Assembly (NCBI RefSeq): GCF_012027325.1
Contig: NZ_SNUG01000006.1
Location: 1 to 64,000, forward strand
Direction: 5' to 3'
Source: Thermococcus sp. M39
GTDB lineage: Archaea > Methanobacteriota_B > Thermococci > Thermococcales > Thermococcaceae
DNA: 64,000 bases
Shown here: positions 1 to 64,000 of the stretch, one piece after another
How the letters are laid out: each line of letters starts with the position of its first letter
Position numbering within the stretch: the stretch's first letter is position 1
Translations under genes and position numbers: made by a program
Notes under the pieces: model-generated
Databases searched by the model: none
What the model saw: only the letters and a program-made list of their open reading frames with translations
Told to the model about the DNA's origin: nothing

Positions 1-592
1 CTAAGTCAGCAAAATTCACCGTACCAAAAGCCCCGTAGAGAATTCCAAGCGCTAAGAAGTACATTGTAGTACCAATTGCACCAATCAGAGCGTATTTAAA
101 TCCTGCAGTGACTGAGTCACCCCTATCGCGATAGAACATTACTAAGGCATAAGCTGCTATACTCGTGACCTCAATCATGACGAAGAGATTGAAAGCATCA
201 CCCGTGAGCAAAACACCCAATAATCCAGCTTCTAAGCCAAGATAGAGCGTGTAGTACCATTCTAAACCTTCCTCATGTTCTAAATAGCGGTAACTGTAAA
301 TCGTAATGAGGAACATTAATCCAGCAGTGACTAAAGCAATTAAGGCACTCAGCCTGTCAACCTCATAAACTATTCCAATTGGAGCAACCCACTTGCCGAA
401 AGTATAAACCAATGGAGTGCTTGAAGAGTAAGCCAGCTGGAATAGTCTATACGAGGAGATTAAAGTTAAACCCGTTCCTAAGAGGACATAAGCTTGAACA
501 ATTTTCCTATTCCCCTTGATGAGGATTGAGAATAATGGTAGTGCGAATGCAAAGACAATTGGAATGATTGGAGTCAAGCCAACAACGTTCAT
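1..592 (-). CDS. mnhD: Mrp/Mnh antiporter subunit D-like protein (partial, C-terminus outside window)
   Basis: The reverse strand opens at an ATG at 592 and stays open to the window edge, giving about 197 residues of a very hydrophobic protein. The start reads MNVVGLTPIIPIVFAFALPL, followed by repeated membrane segments and the phrase LTGDAFNLFVMIEV, typical of the proton-conducting antiporter family shared by MrpD, MbhH and NuoL/M/N. It is the last visible gene of the CODH-hydrogenase-antiporter operon, 10 bases after mnhE. By family it is an ion-translocating subunit in the cytoplasmic membrane that couples hydrogenase turnover to Na+/H+ movement. The key lysines lie further along and are mostly beyond the edge. 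It could equally be called an MbhH-like subunit. Confidence 0.9.
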   Translation of the reverse strand, partial: MNVVGLTPIIPIVFAFALPLFSILIKGNRKIVQAYVLLGTGLTLISSYRLFQLAYSSSTPLVYTFGKWVAPIGIVYEVDRLSALIALVTAGLMFLITIYSYRYLEHEEGLEWYYTLYLGLEAGLLGVLLTGDAFNLFVMIEVTSIAAYALVMFYRDRGDSVTAGFKYALIGAIGTTMYFLALGILYGAFGTVNFADL

Positions 593-602
593 TTCCCTCA
601 CC

Positions 603-1088
603 TCATTCGAAAATCTTCTTAGCAAAGCGTTCAAATTCCTCCGAGATTTCTTTCTTCGCTTCTTCAGGCTCTTCCGTAGTCACGTTAATCCAGTTTACGT
701 ACATGTATTTGTCATCCAAGTCAACTACGACAGTTCCTGGCGTATTTGTGATTGAGTTCGCTACAAGTGTTTTTGCATAATCCGTCTTCACCCCAATGGG
801 GACTTTTACTATTCCAGCCTCGTATTTTCCGCTGAGTATTCTAGCCATAACATCCAAGTGTGCTTTTACTTCAGCAATAAGCATGTACCAGATGAAGTAA
901 ATTACAGCCCAAAGCCATCTAACTGGGTTCAAGGCTTTGGAATCACTCTGAACGAGGTATTTTCCGACAAGCAAGCCCACTCCAATAGCAACAATTAACC
1001 CCGTAACCAAGTCGAATGGCTTTGTAGAGCCAGTGAAGAGGATGTAAGTGATAAAAGTTAGTATTGCCGTGGGAATTACTCCTCTCAT
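603..1088 (-). CDS. mnhE: Mrp/Mnh antiporter subunit E
   Basis: This 161-residue protein has two or three N-terminal membrane helices (residues about 5-70) and a soluble cytoplasmic tail containing the MnhE hallmark SITNTPGTVVVDL near residue 115. Length and motif match the MnhE/MbhA family, a small structural subunit of Mrp antiporters and Mrp-like hydrogenase modules. Its ATG overlaps the stop of mnhC by four bases (ATGA), so the two are translationally coupled. In many Mrp operons E comes first or follows D; here it follows C and precedes D. It acts in the membrane as part of the Na+/H+ module of the CO-hydrogenase system. Confidence 0.92.
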   Translation of the reverse strand: MRGVIPTAILTFITYILFTGSTKPFDLVTGLIVAIGVGLLVGKYLVQSDSKALNPVRWLWAVIYFIWYMLIAEVKAHLDVMARILSGKYEAGIVKVPIGVKTDYAKTLVANSITNTPGTVVVDLDDKYMYVNWINVTTEEPEEAKKEISEEFERFAKKIFE

Positions 1089-1489
1089 TGCTCGCCACCC
1101 CCAAGCAACTTATTCTGAAGTTCTCTCACGTCAACAGTCCCGTATAGACGGTAGATTTGAATTATTGCAAAAGCGATGAGTACGTTAACGGCCATTCCAA
1201 TAACAACAGCTGTAATAACGAGAGCCTGTGGCAGAGGATCAACTGCCGTTGAAATGAATTGCTTCAAAGCCTCCTTTGAGAGTGAGGGCAAAATTGGCGG
1301 TGCCACTGGGTAAATCAAACGGTAACCCAGCGAAACTACAACCAGATTTGCCGTATCTCCGAAGATTGTTAACGCAATGAGTTTTTTGACTAAATTGGGC
1401 CTCCTCGCAATTCCATAGAGGCTTATTACGATTGTTGCGATCAGAGATAATATGATGACTGCCCAGATGAATGTTATCACATCATTCAT
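1085..1489 (-). CDS. mnhC: Mrp/Mnh antiporter subunit C (NuoK-like)
   Basis: The 134-residue protein has three predicted membrane helices (about 5-28, 33-60, 88-115), with the NuoK/MnhC phrases IFGDTANLVVVSLG and DPLPQALVITAVVIGMAVN. MnhC/MbhG/NuoK proteins form part of the ion path in Mrp antiporters and complex I relatives. The gene overlaps the end of mnhB by eight bases and mnhE by four. It is somewhat longer than a minimal NuoK (about 100 residues) because of an insertion rich in prolines between helices 2 and 3 (residues about 65-85), which is also seen in hydrogenase-linked Mrp modules of Thermococcus. Confidence 0.92.
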   Translation of the reverse strand: MNDVITFIWAVIILSLIATIVISLYGIARRPNLVKKLIALTIFGDTANLVVVSLGYRLIYPVAPPILPSLSKEALKQFISTAVDPLPQALVITAVVIGMAVNVLIAFAIIQIYRLYGTVDVRELQNKLLGGGEQ

Positions 1490-2252
1490 GAGCCTCCCTC
1501 CTCAAGAACCTCTTGAACACACTTTCCGGAATTGCTAAGAGTAAGAATACTGCCGTGAATCCAGCGCCAACTGCTAGGAATTCAAAGAAGTTATAGTAAA
1601 TCAGTGAACCACTTACAAGTTGTCTTCCAACCTCAGCTGGAAAGATTGGCTGGTTCTGCATGATGAAGCCGCCATTAAGCAATGGAACTAATGCTACGAG
1701 AGCAATTCCTAAGAGACCAATGGAACGAAGGATTAAAGCCCTAGTCTTGTCCAAACCATGATCTTCTAAAGCATACTTGGAGTAAGCTGCAATTATCAGC
1801 AAGGGAGCAACTGCTAGGGCTGAACCACCCTGGAAACCACCACCGGGAGTCAAATGACCATGCAAAGCAATCGAAGCCGAAACAGCCAAAATCATCGCAA
1901 CAATAATTTTCGTCACCGACTTTATGACGAGAGTTAACCCACCACTGAACTCTTCCGTCTTCTGTTTCGCTTCTTTTTCTTGCTTTTTGTTTAATCTGAA
2001 GAGTGTTAAGCTTCCAATGATTGCAAGGAAGAACACTGAAGTTTCAAAGAGAGTATCAACACCACGATAATCCCAGAGGATTGCAGTTACAACCTCAGGG
2101 CTCTTAGCCGAATAACCACCAAAGTAGCTGTTCTCCAAGTAGAATTCGCCAAGAGGTCTGACTTGAATTTGTGGAGTAAGCTTTGGTGTTATGATATAAG
2201 CACCGATGAAAATGATTGCCAAAATTAGTGCGAGTGGAATTAGCTTCCTCAT
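1482..2252 (-). CDS. mnhB: MbhE-MnhB fusion-type antiporter subunit
   Basis: The 256-residue membrane protein looks like two family members joined. The N-terminal part (1-90) has a signal-anchor helix, the LGEFYLENSYFGGYS segment and AILWDYRGVDTLFETSVFF, typical of MbhE-like proteins. The C-terminal part (about 105-250) is MnhB-like, with SIALHGHLTPGGGFQGGSAL, the signature loop of MnhB/MbhF, followed by four helices. The family is an integral subunit of Mrp antiporters. It starts one base after the DUF4040 gene ends and overlaps mnhC, so it is inside the same operon. The fusion itself is read directly from the continuous frame. Confidence 0.92.
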   Translation of the reverse strand: MRKLIPLALILAIIFIGAYIITPKLTPQIQVRPLGEFYLENSYFGGYSAKSPEVVTAILWDYRGVDTLFETSVFFLAIIGSLTLFRLNKKQEKEAKQKTEEFSGGLTLVIKSVTKIIVAMILAVSASIALHGHLTPGGGFQGGSALAVAPLLIIAAYSKYALEDHGLDKTRALILRSIGLLGIALVALVPLLNGGFIMQNQPIFPAEVGRQLVSGSLIYYNFFEFLAVGAGFTAVFLLLAIPESVFKRFLRREAHE

Positions 2253-2507
2253 TTAAACCACCTCGTAGCGAGTTGTTTTGCTTACTACAAACACAAGCAA
2301 TGCCGTGTAAATTCCAACAGCAATTGCTATGTATGCTAAAACAATGTCTGGTGCCATTAGGATGTAGAATGCAATGGCGTAAGCAATAGCTTGGACTGCT
2401 GAAAAACCAATGGCCTTGAGCAGATCTTTTTCAATGATTGCCAAATATGAGAAGATTAATCCCATGATTACCGTGATGAGGAGCATTAGTAAGTGTATTT
2501 CAATCAT
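2253..2507 (-). CDS. DUF4040 (MnhA C-terminal/MbhD-like) antiporter subunit
   Basis: This is an 84-residue protein with three tight membrane helices and the segment KAIGFSAVQAIAYAIAFYIL followed by LMAPDIVLAYIAIAVG, characteristic of DUF4040. In bacterial Mrp this domain is the C-terminal part of MrpA; in archaeal hydrogenases it is a separate subunit (MbhD). It overlaps mnhG by eight bases and abuts mnhB. There is no large MnhA-type subunit visible in this operon; the NuoL-like gene at 6720-8639 may fill that role. The product is a membrane component of the Na+/H+ module. Confidence 0.9.
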   Translation of the reverse strand: MIEIHLLMLLITVIMGLIFSYLAIIEKDLLKAIGFSAVQAIAYAIAFYILMAPDIVLAYIAIAVGIYTALLVFVVSKTTRYEVV

Positions 2508-2859
2508 TCTCCCTCACCTCTGCGAGATGGTCAACCTTTGGCTGCCATTTGACGATTTTAGCCTTATGGGCAGCGTAAGCTAATGCATGTGCTCCCGCTG
2601 GAGCCGCTAGAAGAACTATGATTCCAGTTACAAAGCTCGCACCAGCAATTGCATACTTGTGGGGCAGAAAGTCTGCCCCGAGTGCAAGAAAGCCAACACC
2701 AAACAATGGAACCACTGCTCCCCCAATAGTTCCTACCGTTGCAGCGTGCAAGCGAATGTAAAAGTTTGGGAATTTTAAGAGTCCGAGAGCGCCAAAAAGG
2801 TCACAAATGCCACCAATGATTATCATGATTGCTCCAATGTAGAAGAGGACTTCGTTCAT
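2500..2859 (-). CDS. mnhG: Mrp/Mnh antiporter subunit G
   Basis: The protein is about 119 residues and carries the MnhG signature FGALGLLKFPNFYIRLHAAT with three membrane helices. A longer frame begins 60 bases upstream, but that extension lies wholly within mnhF and lacks family similarity. The ATG at 2859 overlaps the mnhF stop as ATGA and follows a GGAGGTGGGAG site, so it is preferred. MnhG/MbhC is a small membrane subunit needed for assembly and Na+/H+ exchange in Mrp complexes. It sits between mnhF and the DUF4040 gene. Confidence 0.92.
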   Translation of the reverse strand: MNEVLFYIGAIMIIIGGICDLFGALGLLKFPNFYIRLHAATVGTIGGAVVPLFGVGFLALGADFLPHKYAIAGASFVTGIIVLLAAPAGAHALAYAAHKAKIVKWQPKVDHLAEVREND

Positions 2860-3140
2860 GCTCCCACCTCCTTGCTGACCAAATGCTTTGCGATGTAAAT
2901 GTCCAACAAGTAAGCCCAAAGTGCTAAAGTTATTGCTCCACTGATTAAGAATGCGCTCTTGAAGTATACAGCAAGGATCGCCATAAAAGCGGCAATATCA
3001 AAACTCATACAGTCAACTGCTAGGATTATATCAACTATTGTCGGGCCCTTAAAAGCCCTAATTGCATAAATAACAAATGCTAAAAGGTAAAGCGGAATAA
3101 CAAACTTCATCAAAAGAAAAAACTCACTCTCAAGGCTCAT
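2856..3140 (-). CDS. mnhF: Mrp/Mnh antiporter subunit F
   Basis: This 94-residue protein has three helices and the MnhF/MbhB core RAFKGPTIVDIILAVDC. The start ATG at 3140 lies inside the end of the hydrogenase small-subunit gene, overlapping by 11 bases, which physically links the hydrogenase and antiporter halves of the operon. The family is a small Mrp subunit close to the ion path; the conserved Asp in the DxILAxD segment is present. The stop overlaps the mnhG start (ATGA). Confidence 0.93.
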   Translation of the reverse strand: MSLESEFFLLMKFVIPLYLLAFVIYAIRAFKGPTIVDIILAVDCMSFDIAAFMAILAVYFKSAFLISGAITLALWAYLLDIYIAKHLVSKEVGA

Positions 3141-3711
3141 TCATCTCCCCTCCATCTGTTTTAACTGCTATGTTAGGGACAAAGTGCCTTGTCTCCTTTG
3201 CTTCCCCAAAGAGAATTTCAACTATGTCTCTCTCTGTCTTCTCGTCGAGCTCTTCGATGTAAATTTCTCTCTTCTGCTTCTGCTTTACTAAGCCTCTTGC
3301 CATCGCTACAGCATAGATTATTGCCTCTGGCTTAGGAGGACAGCCTGGAATGTAAATTGTTGTTGGAGGCTCAATGCCATACTCCTCCTTAAGGATTTTG
3401 TAGAGCTCTTTCACGCCCCCAATTACTGCGTAGGTGTCGTACCATATCCCACCACCACAGGCACAGGAGCCAATAGCTAAGACTATCTTCGGCTCTGGGA
3501 CTGCCTTAAATGCTTCAATGACCTTTGGTAGACACTCCCTTGTGACTGGACCCGTAAAAGCTATCGCATCAGCATGCCTTGGTGAGCCAACGAGCTTAAT
3601 TCCAAACCTTTCAACATCTTGCTTGGGAGCAAATATGTTGAGTATTTCAATATCGCAACCATTGCAGCTCCCGCTGTTTAAGTGAAAAACCCATAAACTC
3701 CTCTCAAACAT
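3130..3711 (-). CDS. [NiFe] hydrogenase small subunit (NuoB-like), CO-linked hydrogenase
   Basis: This gene encodes about 193 residues of a complex-I-type small subunit that holds one proximal 4Fe-4S cluster. The ligands are visible: LNSGSCNGCDIEIL near residue 15, the single Cys in TRECLPK, the GSCACGGG segment and the PGCPPKPEAI segment. The ATG at 3711 follows GGTGGGGGAT and fits the family start. The frame can extend seven residues upstream into the ferredoxin gene but has no site there. It passes electrons from the ferredoxin subunit to the Ni-Fe site in the fused large subunit next door. It corresponds to the small subunit of the Mch-type CO-dependent hydrogenase described in T. onnurineus. 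Confidence 0.93.
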   Translation of the reverse strand: MFERSLWVFHLNSGSCNGCDIEILNIFAPKQDVERFGIKLVGSPRHADAIAFTGPVTRECLPKVIEAFKAVPEPKIVLAIGSCACGGGIWYDTYAVIGGVKELYKILKEEYGIEPPTTIYIPGCPPKPEAIIYAVAMARGLVKQKQKREIYIEELDEKTERDIVEILFGEAKETRHFVPNIAVKTDGGEMNEP

Positions 3712-4222
3712 ATCCCCCACCACCTTTTGCAAAGATTAGCCTCTCAGAAATTCTCCTAACTCTGCATTCTGGACACAAAAACATCATCTCCCTCTCCCAA
3801 GGTTGAAGTTCCTTCGCTGAATATAGCAGATGCCTGAAGGTGTCAAATGGCCTGCCACATTCTTCACAGCGAACCATTTGCAACTCAACAAACTGATGCA
3901 GATCTTCCTCGGAGAGAGTTGCCAGCTCAAACTCCTTTGTGAGCTTTATTGCCCCAGTAGGACATACATCCTGACAGCGGGCGCAGAAGATGCACCTTCC
4001 TATGAAGAGGTGAACTACCCTAACTCCCCTCTCCAAGTCATCATAAACTTGCAGTGCTTGAGGAGGACATGCATTTGAGCATGCTGTACACCCAATGCAC
4101 TTTTCCGGGTCAATTACGGGCTTTCCCCTAAAGCCATCTGGAACTTCAAGCGGGACAAAAGGATACTTTTCTGTCACTTTTCCAATGCTTACAGCCTTGG
4201 CAATAAGCTTAAACCTCCCCAT
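3704..4222 (-). CDS. Hydrogenase ferredoxin subunit with two 4Fe-4S clusters and a C-terminal Cys domain
   Basis: The 172-residue protein has two 4Fe-4S motifs, CIGCTACSNACPP (about 42-54) and CIFCARCQDVCPTGAI (about 77-92). A C-terminal module with CEEC (about 120) and CPEC (about 151) probably binds zinc or another metal. The layout matches HycF/HyfH/NuoI-like ferredoxins of membrane-bound hydrogenases. It bridges electrons from CooF to the small subunit. It begins three bases after the large-subunit stop and overlaps the small-subunit start by eight bases. Confidence 0.9.
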   Translation of the reverse strand: MGRFKLIAKAVSIGKVTEKYPFVPLEVPDGFRGKPVIDPEKCIGCTACSNACPPQALQVYDDLERGVRVVHLFIGRCIFCARCQDVCPTGAIKLTKEFELATLSEEDLHQFVELQMVRCEECGRPFDTFRHLLYSAKELQPWEREMMFLCPECRVRRISERLIFAKGGGGYV

Positions 4223-4225
4223 TGC

Positions 4226-5839
4226 TCACAGCCCCCTCAGATAATCATCAAGAGAGCATCTGCAGACTTTTTCTCCATCAACAATAACCATGTGGTCTGT
4301 ACATGAGAAGCACGGATCTATTGAAGCTATAATTATTGGCGCATCTGCCAATTTTTCACCCATAAGCATTATAGGAACTGCAGGCAGGTTGTTGTATGTT
4401 GGCGCTCTTGGACGCCATCTGTAAACTTTGTTGCCGCCTTCAGTAATTACAAAGTGCACATCCTCCCCTCTCGGAGCTTCAGTTGCTCCAATGCCGACTA
4501 CATATTCTGGGAGTTCATAATCTTCGTTTAGAATATCTCCGGGAGGCAACTGATCTAAAGCCTGTTCAATTAGCCAGAAGCTTTCAAATGTCTCCTCATA
4601 CCTCACCAAGAATCTTGCGAGAACGTCTCCTTCTTTATAGACAGGCACTTTGAAATCCAAGTCGCTATAAGCAGCATATGGGTGGTCTCTCCTCACATCG
4701 GTGTCAATGCCAGAGGCTCTTGCAACTGGCCCAACTACTCCTATTTCTCTTCCCTCGTTCTTTGGCAGAACTCCAATTCCTTCCATCCTGCTTATAAGCT
4801 CCTTCATTCCAGCAGCATTATCAAGAACTTCTTTTGTTTCTTTCTTTGTTTTTTCAAGAATCTCAAGCACTTTTTTCTTCTTTTCTTCATCAATGTCTCT
4901 CCTAACTCCCCCGATGAGATTCATTCCATAGGTTTTTCTATTTCCAGTTAAAAGCTCCGCCAAGTCCATAAACGCCTCTCTTATACGCCATGTGTGCATG
5001 AATCCAGAGTCAAAGCCGAGTAAATGGAAGGCAACACCGAACCAAAGCAAATGAGAGTGCAGTCTTTCAAGCTCAAGGAGTATAGTTCTTATGTAGAGAG
5101 CTCTCTCTGGAACTTCAATTTTAGCAGCATCTTCAACAGCTTGAGCGTAGGCACAGTTGTGGGTATAGCCGCAAATTCCACAAATTCTCTCAGCTAAGAA
5201 TGGAATTTGGTTTATCGTCATCCTTTCCTCTGCCAGCTTTTCCATTCCTCTGTGGACGTGAAATCCTCTGTAGACTGCTCCAACTATTTCCTCGCCTTTA
5301 ACATGAAGCTCAAACACTTCTGGCTCGTGAAGTGTTGGATGATAGGGCCCCACTGGAACCTCCATAACTCCAGGCTTTTTCTCTCTTTTTGGAGGTTTGA
5401 ATTCAACTTTTGGAGGCCTTTCATTGTAGTGAAACTCCTTCCTCAGTGGGTGGATCCCTTCAGGCCAATCGTCGGGTAAAATAAGCCTCAGCGGCTCTGG
5501 ATGTTCATCAAAGAAAATCCCAACCATGTCCATTGCCTCTCTTTCAGCCCAGTTTGCACCGCTTATAACTGGAGTAATTGAGGGAATCCTTAAGTTGCTT
5601 GCAACTGCTTTGAGAATCACATATCTCTTTTCAGACTCACAGTTGAAGATGTGATACATTGAAAAGCCTACTCCCAATAAGCGCTCGTCAACGCCAACCC
5701 CAGTTGCATAATAACAGCCCGCCTTGAAAAGTAGCTCTGCAGTGGTTCTAAGCTTATCATTTGGAACCAAAGCTAAGATTACTTTCTCATCATGCCTGAG
5801 GATTTTAGCATCATTTCCTTTCAGAATTTCAAGTAGCAT
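4226..5839 (-). CDS. [NiFe] hydrogenase catalytic subunit, NuoC-NuoD-type fusion
   Basis: The product is about 537 residues. The N-terminal third (to about 160) resembles the 30-kDa NuoC/EchD subunit (ISGANWAEREAMDMVGIFF, then LPDDWPEGIHPLRKEF). The rest is the large subunit. Both nickel ligand motifs are intact: L1 as ERICGICGYTHNCAY and L2 as DPCFSCTDH near the C-terminus, so this is an active hydrogenase rather than a complex I NuoD. No long C-terminal extension for maturation-peptidase cleavage follows the ordinary end. The ATG at 5839 follows GGGGTGGTGAT; a longer frame to 5869 lies in the previous gene. It makes H2 from CO-derived electrons in the operon's membrane complex. Confidence 0.94.
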   Translation of the reverse strand: MLLEILKGNDAKILRHDEKVILALVPNDKLRTTAELLFKAGCYYATGVGVDERLLGVGFSMYHIFNCESEKRYVILKAVASNLRIPSITPVISGANWAEREAMDMVGIFFDEHPEPLRLILPDDWPEGIHPLRKEFHYNERPPKVEFKPPKREKKPGVMEVPVGPYHPTLHEPEVFELHVKGEEIVGAVYRGFHVHRGMEKLAEERMTINQIPFLAERICGICGYTHNCAYAQAVEDAAKIEVPERALYIRTILLELERLHSHLLWFGVAFHLLGFDSGFMHTWRIREAFMDLAELLTGNRKTYGMNLIGGVRRDIDEEKKKKVLEILEKTKKETKEVLDNAAGMKELISRMEGIGVLPKNEGREIGVVGPVARASGIDTDVRRDHPYAAYSDLDFKVPVYKEGDVLARFLVRYEETFESFWLIEQALDQLPPGDILNEDYELPEYVVGIGATEAPRGEDVHFVITEGGNKVYRWRPRAPTYNNLPAVPIMLMGEKLADAPIIIASIDPCFSCTDHMVIVDGEKVCRCSLDDYLRGL

Positions 5840-5841
5840 AA

Positions 5842-6723
5842 TCACCACCCCACTACGGCTATAATCCACACAACCAAAGCCACAGCAGAAAGTTTCTTCA
5901 TCAGCTTGACAGCTTGGTCAATCCTGAATCTTCCATAGTAAGCTTCGAATGTTGAATAAATCACTGAAAGAATTACTATGCCAATGAGATAACAAACGAG
6001 TCTTATTGGATTCTGGATTGGAATGATGAAGTTCAAAAGCAAGCTGTAAAGGAGAAGGCGCTTCAGGAATATTGAATATTCAAGTAAACCAAGATGTTTT
6101 CCGCTGTATTCGATTAGAGGGCCCTCAATTATTTCAGGCTCAGCTTCGGCAATATCAAAGGGCAATCTGGCACTTGCAACATATACCACAACGAAAAGCA
6201 GAATTAATGCGAGAGCTGATGAAATCCTCAAAGGCAGTGGGAACAGCTGCTCAAAGCTTAAACTTTTGCCTATTACAGCTATCGTGCTTACGATAAGAGC
6301 CAGAAGCAATTCTTCACTCATAAAGAGCGAAACCTCTCTGTTTGAGCCTATCTGGGCATAGGGGTTTCCAGATGAAAACGCTCCGATGACAAAGCTCAAA
6401 GTTGCCAAGCCAAGAAGATAAACCACGACTATAAAGTCCCCAATGAAGTTCATTGAGCTAGGCAAGAGTGTTGGGACTACTAAATAAGCCGTTAAAACTG
6501 CTGTGAAAGTTATATAGGGAGCAAGCTTGTAGAGGGATTTAATAGAACCTTGAGGCTCAACTGTGGGCCTTTTCAAGAGCTTTATCAAGTCCCACCATGT
6601 CTGAAGTATTGATGGTCCTTGTCTGTTCTGCAAACGTGCTCTGATTTTCCTCTCAAAACCATCTATTACTGGAGCAATAAGCAGAGCGAATGCCAAGTTG
6701 ACTGCTATGAAAATTATGTTCAT
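5842..6723 (-). CDS. Hydrogenase membrane anchor subunit (NuoH/HycD-like)
   Basis: The 293-residue protein has about eight membrane helices. It carries the NuoH-family loop features: FERKIRARLQNRQGPS near residue 24, LIKLLKRPTVEPQG, and RLPFDIAEAEPEIIEGPLIEYSG near residue 185, which is the quinone-chamber-like acidic loop shared with hydrogenases. In membrane-bound hydrogenases this subunit docks the peripheral arm to the ion-pumping arm. It overlaps the start of the upstream NuoL-like gene's stop by four bases (ATGA) and ends three bases before the catalytic subunit start. Confidence 0.93.
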   Translation of the reverse strand: MNIIFIAVNLAFALLIAPVIDGFERKIRARLQNRQGPSILQTWWDLIKLLKRPTVEPQGSIKSLYKLAPYITFTAVLTAYLVVPTLLPSSMNFIGDFIVVVYLLGLATLSFVIGAFSSGNPYAQIGSNREVSLFMSEELLLALIVSTIAVIGKSLSFEQLFPLPLRISSALALILLFVVVYVASARLPFDIAEAEPEIIEGPLIEYSGKHLGLLEYSIFLKRLLLYSLLLNFIIPIQNPIRLVCYLIGIVILSVIYSTFEAYYGRFRIDQAVKLMKKLSAVALVVWIIAVVGW

Positions 6724-8639
6724 AGACCAACACCCCCTAAAACTACCACTAAAATCAGTATGAGAACCATTGCAAGGGAAAGCATTGAGTCTAAGTCATA
6801 GGACAAGACTTCAAAGTTTGTTCCAAATGTTCTTCCAATCTTTGCAACTTTTTGCACAGCCCTCTTACTAGTGCCACCTAGAACATAAATTTCACTGAAA
6901 GCCTCCTCAAAATCCTTATAATATCCTTCAGCAGGCATGCTCACGTTGAGATCATCGCTCCTTCCTGTTCTCCATATGGACACTACCACACTGTCTCTCG
7001 ATGGAATAAGCAGCAAAGCCATTAGTGTTGAAATTAACAGGAACGCAAAAATTATTATTGGCGAATAGCTGCCGACTTTTGGCACAACGATCGATGGATA
7101 GACTATTAAGGCATCTAAGTTAACGGTGATTCCAATTGAGCCTAAAGCCGATGAAATCATTTTGAGCGGGAAGAATGGATATATACCAAATATTATACAT
7201 ATGACTGCTAGAAGTATTTGAGGAATCCACATCGAGGAGGGAACCTCTTTTGCCTCAATTTCTTCAGCTGGAGGTCTTGTAAAGATGGCTGTAAAGTACT
7301 TAATGAAAGATGCCGTTGTAACGGCACTTATGAAGAGTGCAAGGGCTCCAAAGAGCGAAATCAACGTCGGTGTTGGAAGAGTCGACATGTATATCATCCA
7401 CTTGCTGACAAATCCGTTAAATGGCGGCATTCCTGCTATTGATAACGCACCTATGAGAGCTGAAACCGCTGTTAGAGGCATATATTTAGCGAGCCCTCCG
7501 AGATAGTTTAAATCCCTACTACCTGTTGTATAGATAACGGAGCCAGCCGTCAGAAAGAGTAGTCCCTTAAATGCCGCGTGGTTTATTGTATGATACAGCG
7601 AAGCCATCAGAGCTACCTTACCCAAGAGCTCGTATCCGGAGGAAATGAGATAGATGCCAGCACCTAATGCAAGGATGACATAGCCTATTTGACCGACGCT
7701 GTGATATGCTAAGAGTCTCTTCGAGTCGGTCTGGAGCAAAGCATACATCGTGCCAAAGAACAGCGTTATAACCCCAAAAGACGCTATTACGAGACCAATA
7801 TTTACATCTTTTGGGAAGAAGCCAAGGAAAAAGCGGAACATCATATATATAGGCAACTTAATCATCACACCGCTCAGCAGGGCTGAAACATTGCTCGGAG
7901 CCTCTGGGTGAGCATCAGGAAGCCATGAGTGGAATGGTATCATAGCGGCTTTAACACCGAATCCTATGAGCAATGCGAATGTTAAGGCATAAAGCATTGC
8001 TGGATGGGCTGAGAGATAAACTGGCAGAATGCTGGCAATCTCTGAGTAGTTACCATTGAAGTTTGTGACTTTAAGAATTATTAACACAACAACCAAAATA
8101 ATAAACTCAGCTCCAGCTTTTGTCATGCAGAAGTATTTGAATGCTGCCTTGACGGCTTTCTCTTCGCTCTGTTCAAATGCAACTAAGAATTGTGAAAACA
8201 GGCTCATGAGCTCCCAGAAAATTATGAACCATAGCAAATCCCAGCATATCAGGACAAGATACATTGTCAACAGGAAAATCGGATAGTTGAAAGTGTAAAC
8301 ACGCATGTCTTCTTTGTCAAAATATTTTTCCATGTATTTGATACCGTAAATTGACGCACAAAGGCTGAGAATTCCTAGTATCAGTAGGAAAAACGCTGAG
8401 AGTGAATCAACTCTAAAGACAAGCCAGTTGAGAGACGTAAAAAGCGATGATGAATTGAATAAGTTGTATTTGAGCTCAAGCGTTGTTCTAAACCCTAAGA
8501 TTCCAACATATATCATTGCCACTGAGGCCATTGCTGATAGTGTGCTTACTATTTTGAGGACTATTTTTGCTTTTGACAACCCTACCAGTGCTGCTATAAC
8601 TAATATACTAATTGGGATTAACAACATCTGAGTCCCCAT
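6720..8639 (-). CDS. Hydrogenase proton/sodium-pumping subunit (NuoL/HyfB-like)
   Basis: This 639-residue protein has about 14-16 membrane helices and belongs to the antiporter-like family. The core phrases GFGVKAAMIPFHSWLPDAHP (about 222-241) and FWELMSLFSQFLVAFE are present, including the helix 5 Glu and helix 7 Lys expected for ion translocation. A second Lys-bearing block, YHTINHAAFKGLLFLTAGS, is at about 347-365. It is first in the hydrogenase half of the operon, preceded by a strong promoter and a leader of about 120 bases with a GGGGG-type site. It is probably the main ion-pumping subunit of the hydrogenase module. Confidence 0.92.
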   Translation of the reverse strand: MGTQMLLIPISILVIAALVGLSKAKIVLKIVSTLSAMASVAMIYVGILGFRTTLELKYNLFNSSSLFTSLNWLVFRVDSLSAFFLLILGILSLCASIYGIKYMEKYFDKEDMRVYTFNYPIFLLTMYLVLICWDLLWFIIFWELMSLFSQFLVAFEQSEEKAVKAAFKYFCMTKAGAEFIILVVVLIILKVTNFNGNYSEIASILPVYLSAHPAMLYALTFALLIGFGVKAAMIPFHSWLPDAHPEAPSNVSALLSGVMIKLPIYMMFRFFLGFFPKDVNIGLVIASFGVITLFFGTMYALLQTDSKRLLAYHSVGQIGYVILALGAGIYLISSGYELLGKVALMASLYHTINHAAFKGLLFLTAGSVIYTTGSRDLNYLGGLAKYMPLTAVSALIGALSIAGMPPFNGFVSKWMIYMSTLPTPTLISLFGALALFISAVTTASFIKYFTAIFTRPPAEEIEAKEVPSSMWIPQILLAVICIIFGIYPFFPLKMISSALGSIGITVNLDALIVYPSIVVPKVGSYSPIIIFAFLLISTLMALLLIPSRDSVVVSIWRTGRSDDLNVSMPAEGYYKDFEEAFSEIYVLGGTSKRAVQKVAKIGRTFGTNFEVLSYDLDSMLSLAMVLILILVVVLGGVGL

Positions 8640-8782
8640 TGCTGTTCCCCCAAATTTTTCTTGATTGGACTTGATTTTAGCAAAGTATCAATTTACACAC
8701 TACATTGTCCGAAATACTTTGAGTGAAATTTTTATTCATGAAACGAAACTCATACATCTGTGAAATTTTCTGTGGAGTTATG

Positions 8783-8796
8783 TTTATATACTTTGC
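8783..8796 (-). promoter_or_regulatory. Promoter of the hydrogenase-Mrp operon
   Basis: On the minus strand the sequence GCAAAGTATATAAAC is an excellent archaeal BRE plus TATA box. Transcription would begin near 8760, leaving a leader of about 120 bases before the NuoL-like start at 8639. It separates the cooFSCT genes from the hydrogenase and antiporter genes, so this half can be transcribed independently. Confidence 0.7.
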
Positions 8797-8808
8797 CCAA
8801 TGTATTCA

Positions 8809-8828
8809 TTTTAAACCTTTGGTTAAAA
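8809..8828. promoter_or_regulatory. Candidate operator: inverted repeat upstream of the hydrogenase promoter
   Basis: The sequence TTTTAAACCTTTGGTTAAAA is a near-perfect inverted repeat (one extra A in the left arm). It sits 12 bases upstream of the BRE of the hydrogenase-Mrp promoter, the usual place for an archaeal activator site. CorR, encoded upstream in the same cluster, is the obvious candidate, but binding is inference. Confidence 0.4.
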
Positions 8829-8854
8829 CGTACATTATGGAACAAAAATGAGTA

Positions 8855-9049
8855 TCAAAGAGAGAGTCTCAAATAAATTCTGTGGGAAATAAAATCAATA
8901 TAGTCAATCTCGTATCCCTCAAGAACTAACTCTTTACCAAGCAAATTTTTGACAACAATCTTCCCATCCTTAACCTCAAGCAGAGTTACATCCGTCATAA
9001 CTACCTCTGCTTTTCCGTCTTCAAGAACTATGACCTTCGACTGGCACAT
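8855..9049 (-). CDS. cooT: CooT-like small nickel-binding protein
   Basis: This 64-residue protein begins MCQSKVIVLEDGKAEVVMTD. The second-position Cys and the small beta-barrel pattern match the CooT family, whose Rhodospirillum member binds nickel through Cys2 and is linked to CODH maturation. The ATG directly follows the cooC stop, so the two are co-translated. The position within a CODH cluster supports a role in nickel delivery to CooS. The family is sometimes annotated as an RNA-binding protein; the context here argues for CooT. Confidence 0.85.
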   Translation of the reverse strand: MCQSKVIVLEDGKAEVVMTDVTLLEVKDGKIVVKNLLGKELVLEGYEIDYIDFISHRIYLRLSL

Positions 9050-9856
9050 TTACAACACCTTTGAACGCTTTTTTATGCTTAATATCTTTCTTGCAAGAGC
9101 TTCAACATCTCTATACACTGGAGAGTCCTTTGAAATCGCATCAACGCCTTTTCCTTCGTTATCTACAGAAATAACATTCTCATCAAAGCCTATAAGATGG
9201 TAAGGTGTTGAATCTGAGAAAACTTTTGCATAAAGCTGGGAAGCTCTTAGAGAGTTGTGGACTTTGTTTATTACAAGCAATATATGGGATATGTTGAGCT
9301 GCCTTCCCATTTCTATGAGCTTCCTTGCTATCATCAAGGACTTCAGCGTTGGCTCTGCGACACATATCATGACATCGAATTTCTCTGCCAGTCCACGTCC
9401 AAATACTTCCGCTCCAGCCTCGCTGTCAACAATTACAATATCCTTTTCAGAGAGCAGAACATGCATCAAAAAAGCCCTTGCGAGAGCTAATGCTGGGCAT
9501 AGGCAGCCTTCTTTGCTCTGTTCTATGCTTCCAACGACGACAAGCTTCAAATTTGGCTTTATTGTTATGCCATATTGCTCAGCTAAATCATCAACTTTTG
9601 GAGTTAGTGAGAACAGAACTCCCCAGCCTTCACCCGGCCTTGCTCCAGTCCTTTCCTCTGCAAGCTTCTCATTTCGTGAAAGCGGAATGATTTCCAAAGC
9701 TTCCTCGAATGGAATTCCCAGACTTTGAGCAAGGTTGGGAACTGAATCTGTGTCTAAAGCAAGTACGTTATACCCTTTATCAGCTAAGATATGGGCTAAT
9801 AAAGCTGAAATTGTAGTTTTTCCAACCCCTCCCTTTCCAGCAACAAGTATCTTCAT
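9050..9856 (-). CDS. cooC: CODH nickel-insertion ATPase CooC
   Basis: The 268-residue protein starts MKILVAGKGGVGKTTISAL, a deviant Walker A motif of the MinD/SIMIBI class. The segment EGCLCPALALARAFL near residue 115 has the C-x-C pair that binds metal at the CooC dimer interface, and IVIVDSEAGAEVFGRG is the switch II region. CooC proteins hydrolyse ATP to insert nickel into the C-cluster of CooS. The gene lies between cooS and cooT, with a GGAGGCAC site before the ATG. Confidence 0.93.
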   Translation of the reverse strand: MKILVAGKGGVGKTTISALLAHILADKGYNVLALDTDSVPNLAQSLGIPFEEALEIIPLSRNEKLAEERTGARPGEGWGVLFSLTPKVDDLAEQYGITIKPNLKLVVVGSIEQSKEGCLCPALALARAFLMHVLLSEKDIVIVDSEAGAEVFGRGLAEKFDVMICVAEPTLKSLMIARKLIEMGRQLNISHILLVINKVHNSLRASQLYAKVFSDSTPYHLIGFDENVISVDNEGKGVDAISKDSPVYRDVEALARKILSIKKRSKVL

Positions 9857-9929
9857 TTTAGTGCCTCCAGTGATTAAATTGTGCTTCTTCTATAATTGCT
9901 TTTCAAAAATTAAAAACTAAAAAGGAAAG

Positions 9930-11831
9930 TCAAACAGGCCACTTGAGCTTCTTTCTTTTCTCAATTATTACATTGTATATTGTTTCTGCTGCCTTTATTG
10001 GATCCGGTTCGACGTAGAATTTTCCTCCAAGGAGGTCTTCGATATCATCCGTGAGGAGTTTTGTAACCTTCTGGCTTCCAAGCACAGGTGGGACAACGCC
10101 TAAGTGAGTGAAGACACCGCTTGCAACGAAGTAAGTTCCTATCGAGACTGCCTTCTCGCTCATCCACTCTGGAGCAGAGCCAGCTACTGGCAAGTCTGGG
10201 ATATCAACGCCCAAAGCCTCAGCGAGCGCTCCAAGGACAATTAGGATTCTTGAACAGTCAACACAGCTTCCCATATGCAAACATGGTGGGATTCCAAGTG
10301 CTTCACATATCGCTTTTAGTCCTGGACCAGCCAGTTCGGCAGCCTTTGGTGACATTAAGCCTTCCATCGCTGCTGCGATTCCCCAGCAACCAGTTCCAAC
10401 TACTAAGATGTCCCTCTTTATGAGCTCCTTAGTTAATGTTACATGACTGTGATTGTGCTTAACCTTTGGATTATTACATCCAACAACTCCAACAATTCCT
10501 TTGATTGTACCCTCTCTGAGTGCATTGATTAGAGGTTCGAGAGTTCCTCCAAGTGCTTCAAGAATTGCTTCAACGCTGAAGCCTGCAACGACTTCACTCT
10601 TGTGTTTTGGAATGTAAACCCTCTCTTTTGGCCTGTTCTGGAAGTTTTCAATTGCAATCCTAACTATCTCCTTAGCAATCTCATCTGCTTTCTCTGGTTT
10701 AAACTCTATGTGCACTGCTCCAGGTATGTGAGCTTTGGGCTCGGTTGTGATTATCTTTGTGTGATAACAGCCAGCCACGTCAACCAATGAGGGCATTAAA
10801 CACTGATAATCAACGACCATGGCTTCAACGGCACCTGTTATTATCGCTAACTCCTGCATCAGGAAGTTTCCAGCTGGAGGAATACCAAGCCTCATTAAAA
10901 CTTCGTTCCCAGTACAGCACATTCCTGCAACATTTACTCCCTTGGCTCCATATTGTTTGGCCAATTTCTGCATCTCTTCACTTTGAGCAACCTCGGCGAT
11001 CTTCATTGAGAGTATTGGGTTATGACCGTGGACAATTATATTCACGTAATCTTCCTTGAGAACACCCAAGTTTGCAACGGTTTTAATTGGCTTTGGCGTT
11101 CCGAAGAGGATGTCGCTTAAATAGGTAGCCATCATTGAGCCGCTCCATCCATCAGCGAGAGAAGTCCTCACACCGTGAAGAAGGAGTGAAGCTGGGTCTG
11201 CATCGACACCCATATGAGTCCTGTGCATGCACTCACAAATTTCTCTGTCAATTGCTCTTGGCAGAACTCCAAGCCTCTCCCAGACTTTAATTCTTTTCTT
11301 AGGTGCTGTTGCCATGAGCAACTTCAATGGCTCATCGTCGGGCTTTCCAAACTCCCATTCCAAGATGTGTGCAACTTCTAAGGCTATTTCACTCTCGGTT
11401 TTCCCCTCTATCTCTATTCCTAAAGCTTGAGCTAATCCCCTAAGCTTCTCAACATCCGTCAGCTTGTATCCCTTGAACTCCCCTGTTGCTGCTCCTTTAA
11501 ACACGTGGACGATGTCTCTTGCATGGTCGCTGTGTGCTGCAGCACCAGCTGCAATCATTCTCAAAATGTTCCTTGCAACTATTGTGTCAGCATCTGCTCC
11601 ACAAATACCTCTAGTTGGTCCAGTGCCGAATGGGTCAATCCTACATGGACCCATGTTACAGTTTCTACAACAAATCCCTAGCAGTCCAAATCCACATTGA
11701 GGTTGCTGCTCTAAAAAGCGGTGCCAAGCAGTCTTTACACCCTCCTCTTCAGCCTTCTCAATTAGGTCAGCAACTCCCTTAGTTTCAGAAACCTGCTTTG
11801 CAGGAACCTTAAACTTTATGTATTCCGCCAT
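9930..11831 (-). CDS. cooS: Ni-dependent carbon monoxide dehydrogenase catalytic subunit CooS
   Basis: The product is about 633 residues, the normal length for anaerobic monofunctional CODH. The N-terminal Cys cluster CGFGLLGICCRNCNMGPCR (about 46-64) holds the B and D clusters. Later Cys and His residues for the Ni-Fe C-cluster occur in VAGMCCTGNEVLMR, VGVVGCNNPKVKHNHSH, GTGCWGIAAAMEG and HMGSCVDCSRI. It oxidises CO with water to CO2, giving electrons to CooF. The ATG at 11831 follows GAGGTGG; the three upstream codons are inside that site. It starts just after cooF and is followed by cooC. Confidence 0.96.
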   Translation of the reverse strand: MAEYIKFKVPAKQVSETKGVADLIEKAEEEGVKTAWHRFLEQQPQCGFGLLGICCRNCNMGPCRIDPFGTGPTRGICGADADTIVARNILRMIAAGAAAHSDHARDIVHVFKGAATGEFKGYKLTDVEKLRGLAQALGIEIEGKTESEIALEVAHILEWEFGKPDDEPLKLLMATAPKKRIKVWERLGVLPRAIDREICECMHRTHMGVDADPASLLLHGVRTSLADGWSGSMMATYLSDILFGTPKPIKTVANLGVLKEDYVNIIVHGHNPILSMKIAEVAQSEEMQKLAKQYGAKGVNVAGMCCTGNEVLMRLGIPPAGNFLMQELAIITGAVEAMVVDYQCLMPSLVDVAGCYHTKIITTEPKAHIPGAVHIEFKPEKADEIAKEIVRIAIENFQNRPKERVYIPKHKSEVVAGFSVEAILEALGGTLEPLINALREGTIKGIVGVVGCNNPKVKHNHSHVTLTKELIKRDILVVGTGCWGIAAAMEGLMSPKAAELAGPGLKAICEALGIPPCLHMGSCVDCSRILIVLGALAEALGVDIPDLPVAGSAPEWMSEKAVSIGTYFVASGVFTHLGVVPPVLGSQKVTKLLTDDIEDLLGGKFYVEPDPIKAAETIYNVIIEKRKKLKWPV

Positions 11832-11841
11832 CACAACCACC

Positions 11842-12477
11842 TCAATACCACTTAACCTCTAAGTAGGCTGTATAAACATCCATTGGGCTGATTTTCTCTT
11901 CCTTTTTCTTTTCTTCAACAACTTGCTCCATGTATACAATTCCTGGGACTTTCAAGCCCGAAATTAATTCTTCTGCCCTTTCTTTTCTAATCTCATCCAG
12001 AATTTCCTCGAGAGTTCCAAACTTCAATGCCTTAGTAGGACAGGCCTCTACACATGCCGGCTCTCTGCCTTCCCTAACTCTCTCAATGCATGAATCGCAC
12101 TTCAGAACAACCTTGTATTCTGGCTCATACTTCGGATGTCCAAATGGACAAGCTATAACACACATCAAACAGCCAATACACTTGTTGGCGTTGAGTATTA
12201 CAAAACCCTCCTCGCTCTTCTTTATTGCCCCAGTTGGGCAGACTTTTATACATGGAGCATCTTCACAGTGCTGACACCTCAGTGGAACATTGAAGAAATC
12301 CGCAACTACAACTTTTAGCCTCGGCTTGGGTGTTGGTTTTTCAGAGATTGCTCCGAACAGTGTTTTGCTCATTGAATGCTCTACTGCACAGGCTATTTCA
12401 CAAGACCTGCACCCCATGCACTTCTTAGGGTCAATGTAGATGGTAGGTCTCTCTAAACTCGCTTTGAGAAGTGACAT
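11842..12477 (-). CDS. cooF: CooF-type ferredoxin with four 4Fe-4S clusters
   Basis: About 211 residues carry four Cys-rich motifs: CMGCRSCEIAC (about 20-30), CQHCEDAPCIKVCPTGAI (about 71-88), CIGCLMCVIACPFG (about 101-114) and CDSCIERVREGREPACVEAC (about 126-145). This is the DmsB/HycB/CooF layout. CooF moves electrons from CooS to the membrane hydrogenase. The ATG at 12477 follows GAGGTGATAAC. It is the first gene of the coo set after the corR intergenic gap and sits two codons from cooS. Confidence 0.93.
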   Translation of the reverse strand: MSLLKASLERPTIYIDPKKCMGCRSCEIACAVEHSMSKTLFGAISEKPTPKPRLKVVVADFFNVPLRCQHCEDAPCIKVCPTGAIKKSEEGFVILNANKCIGCLMCVIACPFGHPKYEPEYKVVLKCDSCIERVREGREPACVEACPTKALKFGTLEEILDEIRKERAEELISGLKVPGIVYMEQVVEEKKKEEKISPMDVYTAYLEVKWY

Positions 12478-12480
12478 TGT

Positions 12481-12580
12481 TATCACCTCAAAATTAAGGT
12501 AAACAAAGAAAATTAAAAGGAGACCGTGTTCGGCAAATAAATCAAAAACTCCTTAATTTATTCACGCACAAAAACACGAC
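12481..12580 (-). promoter_or_regulatory. Intergenic region with candidate cooF promoter and CGTGTT/AACACG inverted repeat
   Basis: The gap between corR and cooF should carry the cooFSCT promoter. On the minus strand AT-rich TATA-like stretches occur near 12510-12520 and 12550-12560, neither clearly better. CGTGTT at 12525-12530 and its complement AACACG at 12573-12578 form a wide inverted repeat that could hold regulator half-sites. The assignment is weak. Confidence 0.35.
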
Positions 12581-13693
12581 TTAGTATTCATATAGTGATA
12601 CTATTGCTCTTTCCCTAATTTCTTTGTACTCCTTCAGAAGTTCCTTAGCAAAATCTGTCAAAATTGTTATTCCCTTCTTCCTCCCTCCTCTAACAGATAT
12701 AACCAAAGAGATACCCAACTTTTCTTCTAAACTCTTTATTTTTTCCCAGTACGTTGATGGAGAAACTCCAAGAGCTTTACATGCAGCTCTAAAGGAATTA
12801 ACCTGAGAGATTAACTCCAAAAGTTCCAAAATTTCTCCAGGAATTTCAACACCATCTTTTGTCACAAATGAGACCTGTATTTTAGGTGAAAGTCCAATAA
12901 TATTTCGATTTATTGCGCAAGATGAAAAGAGCATTTTTCTAAGATCTTCTCTGGTTATTTTCCTATAGTTTACCTCAAATCTTGAAAGTGGACATTTTGA
13001 GAAGTTCCCATAGGGATTTAAGTACAAAGCCCTACAATTCTCAGCACTCGGAGAAGTAAGCAACGTCACTGGATAATTGTCTATGAAGACCTTAATGGCA
13101 TTATAGAAATATTTCCTTCCATAATGGAGACCAATTTCGACGTTTTCTTTCTTCGCGACTTTTTCAAGGAATTTATCCGCATATGGAGATGTGTAAAGCT
13201 TTGGCCCTAAAGTTATCTTTAGCCCATAACTTTTGCACAGTTCAATTGTTGAAAGGATTTCAGCGAAGTCAGAGTTGGAATCCAGCAAAATATACGCCTC
13301 AAGATTGTCTATACCCTGAGAGAGGAGTATTTTCACTGTCTGAAGATTTGATTTTAAGTCCTTATAAGAGGGTATGATCAAGGAGATAAAATCAACGTTT
13401 TCAAGGGAGGTTTTGTGGAGGAAATTTCTTGAAACAGATACTGGAAGGAAAAGAGTGATCTTTCTACAGAGTTCCCTAGTTTGCCTAATTATGATGTCAA
13501 TCTTTGGATGAAGAAGAGGATTTGGGCATGTCAAAAGCCCTTCATCAAATTTAAAATCCTCAAGATGAGAGCTGAGTGTCTCCAATGCCTCAAGAGGGAG
13601 CATTATTCCAGCGCAGCCAAATTTCTCTTTCCAAGGACATATCAAACAACTACTGTCACATTTGCTTGAAGGTTGAACTGCTAAAATGCTCAT
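12581..13693 (-). CDS. corR: CO-responsive regulator CorR: radical-SAM-like N-terminus with LysR/ModE-type C-terminal HTH
   Basis: The protein is about 370 residues. Near the N-terminus is KCDSSCLICPW, a C-x3-C-x2-C motif in the place and form of a radical SAM cluster, followed by a TIM-barrel-like region of about 220 residues. At about 285-330 is a LysR/ModE-type winged helix (ELISQVNSFRAACKALGVSP, then KIKSLEEKLGISLV). In T. onnurineus the CorQ/CorR pair beside the CODH cluster, with CorR bearing a LysR-type DNA-binding domain, is required for CO-dependent growth. Position and architecture match that pair. The start could be the Met at 13693, or one two codons upstream. Whether the Cys motif binds a cluster is inference. 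Confidence 0.85.
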   Translation of the reverse strand: MSILAVQPSSKCDSSCLICPWKEKFGCAGIMLPLEALETLSSHLEDFKFDEGLLTCPNPLLHPKIDIIIRQTRELCRKITLFLPVSVSRNFLHKTSLENVDFISLIIPSYKDLKSNLQTVKILLSQGIDNLEAYILLDSNSDFAEILSTIELCKSYGLKITLGPKLYTSPYADKFLEKVAKKENVEIGLHYGRKYFYNAIKVFIDNYPVTLLTSPSAENCRALYLNPYGNFSKCPLSRFEVNYRKITREDLRKMLFSSCAINRNIIGLSPKIQVSFVTKDGVEIPGEILELLELISQVNSFRAACKALGVSPSTYWEKIKSLEEKLGISLVISVRGGRKKGITILTDFAKELLKEYKEIRERAIVSLYEY

Positions 13694-13756
13694 ATCCATC
13701 ACTCGAATATCACTTCAAATCCGCAGAAAGAGTTGCCAAGCCCCCAGCAGTAAATC

Positions 13757-14251
13757 TCACGTGTTATATTTTTTCCGATAAGCTCTTCCAATGACCCCTT
13801 GAATCAACCCGGCTTCAAAGTCGCATAGGGTTCTGCCAATAGGAGGTGCCTGATAACAGCTGATGCACTCGTATATGTTCACCTTCATCTTGCTGAACGA
13901 CTCATCTACAATATCAAGAAGCCCTATCTTCTGATTTAGAAACACTTTTGGCAGATCATCAATGTCCTTAATTTCACCAGTTTCTATCAATCTGCGAGCT
14001 AGATTATATCCTGCACCTCTCAGAATTAGAGTCCTCAAAGATGGGCTATATTCAAGCATGCCATACGAAACCATCCTAAAAGTCCTCACGTACTCTCTAT
14101 CCTCTGGAGAGATTTTCATGAAAAACGGACGCACAACATTGAAGTAATTCTCGGGAGTTAGCTTAACCTCCTCTCTGTGCTTCTTTTTGCTCTTAACCTC
14201 CGCCTTATATATTTCTCTCCACTTTTCTATTAGAATGCTGATATCCTCCAT
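13757..14251 (-). CDS. corQ: CorQ, V4R-domain partner of CorR
   Basis: The product is about 164 residues and ends with a V4R-like (4-vinyl reductase) domain including NIYECISCYQAPPIGRTLCD, with three Cys that could bind metal or ligand. In T. onnurineus CorQ has a V4R domain and works with CorR to activate CODH genes. The gene precedes corR by about 60 bases on the same strand. Three in-frame Met codons occur at the start (14260, 14257, 14251). A TATA element about 25-30 bases upstream suggests a nearly leaderless transcript. The ligand sensed is not visible from sequence. Confidence 0.82.
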   Translation of the reverse strand: MEDISILIEKWREIYKAEVKSKKKHREEVKLTPENYFNVVRPFFMKISPEDREYVRTFRMVSYGMLEYSPSLRTLILRGAGYNLARRLIETGEIKDIDDLPKVFLNQKIGLLDIVDESFSKMKVNIYECISCYQAPPIGRTLCDFEAGLIQGVIGRAYRKKYNT

Positions 14252-14275
14252 GCCCATCATCTAATGAAATTATTT

Positions 14276-14288
14276 GCATATATTACTT
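14276..14288 (-). promoter_or_regulatory. corQ promoter (TATA element)
   Basis: On the minus strand AAGTAATATATGC lies 25-35 bases upstream of the corQ start codons. The spacing implies a transcript start at or next to the ATG, so corQ is probably leaderless. Confidence 0.5.
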
Positions 14289-14289
14289 T

Positions 14290-14311
14290 AAGATTTTTGG
14301 TCACAAATCTT
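14290..14311. promoter_or_regulatory. Inverted repeat between corQ and sfsA
   Basis: AAGATTT and AAATCTT form a perfect 7-bp inverted repeat with an 8-base spacer (TTGGTCAC). It lies just upstream of the corQ TATA element and also upstream of sfsA. It could be an operator for either gene. Only symmetry and position support this. Confidence 0.35.
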
Positions 14312-14338
14312 TTCAATGAAAAAATTTAGCTGTTTATT

Positions 14339-15034
14339 ATGATACTCCTAAAGCTTCCCATCGTTAAAGGAGAGTTTATTGAGAGAATAAACAGATTTGT
14401 CGGGTTGGTTAGAATAAATAATGAAGTCAAAAAAGCTCTTATAACAAACACCGGACGCTTAGAGGAGTTTATGATTAAGGGTAAGAAATGCTTCTGCACT
14501 CCAAAACAAGGAGGAAAAACTGACTTTGTTTTAGTTGCTTTTGAAGATAAAAATTCTAAAGGTGCCGTGATTGATACAAGAACTCAAGCGAGAGCATTTG
14601 AGAGGGCTGTTGAATTGGGGTTAATCCCGTGGCTGAAAGACTGCTACATTAAGAAAAGAGAAGTTAAAGTTGGGACTTCTCGATTAGATTACCTTTTGGA
14701 GTGTAATGGGGAAGAGATTTGGGTTGAAATGAAGAGTGCTGTTCTCAGGGAAGAGGAATATGCTATGTATCCCGACTGTCCAAGCTTAAGAGGTCAGAGG
14801 CACATCAGAGAGCTCATAAAACTCCGAGAGGAGGGCAAAAGGACAATGATTATTTTTATTGGAGCTTTGCCAGATGTTAGGAAGTTTAAGCCTTACGTTA
14901 AAGGTGACCCAGAAATTGCAAGGCTTTTAAAGGAAGCGAAAGCTAAAGGTGTTGAGATAAAAGCCTTGAGTATAGCTCTATTGCCTTCAGGAGATGTTGT
15001 TCTTGAGAACAATAATCTTGAGGTTGAAATTTAG
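14339..15034 (+). CDS. sfsA: SfsA family DNA/RNA nuclease-like protein
   Basis: The 231-residue protein has the full SfsA pattern: an N-terminal OB-like region with FVGLVRI and ITNTGRLEEFM, then a restriction-endonuclease-like core with RLDYLLE and EEIWVEMKSAVL, and the C-terminal PDCPSLRGQRHIREL and MIIFIGALPDVRKFKP. In E. coli SfsA was named for sugar fermentation stimulation, and structural work indicates a nuclease fold. It is transcribed divergently from corQ. There is no clear ribosome binding site, so the transcript may be leaderless. Confidence 0.92.
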   Translation: MILLKLPIVKGEFIERINRFVGLVRINNEVKKALITNTGRLEEFMIKGKKCFCTPKQGGKTDFVLVAFEDKNSKGAVIDTRTQARAFERAVELGLIPWLKDCYIKKREVKVGTSRLDYLLECNGEEIWVEMKSAVLREEEYAMYPDCPSLRGQRHIRELIKLREEGKRTMIIFIGALPDVRKFKPYVKGDPEIARLLKEAKAKGVEIKALSIALLPSGDVVLENNNLEVEI

Positions 15035-15106
15035 GAGAGTTTTTAAAGCCCATAGAGTTTAACAATCCTTAGGGGGTAACACCCCAAGCTTAAAGAGGTG
15101 TCTGGA

Positions 15107-15964
15107 ATGACGATTGTAGATGTTAGGATTTTAGTTGAAGGTGCGAGCGACGTTGAGGTTGTTAGTAAAGCTCTGCAAGGTCTTGCTTTAGGAAGTGAAT
15201 ACAACATAACAATTTCCTCAATAATCCCAACGACGAATTTAGAAATTGCAAAAAGCGCAGCAGCTGGGGCAGATTTGTTAATAATAGCAACTGATGCCGA
15301 TAGGGTAGGAAGAGAACTTGCGGAGAGACTTTTCAGAGAGCTTAGTGAATTGGTTGGACATGTTGAGAGGATGAAAATCCCACTAGGGCACGACTTAGAG
15401 CACATAGATGTCGAGCTTGTGAGGAAAGAGCTCAAAAATACTCTCGTGAGAGCAGGATTGAAGAGTCTCCAGTTGCTCCCAGAATACATGGCTCTTAGAA
15501 ATCAACTCCTTGACCTAAGAGGAAAATATGACGTGCTTGAGCAAGAGAAGAGAAATCTCGAAAGCCAGCTGCAAGAGCTTGAGCAGAAATATGAGGAGCT
15601 CAGGCAAGAATACCAGAGATTAAGGGATGAAAACGAGAATCTAAAGATACTCCTCGACAAGAGGAGTAATTTGGTGAAAATTGAGGATGCATGGAAGCAA
15701 ATCTTTCCAGGAGAAGAAGTTCCAAGTGAAGAAATCATAGGAAAAGCCGTTGAAAAGCTTGGATTGCAGGGCAGAGTAATCGTTGGACAAGGATACATTT
15801 ACGCAGAAGAAGAAAAGCTCGTTGAAGAACTTTTGAAGATAGTATACCTCAGCATGACAATTGCGAAGCCAGAAGAGCAAGAGAAAAAGGAAGCCGAAAA
15901 AGTGGAGGAAGCAGAAAAACTTGAAGAAGCTGAGGTCTTCGAGGAAAGAATAGAGGAGCTTTAA
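15107..15964 (+). CDS. Archaeal Toprim-domain protein with coiled coil
   Basis: About 285 residues. The N-terminal Toprim fold has the catalytic-type Glu in [16 protein letters not shown] and the acidic pair in [16 protein letters not shown] long coiled coil (about 130-190) follows, then a small domain ([20 protein letters not shown]) and a very acidic Glu/Lys-rich tail. Toprim domains bind metal and act on nucleic acid phosphodiesters; the exact substrate here is unknown. A GTG three codons upstream lies inside the GAGGTG site, so the ATG at 15107 is preferred. It is followed closely by xerA, suggesting co-transcription. Confidence 0.85.
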
Positions 15965-15989
15965 TCCTCTATATTTTTTGTGATGCTCT

Positions 15990-16820
15990 ATGGACATTGA
16001 AGAATTTGAAATGTATCTCGAATTGGAGGGCAAAAGCCAAAATACGGTTAGAATGTACTCATATTACGTGAGAAAGTTTTTAGAAGAGGGAAATGATTTA
16101 AATGCCCGCTCTGCTCTTCGTTTCTTAGCAAAGCTTAAGAAAAGCGGATATTCTAATAAAAGTCTAAATCTAGTTGTTCAAGCATTAAAAGCTTATTTTA
16201 GATTTGAAGGGCTTGATGGAGAGGCAGAAAGACTCAAGTCTCCAAAAGTCCCTAAAAGCTTGCCAAAAAGTCTGACAAAAGAGGAAGTAAAGAAGCTTTT
16301 GAGTGTAATTCCACCAACGAGAAAAAGGGACAGGCTTATAGTGCTATTGCTCTACGGCTCGGGACTTAGAGTTAGTGAGCTCTGCAATCTGAAAATTAAT
16401 GATGTTGACTTTAACCGGTCTCTAATCATCGTTAGAGGAGGAAAAGGGGCAAAAGACAGAATTGTACCAATCCCGGGGGCTCTTCTCAAGGAAATTGAGA
16501 ACTATTTAAGAATGAGGAAGGATAACAGTGAGTATCTGCTCGTTGAAGAAAGGAGAAATAAAAAAGACAAGCTCTCACCAAAGACCGTATGGTATCTCCT
16601 TGACAAATACGGAAAAAAAGCTGGAATTAAAGTTACACCGCATATGCTCAGACACAGCTTCGCAACACATATGCTTGAAAACGGGATTGACATAAGAGTC
16701 ATTCAAGAAATCTTAGGGCACTCTAATCTCTCAACGACTCAAATTTATACTAAAGTCACTGTTGAACATTTGAGGAGAGCGCAAGAAAAAGCAAAGCTGA
16801 TTGAGAGTTTGATAGAATAA
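15990..16820 (+). CDS. xerA: Tyrosine recombinase XerA
   Basis: The 276-residue protein has an N-terminal SAM-like core-binding domain (1-85) and a catalytic domain with all expected residues: Arg in [12 protein letters not shown], Lys in [12 protein letters not shown], His and Arg in [12 protein letters not shown], His in [11 protein letters not shown] and Tyr in the following IYTKV. It matches archaeal XerA, which resolves chromosome dimers at a dif site without XerC/D partners. No dif-like site was recognised nearby. It begins 25 bases after the Toprim gene. Confidence 0.95.
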
Positions 16821-16852
16821 TAGTATCATCTAGGTAATCCTATAGTACTAAA

Positions 16853-18235
16853 TCAATAAACTCCCTTTCTTCTCAGTAAAGCGAGATAACTTGTGAATGC
16901 TCCTGCTGAAATGGTATCTCCAAGTCCCACTGTTGATACTGGGTTTTTAACTAATCTTGTGGGGATGATAACAACCTTATATTCTCTTGTTCTCAGTTTT
17001 CTCTTTGCTTCCTCAAACCTAAGCTTCACAAACTCACCGTATTCGTTGTATGGAACCTTTAAGCCGACTTTAAAGTTCTCTGGACTCTTTATGTCTCCAA
17101 GAGAAGCCCTTGCTGCTGCAAGTATAGTTGCAATCTCCAAGCTCTGCCTGAGCTCATCTTCGCTGAGCGGGTTGTCCTTGTGGGTGATGTACATAAGATA
17201 GTAAATCGTGTGGATTTGAAGAATCTCAAGATTTAGCTCATCGAGGATTATTTTTCCACCCAAAACAGTGTCCTCAATTCTGTTGTAGTTAAAAATCCTA
17301 TCTGCAAGCTTTGGATAGCCAAGAGAATTAAGAATGTGAGCAATCTCCGATTCATCCATTCCAACGCTATCTGCTAAAGGAAAGATGTTGTAGATGACCT
17401 TCTTTCTCAGCTCTCTGTCCTGAATCGATGCAAACTCCACATGAACCTTGATGTCTTTCTTTCTCTTGAGAAGCATTATATCCTCTTTCGCTTTTCTTAG
17501 ATAATAATTGGCATCTTTTCCATCAGAATAGCGCTTTTTAATACCTTGATATCCAGACAGAATAGCTCCATCTACAAGCTCGCCAATTTCTGGCAAAAAC
17601 GGCTTTAAATCTTCCTTTGTCTCAATTCTAATGCTCTCAAAACGTGAAGCAACGATAAAACGGCCAGAATGAGGAACTTCAATAACTTCATTTCCAAGCT
17701 TAAACCTCATACCTTTTCTAAACTCAAATATTCTGTTCACCTTTATTGGATCATTTTCACGATATGCCTCAATTGGCTTCTTTAAAACCAGCTTTCCATT
17801 CTCAACAACAGGATAAAGAAGATTCGGCTTGTTAACAAACATCTGAGCTTGTCTCTTAGCTAGAACGGGAGAATATGCAATAATTTTTTTAAAGTCAAGA
17901 TTGGCAAGAAGGTTTGCAATGATTCCGACTTGTCCACCCATTCTCTCAACATCATACTTAAACCTCTCATCAAACCACACGTGCATCTCTTCGTTTACAA
18001 GAGGAACAGCCATAGGCTTTCCGGTTTTTAATGCATGAATAAGACGGGCAGCGAAATCAATAGGCTCGTTAATCTCTCTTGGATACTCTTCCATTCTCCT
18101 CCTTATGTTCTCTGCTCCAAGCTCGCTAATCAGCTTTTCAATATGCTCACTCTTGAGATAAACTATTGCATCAACGTTGATGTTGTATGCCAGATATAAG
18201 CTGAGCTTTTGAGCATCTTGAAGAATGTCAATCAT
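16853..18235 (-). CDS. pfkC: ADP-dependent phosphofructokinase
   Basis: About 460 residues, the family length. It shows the archaeal ADP-PFK phrases YNINVDAIVYL, EEYPREINEPIDFAARLIHA, GGQVGIIANLLANL and the catalytic VSTVGLGDTISAGAF with its essential Asp. It phosphorylates fructose 6-phosphate with ADP in the modified Embden-Meyerhof pathway of Thermococcales and acts in the cytoplasm. The ATG at 18235 follows GGTGATACTA; a GTG three codons upstream is part of that site. It converges with xerA. Confidence 0.95.
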   Translation of the reverse strand: MIDILQDAQKLSLYLAYNINVDAIVYLKSEHIEKLISELGAENIRRRMEEYPREINEPIDFAARLIHALKTGKPMAVPLVNEEMHVWFDERFKYDVERMGGQVGIIANLLANLDFKKIIAYSPVLAKRQAQMFVNKPNLLYPVVENGKLVLKKPIEAYRENDPIKVNRIFEFRKGMRFKLGNEVIEVPHSGRFIVASRFESIRIETKEDLKPFLPEIGELVDGAILSGYQGIKKRYSDGKDANYYLRKAKEDIMLLKRKKDIKVHVEFASIQDRELRKKVIYNIFPLADSVGMDESEIAHILNSLGYPKLADRIFNYNRIEDTVLGGKIILDELNLEILQIHTIYYLMYITHKDNPLSEDELRQSLEIATILAAARASLGDIKSPENFKVGLKVPYNEYGEFVKLRFEEAKRKLRTREYKVVIIPTRLVKNPVSTVGLGDTISAGAFTSYLALLRRKGVY

Positions 18236-18346
18236 TAGTATCACCCTCAGTGAGTACTAATTCAAAGTCAAGAAGAAGGTTTAAAATATTTTCGTTGCAG
18301 TTGTTGTATAAACGCCAAACCGAGCTGGAAGAAAAAAGAGGAAATC

Positions 18347-19060
18347 TCAGTATTCTACAAAGAGTTTTCCAAGCCAAGGTATCTTCTCTCTGACGTCCAA
18401 TTCCCTTAAAGCAAGCCACAGCGATGCTTGGTTGCTAGTAACAACTGGAACACCCACGTCCTTTTCAAGAGCTTCAATTATCTCAAAAGTCCTTAAATTG
18501 GTACAGCTTATGAAAATTGCATCTGCCTCGTCCATGAACATTGCCTTAGCCATACGATAAGCTTCGTAAGGTTCAAGTTTCCCTACTTGTAGATTATCAA
18601 TGATTCCAAGACCCCTAATATCAAGAACTTCAAATTCATTTGCCTCAAGAAATTCCTTCTCCCTCTGATTTATTTCGTCAGTATAAGGGGTGATTACTAT
18701 TATCTGCTGGGCATCTAGAATTTTCAGAGCCTCAACAACAGCTGTGCTTGTTGTTACAACTGGAACATTGACCTCTCTCTCAATTTTCTCCTCAAGTTCA
18801 GCCTCAAAGTTGGCTCCACCAATAAAGGAGCCGCTTGTGCATCCATAAAGGATTAAATCAACATCAGCGTCTTTTAAAAGCTTGGCACTCTCAATTGCGA
18901 GAGAACTCATTTTTAAAAGCTCCTCTTCGGTAATACCTTTCAATGGCATCCTTGCTGTGTGAAGGGAAACACCTTCAGGCAGAGCAGAGTGAAGCTCCAT
19001 CTCCATTGTAGTGTTTGATGATGGAACTATTAGTCCAATCCTACCTCTCCATCCATACAT
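18347..19060 (-). CDS. Maleate isomerase/arylmalonate decarboxylase family protein (Asp/Glu racemase superfamily)
   Basis: About 237 residues. The start GWRGRIGLIVPSSNTTMEME is typical of maleate cis-trans isomerases. The two catalytic Cys positions of the superfamily are visible in LILYGCTSGSFIGG (about 80) and AIFISCTNLRTFE (about 190). The Asp/Glu racemase superfamily carries out cofactor-free proton transfer or decarboxylation at such a Cys pair. The substrate cannot be told from sequence. The ATG at 19060 follows AGGTGGAATTC. It is transcribed toward pfkC, from which it is separated by about 110 bases. Confidence 0.85.
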   Translation of the reverse strand: MYGWRGRIGLIVPSSNTTMEMELHSALPEGVSLHTARMPLKGITEEELLKMSSLAIESAKLLKDADVDLILYGCTSGSFIGGANFEAELEEKIEREVNVPVVTTSTAVVEALKILDAQQIIVITPYTDEINQREKEFLEANEFEVLDIRGLGIIDNLQVGKLEPYEAYRMAKAMFMDEADAIFISCTNLRTFEIIEALEKDVGVPVVTSNQASLWLALRELDVREKIPWLGKLFVEY

Positions 19061-19163
19061 GAATTCCACCTAAAAAAGAGTTCTCAAGGCATTACTTAAA
19101 CCTTTGGCTTAATCATCAGACAAAGTTAAAAATGAATTCTGGACCATAGATTCTGATGAGAAA

Positions 19164-19319
19164 ATGGAAAGACGATTCTGGATATGGCTTGCCTATAGCC
19201 TCATATTAACCCTCTATGGTATTTTTAGGAGAGATATCGTCCTTTCTCTGATGGGCATTGGCCTCATTATACTAACGATTCTTGACAAGAAGTCAACCTT
19301 TGGTTCACAAAAAGGTTAA
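19164..19319 (+). CDS. Small two-helix membrane protein (51 aa)
   Basis: An ATG at 19164, after a TGATGAG site, opens a 51-codon frame beginning MERRFWIWLAYSLILTLYGI and ending at TAA 19317-19319. Two hydrophobic segments (about 6-20 and 26-40) are separated by a basic FRRD turn, with a charged DKK tail. The N-in, loop-basic layout is that of a real small membrane protein. It lies 24 bases upstream of the nitroreductase and may be co-transcribed. Function is unknown. Confidence 0.55.
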   Translation: MERRFWIWLAYSLILTLYGIFRRDIVLSLMGIGLIILTILDKKSTFGSQKG

Positions 19320-19355
19320 TTAGTCAAAAAACATAGCGTTAAGATGGTGATTTTC

Positions 19356-19961
19356 ATGGAGTTGAGCGAAGCAATAGCTAAGAGAACCTCAGTGAGGTTT
19401 TATGAGGAGCGAGAAGTTAATGACGAAACTTTAAAGGAGCTAATTAAAGCTGCTATAAGAGCTCCAACTGCAAGCGGACTGGAGAACTGGTTCTTTGTAG
19501 CATATAAGAGCAAAGACATCAGAGAAAAAGTCTATGAACTGATAAAGCAGGGGCACATTGAATACTTTACGGGGAGAGGACTGCCAGAAGAGAAGATGAA
19601 GAAGCTGCTCAAAAGATTTGAGGAGGGCATGTACAGAGCACCACTCTATCTAGGAGTGTTCATCAACAAGAATGTTAGAGCACTGCAAGGCGAGAAATAT
19701 AACGAATTAGAGTTTTACTTTGCATTGGAAAGTGCGGCAATGGCAATTGAAAATTTAATGCTTAAGGCCGTTGAGCTTGGATTGGGAACGTGCTACATAG
19801 GGGTCACATGCTTCGAGCACATAGAAAAAGAGCTCAAGAGAATGGCTGACTTAGGAGATGAGTACTTCCTTGTAGGTCTAATAACAGTGGGATATCCAAG
19901 AGAAGAACCAAAGCCGAAAAGAAGGAGGAAAAGCGCTGAAGACGTTTTGAAAATACTCTGA
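19356..19961 (+). CDS. Nitroreductase family FMN-dependent oxidoreductase
   Basis: About 201 residues of the nitroreductase fold: the FMN-binding start ELSEAIAKRTSVRFYEE, then AAIRAPTASGLENWFFVAYK, and the helix LESAAMAIENLMLKAVELGL with GTCYIG. The basic C-terminal region KPKRRRKSAEDVL matches the usual end. These enzymes use NAD(P)H to reduce diverse substrates through bound FMN; the natural substrate is unknown. The ATG at 19356 follows GGTGAT. It is followed by a small membrane-protein gene and thiI on the same strand. Confidence 0.88.
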   Translation: MELSEAIAKRTSVRFYEEREVNDETLKELIKAAIRAPTASGLENWFFVAYKSKDIREKVYELIKQGHIEYFTGRGLPEEKMKKLLKRFEEGMYRAPLYLGVFINKNVRALQGEKYNELEFYFALESAAMAIENLMLKAVELGLGTCYIGVTCFEHIEKELKRMADLGDEYFLVGLITVGYPREEPKPKRRRKSAEDVLKIL

Positions 19962-20005
19962 AGAACCTTTTTATTATGATTTTTCTAAACCTCAACGGTG
20001 AAAAG

Positions 20006-20326
20006 ATGATTGAATTTGTAATACTGCTGGGCCTTATCGGTGGGTGGGTAATATTTGCCTCTACATTATTTCTAATGCTCGCTCTAGGCAAAATGTGGGG
20101 ATTGTTAGGTGTAATACTGCTAGTTGCAGGAATCGAAATTAATCATTGGCTGAAGGCAAGATACATGAAAGCAGTTGTTGATTACTCCCCAAGGACAAAA
20201 GAGTTAGCGGCTCATATATTTGAGATGAACGAGCTCATAATAATGTCCTCGTATGTCATAGCCTTAGCCCTTTACGTTGTCATACAGAAATATGTGGAGA
20301 TTATGATAAAGCTACCTATGGGGTGA
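20006..20326 (+). CDS. Hypothetical membrane protein (106 aa)
   Basis: An ATG at 20006 after ACGGTGAAAAG gives about 106 residues. Three hydrophobic helices are visible: about 2-27, 29-48 and 75-95. Between helices 2 and 3 is a charged stretch with NHWLKARYMKAVV. I do not recognise a family. It lies four bases upstream of thiI, so they are likely co-transcribed. Confidence 0.7.
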   Translation: MIEFVILLGLIGGWVIFASTLFLMLALGKMWGLLGVILLVAGIEINHWLKARYMKAVVDYSPRTKELAAHIFEMNELIIMSSYVIALALYVVIQKYVEIMIKLPMG

Positions 20327-20330
20327 GGAG

Positions 20331-21482
20331 ATGTTCAACTGCGTGATAGTGAGATACGGTGAGATTGGGACAAAATCAAGGCAAACGAGAAAATGGTTCG
20401 AGAGCATATTGATCAACAACATTAGGGAAGCTTTAGTCAGTGAGAGAATTGATTACAAGAACGTCTTTGCAAAGCATGGGAGGATAATAGTTAAAACAAA
20501 TAGAGCGAAGGAGAGTATAGACGTCCTAAAGCGAGTATTTGGAATAGTTTCCCTTTCCCCAGCGATGGAAGTTGATGCTGAGCTGGAGAAAATCAATAAA
20601 ACCGCTTTAAAGCTCTTCCGCAAAAAGAAGAGAGAGCTTAATTTGGAAAAACCAAAGTTTAGGGTTACAGCAAGACGAATTACAAAAGAGTTTCCTCTGA
20701 AAAGTCCAGAAATCCAAGGTAAAGTTGGTGAATATATCTTGGAAAATGACGAAGCTGAGGTGGATTTGAAAAACTACGACATTGAGGTCGGCGTTGAGCT
20801 AATGGAAGGAAAAGCGTACATCTTTGTGGACAAAATTAAGGCTTGGGGAGGTCTTCCCATAGGAACCCAGGGAAAAGTTGTCGCCCTGCTCAGCGGTGGG
20901 ATAGATTCTCCCGTGGCAGCATTTCTCATGATGAAAAGGGGCTGTGAAGTTATTCCAGTTCACATATACATGGGAGAAAAAACCCTCGAAAAAGTCAGGA
21001 AAATATGGAATCAGCTTAAAAAATACCACTACGGTGGAAAAGCTGATCTCATTGTGATTAAGCCCAAAGAAAGGGAGAAAATCATAGAGAAGCTCAAGGA
21101 GCTCAAAAAGGAGAACTATACTTGTGTCTTCTGCAAGTTCATGATGGTCAAAAATGCCGATAAGATAGCGAGAGAATTCGGAGCTAAAGGCATCGTTATG
21201 GGAGACTCCCTCGGACAGGTTGCATCTCAAACGCTGGAAAATATGTATATAGTTAGCCAAGCGAGCGATTTGCCTATTTACAGACCGCTCATAGGACTGG
21301 ACAAGGAGGAAATAGTAGGAATAGCAAAAGAAATAGGCACTTTTGAGCTATCAACGCTTCCAGAGGATGAAGTTCCATTCATTCCAAAGCACCCAGTGAT
21401 TAAAGGCTCTTGGGAGGAATTCAAAAAGCTCTACAGGGAAATCTTTGGAGAAGAGCCTAAACAGAGGGGATGTGAGAAGTAA
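20331..21482 (+). CDS. thiI: tRNA 4-thiouridine synthase-like protein ThiI (THUMP plus PP-loop)
   Basis: The 383-residue protein has an N-terminal ferredoxin-like region, a THUMP domain (about 60-165), and an AANH PP-loop ATPase domain beginning with LLSGGIDSPVAAFLMMKRG near residue 188. CVFCKFMMVKNADKIA and GDSLGQVASQTLENM follow. There is no rhodanese domain, so persulfide chemistry must use other Cys, as expected in archaea. It adenylates U8 of tRNA for sulfur transfer and may also support thiamine biosynthesis. A shorter PP-loop paralogue is at 24345. Confidence 0.93.
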   Translation: MFNCVIVRYGEIGTKSRQTRKWFESILINNIREALVSERIDYKNVFAKHGRIIVKTNRAKESIDVLKRVFGIVSLSPAMEVDAELEKINKTALKLFRKKKRELNLEKPKFRVTARRITKEFPLKSPEIQGKVGEYILENDEAEVDLKNYDIEVGVELMEGKAYIFVDKIKAWGGLPIGTQGKVVALLSGGIDSPVAAFLMMKRGCEVIPVHIYMGEKTLEKVRKIWNQLKKYHYGGKADLIVIKPKEREKIIEKLKELKKENYTCVFCKFMMVKNADKIAREFGAKGIVMGDSLGQVASQTLENMYIVSQASDLPIYRPLIGLDKEEIVGIAKEIGTFELSTLPEDEVPFIPKHPVIKGSWEEFKKLYREIFGEEPKQRGCEK

Positions 21483-21906
21483 AAAGAGCACTATCCCTTA
21501 AGCAATTGATATGGTAAATGGGGGGTATTCATTACATAAAAAGTGCATATCCACGTTGTTGAGGAGTGGACTTTTATTCCCATCTTCTTTCATGTTCCCA
21601 TTGGGTTTCCTTTTTCATTATCAATAAACAAATGGTATCCTTTACATTAATAAAATCGTAACGTGCTGTAGTGTTCATTTTAGACTTTCAATGGTGTGTG
21701 AAGATAAGTCCAAGTACTTCTATATCCCTCAAAAATAAAAAATCGACATAAAGGGATTTTTAGATTTCTATCGGATTAAAACATCTATTTTTGGCAATTT
21801 GGGTTCTAAAAAACTTTATATGTGGGAAAAACCGAAAATGACACGTTTTTGGGTATGAGGTCAATAAGCAAAACTCAATGTACACAATTGGACAGGAGGT
21901 ATTGGG
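21483..21906. other. Intergenic region upstream of the OPT transporter
   Basis: No ORF with coding character was seen here. It is AT-rich, and its right end carries the OPT promoter and a leader of about 65 bases. No strong hairpin or repeat stands out in the first 300 bases. Confidence 0.5.
21807..21823 (+). promoter_or_regulatory. Promoter of the OPT transporter gene
   Basis: The stretch ending ACTTTATATGTG fits an archaeal TATA box. Transcription would start near 21845, giving a leader of about 60 bases with GGAGGT a few bases before the ATG at 21907. Confidence 0.5.
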
Positions 21907-23655
21907 ATGGAAAATTACAAGAGAGTATCCAAGAATGCTGTTGCATCCGAAAAAAGAGAGACCTATCGTGAAGTAACTCCCGAGGCTATAATCTTAGGTG
22001 TTATTTGGGGAGCATTTATGGCAGCCAGCTTTACATATGCGGGAATGATCATGGGCTTTACCTCCGGAGGTTCTGCAATTGCCGCCATAGTGGGTTGGGG
22101 AATTTTGAGAGGACTTCTAAAGAAGGGAACCATCGTTGAGAACAACATCGTTCAAACGATAGCTTCAGCTGTGAACATCTCCGTTTCGGGAGTCATATTC
22201 ACAATTCCAGCACTCTACATAATGGGACTCCACACAGAGATAAATACGCTCTACTTCTTCCTAGCAACGGCAGCGGGAGCTATCTTGGGAATAACTTTCA
22301 TAATCCCACTCAGAAAGCAGATGATTGAAATCGACAGGTTAAGGTTCCCAACAGGAACGGCTGTTGCTACTGTACTTAAAACTCCCGGAAGCGGTATAGA
22401 GAAGACAAGACTTTTGCTCTTCGGTATGGTCTTGAGCGCAGTAGTTTACTTAATACAGCAGTTCCCAATTTTAGGTTTGCCCCACGTGCTTCCAGAAGTA
22501 GTTGATTTGGGATCAGCACTCCACCTCCCATCCTGGATAAACTTGACTATCGCTTTGTCCTTGATGGTATTTGGTATGGGATTAATTACGGGAAGGAACG
22601 GTTTGATAGTCTTGGCTGGGGGAGTTCTGTCATACTACATCATAACTCCTCTCGTCAAGGCTCTAGGCTGGATTCCAAGTGACGTTCAAGGTGCAGCCAT
22701 AAGCTCATTCGTCTACGGTAACATGACTAGGCCATTGGGTATTGGAATGCTCCTCGGTGGTTCAATAGCTGGATTAATACTCTCACTTCCCGTAATTGCG
22801 GTGGCAATAAAAAGCCTAGCACAGGCAAGCAAGACGAACGATAAGAACGGAAACGATGAGCTACCAATTAGCTACCTCTACATAGGTGCTGGTTTGGCCT
22901 TCATCCTGCTCTTCATAACGACCTACAAGCTCGGAAACCTCGGCGTTGGAAGGAGCTTGCTCACCGCTTTAGTCGGAGTTGCCTGGATATTCATCGCATC
23001 TCTATTGGTAGCAATGTCCACGGGAATGACGGACTGGAGCCCTGTTTCGGGACTCTCCTTAGTTTCAGTAATTATACTCCTCTATCTAACGAACAAGAAC
23101 ATTCCATTGACAATTCTCTTAGGTGCAACCGTTGGTGTCGCCATCTCAGGAGCAGCTGATATGATGCAGGACTTAAAGACAGGCCACTTGGTAGGAGGAA
23201 TCCCCTCAAGACAGCAAAAGATGGAGTTGCTAACCGCTTGGATAGGCCCAATAATTGCTCTGACTGTAGTTGGGCTCATTTGGAAAGCTTATGGAATTGG
23301 AAACGACATGGTTCCAGCGCCTCAAGCTATGGCCCTTAAATCAATGATAGAAGCTATATTGGGAGGAAACGTCCCAGTAGATAAGTTCCTCGCAGGAGGA
23401 CTCTTAGGATTTGCTCTCTCAATGAGCGGTGTTCCAGGGCTTGGCGTTTTGGTCGGTCTCTCAATGTACTTGCCAATCCTCTACATCATCCCATACGGAA
23501 TTGGCTGTGTGGTTCACGAGTTTGCAAAGAAGAGAAGGGGTCACGAGTTCATCACGGAGAAAGTGCTACCATTTGCTGCAGGACTGATGGTTGGCGAAGC
23601 AGCTATGACATTGCTCTTTGCAGTGCTTACAGTTGCAGGAGTGCTTCATCCATGA
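21907..23655 (+). CDS. OPT family oligopeptide transporter
   Basis: The 582-residue protein has about 14-16 membrane helices. Signature phrases of the OPT family are GVIWGAFMAASFTYAGMIMG near the start, RLRFPTGTAVATVL (about 145-158), and SGAADMMQDLKTGHLVGGIP (about 415-434). OPT members import peptides or metal chelates across the cytoplasmic membrane, usually with protons; the substrate here is not predictable. A GGAGGT site lies a few bases before the ATG. The downstream frameshifted gene overlaps its ribosome binding region and is probably co-transcribed. Confidence 0.92.
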   Translation: MENYKRVSKNAVASEKRETYREVTPEAIILGVIWGAFMAASFTYAGMIMGFTSGGSAIAAIVGWGILRGLLKKGTIVENNIVQTIASAVNISVSGVIFTIPALYIMGLHTEINTLYFFLATAAGAILGITFIIPLRKQMIEIDRLRFPTGTAVATVLKTPGSGIEKTRLLLFGMVLSAVVYLIQQFPILGLPHVLPEVVDLGSALHLPSWINLTIALSLMVFGMGLITGRNGLIVLAGGVLSYYIITPLVKALGWIPSDVQGAAISSFVYGNMTRPLGIGMLLGGSIAGLILSLPVIAVAIKSLAQASKTNDKNGNDELPISYLYIGAGLAFILLFITTYKLGNLGVGRSLLTALVGVAWIFIASLLVAMSTGMTDWSPVSGLSLVSVIILLYLTNKNIPLTILLGATVGVAISGAADMMQDLKTGHLVGGIPSRQQKMELLTAWIGPIIALTVVGLIWKAYGIGNDMVPAPQAMALKSMIEAILGGNVPVDKFLAGGLLGFALSMSGVPGLGVLVGLSMYLPILYIIPYGIGCVVHEFAKKRRGHEFITEKVLPFAAGLMVGEAAMTLLFAVLTVAGVLHP

Positions 23656-23665
23656 GGTGATGAAA

Positions 23666-24189
23666 ATGAAGAAGCTCATTGGAAATGTATTGCTCACAGC
23701 TGGCTTAATAGGCGGCGCGGTGAGTGCCGCTAGGATTCCCCCAATTTGGGGAGGAGTAATAACCTCATTAGCAATCATGGGCGTTGGAATAGTCCTAAGG
23801 AGGCAGGGAGAAAAGGAAGCCCTACAAAAAGCCAAGCAAAGCGGAAGCGGTGGAAGAAAAGAACTCGAGAGAATAGTGAAGCAAGCTATAAATGACATTG
23901 AATCACTAATGGCCTCAAGATCCTCACTAAGTACCAAGCTATTAGGGAGAGCTTATCAAAGATCATAGAGGAGTTATATACCTTTGAGGAGAAAGCTCAG
24001 CCTTTGAGGGTCGAGAGCATTAAGGCCTATGGTGAGATAATGACAACTTTCAGCAAGGCCGAGAGGAACCTCAACAGGGCTTGGAGTGCATACGCTGACG
24101 GCTACAAGGAAGAGGGCGATGCTTACTTGGAACTTGGCTACAAAAGCCTAAAAGAAACACTAGAGGTCTTAAAGAATTCAGCAGTCTGA
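23666..24189 (+). pseudogene. Frameshifted gene of unknown function after the OPT transporter
   Basis: Two frames together make one plausible protein of about 174 residues. The first (from ATG 23666 after GAGGTGATG) begins with a hydrophobic segment MKKLIGNVLLTAGLIGGAVS and continues to a helical region ending near ESLMA. Adding one base near 23912-23918 restores the second frame, KILTKYQAIRESLSKIIEEL on to the stop at 24189, which is clearly coding. As given, the first frame stops at 23968. This is a -1 frameshift: either a real mutation or a sequence error. I do not recognise the family; it is a membrane-anchored helical protein in the OPT operon. Confidence 0.75.
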
Positions 24190-24205
24190 GTTTTTTCTTT
24201 TTGCT
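24190..24205 (+). terminator. T-rich terminator after the OPT operon
   Basis: Directly after the stop codon the plus strand reads GTTTTTTCTTTTT. Runs of T like this end transcription in Thermococcales without needing a hairpin. Confidence 0.45.
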
Positions 24206-24344
24206 TGTCCAATATTTTTCGAAAAAACCTATATTGATCTTATTACGCCTCGACAAGGGTTCAATTTTGTGCAAAACTATGTTTTTACAGTCTTGATAGC
24301 AAAACATAAATATTCAGAAACTGGATACTTCCCGGGGGCTTAAA

Positions 24345-24938
24345 ATGAAGGCTGTTGCTTTGCTCAGCTCAGGAATAGATTCACCCGTAGCTATTTATCT
24401 GATGCTAAAAAAGGGTCTAGAGGTAATTCCAATCCACTTCAAGCAAGATGAAGGCAAGTATAGGAAAGTTCAGAAAATTTGGAAACGACTTAAGGAGCTC
24501 TATCCCGAAAGGCTGAAAGAGTTAGTCGTCGTTGATGTCTACGAATATCAAGCCCCTGTTTTTGAAAAGCTTATTGAGCTGAAAAAACATAAATGGATTT
24601 GTGTCTTTTGCAAATTCACCATGTACAAGAAAGCCACAGAGATAGCAAAAGAAAATGGAGCATGGGCGATTATAACTGGGGATTCTTTAGGACAAGTGGC
24701 ATCACAGACCCTTGATAATCTGGTCATAATTTCATTGGCAACTGATTTGCCAATCTTAAGACCTCTGATTGGATTTGATAAAGAAGAAGTTGTAAAAATC
24801 GCCAAGGAAATCGGGACATTTGACATAAGCATTGAGCCCGAGGAAGGCTGTCCTTTTGTGCCGAAGCATCCAATAATTAGAGGCTCGTTGGGGGAATTCA
24901 AGAAAGTTCACGAGGCTGTTTTTGGAACCCCCTGTTAA
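24345..24938 (+). CDS. Stand-alone ThiI-like PP-loop sulfurtransferase domain protein
   Basis: The 197-residue protein matches only the AANH domain of ThiI. It starts MKAVALLSSGIDSPVAIYL, a PP-loop, and keeps WICVFCKFTMYKKA and GDSLGQVASQTLDN, then CPFVPKHPIIRGS, closely parallel to the thiI gene at 20331. The THUMP tRNA-binding domain is absent. It probably still adenylates a substrate and handles sulfur, but tRNA recognition would need a partner or another target. It has its own gap upstream and downstream and appears monocistronic. Confidence 0.85.
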   Translation: MKAVALLSSGIDSPVAIYLMLKKGLEVIPIHFKQDEGKYRKVQKIWKRLKELYPERLKELVVVDVYEYQAPVFEKLIELKKHKWICVFCKFTMYKKATEIAKENGAWAIITGDSLGQVASQTLDNLVIISLATDLPILRPLIGFDKEEVVKIAKEIGTFDISIEPEEGCPFVPKHPIIRGSLGEFKKVHEAVFGTPC

Positions 24939-25015
24939 TTACACATTTTTGTATATTGTTGCCTCGAAAGAAACACTTATAAATGGTTACTCATACTAAT
25001 ACTCGGTGATAAAAG

Positions 25016-25925
25016 ATGAATGTGTTTTCAAATACACTTGAGCTTTATGAGAAGTTTAAGCCAACCCCCCTAGTTAGGCTTTCGCTTTCAGATGAGAGGG
25101 GGGATGTATTTTGCCAAACTAGAGTTCTTTAACCCCTTCAGCAGAAGCATTAAAGACAGAGCTGTTTTCAACATGCTCATGAAGGCCAAGCAAAGAAAAG
25201 AAATAAACGGAAAGAACAAGCTTTTTGAAGCCACTTCTGGGAACGTTGGAATTGCAATGGCTTCTATGTCAAACATTCTTGGAGTCAAGTTTAGGGCATA
25301 CATTCCAAAGCCAACGCCAAAGACGACAGAGACGCTTTTGAAGGTTCTCGGTGCAGAAGTAATTAGAACTGACTTTGAGACAATTGATCCCACTATGGTC
25401 GAATTCGTGAAGAGGGAGGCAGAGAAAAACAATGCTGTAAATCTCAACCAGTTTGAAAACGAGGACAACTTTGAGGCACACTACAAATACACAGCGAGAG
25501 AAATAGATGAGCAGCTGAGAAGCATAGGGAAAAAGCCAGATGTCATAGTAGCGGGAATAGGAACTTCTGGACACATAGCTGGATTAGCAAAGTATTTCAA
25601 AGAGCGCTACGATACAAAAATAGTTGGGGTAGTTCCAGCAAAAGGCGAGAAGATTCCAGGGATAAAAAGATTAGAAACAAAGCCAAAATGGGTTCCAAAA
25701 GTGAAGATAGACGAAGTTGTGGAAATAACTCAAAAAGAAGCAATTGGGGGTTCCATAAAGGTTGCAAGGGGCGATGGACTGCTGATTGGCTTAAGTGCTG
25801 GTGCTGTCGTGAAGGCTCTAGAGAAAGTCAGAGACAGATATGGAGGAACGGCAGTTTTAATATTCCCGGACGATGGATTTAAATATGTGGAAGCATTTGA
25901 GAGATACTTCAGTGAGGAAAAATGA
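25016..25925 (+). pseudogene. Frameshifted PLP-dependent cysteine/threonine synthase-like gene
   Basis: An ATG at 25016 starts a frame with NTLELYEKFKPTPLVRLSLS, the expected N-terminus of a fold-type II PLP enzyme. It then loses frame in a run of six G at about 25096-25101. Removing one G joins it to the second frame, which holds NPFSRSIKDRA (PLP Lys), ATSGNVGIAMASM, GIGTSGHIAG and the C-terminal GLSAGAVVKAL. The joined gene is exactly 303 codons. The family uses O-acyl- or O-phosphoserine or threonine-type substrates. As given it lacks the first 30 residues. It is either a true +1 mutation or a homopolymer error. Confidence 0.85.
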
Positions 25926-26212
25926 AGTTAGCTGTGTATCTGCTCTTCCTTCAAGCTTTCTTTTTATTCTACTACTATGCAAGCGAGAGAGCGCTGGTCT
26001 ACCTTCTGTTTGGAGTGCTAAATGTTGTTTTAGGTTGGGCCATTCTTAGAGGGGAGAAGATGGCTGTTAAAATAACTCTAGCCTATAAGGGCTTGGATTT
26101 GTTTTTCTCGATTTTGATGTTAATGAGTGGAGTTTTGAGTGCTGTAGTTAGTGGATTGATAGACTTTTTGATTATACATGATTTAGTGGGTTTGTTTGGA
26201 AAGAAAGAATAA
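25922..26212 (+). CDS. Hypothetical membrane protein (96 aa)
   Basis: The ATG overlaps the stop of the PLP enzyme gene by four bases (ATGA), so the two are translationally coupled. The 96-residue product has four short hydrophobic helices (about 3-17, 24-42, 48-70, 73-88) and ends GLFGKKE. I do not recognise a family; it resembles small integral membrane proteins often predicted in Thermococcus. Confidence 0.7.
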   Translation: MKLAVYLLFLQAFFLFYYYASERALVYLLFGVLNVVLGWAILRGEKMAVKITLAYKGLDLFFSILMLMSGVLSAVVSGLIDFLIIHDLVGLFGKKE

Positions 26213-26303
26213 TCCCTCATACAGGATATTTTTCCCTCTATGAATGAAAAATCTTACTTAAAGCAAAGCTTTTAACTTTTCAATCCAAGTTTTAGTGATA
26301 GCT

Positions 26304-27416
26304 ATGAGAAAAAAGCTCTATCTCACACTAATCGCCTCGTTCTTCGCAATACTTGGCTCAACTATGAGTAAATCCCCAACTTTACCGCTCTATGCTAAAA
26401 GTTTGGGACTAACAAGGGGAGAAATTGGATTAATAGCTTCGGCATCAACAATAACTGGAATTTTTGTTAACTTTACATCTGGATTCTTGAGCGACATCTA
26501 CGGAAGGAAAAAGTTGTTAAAGATTAGTGGCTTTGTGTTCTTCTCTGCTCCTCTCCTTTACTTTCTCGCAAAGGATGCACTAGTTTTGGCTTTAGTTAGA
26601 GCATATTATGGAATAGCAACTGCTATATTTGTCCCAGTTTCTTTAGCTTTAATAAGCGACCTATTTCCAGAGAGAAAAGGAACCTTCATGGGGCTCTTGA
26701 GTTCTTCAACTTTAGTTGGGAGGGCTTTAGCACCTCTCTTAGCTGGAACTCTGATTTACTTGAGGGACTTTTGGATAGTTTTCCTCCTATGTTCTTTCTT
26801 CGGTTCAATTGTCTTTGCTTTAACCTTCACATTTCCAGAGACGGGAAAAGAACTGGAAAAATTTGAGTTTTCCTTCAGTTCTGACTTGCTCCTATTGGGT
26901 ATTTTGGATGCTTCAGTTTACATGGCGTACCAGAGCATTGAAACATTCCTACCGCTTTTCTACTTTTTAGAAAACAAAGCTTAGCTTTCTGGACTAATCT
27001 TGACGGTAGAAATCTCAATAATGGCAATTGTAAAGCCATACGCCGGCTATTTAAGCGACAAAATTGGAAGAATAAAGCCAATAATCTTTGGTATGGGGTT
27101 GGTAAGCCTAGCAATGTTCATCTTTGCATTTTCAAAGTCCTTACCTTTGGTAATCCTTGGAGCTGTGCTGTTCTCTCTCGGTGCTTCAATAAGTGAAGCC
27201 TCAACAAAGCCTCTAGCAACAGAAATCTCAAAGCTCAAAGGCACAGCTTTGGGCTTTTTAGAGAGCATAAAAGATGTTGGCCAAGCTTTGGGACCAATAA
27301 TAGTTGGATTCTTTGGATTTAAGCTCGGCTTTGCGTTTGTGGGTGTTTTTGGAGCCTCAGCTTTGGGAGCTTTCATCTTAAAGTTTAAATCGATAAAAGC
27401 AGAAAAGCTAGTATAA
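26304..27416 (+). pseudogene. MFS transporter interrupted by an in-frame TAG
   Basis: The reading frame from ATG 26304 (a GTG three codons upstream is also open) to 27416 is continuous except for one TAG at 26982-26984, in NKA-stop-LSGLILTVEIS. Both parts are MFS: the first has LTRGEIGLIASASTITGIFV, SDIYGRKKLLK (the MFS loop 2-3 motif) and about seven helices. The second has GYLSDKIGRIKP (a second copy of the motif) and five helices. Joined length is 371 residues, normal for a single 12-helix transporter of the drug or sugar exporter kind. No insertion or deletion is needed. It is a nonsense-mutated gene or a sequencing error. Confidence 0.85.
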
Positions 27417-27551
27417 AGCTATCGTTTAAGCCTGTGTGATTTTGACTTTTCTTTTTTAAGCCTCGCCGTTTACGGAGGGATACGAAAACTAAAAAACCGG
27501 CACTCAAATAGGAAACCAAAATGTTTAAATACTTGTATGTATTAATATTTA

Positions 27552-27725
27552 ATGATGGGAGACATGGGGGTCATAACAATCTCCGTGGACGACGAAGTTG
27601 AAAAGGAGTTCAGGAAGCTTGTGGAAAAACGATACGGAAAAATCCGAGGAGCGTTAGGAGTCGCCATCACCGAAGCTATGAAATTATGGATTAAAAAAGT
27701 CAAAGAAACTGGTGAAGAAGATTGA
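27552..27725 (+). CDS. Small RHH-like protein upstream of tnpB
   Basis: The frame ATG 27552 to TGA 27725 gives 57 residues; a Met at 27564 is another start. After a short lead the sequence has GVITISVDDEVEKEFRKLVE, a beta strand and helix pattern of ribbon-helix-helix DNA-binding proteins. The stop overlaps the TTG start of tnpB, so they are translationally coupled. Such small RHH partners accompany archaeal TnpB genes and may control expression or help transposition. A TATA-like TTTAAATA is about 30 bases upstream. Confidence 0.7.
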   Translation: MMGDMGVITISVDDEVEKEFRKLVEKRYGKIRGALGVAITEAMKLWIKKVKETGEED

Positions 27726-29035
27726 AGAGAAGCGTCACGGTAAAACTCCATCCCTCAAAAGAGCAGGAAAAGATTTTGTTCGAGTTAGCCCATGCCACGG
27801 CAGTAGTTTGGAACAAGATTAACTACGAGAGACTGAGACAATTCAAGGAATTCGGTAAAATAGACTTCGCAACTACAGAAAAAGAAGTATACTATGCTTT
27901 CAGGGACTGGATTGGTGGCTCAACAGTCCAGCAGTTAGCCAGAAAAAACGCGGAAGCATGGCGTTCATTCTTCACCTTGAACCAGAAGAAAAAACGGAGA
28001 GAATTACCAGGGTTGTTCAAACCAAAGCCTCCAAGATTTATTCGAGAGGAGAACGGTAGGAAACTCTTCGTTATTCCACTGAGAAACGACCAATACAGGA
28101 TTGAGGGAAACACCCTCGAGTTGAGACGCCTCGGCAAATTTGGTAGATTGAGACTCCAGTTTAAAGGGAGAATTCACTTGAAGGGCAAACAAGGGCGATT
28201 AGAAGTCATTTATGATGAAGTAAAGCAGAAGTGGTACGCTCATATCAGTTTCACTGTTAAGGAAAAATTAACCAGAAAAGGGTGGACTAAAGTCCCGAGA
28301 GAACCCAAGGGTAATCTTGTGGCTGGAATTGATCTCGGAGTGAACAATTTAATGGCTGTTTACGTGGAGAATGGCGATGCTTTTCTTGTGAAAGGGAGAC
28401 CACTAAAATCAATAGCCTTCTACTGGCAAAAGAGAATTGCTGAGTACCAGTCTAAACTCAACAAGAGTGGGGCTAAAAAGAGCAGAAAACTCAAAAAGAT
28501 GCATGAGAAGGCTAAACTCCAAGCCAAACACTACATTAACACTGCAGTTAGACAAATCGTTGAGAAACTTTATTCCCTTGGAGTTTCAAGAATAGTTGTT
28601 GGTTATCCAAAGGAAATCGCAAGAAATTCAGATAAAGGTAGAAAGCAGAACTTTATCCTCTCCCACGTCTGGCGTTTTAACTACGTTATTCAACGCTTGA
28701 AAGAAGTTGCCGAAGAATATGGTATTGTTGTTGAAGTCGTTAATGAGGCTTTCACTTCTCAAACCTGCCCCCTCTGCGGCCAACGTCACGCTAACGGGAG
28801 AATCTTTAGGGGTTTGTTTGAGTGCCGCAGGGAGGGCGTTGTAATGAATGCCGACCTCGTTGGTGCTTTTAACATTTTGAAAAAAGCAGTGAAAACCATA
28901 ACCCCAAGCCTTCCCGCTCTTACGGGAGGTAGGGGTAACGGGGGGAAGACCCTCCCCGAGGGGTTTGAAGAACTCTCTCTGAGGGTTACCTTGATGAGAA
29001 CCCCTCAAACCTCCCTGCCATTGGCGAGGGGTTAA
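27722..29035 (+). CDS. tnpB: TnpB RNA-guided nuclease of an IS605-type element
   Basis: This 437-residue protein is complete. The N-terminal HTH-like region has VKLHPSKEQEKILFELAHAT. The RuvC-like core keeps all three acidic residues: Asp in AGIDLGVNNLMAVY, Glu in VVNEAFTSQTCPLCG, and Asp in MNADLVGAFNILKKA. The zinc ribbon has the first CPLC pair but the second pair reads ECRREG, so only one Cys remains. TnpB proteins cut DNA with a guide RNA made from the element's right end and support element retention. It starts with TTG inside the end of the RHH gene. Confidence 0.92.
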   Translation: MKRSVTVKLHPSKEQEKILFELAHATAVVWNKINYERLRQFKEFGKIDFATTEKEVYYAFRDWIGGSTVQQLARKNAEAWRSFFTLNQKKKRRELPGLFKPKPPRFIREENGRKLFVIPLRNDQYRIEGNTLELRRLGKFGRLRLQFKGRIHLKGKQGRLEVIYDEVKQKWYAHISFTVKEKLTRKGWTKVPREPKGNLVAGIDLGVNNLMAVYVENGDAFLVKGRPLKSIAFYWQKRIAEYQSKLNKSGAKKSRKLKKMHEKAKLQAKHYINTAVRQIVEKLYSLGVSRIVVGYPKEIARNSDKGRKQNFILSHVWRFNYVIQRLKEVAEEYGIVVEVVNEAFTSQTCPLCGQRHANGRIFRGLFECRREGVVMNADLVGAFNILKKAVKTITPSLPALTGGRGNGGKTLPEGFEELSLRVTLMRTPQTSLPLARG

Positions 29036-29076
29036 TTCATTGGAACCCTCGCCCTTCAGGGCGGGGGGAGGTCAGT
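28920..29076 (+). ncRNA. Predicted guide (omega) RNA from the right end of the TnpB element
   Basis: In known TnpB elements the guide RNA spans the tnpB 3' end and the right end, with the guide taken from flanking DNA. Here the region has the right-end hairpin (29046-29071) and GC-rich pairing segments in the tnpB tail. If it exists, the guide would begin just after GGTCAG near 29076. The boundaries are inferred, not read directly. Confidence 0.4.
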
Positions 29077-29352
29077 CTTTAGGAGCTAAAAGCTCATGTA
29101 AAATATTCTTAGCGAAAAATCCAAGCGAATACATAAATGATTCACAAAGAAAAAGAGCTGAGTATTTTTATTCAAATTAGGATACCATTCAATTTTCTTT
29201 AAAATCCATGGATTTTGCTTTTTCAATAAACCTGGTGCATAATAGGAAAAATATATAATGAACTTCTTGACACCTCGAATATCCTTTAAGTTGTAAGCAT
29301 TTCCCGAACTCTTAAACCAAACTTCGTGTATAATTTCGCCAACTCCTTTCAT
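29077..29352 (-). pseudogene. Unrecognised ORF (88 aa) abutting the IS right end, possible remnant
   Basis: On the minus strand an ATG at 29352 opens 88 codons to 29086, starting MKGVGEIIHEVWFKSSGNAY. Codon use looks protein-like as far as KKIEWYPNLNKN, then becomes less so toward the end, next to the IS right end. The likely reading is a gene fragment whose 3' part was lost or replaced when the element inserted. I do not recognise the family. GAGCTAAAAGCTC (29081-29093) is a short perfect hairpin at the junction. Confidence 0.35.
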
Positions 29353-29522
29353 ATCTTGCTTAAATTTTAGTGCTTAACATAAGCATAAAGTTCTTTTGTT
29401 TCTAGCTTTCATATTTACTTGAAATCTCGAACTATTTGGACACATTGAAACAACTTCAAAGATAAAAAGGAGAGAGAGTCAAGCATGCCACTCTCAAAAG
29501 ACGCCTTAACGAAATTCTTTAT

Positions 29523-29942
29523 CTATTCCTTCGGAGGAAAAGCACCAAGCTGTCCCAGCATGCCCAATGCATCATAACCCCACCAGATTTCTGCAATCTT
29601 GTCGCCAGCGAAGCGGTAGATTGCGATTCCTTGGATATTTATTTGCTTACCAGTCGGAGGAATGCCCATGATTTCGCCCTTTTGTGTCCCGGTAACTGTC
29701 CAGCGTTTTACTACTTTATCGCCTTCAACAATAGTGTCTTCAACAGTCACATGAAAGTCGGGGAATGCCTTATGCATTACACTTGCCCATTGTTTATAGG
29801 CTTCGAGATTTGTAACCTCGGGGTTAACAGGGTCGTGGTTTACAAAGTCAGGGGTAAGGAGCTCATCTGCTACAGCCAAGTTTCCTTGGTTCCAAAATTC
29901 TTCGACTAATCGCTCAATGATCTTAGTCTTTTCTGTTGTCAT
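29523..29942 (-). CDS. SnoaL-like ester cyclase family protein
   Basis: The 139-residue protein has the SnoaL/NTF2-like fold: an N-terminal helix pair with VEEFWNQGNLAVADELLTPD, then FVNHDP, the core AFPDFHVTVEDTIVEGDKVV and the KQINIQGIAIYRFAGDKIAE strand pair. Such proteins occur mainly in bacteria and bind or cyclise small hydrophobic molecules; the substrate is unknown. It has an unusually complete site, AAGGAGGTGAT, before the ATG. It stands alone between the IS region and the acd genes and may have been acquired. Confidence 0.85.
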   Translation of the reverse strand: MTTEKTKIIERLVEEFWNQGNLAVADELLTPDFVNHDPVNPEVTNLEAYKQWASVMHKAFPDFHVTVEDTIVEGDKVVKRWTVTGTQKGEIMGIPPTGKQINIQGIAIYRFAGDKIAEIWWGYDALGMLGQLGAFPPKE

Positions 29943-30064
29943 GTTTTATCACCTCCTTTTACGTTTTTATGCTGTTATTTCACTCCAAAGCGACGCATTT
30001 GAACTTTTGGCGAGTTTCTGAATTTGTCCATATGCTGCTTCTCATATTTATTAAGTCAAAAACA

Positions 30065-30080
30065 AGTATATACACCTTTT
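30065..30080 (-). promoter_or_regulatory. Promoter of the SnoaL-like gene
   Basis: On the minus strand AAAAGGTGTATATACTTG is a good BRE/TATA element. The start would be near 30045, leaving a leader of about 100 bases before the ATG at 29942. Confidence 0.55.
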
Positions 30081-30196
30081 GGTTATGTTAAATTCTTTAT
30101 AAATAATCCAGAATAAAGCAGATGTTAATTTTTTATCAATATCAAAACAATTCTAGATATTTTTAAAACAAAAAGGCAAATATAAAAAGAATAAAA

Positions 30197-30904
30197 TCAC
30201 TTCAAAATTATCCTTGCATCAACTATAACTGCACCCTCACCTTCGTTGTAAACGAACACTGGGTTCAAGTCCATCTCTTTTATGTAGTCTTTTAGATCGT
30301 CAACAAGCTCTGAAACTTTTAACATCATGTCAACCAATGCTTTCATGTCAGCTGGTGGCTCTCCTCTTGCACCAGCCAGGATTGGGTAACCTCTAATGCT
30401 CTTTATCATTGCCCAAGCATCTTTCTCCTCAATTGGAATAATTCTAAATGTAACATCCTTGAGGATTTCGACGAAGATGCCACCAAGACCGAACATTATT
30501 GCATGTCCAAACTGCGGATCTTCAGTTACACCAATGATGACTTCTCTCCCAGGTTTAAGCATTGGAGCAACCAAAACCCCTAAGATCTCTGCATCTGGGC
30601 GATATTTTTTGGCATTTTCGTGAATCTCCTCCCACTTCTTCTTTAGCTCTTCCTCGTTCTTGATGTTAAGAACAACAACCTTTGCGTCGCTCTTGTGGAG
30701 TATTTGGGGTGACATCAGCTTGAGAACAACTGGATAGCCAAGTTCTTTTGCATATTCGAGAGCCTCATCAAGAGTCTTTGCAAGCTTCTCATTTGGAACA
30801 GGCAGGCCATAAGCCTTCAAAACTTGCTTTGCCTCATATTCAACTAAGGCTTTTCTGCCCTTGCTCAAAACATCTTCAATAACTTTCAAAGCTTCCTCTT
30901 TCAT
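30197..30904 (-). CDS. acdB: Acetyl-CoA synthetase (ADP-forming) beta subunit
   Basis: About 235 residues of the ATP-grasp type beta subunit. The start of the domain is KQVLKAYGLPVPNEKLAKTL, and SPQILHKSDAKVVVLNI holds the family's beta-subunit His. Other matches are EVIIGVTEDPQFGHAIMFGL and the C-terminal KEMDLNPVFVYNEG. With the alpha subunit it converts acyl-CoA, ADP and phosphate to acid, CoA and ATP, the main substrate-level ATP step in peptide and sugar fermentation of Thermococcales. The ATG at 30904 lies six bases after the alpha stop. Confidence 0.94.
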   Translation of the reverse strand: MKEEALKVIEDVLSKGRKALVEYEAKQVLKAYGLPVPNEKLAKTLDEALEYAKELGYPVVLKLMSPQILHKSDAKVVVLNIKNEEELKKKWEEIHENAKKYRPDAEILGVLVAPMLKPGREVIIGVTEDPQFGHAIMFGLGGIFVEILKDVTFRIIPIEEKDAWAMIKSIRGYPILAGARGEPPADMKALVDMMLKVSELVDDLKDYIKEMDLNPVFVYNEGEGAVIVDARIILK

Positions 30905-30909
30905 AAAAA

Positions 30910-32331
30910 TCACTCCCCTTTAACCTTCTCCAAATATTTTGCGTATTGGACAAGACCGGCTAAAGCTCTAACTCCTCTCTCAGGCGTTGGATATACCGGA
31001 ACCCCCTTCTCCTCAAGCAGCTTTGCATAGTATTCTGTCTTCTTACCACCCATTGCAACTGCTACAATTGGCTTCTCACTCTTCTTTGCATAGTCCGCTA
31101 GGATTTCAATTATTTCCTCTTCGTTAAGGAGCGGCACTTGGAAGAGAACTATTACTAAGATAGCGTCAACATTCGGGTCGTTTACAAAGCCCTCAATTGC
31201 AATCTTGTATCTTTGAGCGTCTGTATCACCAACAACATCAGTTGGGTTTCCTGCAACTGCATGTGGTGGGAAGTTCTCCTTAAGGAACTTGAGGGTTTCT
31301 TCGCTGAGCTGTGCCATCTTCAAGCCGAACTTAGCAACTGCGTCACTTGCCATAACTCCGGCTCCACCGCCATCTGTAATTATTCCAATCCTATCGCCTT
31401 TTGGAAGCTTGCACTTTGCAAAGGCCTTAGCAACATCGAACATATGTTCAAAGTCTTCAGCTCTAATTATTCCAGTTTGCTTGAAGACAGCATCGTAAAT
31501 AACATCCGCCCCTGCCAATGAACCAGTGTGTGATGAGGCAGCTTTTGCTCCATACTCAGTTCTTCCACTCTTCAGTGCAATGACGGGTTTTACTTTTGTT
31601 ATCCTCTTTGCAGCTTCAATGAACTTTCTACCATCCTTAACCCCTTCAATGTAGAAGGTGACAACTTTAATTTGGTCGTCATAAATGAAATAGTCCATTA
31701 AATCAGCATCGTCTACATCTATTTTATTGCCATAGCTGACCATTTTTCCAATTCCTATCCCAGCCAAAGCAGCCCAGTCAAGCATTGCTGCTGCGAAGGC
31801 TCCACTTTGAGAAACGAAAGCTATTGGGCCACTCTTTGGTCTGTCCATCTTTTCTTCTGGTAAAAACACAGTGTCTACACCTGTGTCTGGAACGTAAACA
31901 CCAACACAGTTTGGTCCGATGACCCTAATTCCATTTGCCTTTGCTATTTCATAGATTTCTCTCTCCAATTTCTTCCCTTCCTCACCAAGCTCTCCAAAAC
32001 CACCTGTGATAATTATAACTGCCTTGATGCCCTTCTCTGCAATCTCTCTCATTGTAGCTGGGACAAATGGTGCAGGAATAGAGATGACAGCCAAGTCTGT
32101 GTCGTCAGGGAGTTCTTTAACACTCTTATAGACTTTATATCCCTCGATTTCATCAAGCTTTGGATTTACAGGATAAATGTTGCCCTTAAAAATCCCTAGC
32201 TCCTTGTTCCTCTTGAAGTTCTCAAAAATGACGTTTCCAACCTTTCCTTTTTTGTTTGTTGCTCCAATGATAGCGACTGCTTTTGGTTCAAAAAAAGGTT
32301 TCAATTCTTCAACGATTTTTGGCATTTCCAT
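30910..32331 (-). CDS. acdA: Acetyl-CoA synthetase (ADP-forming) alpha subunit
   Basis: About 473 residues. The N-terminal CoA-binding domain has PKAVAIIGATNKKGKVGNVI; the middle and C-terminal domains include VIGPNCVGVY and KAASSHTGSLAGADVIYDA with the active-site phosphohistidine. It forms the alpha half of the ADP-forming synthetase with acdB immediately downstream. Alpha and beta here are separate genes, as in P. furiosus and unlike fused forms. Two start codons (32331 and 32325) fit the GGTGAT site. Confidence 0.94.
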   Translation of the reverse strand: MEMPKIVEELKPFFEPKAVAIIGATNKKGKVGNVIFENFKRNKELGIFKGNIYPVNPKLDEIEGYKVYKSVKELPDDTDLAVISIPAPFVPATMREIAEKGIKAVIIITGGFGELGEEGKKLEREIYEIAKANGIRVIGPNCVGVYVPDTGVDTVFLPEEKMDRPKSGPIAFVSQSGAFAAAMLDWAALAGIGIGKMVSYGNKIDVDDADLMDYFIYDDQIKVVTFYIEGVKDGRKFIEAAKRITKVKPVIALKSGRTEYGAKAASSHTGSLAGADVIYDAVFKQTGIIRAEDFEHMFDVAKAFAKCKLPKGDRIGIITDGGGAGVMASDAVAKFGLKMAQLSEETLKFLKENFPPHAVAGNPTDVVGDTDAQRYKIAIEGFVNDPNVDAILVIVLFQVPLLNEEEIIEILADYAKKSEKPIVAVAMGGKKTEYYAKLLEEKGVPVYPTPERGVRALAGLVQYAKYLEKVKGE

Positions 32332-32410
32332 TTCTATCACCTTTAGTTAAAAACTTTCGTTGAATAAGGCTTGCTTTCGAAGCTTTTTCCAATTAACTTT
32401 CTTCCTTTCG

Positions 32411-32421
32411 CTGTATAAAAG
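32411..32421 (-). promoter_or_regulatory. Promoter of the acdAB operon
   Basis: On the minus strand ACTTTTATACAG is TATA-like and lies about 80 bases upstream of acdA. The leader would be about 55 bases. Confidence 0.45.
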
Positions 32422-32429
32422 TTTTATGT

Positions 32430-32507
32430 ATGTCAAATAGAATCCTTGATGAATTGGAAGCTGCATTGGTGATAATAACTTGGAAAGAATGTCCAAGATT
32501 ATTTTAG
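32430..32507 (+). CDS. Possible 25-residue ORF upstream of acdA (weak)
   Basis: An ATG at 32430 opens MSNRILDELEAALVIITWKE and five more residues before TAG at 32505-32507. The amino acid pattern is protein-like and a plus-strand TATA-like GTATAAAAG lies about 15 bases upstream. It has no ribosome binding site and overlaps the end of the neighbouring minus-strand gene by nine bases. It may be a small protein, a truncated gene, or chance. Confidence 0.25.
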   Translation: MSNRILDELEAALVIITWKECPRLF

Positions 32508-33263
32508 ATAACTTTTCAAAAATTCAAGGCTCTTTTTGAAATCATCTAAACTCCTAACCTCTAAACTCCATGTGATGTTCTTGGGCAATATCTCGAGCAC
32601 ATCATCCCAAGGTATTATCCCATCACCCAGCGCTAAGTGAGAATCATTCTTTCCATCGTTGTCATGTAGATGGATGTGAATTATCCTGTCCCCTAAGAGT
32701 TCCAAAAATTCTGCATAATTTTTGGTTACTGTGTATAAATGTCCAACATCGAAAGTTACGTAGAGATTTGTGCCATCAATTAAATTATATATTCTATCAG
32801 CAGTTTGACCATCCAAAATTGGGAATTTTGGCATATTTTCAAGAGCAACTTTAACCCCTATTTTTTCAGCAACTCTGTCAATCTCTTCCAAAGAGCGTTT
32901 GTGGACTTTTTCATAAGCTTTTGGGAATTTTAAGCTCAGCGGTGAATAGTGTCCTGGGTGAAGAACAACCAAGAGGGATCCCATTTCATGCGCAATTTCA
33001 AGGGTTTCAAAGATTGTTTCAAGCATCACCCTCCGGAGCTTTTCACTGAGTGCAGCAATGTTTAGGTCACTGAACGGGGCATGGATGATGTTTTTCAGCC
33101 CATAACTCTCTAGGGCTTCGAGATGAGGTTTGTAGTTATACTTGTCCAGCACGTGGTAGCCTTCATCCATTATTTCAACAAAGTCTAGAGGGAATTCTCT
33201 AAATTTGTATAGGGCCACTCCCAAACTTTTGTCAAATAATGCATACGTTGAGACACCTATCAA
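32499..33263 (-). CDS. Sugar phosphate isomerase/epimerase (AP endonuclease 2 family, TIM barrel)
   Basis: About 254 residues. The TIM barrel pattern with metal-binding residues is visible: IIHAPFSDLNIAA, LVVLHPGHYSPL, VALENMPKF, LYVTFDVGHLY, IIHIHLHDNDGKNDSHLALG and the final LEVRSLDD. These residues bind divalent metal in sugar isomerases and in endonuclease IV. The specific substrate is unknown. The preferred start is a TTG at 33263 after GGTGG, directly behind the stop of the MgtE-like gene, so they are co-translated; the longer frame to 33278 lies within that gene. Confidence 0.85.
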   Translation of the reverse strand: MIGVSTYALFDKSLGVALYKFREFPLDFVEIMDEGYHVLDKYNYKPHLEALESYGLKNIIHAPFSDLNIAALSEKLRRVMLETIFETLEIAHEMGSLLVVLHPGHYSPLSLKFPKAYEKVHKRSLEEIDRVAEKIGVKVALENMPKFPILDGQTADRIYNLIDGTNLYVTFDVGHLYTVTKNYAEFLELLGDRIIHIHLHDNDGKNDSHLALGDGIIPWDDVLEILPKNITWSLEVRSLDDFKKSLEFLKSYLK

Positions 33264-33264
33264 T

Positions 33265-34440
33265 TTAACCACCCACAATGAGCTTTGCTATTAAAACCGC
33301 GTATATTGTTCCAAAGATATCGCTGTTGTTTGAAATGAGTGGAATCGCAACATTGTCTGGATCTATATCCTTCTTAAAGAGGAAGTATGAGATCGTGTAG
33401 GAGTAAAGCATGATTAAGAGAGCCATGAAGGGATAAGTTAAGGTGAGCTCAAGTGAGAATGTAACCTTTATTCCGAGCATAAGTCTTGCAATCAAGATTC
33501 CAAAGATGTTAATTAAGAGTCCTATGATTGGTGTGGTTGCGAATAAGGAAAGTATATCCAAGAAAGGCTCCAGCGAGAGATACCTTTCTATCTCACCTAA
33601 ATGAAGCTTCGTTGAAGTTTTTGCTGCTATAACTGAACCATAGTTTCCAAAACTGCTCAGTAGAGATGGATAAGCAAATCCCAGAATTACGGATGCTTGA
33701 ATTAAATGGCTGAACCTCTCAAGGGTGAATCCAGAGATTAATGAAAGCAGAGCTAAGAATGTGATTATAACAAACAGCTCCTTAAATTCCAAGAGCTCAC
33801 TCTTCCTTATCCTGCTAGTCTCTACTAAGAAAATCAACAGCCCAATAAGGAGAAGATTCGATATCCAAAATGCTAGCTTGAATGACTCCAGAATTAGAAT
33901 GAACATAATCAGTGAAGGGATCGTGAGTAAATCCCCCACAGATGCAACTAACGGGGCAGCGACGCTATCTGGGTCCGTTCCTTTTTTGAAGGAGAATATT
34001 GTAACAAATGCAGTAAAATAACCTAATAATAACGATACTAAAATTGTGGAGCTAATGACTATGAGCAGAATTTGGAATGCATGATAGCGTATGCCTTTAA
34101 TCACACCAACTGCCCACAAAATGGTAACGGGTATTAAGGAGAGTATCATTGCAATTACAATGTTTCTCAGAACTTTCTTTTCTCGAATCCTCGGCTCCAA
34201 ATCACCCAAATAGAGCATCGTTGAAAATCGAGACGCCATAGAGCCAAAGACATTTCCCCTCAAGCCCATCATTCCGGGGAGAATCACCAAGATACCAGGA
34301 TAAGTAGAACGAATCTTGTTGAAATATTTACCCAGAAAAGTCCCTCCAAAGAACCCAATTATCAATGAGACTACTAGTGACGCTAATGTTGCAGTGTATG
34401 CCTCTCTCAGCTTCTCTTTCAAGTCCAAAAGGACTGTCAT
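33265..34440 (-). CDS. Two-domain MgtE/SLC41-like divalent cation transporter
   Basis: The 391-residue membrane protein has about ten helices in two similar halves. Each half holds the MgtE membrane motif: KKGTDPDSVAAPLVASVGD (about 151-169) and KKDIDPDNVAIPLISNNSD (about 356-374). There are no cytoplasmic N or CBS domains, so it is the SLC41-like, duplicated form rather than bacterial MgtE. By family it carries Mg2+ or another divalent cation. A GGGGAGGG site precedes the ATG at 34440. The downstream isomerase overlaps its end. Confidence 0.9.
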   Translation of the reverse strand: MTVLLDLKEKLREAYTATLASLVVSLIIGFFGGTFLGKYFNKIRSTYPGILVILPGMMGLRGNVFGSMASRFSTMLYLGDLEPRIREKKVLRNIVIAMILSLIPVTILWAVGVIKGIRYHAFQILLIVISSTILVSLLLGYFTAFVTIFSFKKGTDPDSVAAPLVASVGDLLTIPSLIMFILILESFKLAFWISNLLLIGLLIFLVETSRIRKSELLEFKELFVIITFLALLSLISGFTLERFSHLIQASVILGFAYPSLLSSFGNYGSVIAAKTSTKLHLGEIERYLSLEPFLDILSLFATTPIIGLLINIFGILIARLMLGIKVTFSLELTLTYPFMALLIMLYSYTISYFLFKKDIDPDNVAIPLISNNSDIFGTIYAVLIAKLIVGG

Positions 34441-34505
34441 CGCCCTCCCCCTCCATCTCTGGCACCCCTTTTGGAGTCAACAATTAGGTATATAAAATTT
34501 CTTGA

Positions 34506-35225
34506 CTAAGTTTTTCTTATCTCTTCATCACTAATAAGGCCTTTTGCATACGGGCAGAGCCCTCTTAGAGGACATTCGTCACATTTTGGGCTTATTGGAC
34601 GGCAGATTGCTTTTCCGTGATCTACCATGGCATGATTCACATAAATCCACAGCTCTTTGGGAATGAGCTTCATGAGATATTCCTCAACTTTTTCGGGTGA
34701 AACTTTAGGGGGAGCTAAGCCTAAACGTTTGCTTATTCTGTTCACATGGGTATCAACAGGAATCGCTTGATAGCCGAAGCCATAAGCCAAAACAATGTTC
34801 GCACATTTTCTTCCAATGCCTGGCAGTTTAACAAGCTCATCCAATGTGTCGGGAACTTTTCCACCGTATTTTTCCAGAATTGTTCGGGAGCATTCAACAA
34901 TCCATTTTCCTTTATTTTTCCACAGACCTACGCCATTCTCTTTTAGGAGCTTTTGAACATCTTCAACTTTAGCATTTGCTAAATCGTGAATTGTGGGATA
35001 TTTTTTGAAAAGAGCATCACTAGCTTTGTCTGTTGTCTCATCTTTGGTTCTCTGGGAAATTATGCACCTAATTAAAGTGAAAAATGGATCTCCTTGTAGA
35101 ATCTCGTTCATACTCCTACGTGGATACATCTCCATCAGTTTTTTTACAATCTTAACTGCCCTCTCTTTCTTTTCTTCCCAGCTCTCCTCAAAAGTGAATG
35201 AGCCTGAGCTTTTTTCCATTTTCAT
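34506..35225 (-). CDS. nth: Endonuclease III (DNA glycosylase/AP lyase)
   Basis: The 239-residue protein has the HhH motif with the catalytic Lys (ELVKLPGIGRKCANIVLAYG), the catalytic Asp in IPVDTHVNRISKRLG, and the iron-sulfur loop CRPISPKCDECPLRGLC. It removes oxidised pyrimidines from DNA and cuts the abasic strand. The N-terminus is 20-25 residues longer than the E. coli enzyme. ATG starts at 35225 and 35219 both overlap the end of the upstream gene by about 35 bases, so the two are coupled. Confidence 0.93.
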   Translation of the reverse strand: MKMEKSSGSFTFEESWEEKKERAVKIVKKLMEMYPRRSMNEILQGDPFFTLIRCIISQRTKDETTDKASDALFKKYPTIHDLANAKVEDVQKLLKENGVGLWKNKGKWIVECSRTILEKYGGKVPDTLDELVKLPGIGRKCANIVLAYGFGYQAIPVDTHVNRISKRLGLAPPKVSPEKVEEYLMKLIPKELWIYVNHAMVDHGKAICRPISPKCDECPLRGLCPYAKGLISDEEIRKT

Positions 35226-35622
35226 AAACTACCACCAGCGTGTTTTTAGTTCCCCTAACTTCTTTAAGTCCTTCGAATTTTTCATTATAAATCTTGTGTC
35301 CCCTTTTACTCAAAACTAGAACTTCATCGTCAAATACTAGCGTAATGCCATTTTCGAGCAGTATAATGTTTTTAATGGCTTTGTCAAATTCAAAATCTAA
35401 GATTAATTCCCTCCCAGATGAAAGCTCTATTTTTGTGTCCTCCTTCACTTTAAACTCCTTAGGCTCTGCGTAAATAACTTCAAATTTCAACTGCTTCCCT
35501 AATAAGTCAATTTCGACAATTTCTCCTTCCTTAACTTCTTTACCTTTAATCTTTGCCTTTAAGATGTCAATGAACTCTGGGGGAAGTTCTACTTCAAAGA
35601 GAGGTTTAAGAATGAGCCTCAT
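35188..35622 (-). CDS. Hypothetical protein with a CDC48 N-domain-2-like beta barrel
   Basis: About 144 residues, start ATG 35622 after GGGATG. The region IKGKEVKEGEIVEIDLLGKQ to about residue 60 and KVKEDTKIELSSG resemble the second subdomain of the CDC48/p97 N-terminal region, here without any AAA ATPase. The C-terminal half is beta-rich, with ITLVFDDEVLVLSK and LVVVYENGKKLRL. The similarity is read from motif pattern only. It overlaps nth and they are likely co-transcribed. Function is unknown. Confidence 0.6.
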   Translation of the reverse strand: MRLILKPLFEVELPPEFIDILKAKIKGKEVKEGEIVEIDLLGKQLKFEVIYAEPKEFKVKEDTKIELSSGRELILDFEFDKAIKNIILLENGITLVFDDEVLVLSKRGHKIYNEKFEGLKEVRGTKNTLVVVYENGKKLRLIHF

Positions 35623-35720
35623 TTCGCATCCCCAATAAAAATAATCCTTACCACACTTAAAAGAGTATTCATCTTTCGATACCCTCCAAAGATATTTTGT
35701 ACTCCAGCCATACAAACTTA

Positions 35721-35736
35721 CCGAAAGATTTATAAC
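35721..35736 (+). promoter_or_regulatory. Promoter of the PadR-ferredoxin-ABC operon
   Basis: CCGAAAGATTTATAACG is a strong BRE/TATA element. The transcript would start close to 35758, right at the downstream palindrome, followed by a short leader with GAGGTGA before the TTG start at 35774. Confidence 0.6.
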
Positions 35737-35741
35737 GTCAA

Positions 35742-35759
35742 ATATATCGATCGATATAT
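35742..35759. promoter_or_regulatory. 18-bp perfect palindrome, probable PadR operator
   Basis: ATATATCGATCGATATAT is a perfect 18-base palindrome sitting between the TATA box and the start codon of the padR gene, over the expected transcript start. A dimeric winged-helix repressor such as PadR binding here would block transcription and give autoregulation. Binding itself is inferred. Confidence 0.65.
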
Positions 35760-35773
35760 CGAGGTGAAGAATA

Positions 35774-36238
35774 TTGGAGCGACCAAAGTTTAAAGGACAT
35801 CTTAAGCTACTCGTGCTTCATCTGTTGAGTAAAGAACCAATGCACGGTTATGCGATAATGAAAGGACTCGAAGAGAGGTTTGGAATTCCAGCTCCAAGTG
35901 CTGGAGTGATATATCCAATCCTATTCAGCTTGAAGCGCGCTGGACTTATTGAAACAATAGGAACTGGACAGAGGGAGAAAAAAATCTACAAGATAACAGA
36001 AAATGGCATTGAGTACCTAAAAGAGCATGAAGATGAGCTGAAGGAAGCAATCAAGCTCGCAAGAATTTACAGAGAGTTTTCTGAGATGGGAGGGAAAGAG
36101 CTTAGAGAAGCATTCAAGTTGATTTTTGACAACTTTGATAACCTTACAGAAAAGCAGAAGGAAGAGCTTTCCAAGATAATAAGGGAGTTCGCAAAGAGAA
36201 TCAAGTTCATTGTGGAATTTGGTGGTTCATATGAGTGA
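35774..36238 (+). CDS. PadR family transcriptional regulator
   Basis: The 154-residue protein starts with TTG after GAGGTGA. The winged helix is clear: LLVLHLLSKEPMHGYAIMKG, then PSAGVIYPILFSLKRAGLIE and the wing REKKIYKITENGIEYL. A C-terminal helical part with a long coil (about 90-150) serves dimerisation, as in PadR. The next gene starts inside its end, and an ABC exporter follows, a common arrangement for PadR-controlled exporters. The inducer is unknown. Confidence 0.9.
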   Translation: MERPKFKGHLKLLVLHLLSKEPMHGYAIMKGLEERFGIPAPSAGVIYPILFSLKRAGLIETIGTGQREKKIYKITENGIEYLKEHEDELKEAIKLARIYREFSEMGGKELREAFKLIFDNFDNLTEKQKEELSKIIREFAKRIKFIVEFGGSYE

Positions 36239-36635
36239 GGTAAAGAGCTGGAGAGAATATTACAAGGAGATGAAGCAAAAGGCTCCGCTGACAATTTACT
36301 ACCCAATATGTGGCGGAGGGGAGGAATGCATAACTGTCTGTCCCTATGGCGAAAAAATTTGGAGCGTTGAGCCTATGAAGGTTTCCCTCTTTGGCTTCAA
36401 TGAAAAAGTCCGTCTAAGGCCAGTTATGAAAAATCCAGAGCTATGTAAGGGGTGTTATCTATGCGTTGAAGCTTGCCCAACAGGCGCGCTGAGGCCTAGA
36501 GATAACCCCATTAAGCATTCATTCTTAACTCTCATTTACAATACCCTAAAGCTTCCGTTTAAGAAGAAATACAACATCAAGTTCGTTTTTCGCCCAGAAC
36601 ACGTTGAGAAGTTCAGGCGCAACAATGGGAGGTGA
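36231..36635 (+). CDS. 4Fe-4S ferredoxin-like protein in an ABC exporter operon
   Basis: About 134 residues from ATG 36231, which follows GGTGG and overlaps the padR stop by eight bases. A full 4Fe-4S motif, CKGCYLCVEACPTGAL, is at about 77-92, and an earlier ICGGGEECITVCPYG has three Cys of a partial or atypical cluster. The C-terminus is basic (LPFKKKYNIKFVFRPEHV). It has no obvious membrane segment. A ferredoxin between a PadR regulator and an ABC exporter is unusual; it may hint at a redox link, but function is unknown. Confidence 0.8.
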   Translation: MSEVKSWREYYKEMKQKAPLTIYYPICGGGEECITVCPYGEKIWSVEPMKVSLFGFNEKVRLRPVMKNPELCKGCYLCVEACPTGALRPRDNPIKHSFLTLIYNTLKLPFKKKYNIKFVFRPEHVEKFRRNNGR

Positions 36636-36640
36636 ATAAA

Positions 36641-37633
36641 ATGGAATATGCAATAATAGCTGATAATCTTGTTAAGAAATACGGAGACTTCACAGCTGTT
36701 AAAGGCGTTTCATTTAAAGTCAGGAAGGGTGAGATATTTGCGTTTCTGGGACCAAATGGGGCGGGAAAGACCACAACAATTCACATGCTTGTTACACTGC
36801 TCAAACCAACCTCAGGAAAGGCCACTGTTGCTGGATATGATGTTGTAAAAGAACCAGATAAGGTTAGGAAAAAGATTGGAATAGTTTTTCAAGATCCAAG
36901 CTTGGATAGAGAGCTAACAGCTTACGAGAACATGTACATTCATGGAAAGATTTACGGACTAAGTGGGGACAAACTGAAGAAAAGAATCATGGAAATGCTG
37001 AAATTTGTCGAGCTTGAGGAGTTCAAAGACAGGCAGGTAAAGTTTTTCAGCGGTGGAATGCAGAGAAGACTTGAAATTGCGAGGGCTTTGATTCATGAGC
37101 CAGAAGTCCTCTTCTTGGACGAGCCAACGATAGGATTAGATCCACAGACAAGAGCTCACATCTGGGAGTACATAAAAAGAATGAAGGAAGAGCATGAAAT
37201 GACAATTTTCCTAACAACGCACTACATGGATGAAGCAGAGCAACTAGCTGACAGGATAGCAATCATTGACCATGGAAAAATCATAGCAGAGGGAACATCT
37301 GAAGAGCTCAAAAAGCTCATCGGAAATGACGTCATTTACATCAGAATAGCGAATGGAAAAGAAGGGATAAAATGCCTAAATGCCGATTTCATAAGAGGCT
37401 GTAAGGTTCTTCCCGACGGAAGGGTTAGGCTCGAAGTTGTGAATGCTGCTGAAGCTCTGCCAAAGCTCTTTGAACTTGCTCAGCAATACGGCGTCAAAAT
37501 CTTGGAAGTCACATACCACAGACCAACACTCAATGATGTGTTCTTGTATCTAACGGGTAGAGAACTAAGAGAAGAGAGTGCAAGCGGTTTTGACATGGCA
37601 AAAATAGCAGTCAGAAGGAGGTATATGAGATGA
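36641..37633 (+). CDS. ABC transporter ATP-binding protein (drug/antibiotic exporter type)
   Basis: About 330 residues. Walker A GPNGAGKTTTIHML, the ABC signature FFSGGMQRRLEIARAL, Walker B VLFLDEPTIGLDPQTR and the switch His in LTTHYMDEAEQLAD are all intact. The C-terminal extension (about 240-315) matches the DUF4162-type tail of DrrA-like exporters. It pairs with the ABC-2 permease downstream, whose ATG overlaps its stop. The ATG at 36641 follows GGGAGGTGA. Confidence 0.94.
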   Translation: MEYAIIADNLVKKYGDFTAVKGVSFKVRKGEIFAFLGPNGAGKTTTIHMLVTLLKPTSGKATVAGYDVVKEPDKVRKKIGIVFQDPSLDRELTAYENMYIHGKIYGLSGDKLKKRIMEMLKFVELEEFKDRQVKFFSGGMQRRLEIARALIHEPEVLFLDEPTIGLDPQTRAHIWEYIKRMKEEHEMTIFLTTHYMDEAEQLADRIAIIDHGKIIAEGTSEELKKLIGNDVIYIRIANGKEGIKCLNADFIRGCKVLPDGRVRLEVVNAAEALPKLFELAQQYGVKILEVTYHRPTLNDVFLYLTGRELREESASGFDMAKIAVRRRYMR

Positions 37634-38442
37634 AAGCTTTTACGACAATGGCTTATCGCCAGATTAAAAGATTCTTCAGAGCTAAATCAAGAGTCATAGG
37701 AATGTTTGTGAATCCTTTGATGTGGCTTATATTCTTCGGACTAGGATGGAGCAAAGTCTTTAACTTCCCAATGGCGAGTGCACTCTTTGGAGGTGTTGAC
37801 TACCTCTCATTCCTTGCACCGGGTATAACAGCAATGACGATCTTCAATGCAAGCTTCATAGCCGGAATAAGCGTCATCTGGGACAAGCAGTTTGGATTCC
37901 TCAAGGAGATTTTAGTTGCTCCAGCATCAAGGAAAGAAGCCATAGCTGGCAGAATAGTCGGGGACTCAATAATGGCAGTCCTCCAGGGATTGATTATCCT
38001 CTTATTGACCTTCACCATAGCAAGCAGCCTTAAGTTTTCCGGTGTGTTGCCAATGATACTCATAGGATTCCTGCTTGCAATAGCATTCTCAAGCTTCGGC
38101 GTCAGCATAGCTCTCAAGATGACAAGCATGGAAGGATTCCAAATGATAATGAGCTTTCTAATGCTCCCCCTAATGTTCCTCAGCGGAGCGTTTTATCCGG
38201 TTGAGACGATGCCAACATGGATGCAGTATTTAGCTTATATAAACCCACTAACCTACGCCGTTGATGCAGCAAGGCATGTATTGGTTAACGCACCAACAAC
38301 TGCAGCAGCTCCAATACCCGGCATACCAACAGTTTCACTCACGAGATTTTCGCTGATGACAGACATTGGTGTTCTGGCAGCCCTAGCCCTAGCATTCCTC
38401 ATAATAGCCATGATTTCATTTGAAAAAGCAACAATTGAGTGA
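37630..38442 (+). CDS. ABC-2 type permease
   Basis: The 270-residue protein has six membrane helices and the ABC-2 motifs YLSFLAPGITAMTIFNAS, FLKEILVAPASRKEAIAGRI and LSGAFYPVETMPTWMQYLAY with the NPLTYAVDAARH segment. This is the DrrB-like permease of an exporter. ATGA overlap couples it to the ATPase gene. The likely substrate is a drug, lipid or toxic metabolite sensed by the operon's PadR protein. Confidence 0.93.
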   Translation: MKAFTTMAYRQIKRFFRAKSRVIGMFVNPLMWLIFFGLGWSKVFNFPMASALFGGVDYLSFLAPGITAMTIFNASFIAGISVIWDKQFGFLKEILVAPASRKEAIAGRIVGDSIMAVLQGLIILLLTFTIASSLKFSGVLPMILIGFLLAIAFSSFGVSIALKMTSMEGFQMIMSFLMLPLMFLSGAFYPVETMPTWMQYLAYINPLTYAVDAARHVLVNAPTTAAAPIPGIPTVSLTRFSLMTDIGVLAALALAFLIIAMISFEKATIE

Positions 38443-38447
38443 AGGTG

Positions 38448-39695
38448 TCAAAGCGGATTTTCCTTCTTTTCTTTGTTCTTAAACCTCTCATAACTTATCT
38501 TAAGAGCCTCTAAAACCGGGAGATTTTCTCCAGCAAAAAATGCAAGCATTGCTCCGCCGCCGGTGCTTATATGACTGATCCCCTGAATGTCGTACTTATA
38601 TATGCTCGCTATGCTGTGCCCTCCTCCTACAACGGAAAATGCTTCGCTTTCTCCAATAGCTCTAAAAACACCTACTGTCCCCCTTGCAAATTCCTCTATC
38701 TCAAAGACTCCCATGGGGCCATTTGCCACAATTATTTTTGCCTGCTTTAGAATCTGGGCGTATTTCTCGATAGTCCTTGAGCCTATGTCGAGAATTTGAT
38801 ATTCGTCAAACAGCCACTTTTCATCACTCAGCAAATCTATCTCAAGTCTCTCTCCTTTGTAATCAATGGCAAAGTCAACTGGAGTTCTAATGTATGGATA
38901 GAATTCATCCAAAAGCTTCTCAGCCCAATCTACTAACCCTAGGAGTCCCTTTTTCTCGAGGAATTCGATATTCGCAACCCCGAGGTTGTATCCTTTTGCC
39001 AGTGTAAAGATATTTCCAACCAATCCACCAGTAAGGATTAAATCCGCCTTTTCTTGCCTCAGCACATTTTCTGCCACCCTAAGCGAGTCATTGACCTTTG
39101 CACCGCCGAGCACATATACCTTTGGCCTCTCTCTGCTTTCGTAAGCTCTGGTTAAGGCGTTAACCTCTTTTTCCATTAAAAAGCCCATTATCATCGGCTT
39201 AATTCTAGCAAAGCCTACTAGAGAAGGCTGAGAACGATGAGCAGCAGCAAAGGCATCGTTGACAACATAATCTAAGAGCGGAGCAAGCTTCCTTACAAAA
39301 TGAGTTTTCTCGCATTCCTCAAGAGGTTTCTGCTTTATTTCCTCAGCAGCAAAGCGAAGATTTTCTAAAATTATAGCTTCACCGGGTTTAAGAGACTTTA
39401 TCTTTTCTCTAGCGTATTTTCCAAAGATATCCTCAACATATTCAACCTCTCTACCAATCAATGAACTCAAGATTTCAGCGTGCTGCTCCGTTGTGATATA
39501 GTCCTCATTGTACGGCTTGCTCTGGTGAGTAGCTATTACAACCTTTGCATTGTGCTCAAGAAGATAAAGCAGAGTAGGCAAAACAGCTCTAAACCTTGCA
39601 TCACTTATGATTTTACCATTTTTCACAGGCGAATTCAAATCCACTCGCAGAAAGACCGTTTTGCCGTTATAATTGAAATCCGTGAGCCTGAACAT
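38448..39695 (-). CDS. pgk: Phosphoglycerate kinase
   Basis: The 415-residue protein has the family order: KTVFLRVDLNSPVKNGKI at the N-terminus (substrate Asp and Arg), then IATHQSKPYNEDY, EAIILENLRFAAEE, VVNDAFAAAHRSQPSLVGF, the hinge and nucleotide-binding VYVLGGAKVNDSL and the catalytic-site VANGPMGVFEIEEFARGT and STGGGAMLAFF. It catalyses the 1,3-bisphosphoglycerate step; in Thermococcales it serves mainly gluconeogenesis because GAPOR bypasses it in glycolysis. It converges with the ABC exporter genes, five bases apart. Confidence 0.96.
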   Translation of the reverse strand: MFRLTDFNYNGKTVFLRVDLNSPVKNGKIISDARFRAVLPTLLYLLEHNAKVVIATHQSKPYNEDYITTEQHAEILSSLIGREVEYVEDIFGKYAREKIKSLKPGEAIILENLRFAAEEIKQKPLEECEKTHFVRKLAPLLDYVVNDAFAAAHRSQPSLVGFARIKPMIMGFLMEKEVNALTRAYESRERPKVYVLGGAKVNDSLRVAENVLRQEKADLILTGGLVGNIFTLAKGYNLGVANIEFLEKKGLLGLVDWAEKLLDEFYPYIRTPVDFAIDYKGERLEIDLLSDEKWLFDEYQILDIGSRTIEKYAQILKQAKIIVANGPMGVFEIEEFARGTVGVFRAIGESEAFSVVGGGHSIASIYKYDIQGISHISTGGGAMLAFFAGENLPVLEALKISYERFKNKEKKENPL

Positions 39696-39791
39696 TTCAT
39701 CACCAAGGATACGTCAATAAAAAGCGCATTAAAAGGTTATCTTATACACTTTGGGTGATAACAATGAAAAATCAGAAGAAAAAATCGAGAA

Positions 39792-40412
39792 TTAAGTCAT
39801 TAAAAGGTTCTCAATCAGCTTTATTGCCTCCACAATCTTAACCTCTGGCTTTTCTTCCACCTTTGGAAGTTCGAGGTTTATGACCAATCTTTCTTCTCTT
39901 CCTTCCTCTTCAAGGTCATAGACCTCAAGCTCTTCTATGTCAACATCTTCAAAGAGGCTCTCAACTTCGGGGCCGAGTATCTTTTTGTCGTTTCCATAAA
40001 CTTCAACTCTCACAACATCATCTTTTGATGATGTTAGAACCACTATTTCATAATCCCCAATCCTCTTTGTGAAGCGTATCATATTTCCATATCCAATTAT
40101 CTCCTCTTTAAATCCTAGCTTTTTCATTGTAGCTCTTATCGTATCAACTTTTGCCTTCATCTTCCTCAAAATTCTCTCCTTAAGTTTATAGCTCTCTTCA
40201 AGAGCCTTTTTAATGCCCTCACCAGCTTTTTCAATCTCGCCCTCCCAAATGCCAATGAGCTTCAAACCTGAAGAAGTTGATCTGAGCTCAATCTTTAAGC
40301 TGTCAACATCAAAATCTCTCAAATCATCTATTTTAAGCTCGCTAAGTCTTAGGATTTCAAATTCAATTCTAACAATGTTTCCAAAGGCTTTTCCCTTAAA
40401 TTTCACGGGCAT
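39792..40412 (-). CDS. Hypothetical protein (206 aa)
   Basis: No family was recognised. The protein is about 206 residues, mixed alpha/beta, starting VKFKGKAFGNIVRIEFEI after the first two residues and with a central helical stretch (KLKERILRKMKAKVDTIRAT). It then has beta strands (YEIVVLTSSKDDVVRVEVYG) and an acidic segment (ESLFEDVDIEELEVYDLEEE) with no membrane segment. The ATG at 40412 follows GGGTG. It lies between pgk and a metallophosphoesterase, all on the minus strand. Confidence 0.7.
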   Translation of the reverse strand: MPVKFKGKAFGNIVRIEFEILRLSELKIDDLRDFDVDSLKIELRSTSSGLKLIGIWEGEIEKAGEGIKKALEESYKLKERILRKMKAKVDTIRATMKKLGFKEEIIGYGNMIRFTKRIGDYEIVVLTSSKDDVVRVEVYGNDKKILGPEVESLFEDVDIEELEVYDLEEEGREERLVINLELPKVEEKPEVKIVEAIKLIENLLMT

Positions 40413-40499
40413 CACCCAAAGGAGAAAAACTGATAATGGTTTAAAAACTCTTCCCCTCCCAATATTGTAGAAAAGACAAAAGGAAGAAAGAGGATAAGC

Positions 40500-42476
40500 T
40501 CATTTTCTCCTCCTCATGAGCAGTGGAATCAGTGCCAATCCAACAATCGCCGCTGGACCGCATATCTTGCTTGTTGTGGCTGTTGAAGTTTGTGTTGGTG
40601 AGCTTTCACTTGAAGTAGTCTCAGAGGTTGTAGTAGTTGTTGTCTTTGTGGTTGTTGTCGTTTTGCCCATAACTTTTTCAGCAACAGCCTTGTTGCCGTA
40701 GAAGTCAACTGCAACTACTCTGATTGTGTATTCATCCGCATCAACACCTGGGATCTGAGCAAGGAAGTAATTAACGTTTGGTCCGCCCTTTGTAGGCTCT
40801 GCTGGATACTTCTTGACTTCACCATTAGCTTCAATCTCCACATATAAGTCTTTGATTCCCAAGTTATCGCTTGCCTTGAAGTAAACCTTAAATGGCTTTC
40901 CTTTTATTGGCTTTGAAGGTGATGTATAAGCAATGCTGACCTGTGGCTTCTCAGTGTCTTTACCCTTTGTTATCACAAGCTCACTGATGCCTTTTGGAAC
41001 AGTGACCTCAAGGAGCATGTAGTGCTTATCTCCGATGGTTCTTTCTCCTAAGACCTTGTATTTGACATTTGTGACAGCATCATCGACTTTTGCCCCCTCC
41101 GGCACAACAACTGCTATCTTACCTGTTGTCTCCTGATACTCATTCACGAACTTAATTGCTGAACCAAAATCAGTTGTGTGCCTAAACACTATAAACTCCT
41201 GTGGAACAGGGAATGAACTTATTGGACCAAAGAGGGTACCAAACATCTCTTCGATTCCTGGAAGTCTAACGTTTCCATTTTCGTCAATTTCTACAATTCT
41301 TGAACCGTACCAGTTGTCTTCTTCTCTCTTGTCTGGAGCACCAGTTGTTGTTGAAGTTACAAACCAGTGCTCATTTCCGTTCTTGTCAATATACACCTGA
41401 ACGTAGTCTGCATGAACGTGTCCGCTTAAGACGAGTTTTATGTTGTACTTTTCAACATCCTCGAGGAATCTCCTGGCTAAGTCTTCACTTGTTCTTTCTT
41501 TTCCACCAATCCAGTACCAGCTTACGAGAGGAGCTATTGTCTCCCAGTCATCAAATGCACTGAGACCTTCAATTTTTCCGCTCTTTCCTTCTGGAGTCTT
41601 GTACCAGTATGGGTGGTGAACTAAAATAATTGGTATTTTATCTGGGTTTTGTTCAAGTATCTTCTCCATCCACTCAAGCTGCTCCATAGTTGGGTGTGAT
41701 CTTTCATTATCAGAATCCAAAGCTATGATTATGAACTTGCCAATTGTGATATAGTAGATTGGTGGAGCAATGAATTTTGAGAAATACTTTGGTGGATCAT
41801 CATGATTACCTTTAACGATTATTATCGGCTTCTCAGCAGCAATGGCATTTTCCATTAAGCTAAGCAGATATCCATATGCTTTGCTGTCACCTGCAGTATC
41901 AACGACATCACCTGTTGCAATGATTACATCAACTGCTGGGTTCATTCCCCAGTATGTGAAGAAGCTGTCAGCTGCTACGTAGCTTGAGAGTGGAATTGCC
42001 CCTTCACCGCACTTGAATATGCTTCTGCAGAACTTTTCTCCATTTACATAACCAATCTTTGCACCGCTTGTAATGTGGAGATCGCTTCCATGAGCAATCC
42101 TGAGAACCTTTGGATACTCCTTGAGAATCCAGACACCGTTTGGAACAACAACTTCGCCCTTATTGGACTTCACAATCAAGAAATAGTCATCTGGAACTAC
42201 GTTATCTGGGATTTTAACCTGAAGTTCATTTCCATTCTTTCCAACTATCTGGAGCTCATAGGGGCCGTTAAGCACTGAGACTATTGAAAGGCTTGTTATT
42301 TCAACGCCATCTTGAGCCCTCATTGTAACTGTTTCCCCTGGAAGAGCCACAACTGGAGCTCCTGGAGCAGGGTACGCCAAAACATCAAGTGGAGAAAGCG
42401 TCGCTGCCTCTACTTGTACTACTTGGAACATAGAAAATACCATCAAAACTAAAAGTAATGCAACTCCCTTCTTCAT
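40500..42476 (-). CDS. Secreted metallophosphoesterase with CGP-CTERM anchor
   Basis: 658 residues. There is a signal peptide (about 1-24), then a calcineurin-like domain with the metal sites HGSDLHITS, IIATGDVVDTAGD, VKGNHDD, VHHPYW and LSGHVHADY (about 128-350). A beta-rich C-terminal region follows (about 430-590), then a Thr/Ser-rich linker and a C-terminal ICGPAAIVGLALIPLLMRRRK type tail, the CGP-CTERM sorting signal of Thermococcaceae. The product is exported and fixed at the cell surface; it hydrolyses a phosphoester whose nature is unknown. It has its own promoter region before 42477. Confidence 0.92.
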   Translation of the reverse strand: MKKGVALLLVLMVFSMFQVVQVEAATLSPLDVLAYPAPGAPVVALPGETVTMRAQDGVEITSLSIVSVLNGPYELQIVGKNGNELQVKIPDNVVPDDYFLIVKSNKGEVVVPNGVWILKEYPKVLRIAHGSDLHITSGAKIGYVNGEKFCRSIFKCGEGAIPLSSYVAADSFFTYWGMNPAVDVIIATGDVVDTAGDSKAYGYLLSLMENAIAAEKPIIIVKGNHDDPPKYFSKFIAPPIYYITIGKFIIIALDSDNERSHPTMEQLEWMEKILEQNPDKIPIILVHHPYWYKTPEGKSGKIEGLSAFDDWETIAPLVSWYWIGGKERTSEDLARRFLEDVEKYNIKLVLSGHVHADYVQVYIDKNGNEHWFVTSTTTGAPDKREEDNWYGSRIVEIDENGNVRLPGIEEMFGTLFGPISSFPVPQEFIVFRHTTDFGSAIKFVNEYQETTGKIAVVVPEGAKVDDAVTNVKYKVLGERTIGDKHYMLLEVTVPKGISELVITKGKDTEKPQVSIAYTSPSKPIKGKPFKVYFKASDNLGIKDLYVEIEANGEVKKYPAEPTKGGPNVNYFLAQIPGVDADEYTIRVVAVDFYGNKAVAEKVMGKTTTTTKTTTTTTSETTSSESSPTQTSTATTSKICGPAAIVGLALIPLLMRRRK

Positions 42477-42570
42477 GGTACCACCAAATAAAAAAATGCT
42501 AATTTAGCTATAAAATATTATCCGACACAAATTTGTGCAACTAAGGAATAAAAAGTGAGAATATTTAACA

Positions 42571-43182
42571 CTACGAGTTCCATCTGACTGAAATTAGAGC
42601 CAATCCCATAATCTTTTCCGAAAGCTCGCTTTTTCCCCCTAATCTTTTGTATTCCTGGTACCCTTGCCATATTTTCGAGTAGAGTTTTTGAGCTGCATCA
42701 ACCTTATGCCTCCTTGTCGCTACAAAAAGCCGAGTTAAGTGAACCGCCATATCCAGCAAAATGTAATCCGCTCTGCTGATAGGTTTTACAATTGAAGGGA
42801 CCATCTCACCGTAAACTGGAATGAATTTACATTTTAACACTCTGCTTTTTCCAAGTTCGTCCTCAATTTCGCTCTCTTCAAACTCTATCTTGCCCTCAAT
42901 CCAGCTTAACTTTTTGATTTTTCTGAGAGGTATTTTCTTTGCATCTTCAAATTCTACATCAATTGGAATATTCAACGCAGCTTTTACCAGAAGCTCGACA
43001 TCCTGCGTTATGTGGACAACTCCAAAAGGATGTTCCTTGATTTCTTGAAAGCTCTTTCCTTCAAAAAGCTTGAAATAAAAATAATTCCCTTTTCGAATAA
43101 TCCCAATGGGGGTTAAGTTTGACTTTGTTACTAGCAAAACCTCATACACTTTTCCTTCATCAAACAGCTCCAAAATCTTCAT
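42571..43182 (-). CDS. DUF447 family protein
   Basis: About 203 residues. The start ILELFDEGKVYEVLLVTKSN and the flavin-reductase-like split barrel pattern TPIGIIRKGNYFYFKLFEGK match DUF447, a family predicted to bind FMN or F420-like cofactor and found in archaea and methylotrophs. The C-terminal half is alpha-helical (HLTRLFVATRRHKVDAAQKL). The ATG at 43182 lies after GGGTGAGAG. It is just upstream in genome order of an ABC importer on the same strand. Its exact reaction is not known. Confidence 0.8.
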   Translation of the reverse strand: MKILELFDEGKVYEVLLVTKSNLTPIGIIRKGNYFYFKLFEGKSFQEIKEHPFGVVHITQDVELLVKAALNIPIDVEFEDAKKIPLRKIKKLSWIEGKIEFEESEIEDELGKSRVLKCKFIPVYGEMVPSIVKPISRADYILLDMAVHLTRLFVATRRHKVDAAQKLYSKIWQGYQEYKRLGGKSELSEKIMGLALISVRWNS

Positions 43183-43216
43183 GCTCTCACCCAAGAAGGA
43201 AGTTAAGAAAAGAAAG

Positions 43217-44287
43217 TCAGAGTTGCTTTGGCAAGATGAGGATATCGTCTTTATTTATGTAGAAAGTAACTGGTCCTTGTGGCTTTAAGCCCATAACGTC
43301 CTTATCACTTATGGTTCTTGCAATGATTCTAGTTTCTCCGAACATTCCAACGACCTCGATAAAGAATCCATAGTATTCGATGAGATCAACCTTACCTTCA
43401 AGCTTCACAGCATTTTCAATTGGCTTTAAGCTGATACGCTCTGGCCTAATAACGATGACAACTTTGTCGCTCTTGTCGGTATATGTTAGCCCTTCAAGTC
43501 TGAAGTGTTCAAACTCTACTGTAACCTTGTCGCCATGTCTTTCAACAACCTTTGCTGGAATTACGTTTGTCTTGCCCATGAAAGATGCAACAAATTCAGT
43601 CTTGGGCTTCTCGTAGATTTCCTTCGGCGTTCCGACCTGCTCAACGGTTCCAACGTTCATCACTGCTATCCTATCACTTATTGCCATTGCCTCCTCTTGG
43701 TCGTGTGTAACGTAAAGGACTGTAATGCCAAGTTCCCTTTGTATTCTCCTGATTTCTGAACGCATCTCAAGCCTGAGCTTTGCATCAAGGTTTGAAAGAG
43801 GTTCATCGAGGAGAAGCAATTTAGGCTCAACGACTATAGCTCTCGCTATTGCAACTCTCTGCTGCTGACCACCGCTAAGCTGAGTAGGATATCTGTCCTC
43901 AAAGCCTTCGAGCTTAACAAGTTCTAATGCCCATTTGACCTTTCTCTCAATTTCTTCCTTTGGAAGCTTCCTAATTTTGAGCCCATAAGCGATGTTGTCA
44001 TAAACTGTCATGTGAGGCCAAAGAGCATAGTTCTGGAACACTAAGACTGCCCCTCTTTCGCTTGAGCTAAGATATGTAACCTCTTGGTCGTCAAAGAATA
44101 TCTTTCCGCTGTCTGGGAAGTCAAGACCAGCAATAATTCTCAATGTTGTGGACTTTCCACATCCAGATGGCCCAAGTAAAGTAAACAGCTCGCCGTGCTT
44201 TATATGCAGGTCAATTCCCTTTAATGCGACGGTTTCTCCGAAGGTTTTAACAATATTCTCAAGTTTGACTTCAACCAACTTTCTCAC
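43217..44287 (-). CDS. ABC importer ATP-binding protein (iron/thiamine/sugar type)
   Basis: The 356-residue protein has Walker A LLGPSGCGKSTTLRII, signature QLSGGQQQRVAIARAI, Walker B LLLLDEPLSNLDAKLR and the His in VTHDQEEAM. A C-terminal TOBE-type region (about 240-350) with VVIVIRPERISLKPIE indicates an importer of the MalK/FbpC/PotA group. It completes the importer with the permease and binding protein upstream, and stops near the DUF447 gene. There is a one-base gap between the permease stop and its start. Confidence 0.94.
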   Translation of the reverse strand: MRKLVEVKLENIVKTFGETVALKGIDLHIKHGELFTLLGPSGCGKSTTLRIIAGLDFPDSGKIFFDDQEVTYLSSSERGAVLVFQNYALWPHMTVYDNIAYGLKIRKLPKEEIERKVKWALELVKLEGFEDRYPTQLSGGQQQRVAIARAIVVEPKLLLLDEPLSNLDAKLRLEMRSEIRRIQRELGITVLYVTHDQEEAMAISDRIAVMNVGTVEQVGTPKEIYEKPKTEFVASFMGKTNVIPAKVVERHGDKVTVEFEHFRLEGLTYTDKSDKVVIVIRPERISLKPIENAVKLEGKVDLIEYYGFFIEVVGMFGETRIIARTISDKDVMGLKPQGPVTFYINKDDILILPKQL

Positions 44288-44288
44288 C

Positions 44289-46130
44289 TCATGTTAATCC
44301 TATGAATGCGTATCTTTGCTTGGTGATTATGTTAACTAACACAATTGAGAGTATCTGGACTGTAATTAACAGCACACCCAATGCCGCAGCAAGCTGAGCG
44401 CTTCCTGCTGCTGACATCATGATGTCTTTCATGAATGCTGTAATCGGTGCATACTGCATGTTGAGTGAACCTAATGTAATACCAACACTTGTCTCGCTCA
44501 TTGAATAAACGAAGCTTAGCATTGCACCACCAAAGACGTTAAGTGAAATCAGTGGTAGCAAGATACCGGTTATTGTCTTCCATCTGCTTGCTCCAAGGTT
44601 CATTGAAGCTTCTTCAAGTGAGACGTGAACCTGCTGAAGTCCTGCATAGACAGAACGTGCTGAGAAAGGCAGTCTTCTGATTGAATACGCTAGTATGAGT
44701 ACAAAAGCCGGGTTGAAGCTGAAGATGTTCGTTGGGTCTAGTGGTGTGTTGGGGAACACTTGTGAGAAGAAGTAGAAGTATCCCATTGCGACAACGATAC
44801 CTGGAACAGCGATTGGGATTATAACTAAGCTTTCAAGCACTGGGGTTAAGATTCCCTTAAATCTGCTGGTTGCATAAGAAGACGTTATTGAGAGGAGTAT
44901 GATGAGTATAACGGCGGCACCTGAATACATAAGGCTGTTTATGATATATCTTCTCACGTCGGGATTAAGAAGCATCTGCTTGACGTATTCCGTTGTAAAT
45001 CCTTGAGGCATTACAGTAACGCTCCATTGCTTGGAGAATGCCAATAGAACGACACCAATCTGTGGGAATATTGTGAAGAGCAGTAGTGGGAGCAACACTA
45101 TATAGATAATTGCAGCTTGCCATGGTTTTGGTTTGCTGACTCTTGGCTTCCATCTTCCACCTTTGCTGAGCATAGCATACTGCCTCAAGCTGACATACTT
45201 CCTAATTCCGAGGAATGCAAGCACAGCCAAAGTAAGCATTAAAATTGATAGTGCCGCAATCTCCGGGCTCCTCTCACCCAAACCATAGAGGAATTTGCTG
45301 AAGATTTGATAAGACATCAGTTTCTTAGCCAATGGGTCACCTTGGAAGACAATTGGTGCTGCTAAATCTTCAAGGCTAAAGATGAATACAAGCGTTGCAC
45401 CAGCGGCTATACCTGGTAAAGCTAATGGGAACGTTACTGTTCTAAATAAGTGGAAGCCTTTGCTCCCGAGATTTTCTGCCTGCTCCTCTAATGTTGGATC
45501 AATGTTAATAAAGCTTGCATAGGCGTTGAGGTAAACTATTGGATAGTACGTCATAGCCTGAGCTAAAACAACACCTGCCAAACCATCAATTTTAATCCTA
45601 AAGGGCAGTATGTGAAGCAACTCATAGAAAATGTAGTTGATTAAACCTGTATCGAGAAACATCTTCTTAATAACGTATGCATTAACGAATGGGGTAACTA
45701 ACAGGGGAATAAAGAGGGCAATTCTAAAGAAGTTTTTACCCTTAAAGTCATATCTCGCCATTACAAAGGCGAAGATTGTTCCCATAAGTGAAGCCAAAAG
45801 CGTCACAAGAGCAGCAACCACAAGTGAGTTAATTACAACTCCAAAGTCTATTCCCCTGATTAGATAAACAGTCTCCCCAGTTGCAGTAACAGTCTTTATA
45901 GCAAAATCTCCCCTAGGTGGGAATTGGACGTAATAGCTTGAGGTTAATATGCTCTTAAACCAGTAAAGCGAAAAGTGTCCCTCATGACTGAATGCTATTG
46001 CCAGCATAGCCAAGACTGGCACAATTAGAAATATTACTATATAAAGCAGAGGGAAAAGATAAGAAAAGGCAACAAGAGGTTCAAACAAAGGTGTTCCAAA
46101 GAGTCTTTCACTCCATTTGCTTACTTTCAT
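44289..46130 (-). CDS. ABC importer permease with two fused membrane domains
   Basis: The 613-residue protein has twelve or more helices. It contains two binding-protein-dependent transport EAA-like loops: EEQAENLGSKGFHLFRTVTF (about 228-247) and EEASMNLGASRWKTITGILL (about 510-529). Fused double permeases are seen in Fe(III) (FbpB), thiamine (ThiP) and related importers. It overlaps the binding protein gene by four bases. Substrate specificity cannot be read from it. Confidence 0.93.
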   Translation of the reverse strand: MKVSKWSERLFGTPLFEPLVAFSYLFPLLYIVIFLIVPVLAMLAIAFSHEGHFSLYWFKSILTSSYYVQFPPRGDFAIKTVTATGETVYLIRGIDFGVVINSLVVAALVTLLASLMGTIFAFVMARYDFKGKNFFRIALFIPLLVTPFVNAYVIKKMFLDTGLINYIFYELLHILPFRIKIDGLAGVVLAQAMTYYPIVYLNAYASFINIDPTLEEQAENLGSKGFHLFRTVTFPLALPGIAAGATLVFIFSLEDLAAPIVFQGDPLAKKLMSYQIFSKFLYGLGERSPEIAALSILMLTLAVLAFLGIRKYVSLRQYAMLSKGGRWKPRVSKPKPWQAAIIYIVLLPLLLFTIFPQIGVVLLAFSKQWSVTVMPQGFTTEYVKQMLLNPDVRRYIINSLMYSGAAVILIILLSITSSYATSRFKGILTPVLESLVIIPIAVPGIVVAMGYFYFFSQVFPNTPLDPTNIFSFNPAFVLILAYSIRRLPFSARSVYAGLQQVHVSLEEASMNLGASRWKTITGILLPLISLNVFGGAMLSFVYSMSETSVGITLGSLNMQYAPITAFMKDIMMSAAGSAQLAAALGVLLITVQILSIVLVNIITKQRYAFIGLT

Positions 46131-47521
46131 CCTTGCACCTCCGCTAACACCTTGTTGTATTTAGCTCTTGCAGCATCTCTCCACTCCTGCATAAGGGTGT
46201 CTTTAAATCCTGAATCCTTAATGAGCCTCTCATTTATTTTCTTTGCATACTCCTCAGTGAAGGTAACCACCTGCCCTGAGTCCGGATCTTTAAACTGTAT
46301 TGGAGCCAAAAGCTGTGCCTTAAGCTGCTCGTACTTTTCTTTGCTTATCTTTCCTTGCTTGTAAGCCTGAACAAGGGCAACCCATGCTCTGTGGAGTTCT
46401 TGGTTTGCATCAACCAATGTAGCCTTGAAGTAGAACTGCATTGCATAAATCGTAGCCAATGCTCTTGCATCATCAAACTGAATACCTTGGGTTTGCAAAG
46501 CTAATTCATAAGCTTTCTTTAAATCTGGCCTCTTCTGTCCCTCTGGAGTGTCAAAGACTGCGGGATTAACTGGAAGTCTGTTAACATCTTCGTTAAGCCA
46601 AATCTTTTGTCCCTCTGTGAGTACCCAGTAAATGAAAGCTTGTGCAGCCTCTGGGTGTTGGGAGTTCTTAAGCAAGGCAATTGGGTCACCATTGATGATA
46701 CTCTCTCCCTTTGGAATGATATAAACACATGAGGGATTAAGCTTCATTGCAGTGTATCCATAGAAGTCAATTGTGTTTCCAACAGCTATGTCACCAGCTA
46801 TAACGGCCTCCCTAACAGCATCACTTGCATCGTAAATCTTTGAGTTTGCAGCTATGATTGTGAGAACCTTCCATCCCTCTTCCCAACCAAAAGCTTGGAG
46901 AATAATCTGGTAAATTCTTGTGTTTGAGGTGCTCCTTGTTGGATCAGCAATACCAACTTGTGGTGGGTCTAGTGCAAAAGTCTCGCTTGCTATATCCTCC
47001 CATCTCTCTGGCATTGGAAGGTTCCACCTCTTAAGGACGTCCTTATTCACTGTGAAACCAAACGATGAAAGTGCAGCTGCAATCCAGTAAACTTTTCCAT
47101 CGTCACCTTTTCTAACCATTGGCATTCCAGCAATATCTTCCTTTATTTGTGTTCCAAGAAGTCCAAGAACCTTTTCATCTGTGATTGGAGCTAAATAGCC
47201 TTGTTTGAAGAGGTCATCAAAGAGCGTTGGCCCTCCACCCCACCCAATATCAGCACCTTTCTCAATTAGGGCTGGCCACTGTGAATCTGGAGCTTTGATG
47301 AATTTAATGTTCACAATGTTATACTGCTTAGCAATGTCACTCTTTAGAAATGCCTCTTTTGCCAGCATTTGAATAGTAGTGTCGTGTCTTGTTAGAACTA
47401 TTAAAGTTATTCCCTCCCCAGTTTTCTGGGTTGTCGTTGTCTGCTCTCCACCACCAATACATCCAGACACTATGCTAATGAGAAACAGCAGTACAAGTGA
47501 AAGAGCAATGCCTTTTTTCAT
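46127..47521 (-). CDS. ABC importer substrate-binding lipoprotein
   Basis: The 464-residue protein has a lipoprotein signal with ISIVSGCIGGG (lipid-modified Cys near residue 21), a Thr-rich linker, and a type 2 periplasmic binding fold of the FbpA/ThiB class. Segments such as DIGWGGGPTLFDDLFKQGYL, FGFTVNKDVLKRWNLPMPER and VGNTIDFYGYTAMKLNPSCV match that fold. The ligand is probably a metal, a vitamin or a small anion. It precedes the permease in the operon and begins a short distance after the CGP-CTERM protein gene. Confidence 0.92.
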   Translation of the reverse strand: MKKGIALSLVLLFLISIVSGCIGGGEQTTTTQKTGEGITLIVLTRHDTTIQMLAKEAFLKSDIAKQYNIVNIKFIKAPDSQWPALIEKGADIGWGGGPTLFDDLFKQGYLAPITDEKVLGLLGTQIKEDIAGMPMVRKGDDGKVYWIAAALSSFGFTVNKDVLKRWNLPMPERWEDIASETFALDPPQVGIADPTRSTSNTRIYQIILQAFGWEEGWKVLTIIAANSKIYDASDAVREAVIAGDIAVGNTIDFYGYTAMKLNPSCVYIIPKGESIINGDPIALLKNSQHPEAAQAFIYWVLTEGQKIWLNEDVNRLPVNPAVFDTPEGQKRPDLKKAYELALQTQGIQFDDARALATIYAMQFYFKATLVDANQELHRAWVALVQAYKQGKISKEKYEQLKAQLLAPIQFKDPDSGQVVTFTEEYAKKINERLIKDSGFKDTLMQEWRDAARAKYNKVLAEVQG

Positions 47522-47611
47522 TTTGGCTCACCTCTGATGGGTTCTACAAAAGCTTCTTTAAATTTTTGCCACAAAAAAATGTTAAAAAATTAAAGGTTTA
47601 GAGAGAAAAAT

Positions 47612-48742
47612 TCACTTTCTTCTTCTCAAGAGCAGTGGAATCAATGCTAATCCAACAAGGGCTGCTGGACCGCATGTCTTGCTTGTTGTGGCTGGAGCTG
47701 AAGTGCTTGTTTCAGCTGGCTTTTCAGTCTCTGCTGGCTTTTCTGTTGTGGTTTCTGCTGGCTTCTCTTCTACTTTGCTTGCCTCTTTAAGTGCCCAGTG
47801 GATGAAGTTTGTAACGAAGGTTGGACCGTCAAGTGGAACTCCGTGGTATTTTGGAGCCCATGTTGGCTCGTAGTCACCGTATGGTGATTCACCGCTAACG
47901 ATGAGCAAGCTCTGCTTTCCGTTGTCGAACTTGACAAACTCAACTGCTAAGAGTGTAAACACTCCAGTGTCGCCGGCCATGTAGGCATTTGCTGGTGGGT
48001 CGTTGTTCTCAACGATTGTACCATCTGTAGTTGTCTTGACGATTCTGTAAACGTTCTCTGGTATGTTTCCATCAACGAGCTTCTGCCAGTTTCCATTGTC
48101 ATCAACATAAGCAACAACGCCAGGACCGTGGTAGAGGACTTTTCCTCCGTTCTTGAAGCCCTCAGTAATCATGCTTGCATCTGGAGTGTTTGGATCGGGG
48201 TTAACAATACCAACAACTCTGTATCCTCTTCCAGCGTTGCTTGTTGGGTCTTCAACTGAACAGAGATCCAATCTGAGGTGGCCAATTCCAAGCTGGTCAA
48301 GGAGTGAATTAACAGTGTCTTGAACTTGTACACCGCTTCCATAATCGCTGTCACCAGCAATCCAGAGAACCTTTCCACCTTGCTTGAACCACTCTGCAAT
48401 TGCTTGAATCTCATCTGGCTCGAATGGACTTGATGGCTGACCAATGATAAGCATGTCAACATCTTTGAGAGCATCGGCTGTAATTTTATCACCAAGGTGT
48501 GGGATGCCTAAGGTGTCAGCAGCAGCTGGATCACCGAAGTATGCCCACTTCACATCAGTGATTGTCTTTACAATGCCATGTGCTAAAGTCTCATTGGTGT
48601 CTCTGTCAAGAACGTCTCCTGCAAGGTACTTGTCATTTTCACCGTGGGCTAGATCCACAGCGACAGTCGCTGCGCTGGCAAAAGCAATTCCGAAAAGCCC
48701 GAAAAGAACAAAAACTGACAGTAGTATTGAAAGCTTCTTCAT
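47612..48742 (-). CDS. Secreted CGP-CTERM protein with a glutamine-amidotransferase-like domain
   Basis: About 376 residues. A signal peptide (about 1-26) is followed by a ThuA/GATase-like region (about 30-330): MLIIGQPSSPFEPDEIQAIA, then GGKVLWIAGDSDYGSG and later SLLIVSGESPYGDY. A Pro/Thr/Glu-rich linker leads to TSKTCGPAALVGLALIPLLL and RRRK, the CGP-CTERM signal. It is exported and retained at the surface. It lies upstream of the ABC importer on the same strand and could serve as an accessory surface protein. Catalytic residues of a true amidotransferase are not evident. Confidence 0.9.
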   Translation of the reverse strand: MKKLSILLSVFVLFGLFGIAFASAATVAVDLAHGENDKYLAGDVLDRDTNETLAHGIVKTITDVKWAYFGDPAAADTLGIPHLGDKITADALKDVDMLIIGQPSSPFEPDEIQAIAEWFKQGGKVLWIAGDSDYGSGVQVQDTVNSLLDQLGIGHLRLDLCSVEDPTSNAGRGYRVVGIVNPDPNTPDASMITEGFKNGGKVLYHGPGVVAYVDDNGNWQKLVDGNIPENVYRIVKTTTDGTIVENNDPPANAYMAGDTGVFTLLAVEFVKFDNGKQSLLIVSGESPYGDYEPTWAPKYHGVPLDGPTFVTNFIHWALKEASKVEEKPAETTTEKPAETEKPAETSTSAPATTSKTCGPAALVGLALIPLLLRRRK

Positions 48743-48775
48743 GGCGTTCACCAAAAATGTCTAACGTATAAAGCA

Positions 48776-48788
48776 GTTATAAATCTTA
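48776..48788 (-). promoter_or_regulatory. Promoter of the 47612 CGP-CTERM gene
   Basis: On the minus strand AAGATTTATAACTG is a TATA element about 35 bases before the ATG at 48742. Confidence 0.5.
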
Positions 48789-48892
48789 TTGAACCCCCAT
48801 TAGGTAACAATGTGTAGCGAGGCACTCGAATTTATATTGGTAGATGTTGAGAAACCCAACACCAAAAGACAGCACTGGGGAGTTATGTACAC

Positions 48893-48916
48893 TCATGATA
48901 TTCTGACATCATGATA
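48893..48916. repeat. Direct repeat TCATGATA upstream of tyrS
   Basis: Two copies of TCATGATA start exactly 16 bases apart (48893 and 48909), each containing the palindrome TCATGA. They lie 60-80 bases upstream of tyrS and could bind a regulator. Only the repeat pattern supports this. Confidence 0.35.
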
Positions 48917-48973
48917 ACATTAAATGCGTAAATGCCTTAAAGGATAACGTCATTTTTGGCTTAGGTGGTGTGA

Positions 48974-50101
48974 ATGGACATAGAGAAAAAGATTGAGTTG
49001 ATAACAAGAAAGCCAACTGAGGAGGTATTGACCGTAGAAAATTTGAGACAACTCTTGGAAATGGGAGTTCCTCTTCAGCATTATATAGGATTTGAAATAA
49101 GCGGTTACATTCATCTCGGTACTGGATTGATGGCGGGTGCAAAGATTGCTGACTTCCAAAAAGCAGGCATAAAAACAAGGATATTCCTAGCAGACTGGCA
49201 CAGCTGGATTAATGACAAGCTCGGCGGAGACCTTGAGACAATTCAAAAAGTAGCTTTAACTTACTTTAAAGAAGGAATGAAGCAGAGCATCAAAGTTATG
49301 GGCGGAGATCCAGATAAGGTAGAGTTCGTCTTAGCGAGTGAGATCCTTGAAAAAGGTGACTACTGGCAGACCGTCATTGATATTTCAAAGAACGTTACTT
49401 TAAGCAGAGTTATGCGTTCCATCACAATCATGGGCAGGCAGATGGGGGAGGCAATAGACTTTGCAAAGCTGATCTACCCGATGATGCAGGTTGCTGACAT
49501 ATTCTACCAAGGAGTCAACATTGCACACGCTGGAATGGATCAAAGAAAGGCTCATGTCATCGCAATAGAAGTCGCTGAAAAGCTGAAGTACCATCCGCTT
49601 GTCTGGGAAGGCAAGAAATACAAGCCGGTTGCAGTTCACCACCACCTCCTACTTGGTCTGCAAGAACCACCAAAGTGGCCAATTGAGAGCGAAGAGGAGT
49701 TCAAAGAAATAAAAGCACAGATGAAGATGAGCAAGTCAAAGCCATACTCCGCTGTTTTCATACACGACAGCCCCGAAGAGATTAGGCAGAAGCTTAGGAA
49801 GGCATTCTGTCCTGCAAGAGAAGTCAGATACAATCCAGTTCTAGATTGGGCAGAGCACATAATCTTTAGGGAGGAGCCAACCGAATTTACCATTCACAGA
49901 CCAGCTAAGTTCGGTGGTGATGTAACGTACACAACGTTTGAAGAGCTCAAGAAGGACTTTGCTGAAGGAAAGCTGCACCCACTTGACCTGAAGAATGCGG
50001 TTGCCGAATACTTGATAGAGCTCCTCAAGCCAGTCAGAGAGTACTTTGAAAAGCACCCAGAACCTTTAGAGCTGATGAAAGAAGTTAAGATTACGAGATG
50101 A
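48974..50101 (+). CDS. tyrS: Tyrosyl-tRNA synthetase
   Basis: The 375-residue class I synthetase has HLGTG in place of HIGH (GYIHLGTGLMAGAKIADFQK), the tyrosine pocket MQVADIFYQGVNIAHAGMDQ and AQMKMSKSKP with the KMSKS motif. It attaches tyrosine to tRNA-Tyr. Its C-terminal domain is short, as usual in archaea. The ATG lies downstream of TTAGGTGGTG, and no long leader is seen. Confidence 0.96.
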   Translation: MDIEKKIELITRKPTEEVLTVENLRQLLEMGVPLQHYIGFEISGYIHLGTGLMAGAKIADFQKAGIKTRIFLADWHSWINDKLGGDLETIQKVALTYFKEGMKQSIKVMGGDPDKVEFVLASEILEKGDYWQTVIDISKNVTLSRVMRSITIMGRQMGEAIDFAKLIYPMMQVADIFYQGVNIAHAGMDQRKAHVIAIEVAEKLKYHPLVWEGKKYKPVAVHHHLLLGLQEPPKWPIESEEEFKEIKAQMKMSKSKPYSAVFIHDSPEEIRQKLRKAFCPAREVRYNPVLDWAEHIIFREEPTEFTIHRPAKFGGDVTYTTFEELKKDFAEGKLHPLDLKNAVAEYLIELLKPVREYFEKHPEPLELMKEVKITR

Positions 50102-50228
50102 GTTTTTATTTCCGTTTTAATTTCCCTTTTCTGGTTTAATTGAGCTTAACTAAGTATCCAGAATTGCAGACAGTTTGATTTATTACCAAGAGATTATTTT
50201 TGAGAAGTTTGCTCAGAAGAGTTTGTTG

Positions 50229-50316
50229 TGGTGCGGGGGCGGGGATTTGAACCCCGGAACCCCTACGGGACGGGACCCTCAATCCCGCGCCTTTGACCAG
50301 GCTCGGCAACCCCCGC
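50229..50316 (-). tRNA. tRNA-Leu (GAG)
   Basis: On the minus strand the sequence folds as a full cloverleaf with acceptor arms GCGGGGG and CCCCCGC, anticodon loop TTGAGGG (anticodon GAG), and a long variable arm typical of leucine tRNA. The TTC-loop reads GGTTCAAATCC. The CCA end is encoded at 50229-50231. Confidence 0.95.
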
Positions 50317-50344
50317 TCAAGCCAAAATATTTCGATCAAAATCA

Positions 50345-50354
50345 ACTTATAAAG
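50345..50354 (-). promoter_or_regulatory. tRNA-Leu promoter
   Basis: On the minus strand ACTTTATAAG is a TATA box about 30-38 bases upstream of the tRNA-Leu 5' end at 50316, the usual tRNA spacing. Confidence 0.6.
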
Positions 50355-50370
50355 TTTTCTGTTTGGTACT

Positions 50371-50388
50371 ACCGAAAAATTTATAAAA
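50371..50388 (+). promoter_or_regulatory. tRNA-Lys promoter
   Basis: ACCGAAAAATTTATAAAA is a strong BRE/TATA element about 30 bases upstream of tRNA-Lys. It stands back to back with the tRNA-Leu promoter, so the two tRNAs are divergently transcribed from one short region. Confidence 0.65.
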
Positions 50389-50415
50389 TGCTTGACTCCC
50401 AATGATTTTGGACGC

Positions 50416-50493
50416 GGGCCGGTAGCTTAGCCTGGTTAGAGCGGCGGACTCTTAATCCGCAGGTCGGGGGTTCAAATCCCCCCCGGCCCGCCA
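50416..50493 (+). tRNA. tRNA-Lys (CTT)
   Basis: The acceptor GGGCCGG pairs with CCGGCCC, the anticodon stem-loop is GCGGACTCTTAATCCGC (anticodon CTT), and the T-arm reads GGGGGTTCAAATCCCCC. The discriminator is G and CCA is encoded at 50491-50493. Confidence 0.95.
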
Positions 50494-50500
50494 ACAAGCT

Positions 50501-50522
50501 GCACTTCTTCTGGAGTGCTTTT
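50501..50522 (+). terminator. Inverted repeat with T run after tRNA-Lys
   Basis: GCACT and AGTGC pair around TCTTCTGG and are followed by TTTT. It likely ends the tRNA-Lys transcript, although the DEAD-box gene starts only 14 bases later. Confidence 0.4.
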
Positions 50523-50535
50523 CTGAGACAAGAAA

Positions 50536-51684
50536 ATGAGTTTTGAAAAATTAGGACTCTCAGAAAATACACTGGGAGCAGACAGAAGAAAAGGGTTCTC
50601 GGAACCTACAGACATTCAGAGGGAAGTTATCCCTCTGTTCTTAAGAGGAGACGCAGACATAGTTGGACAATCACAGACAGGAACTGGAAAAACTGCATCA
50701 TTCGCATTACCGCTTGTAGATGTTATCAACGAGTATGAAAGGGAAGTCCAAGCAATAATTTTAACGCCAACCAGAGAGCTTGCTCTTCAAGTAACTGACG
50801 AGATAAAGTCGCTTAGAGGCAAGAAAAGGATAAGAGTTCTTTCAGTATATGGAGGACAACCAATAGGCCCCCAGATAAGATCCCTTAGAAAAGGAGCCCA
50901 CATAGTGGTTGGAACTCCTGGAAGAGTTCTCGATCACATCAGAAGAGGCACATTGAGGCTTGACGGAATTCAATACTTCATCCTAGATGAAGCTGACAGA
51001 ATGCTCGATATGGGCTTCATAGATGATATAAGAGCAATATTCAGAGAGACACCAAGAAATAAGCGTGTCCTTATGTTTTCAGCAACGATGCCCCGTGAAG
51101 TTTTGAGGCTAGCAAAACGATACATGAAGGAATATGAGCTGATAAGAACAAGCAGCGACGAGCCAGTTCCAGAACTTGTGGAGCAAGAGTATATTGAAGT
51201 TGTACCAGCAAGGAAAATATCCGTGTTGAAAAGAATATTAAACAGTAAATTCTATGGAATAATCTTCTGCCAAACGAAGAGGGAGACTAGGATATTGGCA
51301 GAAAAGCTTGCACGTATGGGATATAGCGCTGAAGCTTTAAACGGAGATATGAGCCAAAGAAGCAGAGAAAGAACCTTGATGCGCTTCAAAAGACGAAAAA
51401 TAAACATTCTAGTTGCCACAGATGTTGCTGCAAGAGGAATAGACGTTCAAGACATCACTCACATTGTAAACTATTCTTTGCCACAAAACGCTGAAATGTA
51501 TATCCACAGGATTGGAAGAACGGGACGGGCAGGTAAGAGAGGGAAAGCAATAACATTCATCATGCCGGGAGAGTATAGGAGGTTAAGATACATTGAGAGC
51601 GTTGCAAAAGTTAGCATAAAGAAATCAAAGCTTCAAGAAAGCATAGACAAAGAAAAGAGAAGAGACTCAAGAAAGAGATACTGA
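50536..51684 (+). CDS. DEAD-box RNA helicase
   Basis: The 382-residue protein has the full set of helicase motifs: the Q motif GFSEPTDIQREVIPL, Walker A GQSQTGTGKTASF, PTRELALQV, GTPGRVLDH, DEAD as LDEADRMLDMGF, SAT in MFSATMP, and ATDVAARGIDVQDITHIVNY and HRIGRTGRAG of the second domain. It unwinds short RNA duplexes with ATP, and may help ribosome assembly or cold response. There is no C-terminal extension beyond a basic KRRDSRKRY tail. No clear ribosome binding site is seen before the ATG. Confidence 0.94.
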   Translation: MSFEKLGLSENTLGADRRKGFSEPTDIQREVIPLFLRGDADIVGQSQTGTGKTASFALPLVDVINEYEREVQAIILTPTRELALQVTDEIKSLRGKKRIRVLSVYGGQPIGPQIRSLRKGAHIVVGTPGRVLDHIRRGTLRLDGIQYFILDEADRMLDMGFIDDIRAIFRETPRNKRVLMFSATMPREVLRLAKRYMKEYELIRTSSDEPVPELVEQEYIEVVPARKISVLKRILNSKFYGIIFCQTKRETRILAEKLARMGYSAEALNGDMSQRSRERTLMRFKRRKINILVATDVAARGIDVQDITHIVNYSLPQNAEMYIHRIGRTGRAGKRGKAITFIMPGEYRRLRYIESVAKVSIKKSKLQESIDKEKRRDSRKRY

Positions 51685-51687
51685 GAT

Positions 51688-52836
51688 TTATCTCGACTTG
51701 GCAATATCGAGAATTATTTTAAGGTTCTCCCCCTCTTCTCTTATCTCAATCCAAAACGCTGAATACTGCCCCAAGTCAGCTCTAACTTCCGGGTCTGAGA
51801 CTATACTGTCGTAGAGATAATTGATCAGCTGTTCATGGAACAGAGGATTGTAATATTCAACAAACTTTTCAAATCTAAACGTCCAAACTTTTCCTTCTGA
51901 ATATCCATTTGGCAGTGTGCCTTGGGAAAGTGACTGAAGTTTCTCATCAAGCCTCAAGTTTGAAAAGTTCTTCAATAATTTTGAAGACAAGCTCCCAGAA
52001 ATTGCCTGTGCATCTGCATCAGTGAACTTGTAATCCTGCTTTAGGAACTCTATCCCAGAGACAACTCCCAAGTTCTTTACTTTAGCGCTGCCATTTACAA
52101 GAGTAATTTCATAAATTGTCGCATTTGAGATTGTTTTTCCGTTTTCCTTCCAGTACCGGTAATATGCTCCCAAATCCATGGCGGGAGGATGTTGGTCTAG
52201 GACAAAATACCACCCTTCAATTTTTATTACTGCCACTGCATGCCCAACATCGCTGTCCGTGAAGTTAATGCTGAAAATGTAAACGGGAGAGTAGTTCATA
52301 CCCAAAAGCAGCCCAGCTGTTAAAATTGCGTAATCTGTGCAGACACCTTTTCCTTTCATTATTGTTTCATAGGGAGTTTGTATCGTGTTGTCTTTTCCTC
52401 TTACAATCTCAAAATCCCCATTGCTGTATATTTTAATTTCTGGAGCTGGGAGGGACGCTTTTTCCCAGTCATATTGGATATGCTCTTTTTCCCACTCTAG
52501 GATGTTCCAAGCACTTTGCTGTAAGCTGTCACCTTTAAGCTGCTCAGCTAAGGGCTTTATTTTAGCAAGCTCCTCTTTGCTTAAAGCACATGGGATTGCC
52601 CTTTCAAGGACGTATCTCCAGAGAGGGTCCGAGCAAGAAGGAGTGGTATTAGATTGGGGCAACACTATTGTTGTAGAAGCAGTTTGAGTAGATGAGGTAG
52701 TTGCTGAAGGCTTGGTGAAGGGATGACTTTCTGAAGTTGATCTTTCTGTTTGGGTGATTGTCTCGATTTGAACACATCCGCTTACAAATACGAGTGCTAT
52801 TATAAGTGCTGAAAGCATGAATTTAAGCAACCTCAT
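51688..52836 (-). CDS. Transglutaminase-like lipoprotein
   Basis: The 382-residue protein has a lipoprotein signal ALVFVSGCVQIETITQ (Cys near residue 21), a Ser/Thr-rich linker, and a transglutaminase-like domain. Its catalytic triad is visible: Cys in MKGKGVCTDYAILTAGLL, His in DSDVGHAVAVIKI and Asp in YFVLDQHPP (about 165-225). These enzymes can act as proteases or cross-linkers. It would sit on the outer face of the membrane. It converges with the helicase gene, four bases apart. Confidence 0.9.
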   Translation of the reverse strand: MRLLKFMLSALIIALVFVSGCVQIETITQTERSTSESHPFTKPSATTSSTQTASTTIVLPQSNTTPSCSDPLWRYVLERAIPCALSKEELAKIKPLAEQLKGDSLQQSAWNILEWEKEHIQYDWEKASLPAPEIKIYSNGDFEIVRGKDNTIQTPYETIMKGKGVCTDYAILTAGLLLGMNYSPVYIFSINFTDSDVGHAVAVIKIEGWYFVLDQHPPAMDLGAYYRYWKENGKTISNATIYEITLVNGSAKVKNLGVVSGIEFLKQDYKFTDADAQAISGSLSSKLLKNFSNLRLDEKLQSLSQGTLPNGYSEGKVWTFRFEKFVEYYNPLFHEQLINYLYDSIVSDPEVRADLGQYSAFWIEIREEGENLKIILDIAKSR

Positions 52837-53259
52837 ACAGTCTCACCTTAGAAGTGGTTATGTACGGGAGATTAAAAATGTGTTGCTATAGCAAACTTTG
52901 CTGAGAGCGGAGTTTAGTCAGAATGCCAGCATGAGTCCCGAGAACTTCAGTGAAAATGAGGGTGAGAGGAGCTTTGCTCCTTGGTAGATTTAAGAGAGTA
53001 AAGAAGGATGTGGGAAACGTAGTTTTTCAAACTTTGGGAAAGTTTGGCCAAAAGTGTTTTTGGTCCATTTAAAGAGTGCGAGAGTTTGTTTAAGGTCCCT
53101 AATATAACACTGATTCAACTAAAAACAGCATTTAAGCGGTTTTCTTTCATCTTACGTCCGTAGAACGCTTTTTTAGTGAAACACTGAAAATACGCTAATT
53201 TAGAGAGAAATCCACTCCAAGAAAAGCACTTAGAGAAGGATAGTGAAGGCAAAGTTTGT
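52837..53259. other. Gene-free, hairpin-rich intergenic region
   Basis: No protein-coding frame of credible length was found. Several perfect or near-perfect inverted repeats follow one another: AGCAAACTTTGCT (52890-52902), GGAGCTTTGCTCC (52968-52980), AAACTTTGGGAAAGTTT (53029-53045), GGCCAAAAGTGTTTTTGGTCC (53046-53066, one bulge), AAGCG with CGCTTTTTT (53134-53174) and AGTGAAACACT (53175-53185). The density is well above the other gaps of this window. It may encode a structured RNA; strand is not determined. Confidence 0.5.
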
Positions 53260-53336
<77 letters not shown>

Positions 53337-53353
53337 TCGGGAACTAATCATCA

Positions 53354-53370
53354 GAAAGGTATTTATAAAG
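53354..53370 (-). promoter_or_regulatory. tRNA-Arg promoter
   Basis: On the minus strand CAATCTTTATAAATACC is a TATA box at the normal distance upstream of the tRNA-Arg 5' end at 53336. Confidence 0.55.
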
Positions 53371-53605
53371 ATTGCGGTGGTTGAAAATGCACCGCTAGCT
53401 CTTTAAGTTTAAAAGAGCTATGGAAAGCAATGACCATGTGGAGGTATTCTCTGTCAAGGGAGAGGTTTTGAATCCTTGAAGGACACGGCATAATTGAGCG
53501 TACTTGATTTTGGTTGTTCCTGATTTGTTTTTTGATTTTGTTTACGCTTGTTCTTAGTATTGACTGAGATTGGTCTAATTTGTAATTTTTAAAATCATGT
53601 AGAAT
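53371..53605. other. Intergenic region between tRNA-Arg and the B12/radical SAM gene
   Basis: No coding frame of credible length is seen. AT-rich sequence leads into the promoter of the next gene; GAGCTCTTTAAG-like inverted fragments near 53396-53418 (AGCTCTTTAAGTTTAAAAGAGCT) form a hairpin with 9-base arms. Confidence 0.4.
53396..53418. repeat. Inverted repeat AGCTCTTTA/TAAAAGAGCT
   Basis: AGCTCTTT and AAAGAGCT pair perfectly around AAGTTTA. It lies downstream of the tRNA-Arg promoter on the other strand and about 240 bases upstream of the radical SAM gene. It could be a terminator or an operator. Confidence 0.35.
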
Positions 53606-53622
53606 CGAAACTCTTATATATG
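53606..53622 (+). promoter_or_regulatory. Promoter of the B12/radical SAM gene
   Basis: CGAAACTCTTATATATG is a strong BRE/TATA element. The transcript would begin near 53645, leaving only a few bases before the GGTGAT site and ATG at 53654. Confidence 0.6.
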
Positions 53623-53653
53623 CAACTTTTTTTTCATACCTATGGTGATAAAG

Positions 53654-55261
53654 ATGACCAGAGTAGTCCTGACAACAGATGAGACGCTAACGAGTACATA
53701 TCATAACGTACCTTTGTTGGACTTTCTCGGCTGTGCCCCCTACGACAAGCTCCCCAAGTGGGTGTTCTACCTCCTCGACTCGCAACTCCCGGACGAGAAC
53801 GGTGTTTTAACTCAAGCACCCTACGGGCTGAGAAAGGTTGAGGCAGCCCTTCTGAGGGACGGCTTTAAGAGAAACGAAGTCGTTGTCGCTCACCCGCGCA
53901 AAATCGGGAAGTTTATCGGCGATGACACCACTATAGTGGCCCTTTACGAGATGGATCCCCTCGGCCTTGGCCCTGTCAGTATGATGTTCACCAACGGCGG
54001 CCAGTGGAAGAACTACACCAGCATCAAGTTCAGGGAGCTCGTCGAGAGGATAAACCGCGTGAGGGAGGGCAAGAACCTTAAGTTCAGGTTGGTTGTGGGC
54101 GGGCCTGGGGCATGGCAACTTGAGTTCAAGAGAGAGACTAAGGAAAAGCTTAAAATCGACCACGTGGTCATAGGCGAGGTCGATCACGTCGCTGGAGAAC
54201 TCTTCAGGGACATTGAGAGCGGGAATACAGATGAGACGATATTTATAAAAGGCTGGCCTAGGGTTGAGGAAATCCCAACTATCGTGGCGCCCTCTTACAA
54301 GGGACTCGTCGAGGTAATGCGTGGTTGCGGTAGGGGGTGCCGCTTCTGCGAGCCCAACCTCAGGGTCGCCCGCTACATCCCACTTGAGAAGATCGAGGAG
54401 GAGATAAAGCTGAATGTTGAAGCTGGAATAGACCACGCCTGGCTCCACAGTGAGGACATCTTCCTATACAAGGTCGAGGATAAGAAAAACTTCTATCCAA
54501 ACGCTGAAGCAGTAGTTGAGTTGTTCGAGATGGCCAGGAAGTACACACGTAACGTAAACCCGACCCACGGGGCTGTAGCTGGAGCCTTGGCCGTCCCTGG
54601 CATGATAGAGGAAATCTCCCACATAGTAGAAGCAGGCCCGAGTCACTGGGTCGGAATTCAGGTTGGCTTTGAGACAGCGGCTTCAGAGCTTATCGGGAAG
54701 TATATGAACAACAAGATGAAGCCCTTCTCTCCAGAGGAGTGGCCATGGGTTCTGCTGAACGGGACGTACGTCTTCAACAAAAACTACTGGTTCCCGGCTT
54801 ACACAACGATCCTAGGTTTGCCTGGTGACACCGATGACTACGAGATTATGACTGCTCAGCTCATAGTGACGATGGAGAAGGAGCTTGAAAAGAAGCTTGG
54901 CAACAAGGCTCACTTCATTGTCACACCTCTAGCTTTTGTTCCAATGGGCCTGCTGAAGGATCAGGAGTTCTACAGGATCGATGAGATGATAACTTACGGC
55001 CAGTTTCTCCACCTGTACTACGCATGGAAGCACATGATGCACGAGGTCACCAAAGGGCTTCCGGCAGTCATGAGAGGCAATCCTTTCCTTATCCCGTTCT
55101 ATCCTCTGGCCTGCTTGGGGACGCGCATCGTCATAAGGCAGATCGAGAAATGGGGTAAGGAAAAGGGCTACGAGGTGAAGGAGCTCGAGCCGTTAGATGT
55201 GCGCATCGAGGTGGAAGAGCACCGCTGGTACAGCACACCGAGCCTTGCTGAGGCGTATTAG
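53654..55261 (+). CDS. B12-binding-type radical SAM protein, GC-rich
   Basis: About 535 residues. An N-terminal Rossmann-like (B12-binding-like) part covers about 1-200. The radical SAM motif CGRGCRFC (C-x3-C-x2-C) is at about residue 225, after VEVMRG. The C-terminal half is long, with GLPGDTDDYEIM typical of these enzymes. The reaction is unknown. Base composition is clearly higher in GC (roughly 50-60% in the lines counted) than neighbouring genes, and codon use favours C/G third positions, which suggests transfer from a higher-GC Thermococcus. It stands alone, next to tRNA-Arg. Confidence 0.88.
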   Translation: MTRVVLTTDETLTSTYHNVPLLDFLGCAPYDKLPKWVFYLLDSQLPDENGVLTQAPYGLRKVEAALLRDGFKRNEVVVAHPRKIGKFIGDDTTIVALYEMDPLGLGPVSMMFTNGGQWKNYTSIKFRELVERINRVREGKNLKFRLVVGGPGAWQLEFKRETKEKLKIDHVVIGEVDHVAGELFRDIESGNTDETIFIKGWPRVEEIPTIVAPSYKGLVEVMRGCGRGCRFCEPNLRVARYIPLEKIEEEIKLNVEAGIDHAWLHSEDIFLYKVEDKKNFYPNAEAVVELFEMARKYTRNVNPTHGAVAGALAVPGMIEEISHIVEAGPSHWVGIQVGFETAASELIGKYMNNKMKPFSPEEWPWVLLNGTYVFNKNYWFPAYTTILGLPGDTDDYEIMTAQLIVTMEKELEKKLGNKAHFIVTPLAFVPMGLLKDQEFYRIDEMITYGQFLHLYYAWKHMMHEVTKGLPAVMRGNPFLIPFYPLACLGTRIVIRQIEKWGKEKGYEVKELEPLDVRIEVEEHRWYSTPSLAEAY

Positions 55262-55422
55262 ACCCTTATCTCCACTTTTCTTCATTTCAATAAACCTTAT
55301 TTGGGTCTTGTTTGAGGTAATAATTGCATAAAAAGTTTCAACTTTCGCTTTTTTTCAGGCAGGATGCATAATATGCTGAACTCTCAAGTGATCATTAACG
55401 TTATGAAAGAAAGAGAGAAGGC

Positions 55423-56715
55423 TCATGGATAGAGCCTTGTTGGAGTCCTTGGGAACAAGGTTGCCCATCTAACGTGGTCAAGATTGAGAATCCATGCAAC
55501 TACTCTTTCTACACCAAGCCCAAAGCCGCTGTGCGGAACTGAGCCGTATTTCCTCAAATCGAGATACCACTCGTAGTCCTTTGGATCCATGCCCTCCTCT
55601 AAAATACGCTGCACAAGCTTGTCGTAATCGTCTTCTCTCTGTGAACCACCAATTATTTCACCATATCCTTCAGGTGCAAGCATATCAGCCGCTAAGACCT
55701 TTCTTGGGTCTTCTGGATCTTCCTTCATGTAGAAGGCCTTGATATGCTTTGGATATCCGTAAACAAAGAATGGTCTGTCGAATTCTTCTGTTAAAACCCT
55801 CTCCTCATCAGCTCCCATGTCTTCGCCCCACTCTATCTGAACGCCCTTGCTCTGAAGTATGTCAATTGCTTCATCATAACTTATCCTCGGGAAAGGCGGC
55901 TCTGTGTTCTTCAAGGTTGTGAGATCTTTTCTATACATTTCTATTTCTGATCTCCTCAACTCTAAGGTTCTCTGAACCATATAGCTAACGAGTTCTTCTT
56001 CAACCTTCATTATGTCCCAGAGATCCATCCATGCAGCCTCAAGCTCAAGGTGCCAGAACTCTGTCAAATGCCTCCTTGTTCTGCTCTTCTCTGCTCTAAA
56101 CGAAGGGGTTAAGCTCCATACTTTTTCAAGGCCAAAGATTGCAGCTTCAAGGTAAAGTTGAGCAGATTGACTCAAGTAAGCAGTTTTGTCAAAGTATTTG
56201 AGCTTGAAGAGCGTAGCTCCACCTTCAACTGCCCCTGTAACTAATATTGGTGGAAATACCTCATACCAGCCGTCTTGAAGGAGCCATTCTCTCGCAGCTT
56301 GAATTAGAGTTGCCTTAACTTTCATTATTGCCGCTACTTTTGGAGATCTAAGGTGAAGATGCCTGACATCCAAGAGGAACTCTGGACTTGCGTCCTTGGT
56401 TATTGGGAAGAACTCGACGTTTTGAATTACCTCAATCTTATCGGCTTGAATTTCAACTCCTCCAGGGGCCCTTCTATCAGCCTTTACAACACCTTCAATT
56501 ATCACGCTTGACTCTATTCCGGTTTTCTTTGCAGTCTCGTAGGCTTCTTTGCTGAGCTCCTCTTTGAATACGGTTTGAATAATTCCGCTTGAGTCCCTGA
56601 GGACTATAAACACCTTGTCTTTAATTTCTCTCTTTCTATACACCCAACCAGCAAGTTTAACCCTTTGTCCTTCCATTTCAGGTTTAACTTGAGCACAGTA
56701 AATCTTGTCAATCAT
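55423..56715 (-). CDS. asnS: Asparaginyl-tRNA synthetase
   Basis: About 430 residues of a class II synthetase. The N-terminal OB anticodon domain has KLAGWVYRKREIKDKVFIVL, motif 2 is in FRAEKSRTRRHLTEFWHLEL and motif 3 in GFGLGVERVVAWIL. The end, FPRTPTRLYP, and the WHLELEAAW segment are typical of archaeal AsnRS rather than AspRS. It charges tRNA-Asn. The ATG at 56715 follows GAGGTGATGGTT. Confidence 0.92.
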   Translation of the reverse strand: MIDKIYCAQVKPEMEGQRVKLAGWVYRKREIKDKVFIVLRDSSGIIQTVFKEELSKEAYETAKKTGIESSVIIEGVVKADRRAPGGVEIQADKIEVIQNVEFFPITKDASPEFLLDVRHLHLRSPKVAAIMKVKATLIQAAREWLLQDGWYEVFPPILVTGAVEGGATLFKLKYFDKTAYLSQSAQLYLEAAIFGLEKVWSLTPSFRAEKSRTRRHLTEFWHLELEAAWMDLWDIMKVEEELVSYMVQRTLELRRSEIEMYRKDLTTLKNTEPPFPRISYDEAIDILQSKGVQIEWGEDMGADEERVLTEEFDRPFFVYGYPKHIKAFYMKEDPEDPRKVLAADMLAPEGYGEIIGGSQREDDYDKLVQRILEEGMDPKDYEWYLDLRKYGSVPHSGFGLGVERVVAWILNLDHVRWATLFPRTPTRLYP

Positions 56716-56975
56716 AACCATCACCTCACAACTTTTTGAAAGTTAAACTGAGGGTTTATTAAACTAACCATGCTACCTAAAGAAAAGGCACCCATCAATT
56801 TATCCACAGTGCTAACGCTTTAACTTTCAGTCTAAGCTCAATTAACATCGGCATCGTGCATCGAGTTTTCTTCAGATAATCATTATTTAAATTCTTTGCC
56901 CTTTTAATTGACAGAATGACAAAAAGCTTTAATACTTTATTAGCTGAAATTACTTTCCCCACTGGAGGTGAGAGG

Positions 56976-58220
56976 ATGAGAGCAATAATTGCAAGGTACA
57001 TTTTGGATATTAATGGGGTAAGGGAAAACATGGCAGTTTTAATAGAAGATAATAAAATCTACGACGTTATTCCAAAAGATAAACTCAAGGAATATGATAT
57101 TGATGAAATTTTTGGCGGAGAAAACTATCTTCTAATTCCTGGACTTATTAATGCTCACACCCATGTGGCAATGGCAAAATTCAGAGGGGTTGGAGACGAC
57201 TTACCTCTTGATAAGTGGCTGAATGAAGTTATTTGGCCCATGGAAAAAGAGTGGACGCCAGAAGAAATCCATAAATGGGCACTTATTGGAATTGCAGAGG
57301 CTATTGCCAATGGCTCGACAGTAATCAATGATCATTACTTCTTTGCAGATGAGATAGCCAAAGCAGCTCAAAAGCTTGGCATCAGAGCGTTCATTGGGCA
57401 GACCATGATGGATTTAGTTGAATTTCCAATTGCAGAACCAGAGGAGGGGTTTAAGTTTTTCAAGAGATGGAAAGACAGAGATGAACTTGTTAAACCAGTA
57501 TTAGCTCCACATGCTACTGATACGGTTTCTCTCGACCTTTTAAAAGAAACCAAAGAGTTTTCTGAAAAAGAAAAGGCATTAATTCATATGCATATTTCCC
57601 AGAGTAAAGAAGAAGTTTTTAGGGTCAAACAGAGAGAAGGGGTCTTGCCAGTTGAATACCTCAAAAAAGCTGGAGTCTTAAATGAGAACTTTATCGGCGT
57701 TCATGGCGTCTATCTGAGTGAGAGAGAAGTTGGGCTTTATGCGAAAAGTGGAGCAACGTTAGTGCATTGTGCAGTCAGTTTGGCAAAGCTCGAAGGGAGT
57801 GTCGCACCAATAATTGATTTATGGGAAAAGGGAGGCAACATTGCACTTGGAAACGACTGTGCGGCTTCAAATAATTCCCTCGATATGATTCAAGAGATGA
57901 AGTTTGCAGCAATACTGAATAAAGTTAAAGTCCAAAATCCTACTAAGGCTTCAGCGAAAGATGTATTCTACTGGGCAACAGTCGGAGGAGCAAAGGCATT
58001 AAAAATTAAAGCAGGATTGATAGAGAAAGAGTATCTTGCGGATTTAGTGCTAATTAACATCAACAAGCTCCACTTCACTCCAAAGACAAATCTGCTTTCA
58101 CATCTGGTTTATTCCGCCAAGGGAAGCGATGTTGAGAAGGTTTTTGTAAATGGTGAGCTGATTTACGATAACGGTCGCTTTTCCAAGGTTAAAGTGAATG
58201 AAAATGTATTTAAATTTTAA
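56976..58220 (+). CDS. mtaD: 5-Methylthioadenosine/S-adenosylhomocysteine deaminase family amidohydrolase
   Basis: About 414 residues. The metal-binding HTH in LINAHTHVAMAKFRGVGDDL, the His in LIHMHISQSKEE, the His in IGVHGVYLS and the Asp in ALGNDCAASNNSLDM follow the MtaD/SAH deaminase order. The family deaminates MTA, SAH or adenosine to the inosine form. The ATG at 56976 follows GGAGGTGAGAG; a frame 20 codons longer has no site. It is divergent from asnS and followed by the coiled-coil gene. Confidence 0.9.
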   Translation: MRAIIARYILDINGVRENMAVLIEDNKIYDVIPKDKLKEYDIDEIFGGENYLLIPGLINAHTHVAMAKFRGVGDDLPLDKWLNEVIWPMEKEWTPEEIHKWALIGIAEAIANGSTVINDHYFFADEIAKAAQKLGIRAFIGQTMMDLVEFPIAEPEEGFKFFKRWKDRDELVKPVLAPHATDTVSLDLLKETKEFSEKEKALIHMHISQSKEEVFRVKQREGVLPVEYLKKAGVLNENFIGVHGVYLSEREVGLYAKSGATLVHCAVSLAKLEGSVAPIIDLWEKGGNIALGNDCAASNNSLDMIQEMKFAAILNKVKVQNPTKASAKDVFYWATVGGAKALKIKAGLIEKEYLADLVLININKLHFTPKTNLLSHLVYSAKGSDVEKVFVNGELIYDNGRFSKVKVNENVFKF

Positions 58221-58246
58221 AGTAGTTGAAAAAATATGGGGGAGCA

Positions 58247-59245
58247 ATGTTTGGCAAGAAAAAAAAGAACAATAGAGTATCATGGGAATACCTCAAGAAG
58301 AGATATCCTGATGTAATTGAGGAGCTGAAAAGCCTGAGAAATTGGGACGAAGTAAAGTCATCAATTCCTGAAGCCGAAAGCATGGGAGATTATTCTATTG
58401 TGGCCTTACATGCAATATCTGCTCTTATCAGAGAGCTCAGAATTGAGAGAGAGTTGCTTGGGGAGAGAGTTGAAGTGCTCAATTCCAAACTTGAGTCTCT
58501 TAAAGCGGATAGTGAGAACACCATTAAGTCATTAAAGAAAGAAATTGAAGATTTAAAAAGTAGCATTGAGGAATTGGAAAAACGGACAATATTTCTCGAT
58601 AGTGTGGAAAAGTTTGTCCCAAAGGTGAATGAATTAGAAGAAAAAATAGAAAGGTATCCCATGGAAATAGCAAACAGATTGGAGGAGAGGTACTCAAAGC
58701 AGATACTTGAAATGACAGAAGATATCATCAATCGGAGATTTAAAGAACTTGAGGATGATTTAAAGCGTGGTATCTTTGGCGTTAGCGTTGACTTAGCTAA
58801 AGTTCTAAAGGAGATACAAGAAAAGCATGAGTCTTTAATAAAGGAGAACATAAAGCTTAACGAACTGCTTAAAGAAAAAGACGCAAAAATTAAAGAGCTC
58901 ACATACAAATTGTCCAAATTCCAAGAAACAGCAAAGAAAGTTGAGGACCTTAGTAAGAGACTAGATGAATATGAACAGTCCCTAGCCGAATTATCACAAA
59001 TCAAGCAGGAATTAGCTAAGATCACGGGCGTCTATGAAGTAAAAGATGCCATAAAAATATTGAGGGAGGAGTTTGTACCAAAATCCAAAGTTGAGATGAT
59101 AGCAAAAGAAATCAAGACGCTAATGGATTCACTCGAAAAAATTAAGAGAGAAAATGAAAAGCTGAAAAAAGAAAACGAACGGCTTAAAGAGGCTGTTAAA
59201 GCTCTGCTATCAAAGCAGGAAGAGACGACAGAATCAGAGGGATGA
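58247..59245 (+). CDS. Long coiled-coil protein (332 aa)
   Basis: About 332 residues. After a basic start (FGKKKKNNRVSWEYLKKRYP) and a helical region it is almost continuous coiled coil (about 55-330), rich in Glu, Lys and Leu, for example LNSKLESLKADSENTIKSLK and KIKRENEKLKKENERLKEAV. No domain of known function was recognised. It follows mtaD by 26 bases and shares a 12-base tail overlap with the HEAT-repeat gene on the other strand. A structural or scaffold role is likely. Confidence 0.8.
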   Translation: MFGKKKKNNRVSWEYLKKRYPDVIEELKSLRNWDEVKSSIPEAESMGDYSIVALHAISALIRELRIERELLGERVEVLNSKLESLKADSENTIKSLKKEIEDLKSSIEELEKRTIFLDSVEKFVPKVNELEEKIERYPMEIANRLEERYSKQILEMTEDIINRRFKELEDDLKRGIFGVSVDLAKVLKEIQEKHESLIKENIKLNELLKEKDAKIKELTYKLSKFQETAKKVEDLSKRLDEYEQSLAELSQIKQELAKITGVYEVKDAIKILREEFVPKSKVEMIAKEIKTLMDSLEKIKRENEKLKKENERLKEAVKALLSKQEETTESEG

Positions 59246-59983
59246 CCTCTCTTGCAGTGAAAGGCGTGATATTCCTTCTTTTATCTTCCTGTTGACTAAT
59301 GAGTCAGTATCCTTCAAATCCTGAAGTTTAGCTAGCACTATTTTTCTAAATCCCTTATTTTTGACTCCAAGCTCCACTAGAGTTTCCACCGTAGCAGCTC
59401 GGACAATGGGATCTTTGTCACACAGCAGGTTTAACAATTTTGGGAGAAACGGACTAACATACCTAAAACTGTTTTCGCTTAATGCAGAAATGAAGTTTAA
59501 TGCCGCTAATTTGTCGGCACTTTCTTTTGAAGTCAGCAGATGGCTTATGTCCTTTATTATATCTCCAAGCAACAAAGGATTCGCACGTATAATTTCTTCC
59601 AGCACATATCCCATATTCACTCGAATCTTCCAGTTTCCAATCCGATAACTGGCAAAAATTATTGGGACGACCTTTCTAACCATTTCTGGCTCTTCCTTAG
59701 ACAGCACGCCAAAAGCTCTGGCGATTTCTTGAGTTAAGGGAACTGCCTCACTTTTTCGAATCATGACCATTAACTTGGAGATTAAAGGTTCGTAAAGCTC
59801 GGGTTTTTCTTTGGCTACCTCTAATATAACAAGGAGAGCATTTTTGGCAACTATCCACAAATCATCATCTAAATACGAGATCACCTGCTTGAGGACTTCC
59901 TCATCACGCATAGCATAAACCAATATTTTATCCAATTCTTTCCCGGAAGCTAGAATCTCTCTAATATCAAGCTCTTCTTCCAT
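59234..59983 (-). CDS. HEAT-repeat-like protein
   Basis: About 249 residues, all alpha-helical. Repeated units of about 35-40 residues with the pattern LDDDLWIVAKNALLVILEVA, GNWKIRVNMGYVLEEIIRAN and KDPIVRAATVETLVELGVKN identify HEAT/armadillo-like repeats, which bind proteins. The ATG at 59983 follows GGTGTGTAGG. It converges with the coiled-coil gene. The partner is unknown. Confidence 0.85.
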   Translation of the reverse strand: MEEELDIREILASGKELDKILVYAMRDEEVLKQVISYLDDDLWIVAKNALLVILEVAKEKPELYEPLISKLMVMIRKSEAVPLTQEIARAFGVLSKEEPEMVRKVVPIIFASYRIGNWKIRVNMGYVLEEIIRANPLLLGDIIKDISHLLTSKESADKLAALNFISALSENSFRYVSPFLPKLLNLLCDKDPIVRAATVETLVELGVKNKGFRKIVLAKLQDLKDTDSLVNRKIKEGISRLSLQERSSL

Positions 59984-60054
59984 CCTACACACCATAATTA
60001 AATATCACCAACATTTATATAAGCTTTCACCTGAAACCATCATGGGTGACTAGT

Positions 60055-61383
60055 ATGGGGAAGCTAAAATACATCTTGGCGGTATTCACAATAACATTTC
60101 TTCTTATTGCCCCATTAACAGTAAGGGGAGAAAGCAACATAATACTGTGGAAAGGCCAAGTATGCGAAAATGTACCTTACCAAAAATCTATTGAGAGCGT
60201 GGATATAGCAAATAGCACAATTTATGTAGGTTGTGGATATATCGAGAATATAAAAGGGGTTCTGTGGTATAGGGGAAACATCACAGCCTTTTCATTGGAG
60301 GGGCAAAAATTATGGTCAGAAAGTGTTGGATTTGTAAGAAAAATTCAAAAAGTCCAAGATGGAATAATAGTAGGTGTAGATATAAGCAGAGGGCCTAGCG
60401 ACTGGTTTGGAACATTAGGAAAAATTTGGCTCCTCCAAAACAATGGCTCTCTAGTATCAGGAAACATAACATACGGGAGCTTCTTTGATTTTCAAATAGT
60501 GGACAATGAGATTTACATTAGCGATGGATGGTGGATAGGAGAAGGAAAAGCTAACGAGACGTGGGGAAGAGTGTACAAATGGAAGGTACTTGGGGACAAA
60601 TTTGTCGAGGAATGGTATGTTGAGCTGAATGGAACCATTGGAAGGGTAAGAGTCGGAAATGGGATTATATACGCGGGAAGTGGGGCCCCCTCAGGATACA
60701 GGATGAAATACTATTTTGGTGACGTTTACGGGATTTCCCCCGAAGGAAAAATTTTGTGGAAAGTTCACACAGGATGGTGGATTAGGGATATGGAAGTTTG
60801 GAACGATTACGTTATCGTAGGAACCGGGTTTGAAAATGTCGCAGGAAAATTGTATCTTATTGACAACAAGGGGAATGTTGTATGGAGCACTGATTTATAT
60901 TACGTTGAGGACATCGAAGTAGAAAACAATGTGGCATATGTTGCAGGGATACAAGGGTCAGAAGGGAAAGTAACTGCAATAGACTTGGCATCCAAAAAGA
61001 AACTGTGGGAAGTTTCATTTCCTTATAGGGCTAAAGTTGTGAAATATTACAACAACAAGCTTCTCATAGGAACGGGGAAATTTGATATCAAACAGGAAAA
61101 CAATCAAAGTGTTGTATACAATGTGGGAAGTCTTTATATTGTAGATTCCAAGACTGGAAACATCCTGGAGAAGATAGACACAGGCTACGTAAGAAGCATT
61201 GCTCTTTCAGGAAATATAGCCGTGATTGGAACTGGCGGGAAAGATTTCTACGTGATTGACCTCAGCAAAATTAAGGAAAAATCCACCTTGAATCAGCAAG
61301 CTTTGATGGTAATAGTTGCAGTTATTGTAATTGCAACGGGAATTGCAGCTTATACCAGCCGTAGAAAGCATGCAGAAAAATGA
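60055..61383 (+). CDS. Membrane-anchored PQQ-like beta-propeller protein
   Basis: About 442 residues. A signal peptide (about 1-26) is followed by repeated beta-propeller blades with Trp- and Gly-rich phrases such as GKLYLIDNKGNVVWSTDLYY and AIDLASKKKLWEVSFPY. A C-terminal helix (LMVIVAVIVIATGIAAYTS) and basic tail anchor it to the membrane. It faces outward and may bind ligands or help surface assembly. No metal or catalytic residues were identified. The ATG at 60055 follows GGGTGACTAGT. Confidence 0.85.
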   Translation: MGKLKYILAVFTITFLLIAPLTVRGESNIILWKGQVCENVPYQKSIESVDIANSTIYVGCGYIENIKGVLWYRGNITAFSLEGQKLWSESVGFVRKIQKVQDGIIVGVDISRGPSDWFGTLGKIWLLQNNGSLVSGNITYGSFFDFQIVDNEIYISDGWWIGEGKANETWGRVYKWKVLGDKFVEEWYVELNGTIGRVRVGNGIIYAGSGAPSGYRMKYYFGDVYGISPEGKILWKVHTGWWIRDMEVWNDYVIVGTGFENVAGKLYLIDNKGNVVWSTDLYYVEDIEVENNVAYVAGIQGSEGKVTAIDLASKKKLWEVSFPYRAKVVKYYNNKLLIGTGKFDIKQENNQSVVYNVGSLYIVDSKTGNILEKIDTGYVRSIALSGNIAVIGTGGKDFYVIDLSKIKEKSTLNQQALMVIVAVIVIATGIAAYTSRRKHAEK

Positions 61384-61417
61384 AAATCACATCGAGGCTA
61401 AGCCATCTGTTTGTTTA

Positions 61418-61660
61418 CTATTTTTCCTCCATCCCTTGTGATCTCCTCAAGCTTTCAAACCTCTTCAGCTCTTTTCCATGACCTTCTGAAAGTTGCATAC
61501 TAAAACTAAACAATATTTCTCTCTGTAACTCCTCCTCGCAGATTTTACGGAAATTATCCTCAGCCTTCCAGACTCCCACTTGGATTTCATATGGATATAT
61601 ATTGACAAGCTTCTGAGGGAGAAATTTTAGAGGTTCAACTCTTTTAGTATCTCCTCTATA
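61418..61660 (-). pseudogene. Unannotated coding-like frame, possible gene remnant
   Basis: On the minus strand an open frame of 80 codons runs from 61660 to TAG at 61418-61420 in a different frame from the gene that ends at 61627. It reads protein-like, for example KFLPQKLVNIYPYEIQVGVW and REILFSFSMQLSEGHGKELK. A GTG at 61579 could start a 53-residue protein; no ATG is suitably placed. It may be the tail of a gene that lost its front, or a small protein. No family recognised. Confidence 0.4.
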
Positions 61661-62691
61661 TCATCTTTCAAATTATTTTTAGTGGGCTCCTCTTTTTTAC
61701 CTTCAATCCTGAGCATAAGCCTTTGAATCTGCTCCTCAAGCTTTTTGAGTTCTTCAAACTGGACTCTCAGCTTCTCATAGAACTCCTTTTCAATTGGAGT
61801 AACTGGAATGGGCTCGTTAACGATTTCGGCAATTTTATCTAATTCACCAGCAAGAGCGTACACCATTTGGTGTATTCTTATGAAGCTTTTTTCTGGGTTC
61901 AGTTCTTTTGTTTTGCCATCTTTCGTAACTTTCATTGGAAGCTCAAGACGCTTCAGCTTGACTATTATGTCATTAAATTTTGAATATACGCTATCATCAG
62001 GAACAGCTATCACGGCAAGCTTCCTCAGGTTCTTGAGCAGGGAAATTAAGTTGTCTCTAAGTTTTGCAAATTCCTCCTGTCCCTTTCCCGTGAGCACATA
62101 GACTTTGGCCAGGTCTCTAAGAGACAAGAGACCTCTTTTAGCCTCCATCAGACCATTTTGAAGTTTTTCAGGCTCAAGGTTGATGGCTGATGTGAGTAGC
62201 TCTATAAACTCCTGAACTTCACTCTCTTTTCTTCTCTCAATCACATCTTCCAGTCTTTCAATCTCCTCTTCCAGCTCTGCTATGATTTCCCTCTTCAGGC
62301 TGTCTTTAAGTTCGTCTTTAAGTCCTTCAACCTCCTCTTTTAGGTCATGGACTTCTTTTTTCACACTGCCTAACTCGTAAGTGAACTTTGTGTTGGATTT
62401 TTCCTGCTCTTTGATGGCTTTCTCTATTTGGGCAAGCTTTTCAGAGATTGACTTGAACTCCCATGAGGCAACATCTTCCGATGAAAGTGCAGTTTCAATT
62501 TCTTTTATTTTGGAGTTAAGTTCTTTAAGCTTTTCTTTCATTTCATTCTCCAGCGACATCAGCTTTTTGTTGTACTCCTCAATGTCATTTTTGACATCGA
62601 AGTACTTTGAAACTACCTTCTGCACAGTATCTCTAACATAGTATATCAGCACAGCTGCAGTAGCTAGTGTCACTGCAATTTCTACTATCAT
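61627..62691 (-). CDS. Membrane-anchored coiled-coil protein (354 aa)
   Basis: The 354-residue protein has one N-terminal helix (EIAVTLATAAVLIYYV) and then long coiled coils (about 30-170 and 310-350), with a less regular central region (about 180-300) including ELLTSAINLEPEKLQNGLME and KRGLLSLRDLAKVYVLTGKG. It is tethered to the membrane and projects into the cytoplasm. No known family was recognised. It runs toward the propeller gene; the intervening region contains the coding-like frame. Confidence 0.8.
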   Translation of the reverse strand: MIVEIAVTLATAAVLIYYVRDTVQKVVSKYFDVKNDIEEYNKKLMSLENEMKEKLKELNSKIKEIETALSSEDVASWEFKSISEKLAQIEKAIKEQEKSNTKFTYELGSVKKEVHDLKEEVEGLKDELKDSLKREIIAELEEEIERLEDVIERRKESEVQEFIELLTSAINLEPEKLQNGLMEAKRGLLSLRDLAKVYVLTGKGQEEFAKLRDNLISLLKNLRKLAVIAVPDDSVYSKFNDIIVKLKRLELPMKVTKDGKTKELNPEKSFIRIHQMVYALAGELDKIAEIVNEPIPVTPIEKEFYEKLRVQFEELKKLEEQIQRLMLRIEGKKEEPTKNNLKDDIEEILKELNL

Positions 62692-63098
62692 AGCTGTCCA
62701 CCTGTTGGTGAAAATCCAACTAGAATAATGTGCTAGAAATATTTAAGGTTTTACGCTTTTATCATAATAGATTCTTTAATGTACCGTTGAATCTACGTCC
62801 CCACTAAAGGATGAGACCTTCCAAAATCACAATAATAGATCCACAACTACTAAATAAGCTAAGCAGATTTCTTTGAATTCATCACATATTTTTGAAATTT
62901 TTTTAATTGTATGGTAACTTTACCATGATTTCATTGTTTCTTTAAAATTATCTACAAAATTGAACCGAAACTGTTATATATTTTCCAACTATGGATTTAC
63001 ATTTGGGTGGAGTGCTGTCTGTACACAAAAGACGGAAACTCAAGCAACTCTATGACGTGGGCTCATGTGCTCACCCGGAAAAGTAGGGGGTGAGAGTC
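62692..63098. other. Intergenic region upstream of the HTH gene
   Basis: No credible coding frame is seen in the first 250 bases, which are AT-rich. The right part carries a promoter and a leader of about 95 bases with a GGGGGTGAGAG site before the ATG at 63099. Confidence 0.5.
62965..62984 (+). promoter_or_regulatory. Promoter of the HTH-methyltransferase operon
   Basis: CCGAAACTGTTATATATTTT is a strong BRE/TATA element, close to the one before the B12/radical SAM gene (CGAAACTCTTATATATG). The transcript start would be near 63007. Confidence 0.6.
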
Positions 63099-63425
63099 AT
63101 GGTGGTACCAATAGACCCTCACATATTACGTTCCCTTCACAGAAGTGATCTAAGAAAACGAATTCTCATTTACCTTCATGACATTTATCCCTCAGCAACA
63201 TACCTTTCTGAGATTGCTAGAGTTGTCGGCTCCGACCCTTCAAATGTTCGAGGGGCTCTGGTTGGATTGGGCAACAGATACAATGGCGAAAGCTCTCTGG
63301 TGTACCTAGGACTTGTAGAAGAGATAAATAACAACGGTTTTAAATATTATAGGCTCACCGAATACGGGAAAAAGGTTGTAGAGTATTTACGAGAGTATTA
63401 TAAATATTACAGAAAGTTCATGTGA
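63099..63425 (+). CDS. Winged-helix transcriptional regulator (108 aa)
   Basis: About 108 residues starting MVVPIDPHILRSLHRSDLRK. The helix-turn-helix is seen in YLSEIARVVGSDPSNVRGAL and the wing in FKYYRLTEYGKKVVEYLREY. This is a small archaeal MarR/ArsR-like regulator. The ATG at 63099 follows GGGGGTGAGAG. A methyltransferase gene begins ten bases after its stop, so the two are probably one operon. Confidence 0.8.
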   Translation: MVVPIDPHILRSLHRSDLRKRILIYLHDIYPSATYLSEIARVVGSDPSNVRGALVGLGNRYNGESSLVYLGLVEEINNNGFKYYRLTEYGKKVVEYLREYYKYYRKFM

Positions 63426-63435
63426 GGTGAGCTAA

Positions 63436-64000
63436 ATGTACAAGAACCTCGTTGAAATAGTGGATGCAAATCTAGAGCAGATGATTAGGACCTCTCTACT
63501 GTATGTAATCCAGCTTGGCACAAAGCATGGCATCTTCAAGGTTCTCTCCAAAAAGCCATCATACGTTGATATATTCCCTGAAATTGAGGTACACAATAAG
63601 CAACTTCTTCTGGATTTCGTTAGAACTCTTATAAAATTAGGTATAGTTGAGGAAACCCCAACAAGACTCCAGCTGAATGGATTCTCATATACAATTACAG
63701 TCCCGGCTAAAAATTACAGCCTGCTGCTTCCAGATTGGGTAAGCAGTCTTGAAGAGATATACCGCATGATAGATTTTGCCTTTATCACACCTGCTCATCC
63801 TCATATCTTAATGGACTTTGATAAAGATGCCGACTTCTGGGATATGAGAATGAGCACTAAATTTTCAAGGGTGTACAGAAAATTGATTGCCTTCCTTGGT
63901 GAATTGGACTCCAAGAAGCAGGTAATTGACATTGGTTGCGGTTCGGTTTCCCCATTGGAGATTGGAAAACAAGTAGGACCAAACGGCTATTATCTTGGAA
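63436..64000 (+). CDS. SAM-dependent methyltransferase (partial, C-terminus outside window)
   Basis: From ATG 63436 after GAGGTGAG, 188 codons remain open to the edge. The N-terminal helical part (MYKNLVEIVDANLEQMIRTS) resembles the dimerisation helix region of O-methyltransferase-like enzymes, then the class I SAM motif VIDIGCGSVSPLEIG appears at about 168-182. The substrate is unknown; the C-terminal half is missing. It is coupled to the HTH gene upstream. Confidence 0.8.
   Translation, partial: MYKNLVEIVDANLEQMIRTSLLYVIQLGTKHGIFKVLSKKPSYVDIFPEIEVHNKQLLLDFVRTLIKLGIVEETPTRLQLNGFSYTITVPAKNYSLLLPDWVSSLEEIYRMIDFAFITPAHPHILMDFDKDADFWDMRMSTKFSRVYRKLIAFLGELDSKKQVIDIGCGSVSPLEIGKQVGPNGYYLG

Follow-up and report, generated by a model that had tools for sequence, protein, structure and literature searches.

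Is CorR, the DNA-binding member of the CorQR pair, built on a former radical SAM protein, and could its cysteines carry the signal that switches on the neighbouring carbon monoxide dehydrogenase (CODH) genes? CorQR is reportedly the CO-responsive regulator of Thermococcus onnurineus NA1, a description attributed to Kim et al. 2015 (AEM 81:1708). The same two genes occupy the same place beside cooF-cooS-cooC in T. onnurineus NA1 and in the window, that is, the whole 64,000-nucleotide stretch of Thermococcus sp. M39 analyzed here. CorQR activates the CODH cluster, with a LysR-type helix-turn-helix (HTH) in CorR and a V4R domain in CorQ (PMC4791640). By analogy with T. onnurineus, the only organism covered by this literature, CO-dependent CODH expression would need CorQR in vivo. 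The published accounts that we found, the founding 2015 paper standing outside the comparison, give the HTH and V4R domains only, or say nothing about domains, and have neither a radical-SAM-derived domain nor Cys sites. The regulator itself is already known; the radical-SAM origin of the CorR domain is apparently unreported, as our literature search, whose scope did not include the founding paper, retrieved no report joining CorQR with radical SAM, and priority is uncertain. Nor did it retrieve a settled account of how CorQR senses CO.

In the open reading frame (ORF) analysis of the window, CorR is read as 373 amino acids starting with GTG (Table 1), and 15 further full-length orthologs align with it end to end. 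The boundary at 13693 used in the earlier note corresponds to Met4 of this reading, so that its motif numbers are 3 lower than ours. The LysR-type HTH named there was recovered at residues 290-365, where Pfam HTH_1 matches above its cut-off (7e-9), while NCBIfam ModE_repress matches at 2.7e-11, under the curated cut-off of that model. Searches of CorR against PDB sequences with phmmer and hmmsearch gave HTH matches only. CorR shares its winged helix with ModE/LysR-type regulators; its HTH is C-terminal, and it has neither a molybdate nor a LysR effector domain.

Table 1. Features of the corQR-CODH locus in window coordinates
Feature	Position	Strand	Details	Basis
corR	12581..13702	minus	373 aa; start GTG/ATG at 13702/13699, or ATG 13693	ORF
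Radical-SAM/SPASM-derived domain of CorR	12887..13702	minus	residues 1-272	hhalign, Foldseek, Pfam PF04055 in orthologs
CX3CX2C motif	13637..13660 (+ strand numbering)	minus	C15, C19, C22	kept in 23/23 homologs
CPNP at GGEP position	13517..13528	minus	residues 59-62	hhalign alignment and 23 homologs
Twitch-like C223-x8-G232-x4-C237-P	12989..13036	minus		aligned with SPASM CxnGx4C
C262	12917..12919	minus	third Cys of second site	23/23 homologs
ModE/LysR-type winged helix of CorR	12608..12835	minus	residues 290-365	Pfam and NCBIfam profiles
corQ	13699..14260	minus	V4R-domain partner; frame broken near 13790	
CGTGTT	12573..12578	minus	possible inverted second half-site; weak	
CCGAACACG	12525..12533	minus	candidate CorR operator	just upstream of cooF promoter
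cooF	11842..12486	minus	ferredoxin-like electron carrier	named from sequence and published CODH cluster
cooS	9930..11840	minus	Ni-CODH	ORF and CooS comparison
cooC	9050..9856	minus	CODH maturation ATPase	recognized by sequence and position

The Cys motif described near the N terminus is present as CDSSCLIC at residues 15-22 (C-x3-C-x2-C; 12-19 in the former numbering). Since CX3CX2C occurs four times in the 24,450 amino acids of long frames of the window, its presence alone is weak evidence and conservation decides. C15, C19, and C22 are identical in 16/16 aligned Thermococcus-type CorR, the window protein included (the 15 others show 53-95% identity to it), and the motif is kept in 9/9 sequences spanning two archaeal families and in 23/23 full-length homologs from these two families. 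The conservation that had been proposed as a test of the motif is thus found throughout. Only seven cysteines are invariant over the 23 homologs (C15, C19, C22, C59, C223, C237, and C262); C30, C79, C156, and C308 vary. Four of the seven belong neither to the N-terminal motif nor to the earlier note, and three of these define a predicted second, SPASM/Twitch-like site, in which G232 and P238 are also invariant. Its C-x8-G-x4-C spacing, completed by C262, falls one residue below the minimum of the SPASM consensus CX9-15GX4C, and the site is weak when searched alone. An extra Cys near 219, four residues before C223, was seen in six of the seven second-family CorR (loci L112-L117 and L156 were examined) and is absent in the Thermococcus type.

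We used hhalign to compare a profile of CorR residues 1-272 with 18 aligned SPASM-type radical SAM proteins. With Thermococcus-type CorR only, the probability was 95.9% (score 66 over 241 columns; highest score among 100 column-shuffled controls 25.7), and adding the second family raised it to 98.4% (score 107 over 238 columns; highest score among 99 shuffled controls 22.3). Masking every Cys in both profiles still left a probability of 97.1% and a score of 82, against 20 for the controls. The alignment pairs CX3CX2C, which follows strand 1 as in radical SAM/SPASM-Twitch proteins such as MoaA, with its counterpart, the CPNPLLHP region after strand 2 with GGEPLLHP, and C223...G232...C237 with the C-terminal SPASM CxnGx4C. 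When 31 radical-SAM proteins and their reversed sequences, also 31, were compared singly, no reversal ranked among the top 22. One ortholog (L113) exceeds the Pfam Radical_SAM (PF04055) cut-off (32.2 vs 29.5 bits, E 1.5e-7) and carries an HTH_1 match on the same chain, and five of the 16 members of sequence set A1 match PF04055 below the curated cut-off (best 6e-4). The window CorR itself reaches no Radical_SAM model cut-off; in Pfam and NCBIfam it yields HTH matches and, at E 0.017, NCBIfam moaA_archaeal, and it is not among the matches of a PF04055 search of its own genome at 0.001. In a direct search, residues 9-119 of CorR match a SPASM protein with a single-genome E of 1e-4 to 4e-4.

The AlphaFold models of CorR have a mean pLDDT of 53 at full length and 52 for residues 1-272, lowest around the Cys sites. 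With the model of residues 1-272 (pLDDT 52), Foldseek placed MoaA at ranks 1-2 (E 7.8e-5 and 1.3e-3; next 0.019), and the predicted order of strands and helices is that of the radical-SAM core in proteins such as MoaA. The full-length model (pLDDT 53) served the search less well, the matches listed being HTH proteins only. The fold prediction once suggested as a check does not speak against a radical-SAM barrel, of the partial (beta-alpha)6 kind: MoaA ranks first, from a model of low confidence. The MoaA match agrees with radical-SAM homology and has low weight alone. From the sequence comparisons, the N-terminal region of CorR is homologous to radical-SAM proteins over ~240 residues, and we consider its descent from them nearly certain. 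The fusion of a radical-SAM-derived domain to a LysR/ModE winged helix, as first supposed, stands on the 98.4% hhalign match and on the ortholog above the Radical_SAM cut-off.

The genes of the window follow one another as corQ-corR-cooF-cooS-cooC on the minus strand, and the second family has the same order with a V4R gene in first place. A V4R gene directly ahead of an HTH_1 regulator beside CODH genes is thus present here, with the corQ frame of the window broken in this assembly: the open frame stops at 13757, and the V4R end, read in a different frame, runs on to 13699, where it overlaps the corR ATG. Near 13790 the window has one base more than the orthologs, so that the in-frame V4R domain is cut short. 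In a single-contig genome (L008, G109), the corQ frame also appears disrupted, near its start and thus at a different place. It is possible that CorQ senses CO through its V4R domain, that the Cys sites of CorR are structural (Fe-S or Zn), and that CorR binds DNA only on the CorQ signal. In favor of this, corQ and corR overlap in Thermococcus-type loci, and corQ immediately precedes corR in the second family; three Cys of CorQ are conserved across the two families, a profile search shows a resemblance of CorQ to the V4R region of MsvR, and a paper reviewing CO regulators assigns CO sensing to the V4R domain (PMC6557876). Against this, a divergent homolog (L155) keeps the seven Cys without an adjacent V4R gene, and of the 16 residues among CorR 1-288 that never vary over the 23 homologs, seven are Cys, seemingly beyond the needs of a plain scaffold.

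A second alternative, with CorR as an active radical SAM enzyme modifying itself, CorQ, or another target while also binding DNA, draws on the invariant CX3CX2C and the homology to SPASM enzymes, and is unlikely in view of what has been replaced. Radical SAM enzymes have the GGE motif for SAM and a ribose motif, and CorR is without both. At the GGEP position, the homologs read CPNP or, in the second family, CPDP, with C59 and P60 invariant among 23 and residue 61 N or D in all but one. The Asp of CPDP could partly replace the Glu of GGE, but Gly-Gly has invariably become Cys-Pro, the strand-4 ribose motif shows no conserved acidic residue among CorR homologs, and L155 keeps all seven Cys and the Cys-Pro while NPxxHP is gone. 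An invariant Cys-Pro in place of the SAM-binding GGE makes a working radical SAM enzyme unlikely, and judged by these residues, the use of SAM by CorR is unlikely as well. The extra invariant C59, the fused winged helix, and the gene context of a regulator further set CorR apart from radical SAM enzymes. The simplest reading of the alignment is that C59 would supply the fourth cluster ligand and that SAM is no longer used. Judged from sequence, CorR probably binds Fe-S and probably does no SAM catalysis; we lean toward a radical-SAM-derived regulatory domain with one or more Fe-S sites rather than a SAM enzyme. That CX3CX2C is a chance or zinc-binding Cys arrangement in an unrelated sensor domain is highly improbable: although the window CorR lacks a radical-SAM Pfam match and its fold model is of low confidence, the hhalign match survives Cys masking as well as the shuffled and reversed controls, an ortholog passes the Radical_SAM cut-off, and MoaA is the top fold match.

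A bolder reading, to which we give a probability of roughly 40%, is that a former radical SAM barrel now serves a transcription factor as an Fe-S sensor of CO or redox state, free of SAM and ligated by Cys throughout. CorR would then represent a new haem-free CO-responsive class, and a wider rSAM-HTH family would control further low-potential gas enzymes, hydrogenases among them (L155). In the explanation that we prefer, CorR would activate transcription of the CODH operon with a repurposed radical-SAM/SPASM-type barrel as its sensory part, both Cys sites holding [4Fe-4S] clusters. The first cluster would be ligated by C15, C19, C22, and, replacing SAM, C59, hence without SAM radical chemistry. 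CO, or low-potential electrons from CODH/CooF, would alter the state of one cluster, a sensory role that we assign tentatively, and this change, together with CorQ, would shift the binding of CorR to CCGAACACG ahead of the cooF promoter; the altered binding would then recruit transcription.

CooA, RcoM, and CoxC also switch on CO oxidation genes. The first two sense through haem and CoxC relies on an MHYT domain; a radical-SAM-type domain like that of CorR is absent from all three. FNR, IscR, and SoxR are Fe-S transcription factors. They would work like CorR if its clusters are the sensor, although their folds are unrelated. The CODH switch of some heat-loving archaea may be a gas or redox sensor of a new kind that works without haem. 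If so, the scaffold of an ancient SAM enzyme can be converted to switching by gas or redox state, and a haem-free CO switch for hyperthermophiles would be useful in making H2 from CO. Work on CO sensing by CorQR has so far looked to the V4R domain; with the invariant Cys of CorR, there are now exact residues to test.

The nine-base CCGAACACG is identical and in the same place in 16/16 aligned Thermococcus-type corR-cooF gaps, while its flanks differ. It precedes the cooF start by ~50 bp, with an AT-rich TATA-like stretch just after it, a position that suits an archaeal activator. There are three exact copies in the genome, two inside ORFs, and the copy upstream of cooF alone is intergenic. It was not seen in the corR-cooF gaps of the second family. 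On this pattern of conservation, we regard it as a plausible candidate operator of CorR. A possible second arm, CGTGTT, lies ~40 bp upstream of CCGAACACG in the window and in about two thirds of the loci.

We found CorR in 16 of the 115 genomes of the phylum searched, all from the family of the window; the matches inspected in class-level genomes were HTH-only and ModE-like. A profile search of 396 wider relatives detected full-length homologs with ~26% identity in another archaeal family (f20), probably Korarchaeia, and two more came from a search around one second-family genome. The CorQR pair has been reported in Korarchaeum cryptofilum. A contig labelled Thermotogota (L035) carries a Thermococcus-like corR and the cooF promoter motif and is most likely a mis-binned Thermococcus-type MAG contig.

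CorR tracks one CooS subtype. A CooS at least 69% identical to that of the window is present in 22 genomes of the 396 set, and CorR occurs in 21 of these, interrupted in two cases by a contig end or a stop; in the 22nd (G170), cooS sits at one contig end, and another contig end carries a CorR fragment. Members of the window's family with only the 57-62% CooS type are without CorR, except G085, which has CorR on a short contig and in which only this other CooS type was found. This absence fits the reported difference of the T. gammatolerans CODH locus (PMC2718504).

The divergent CorR-like rSAM-HTH protein L155 (5213-6247, G404) adjoins NiFe-hydrogenase (group-4-like)/complex-I-like genes rather than CODH genes, and suggests a wider family of rSAM-HTH regulators. 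No V4R gene was seen among its neighbors, which also include an AOR-like gene and a SPASM-like protein.
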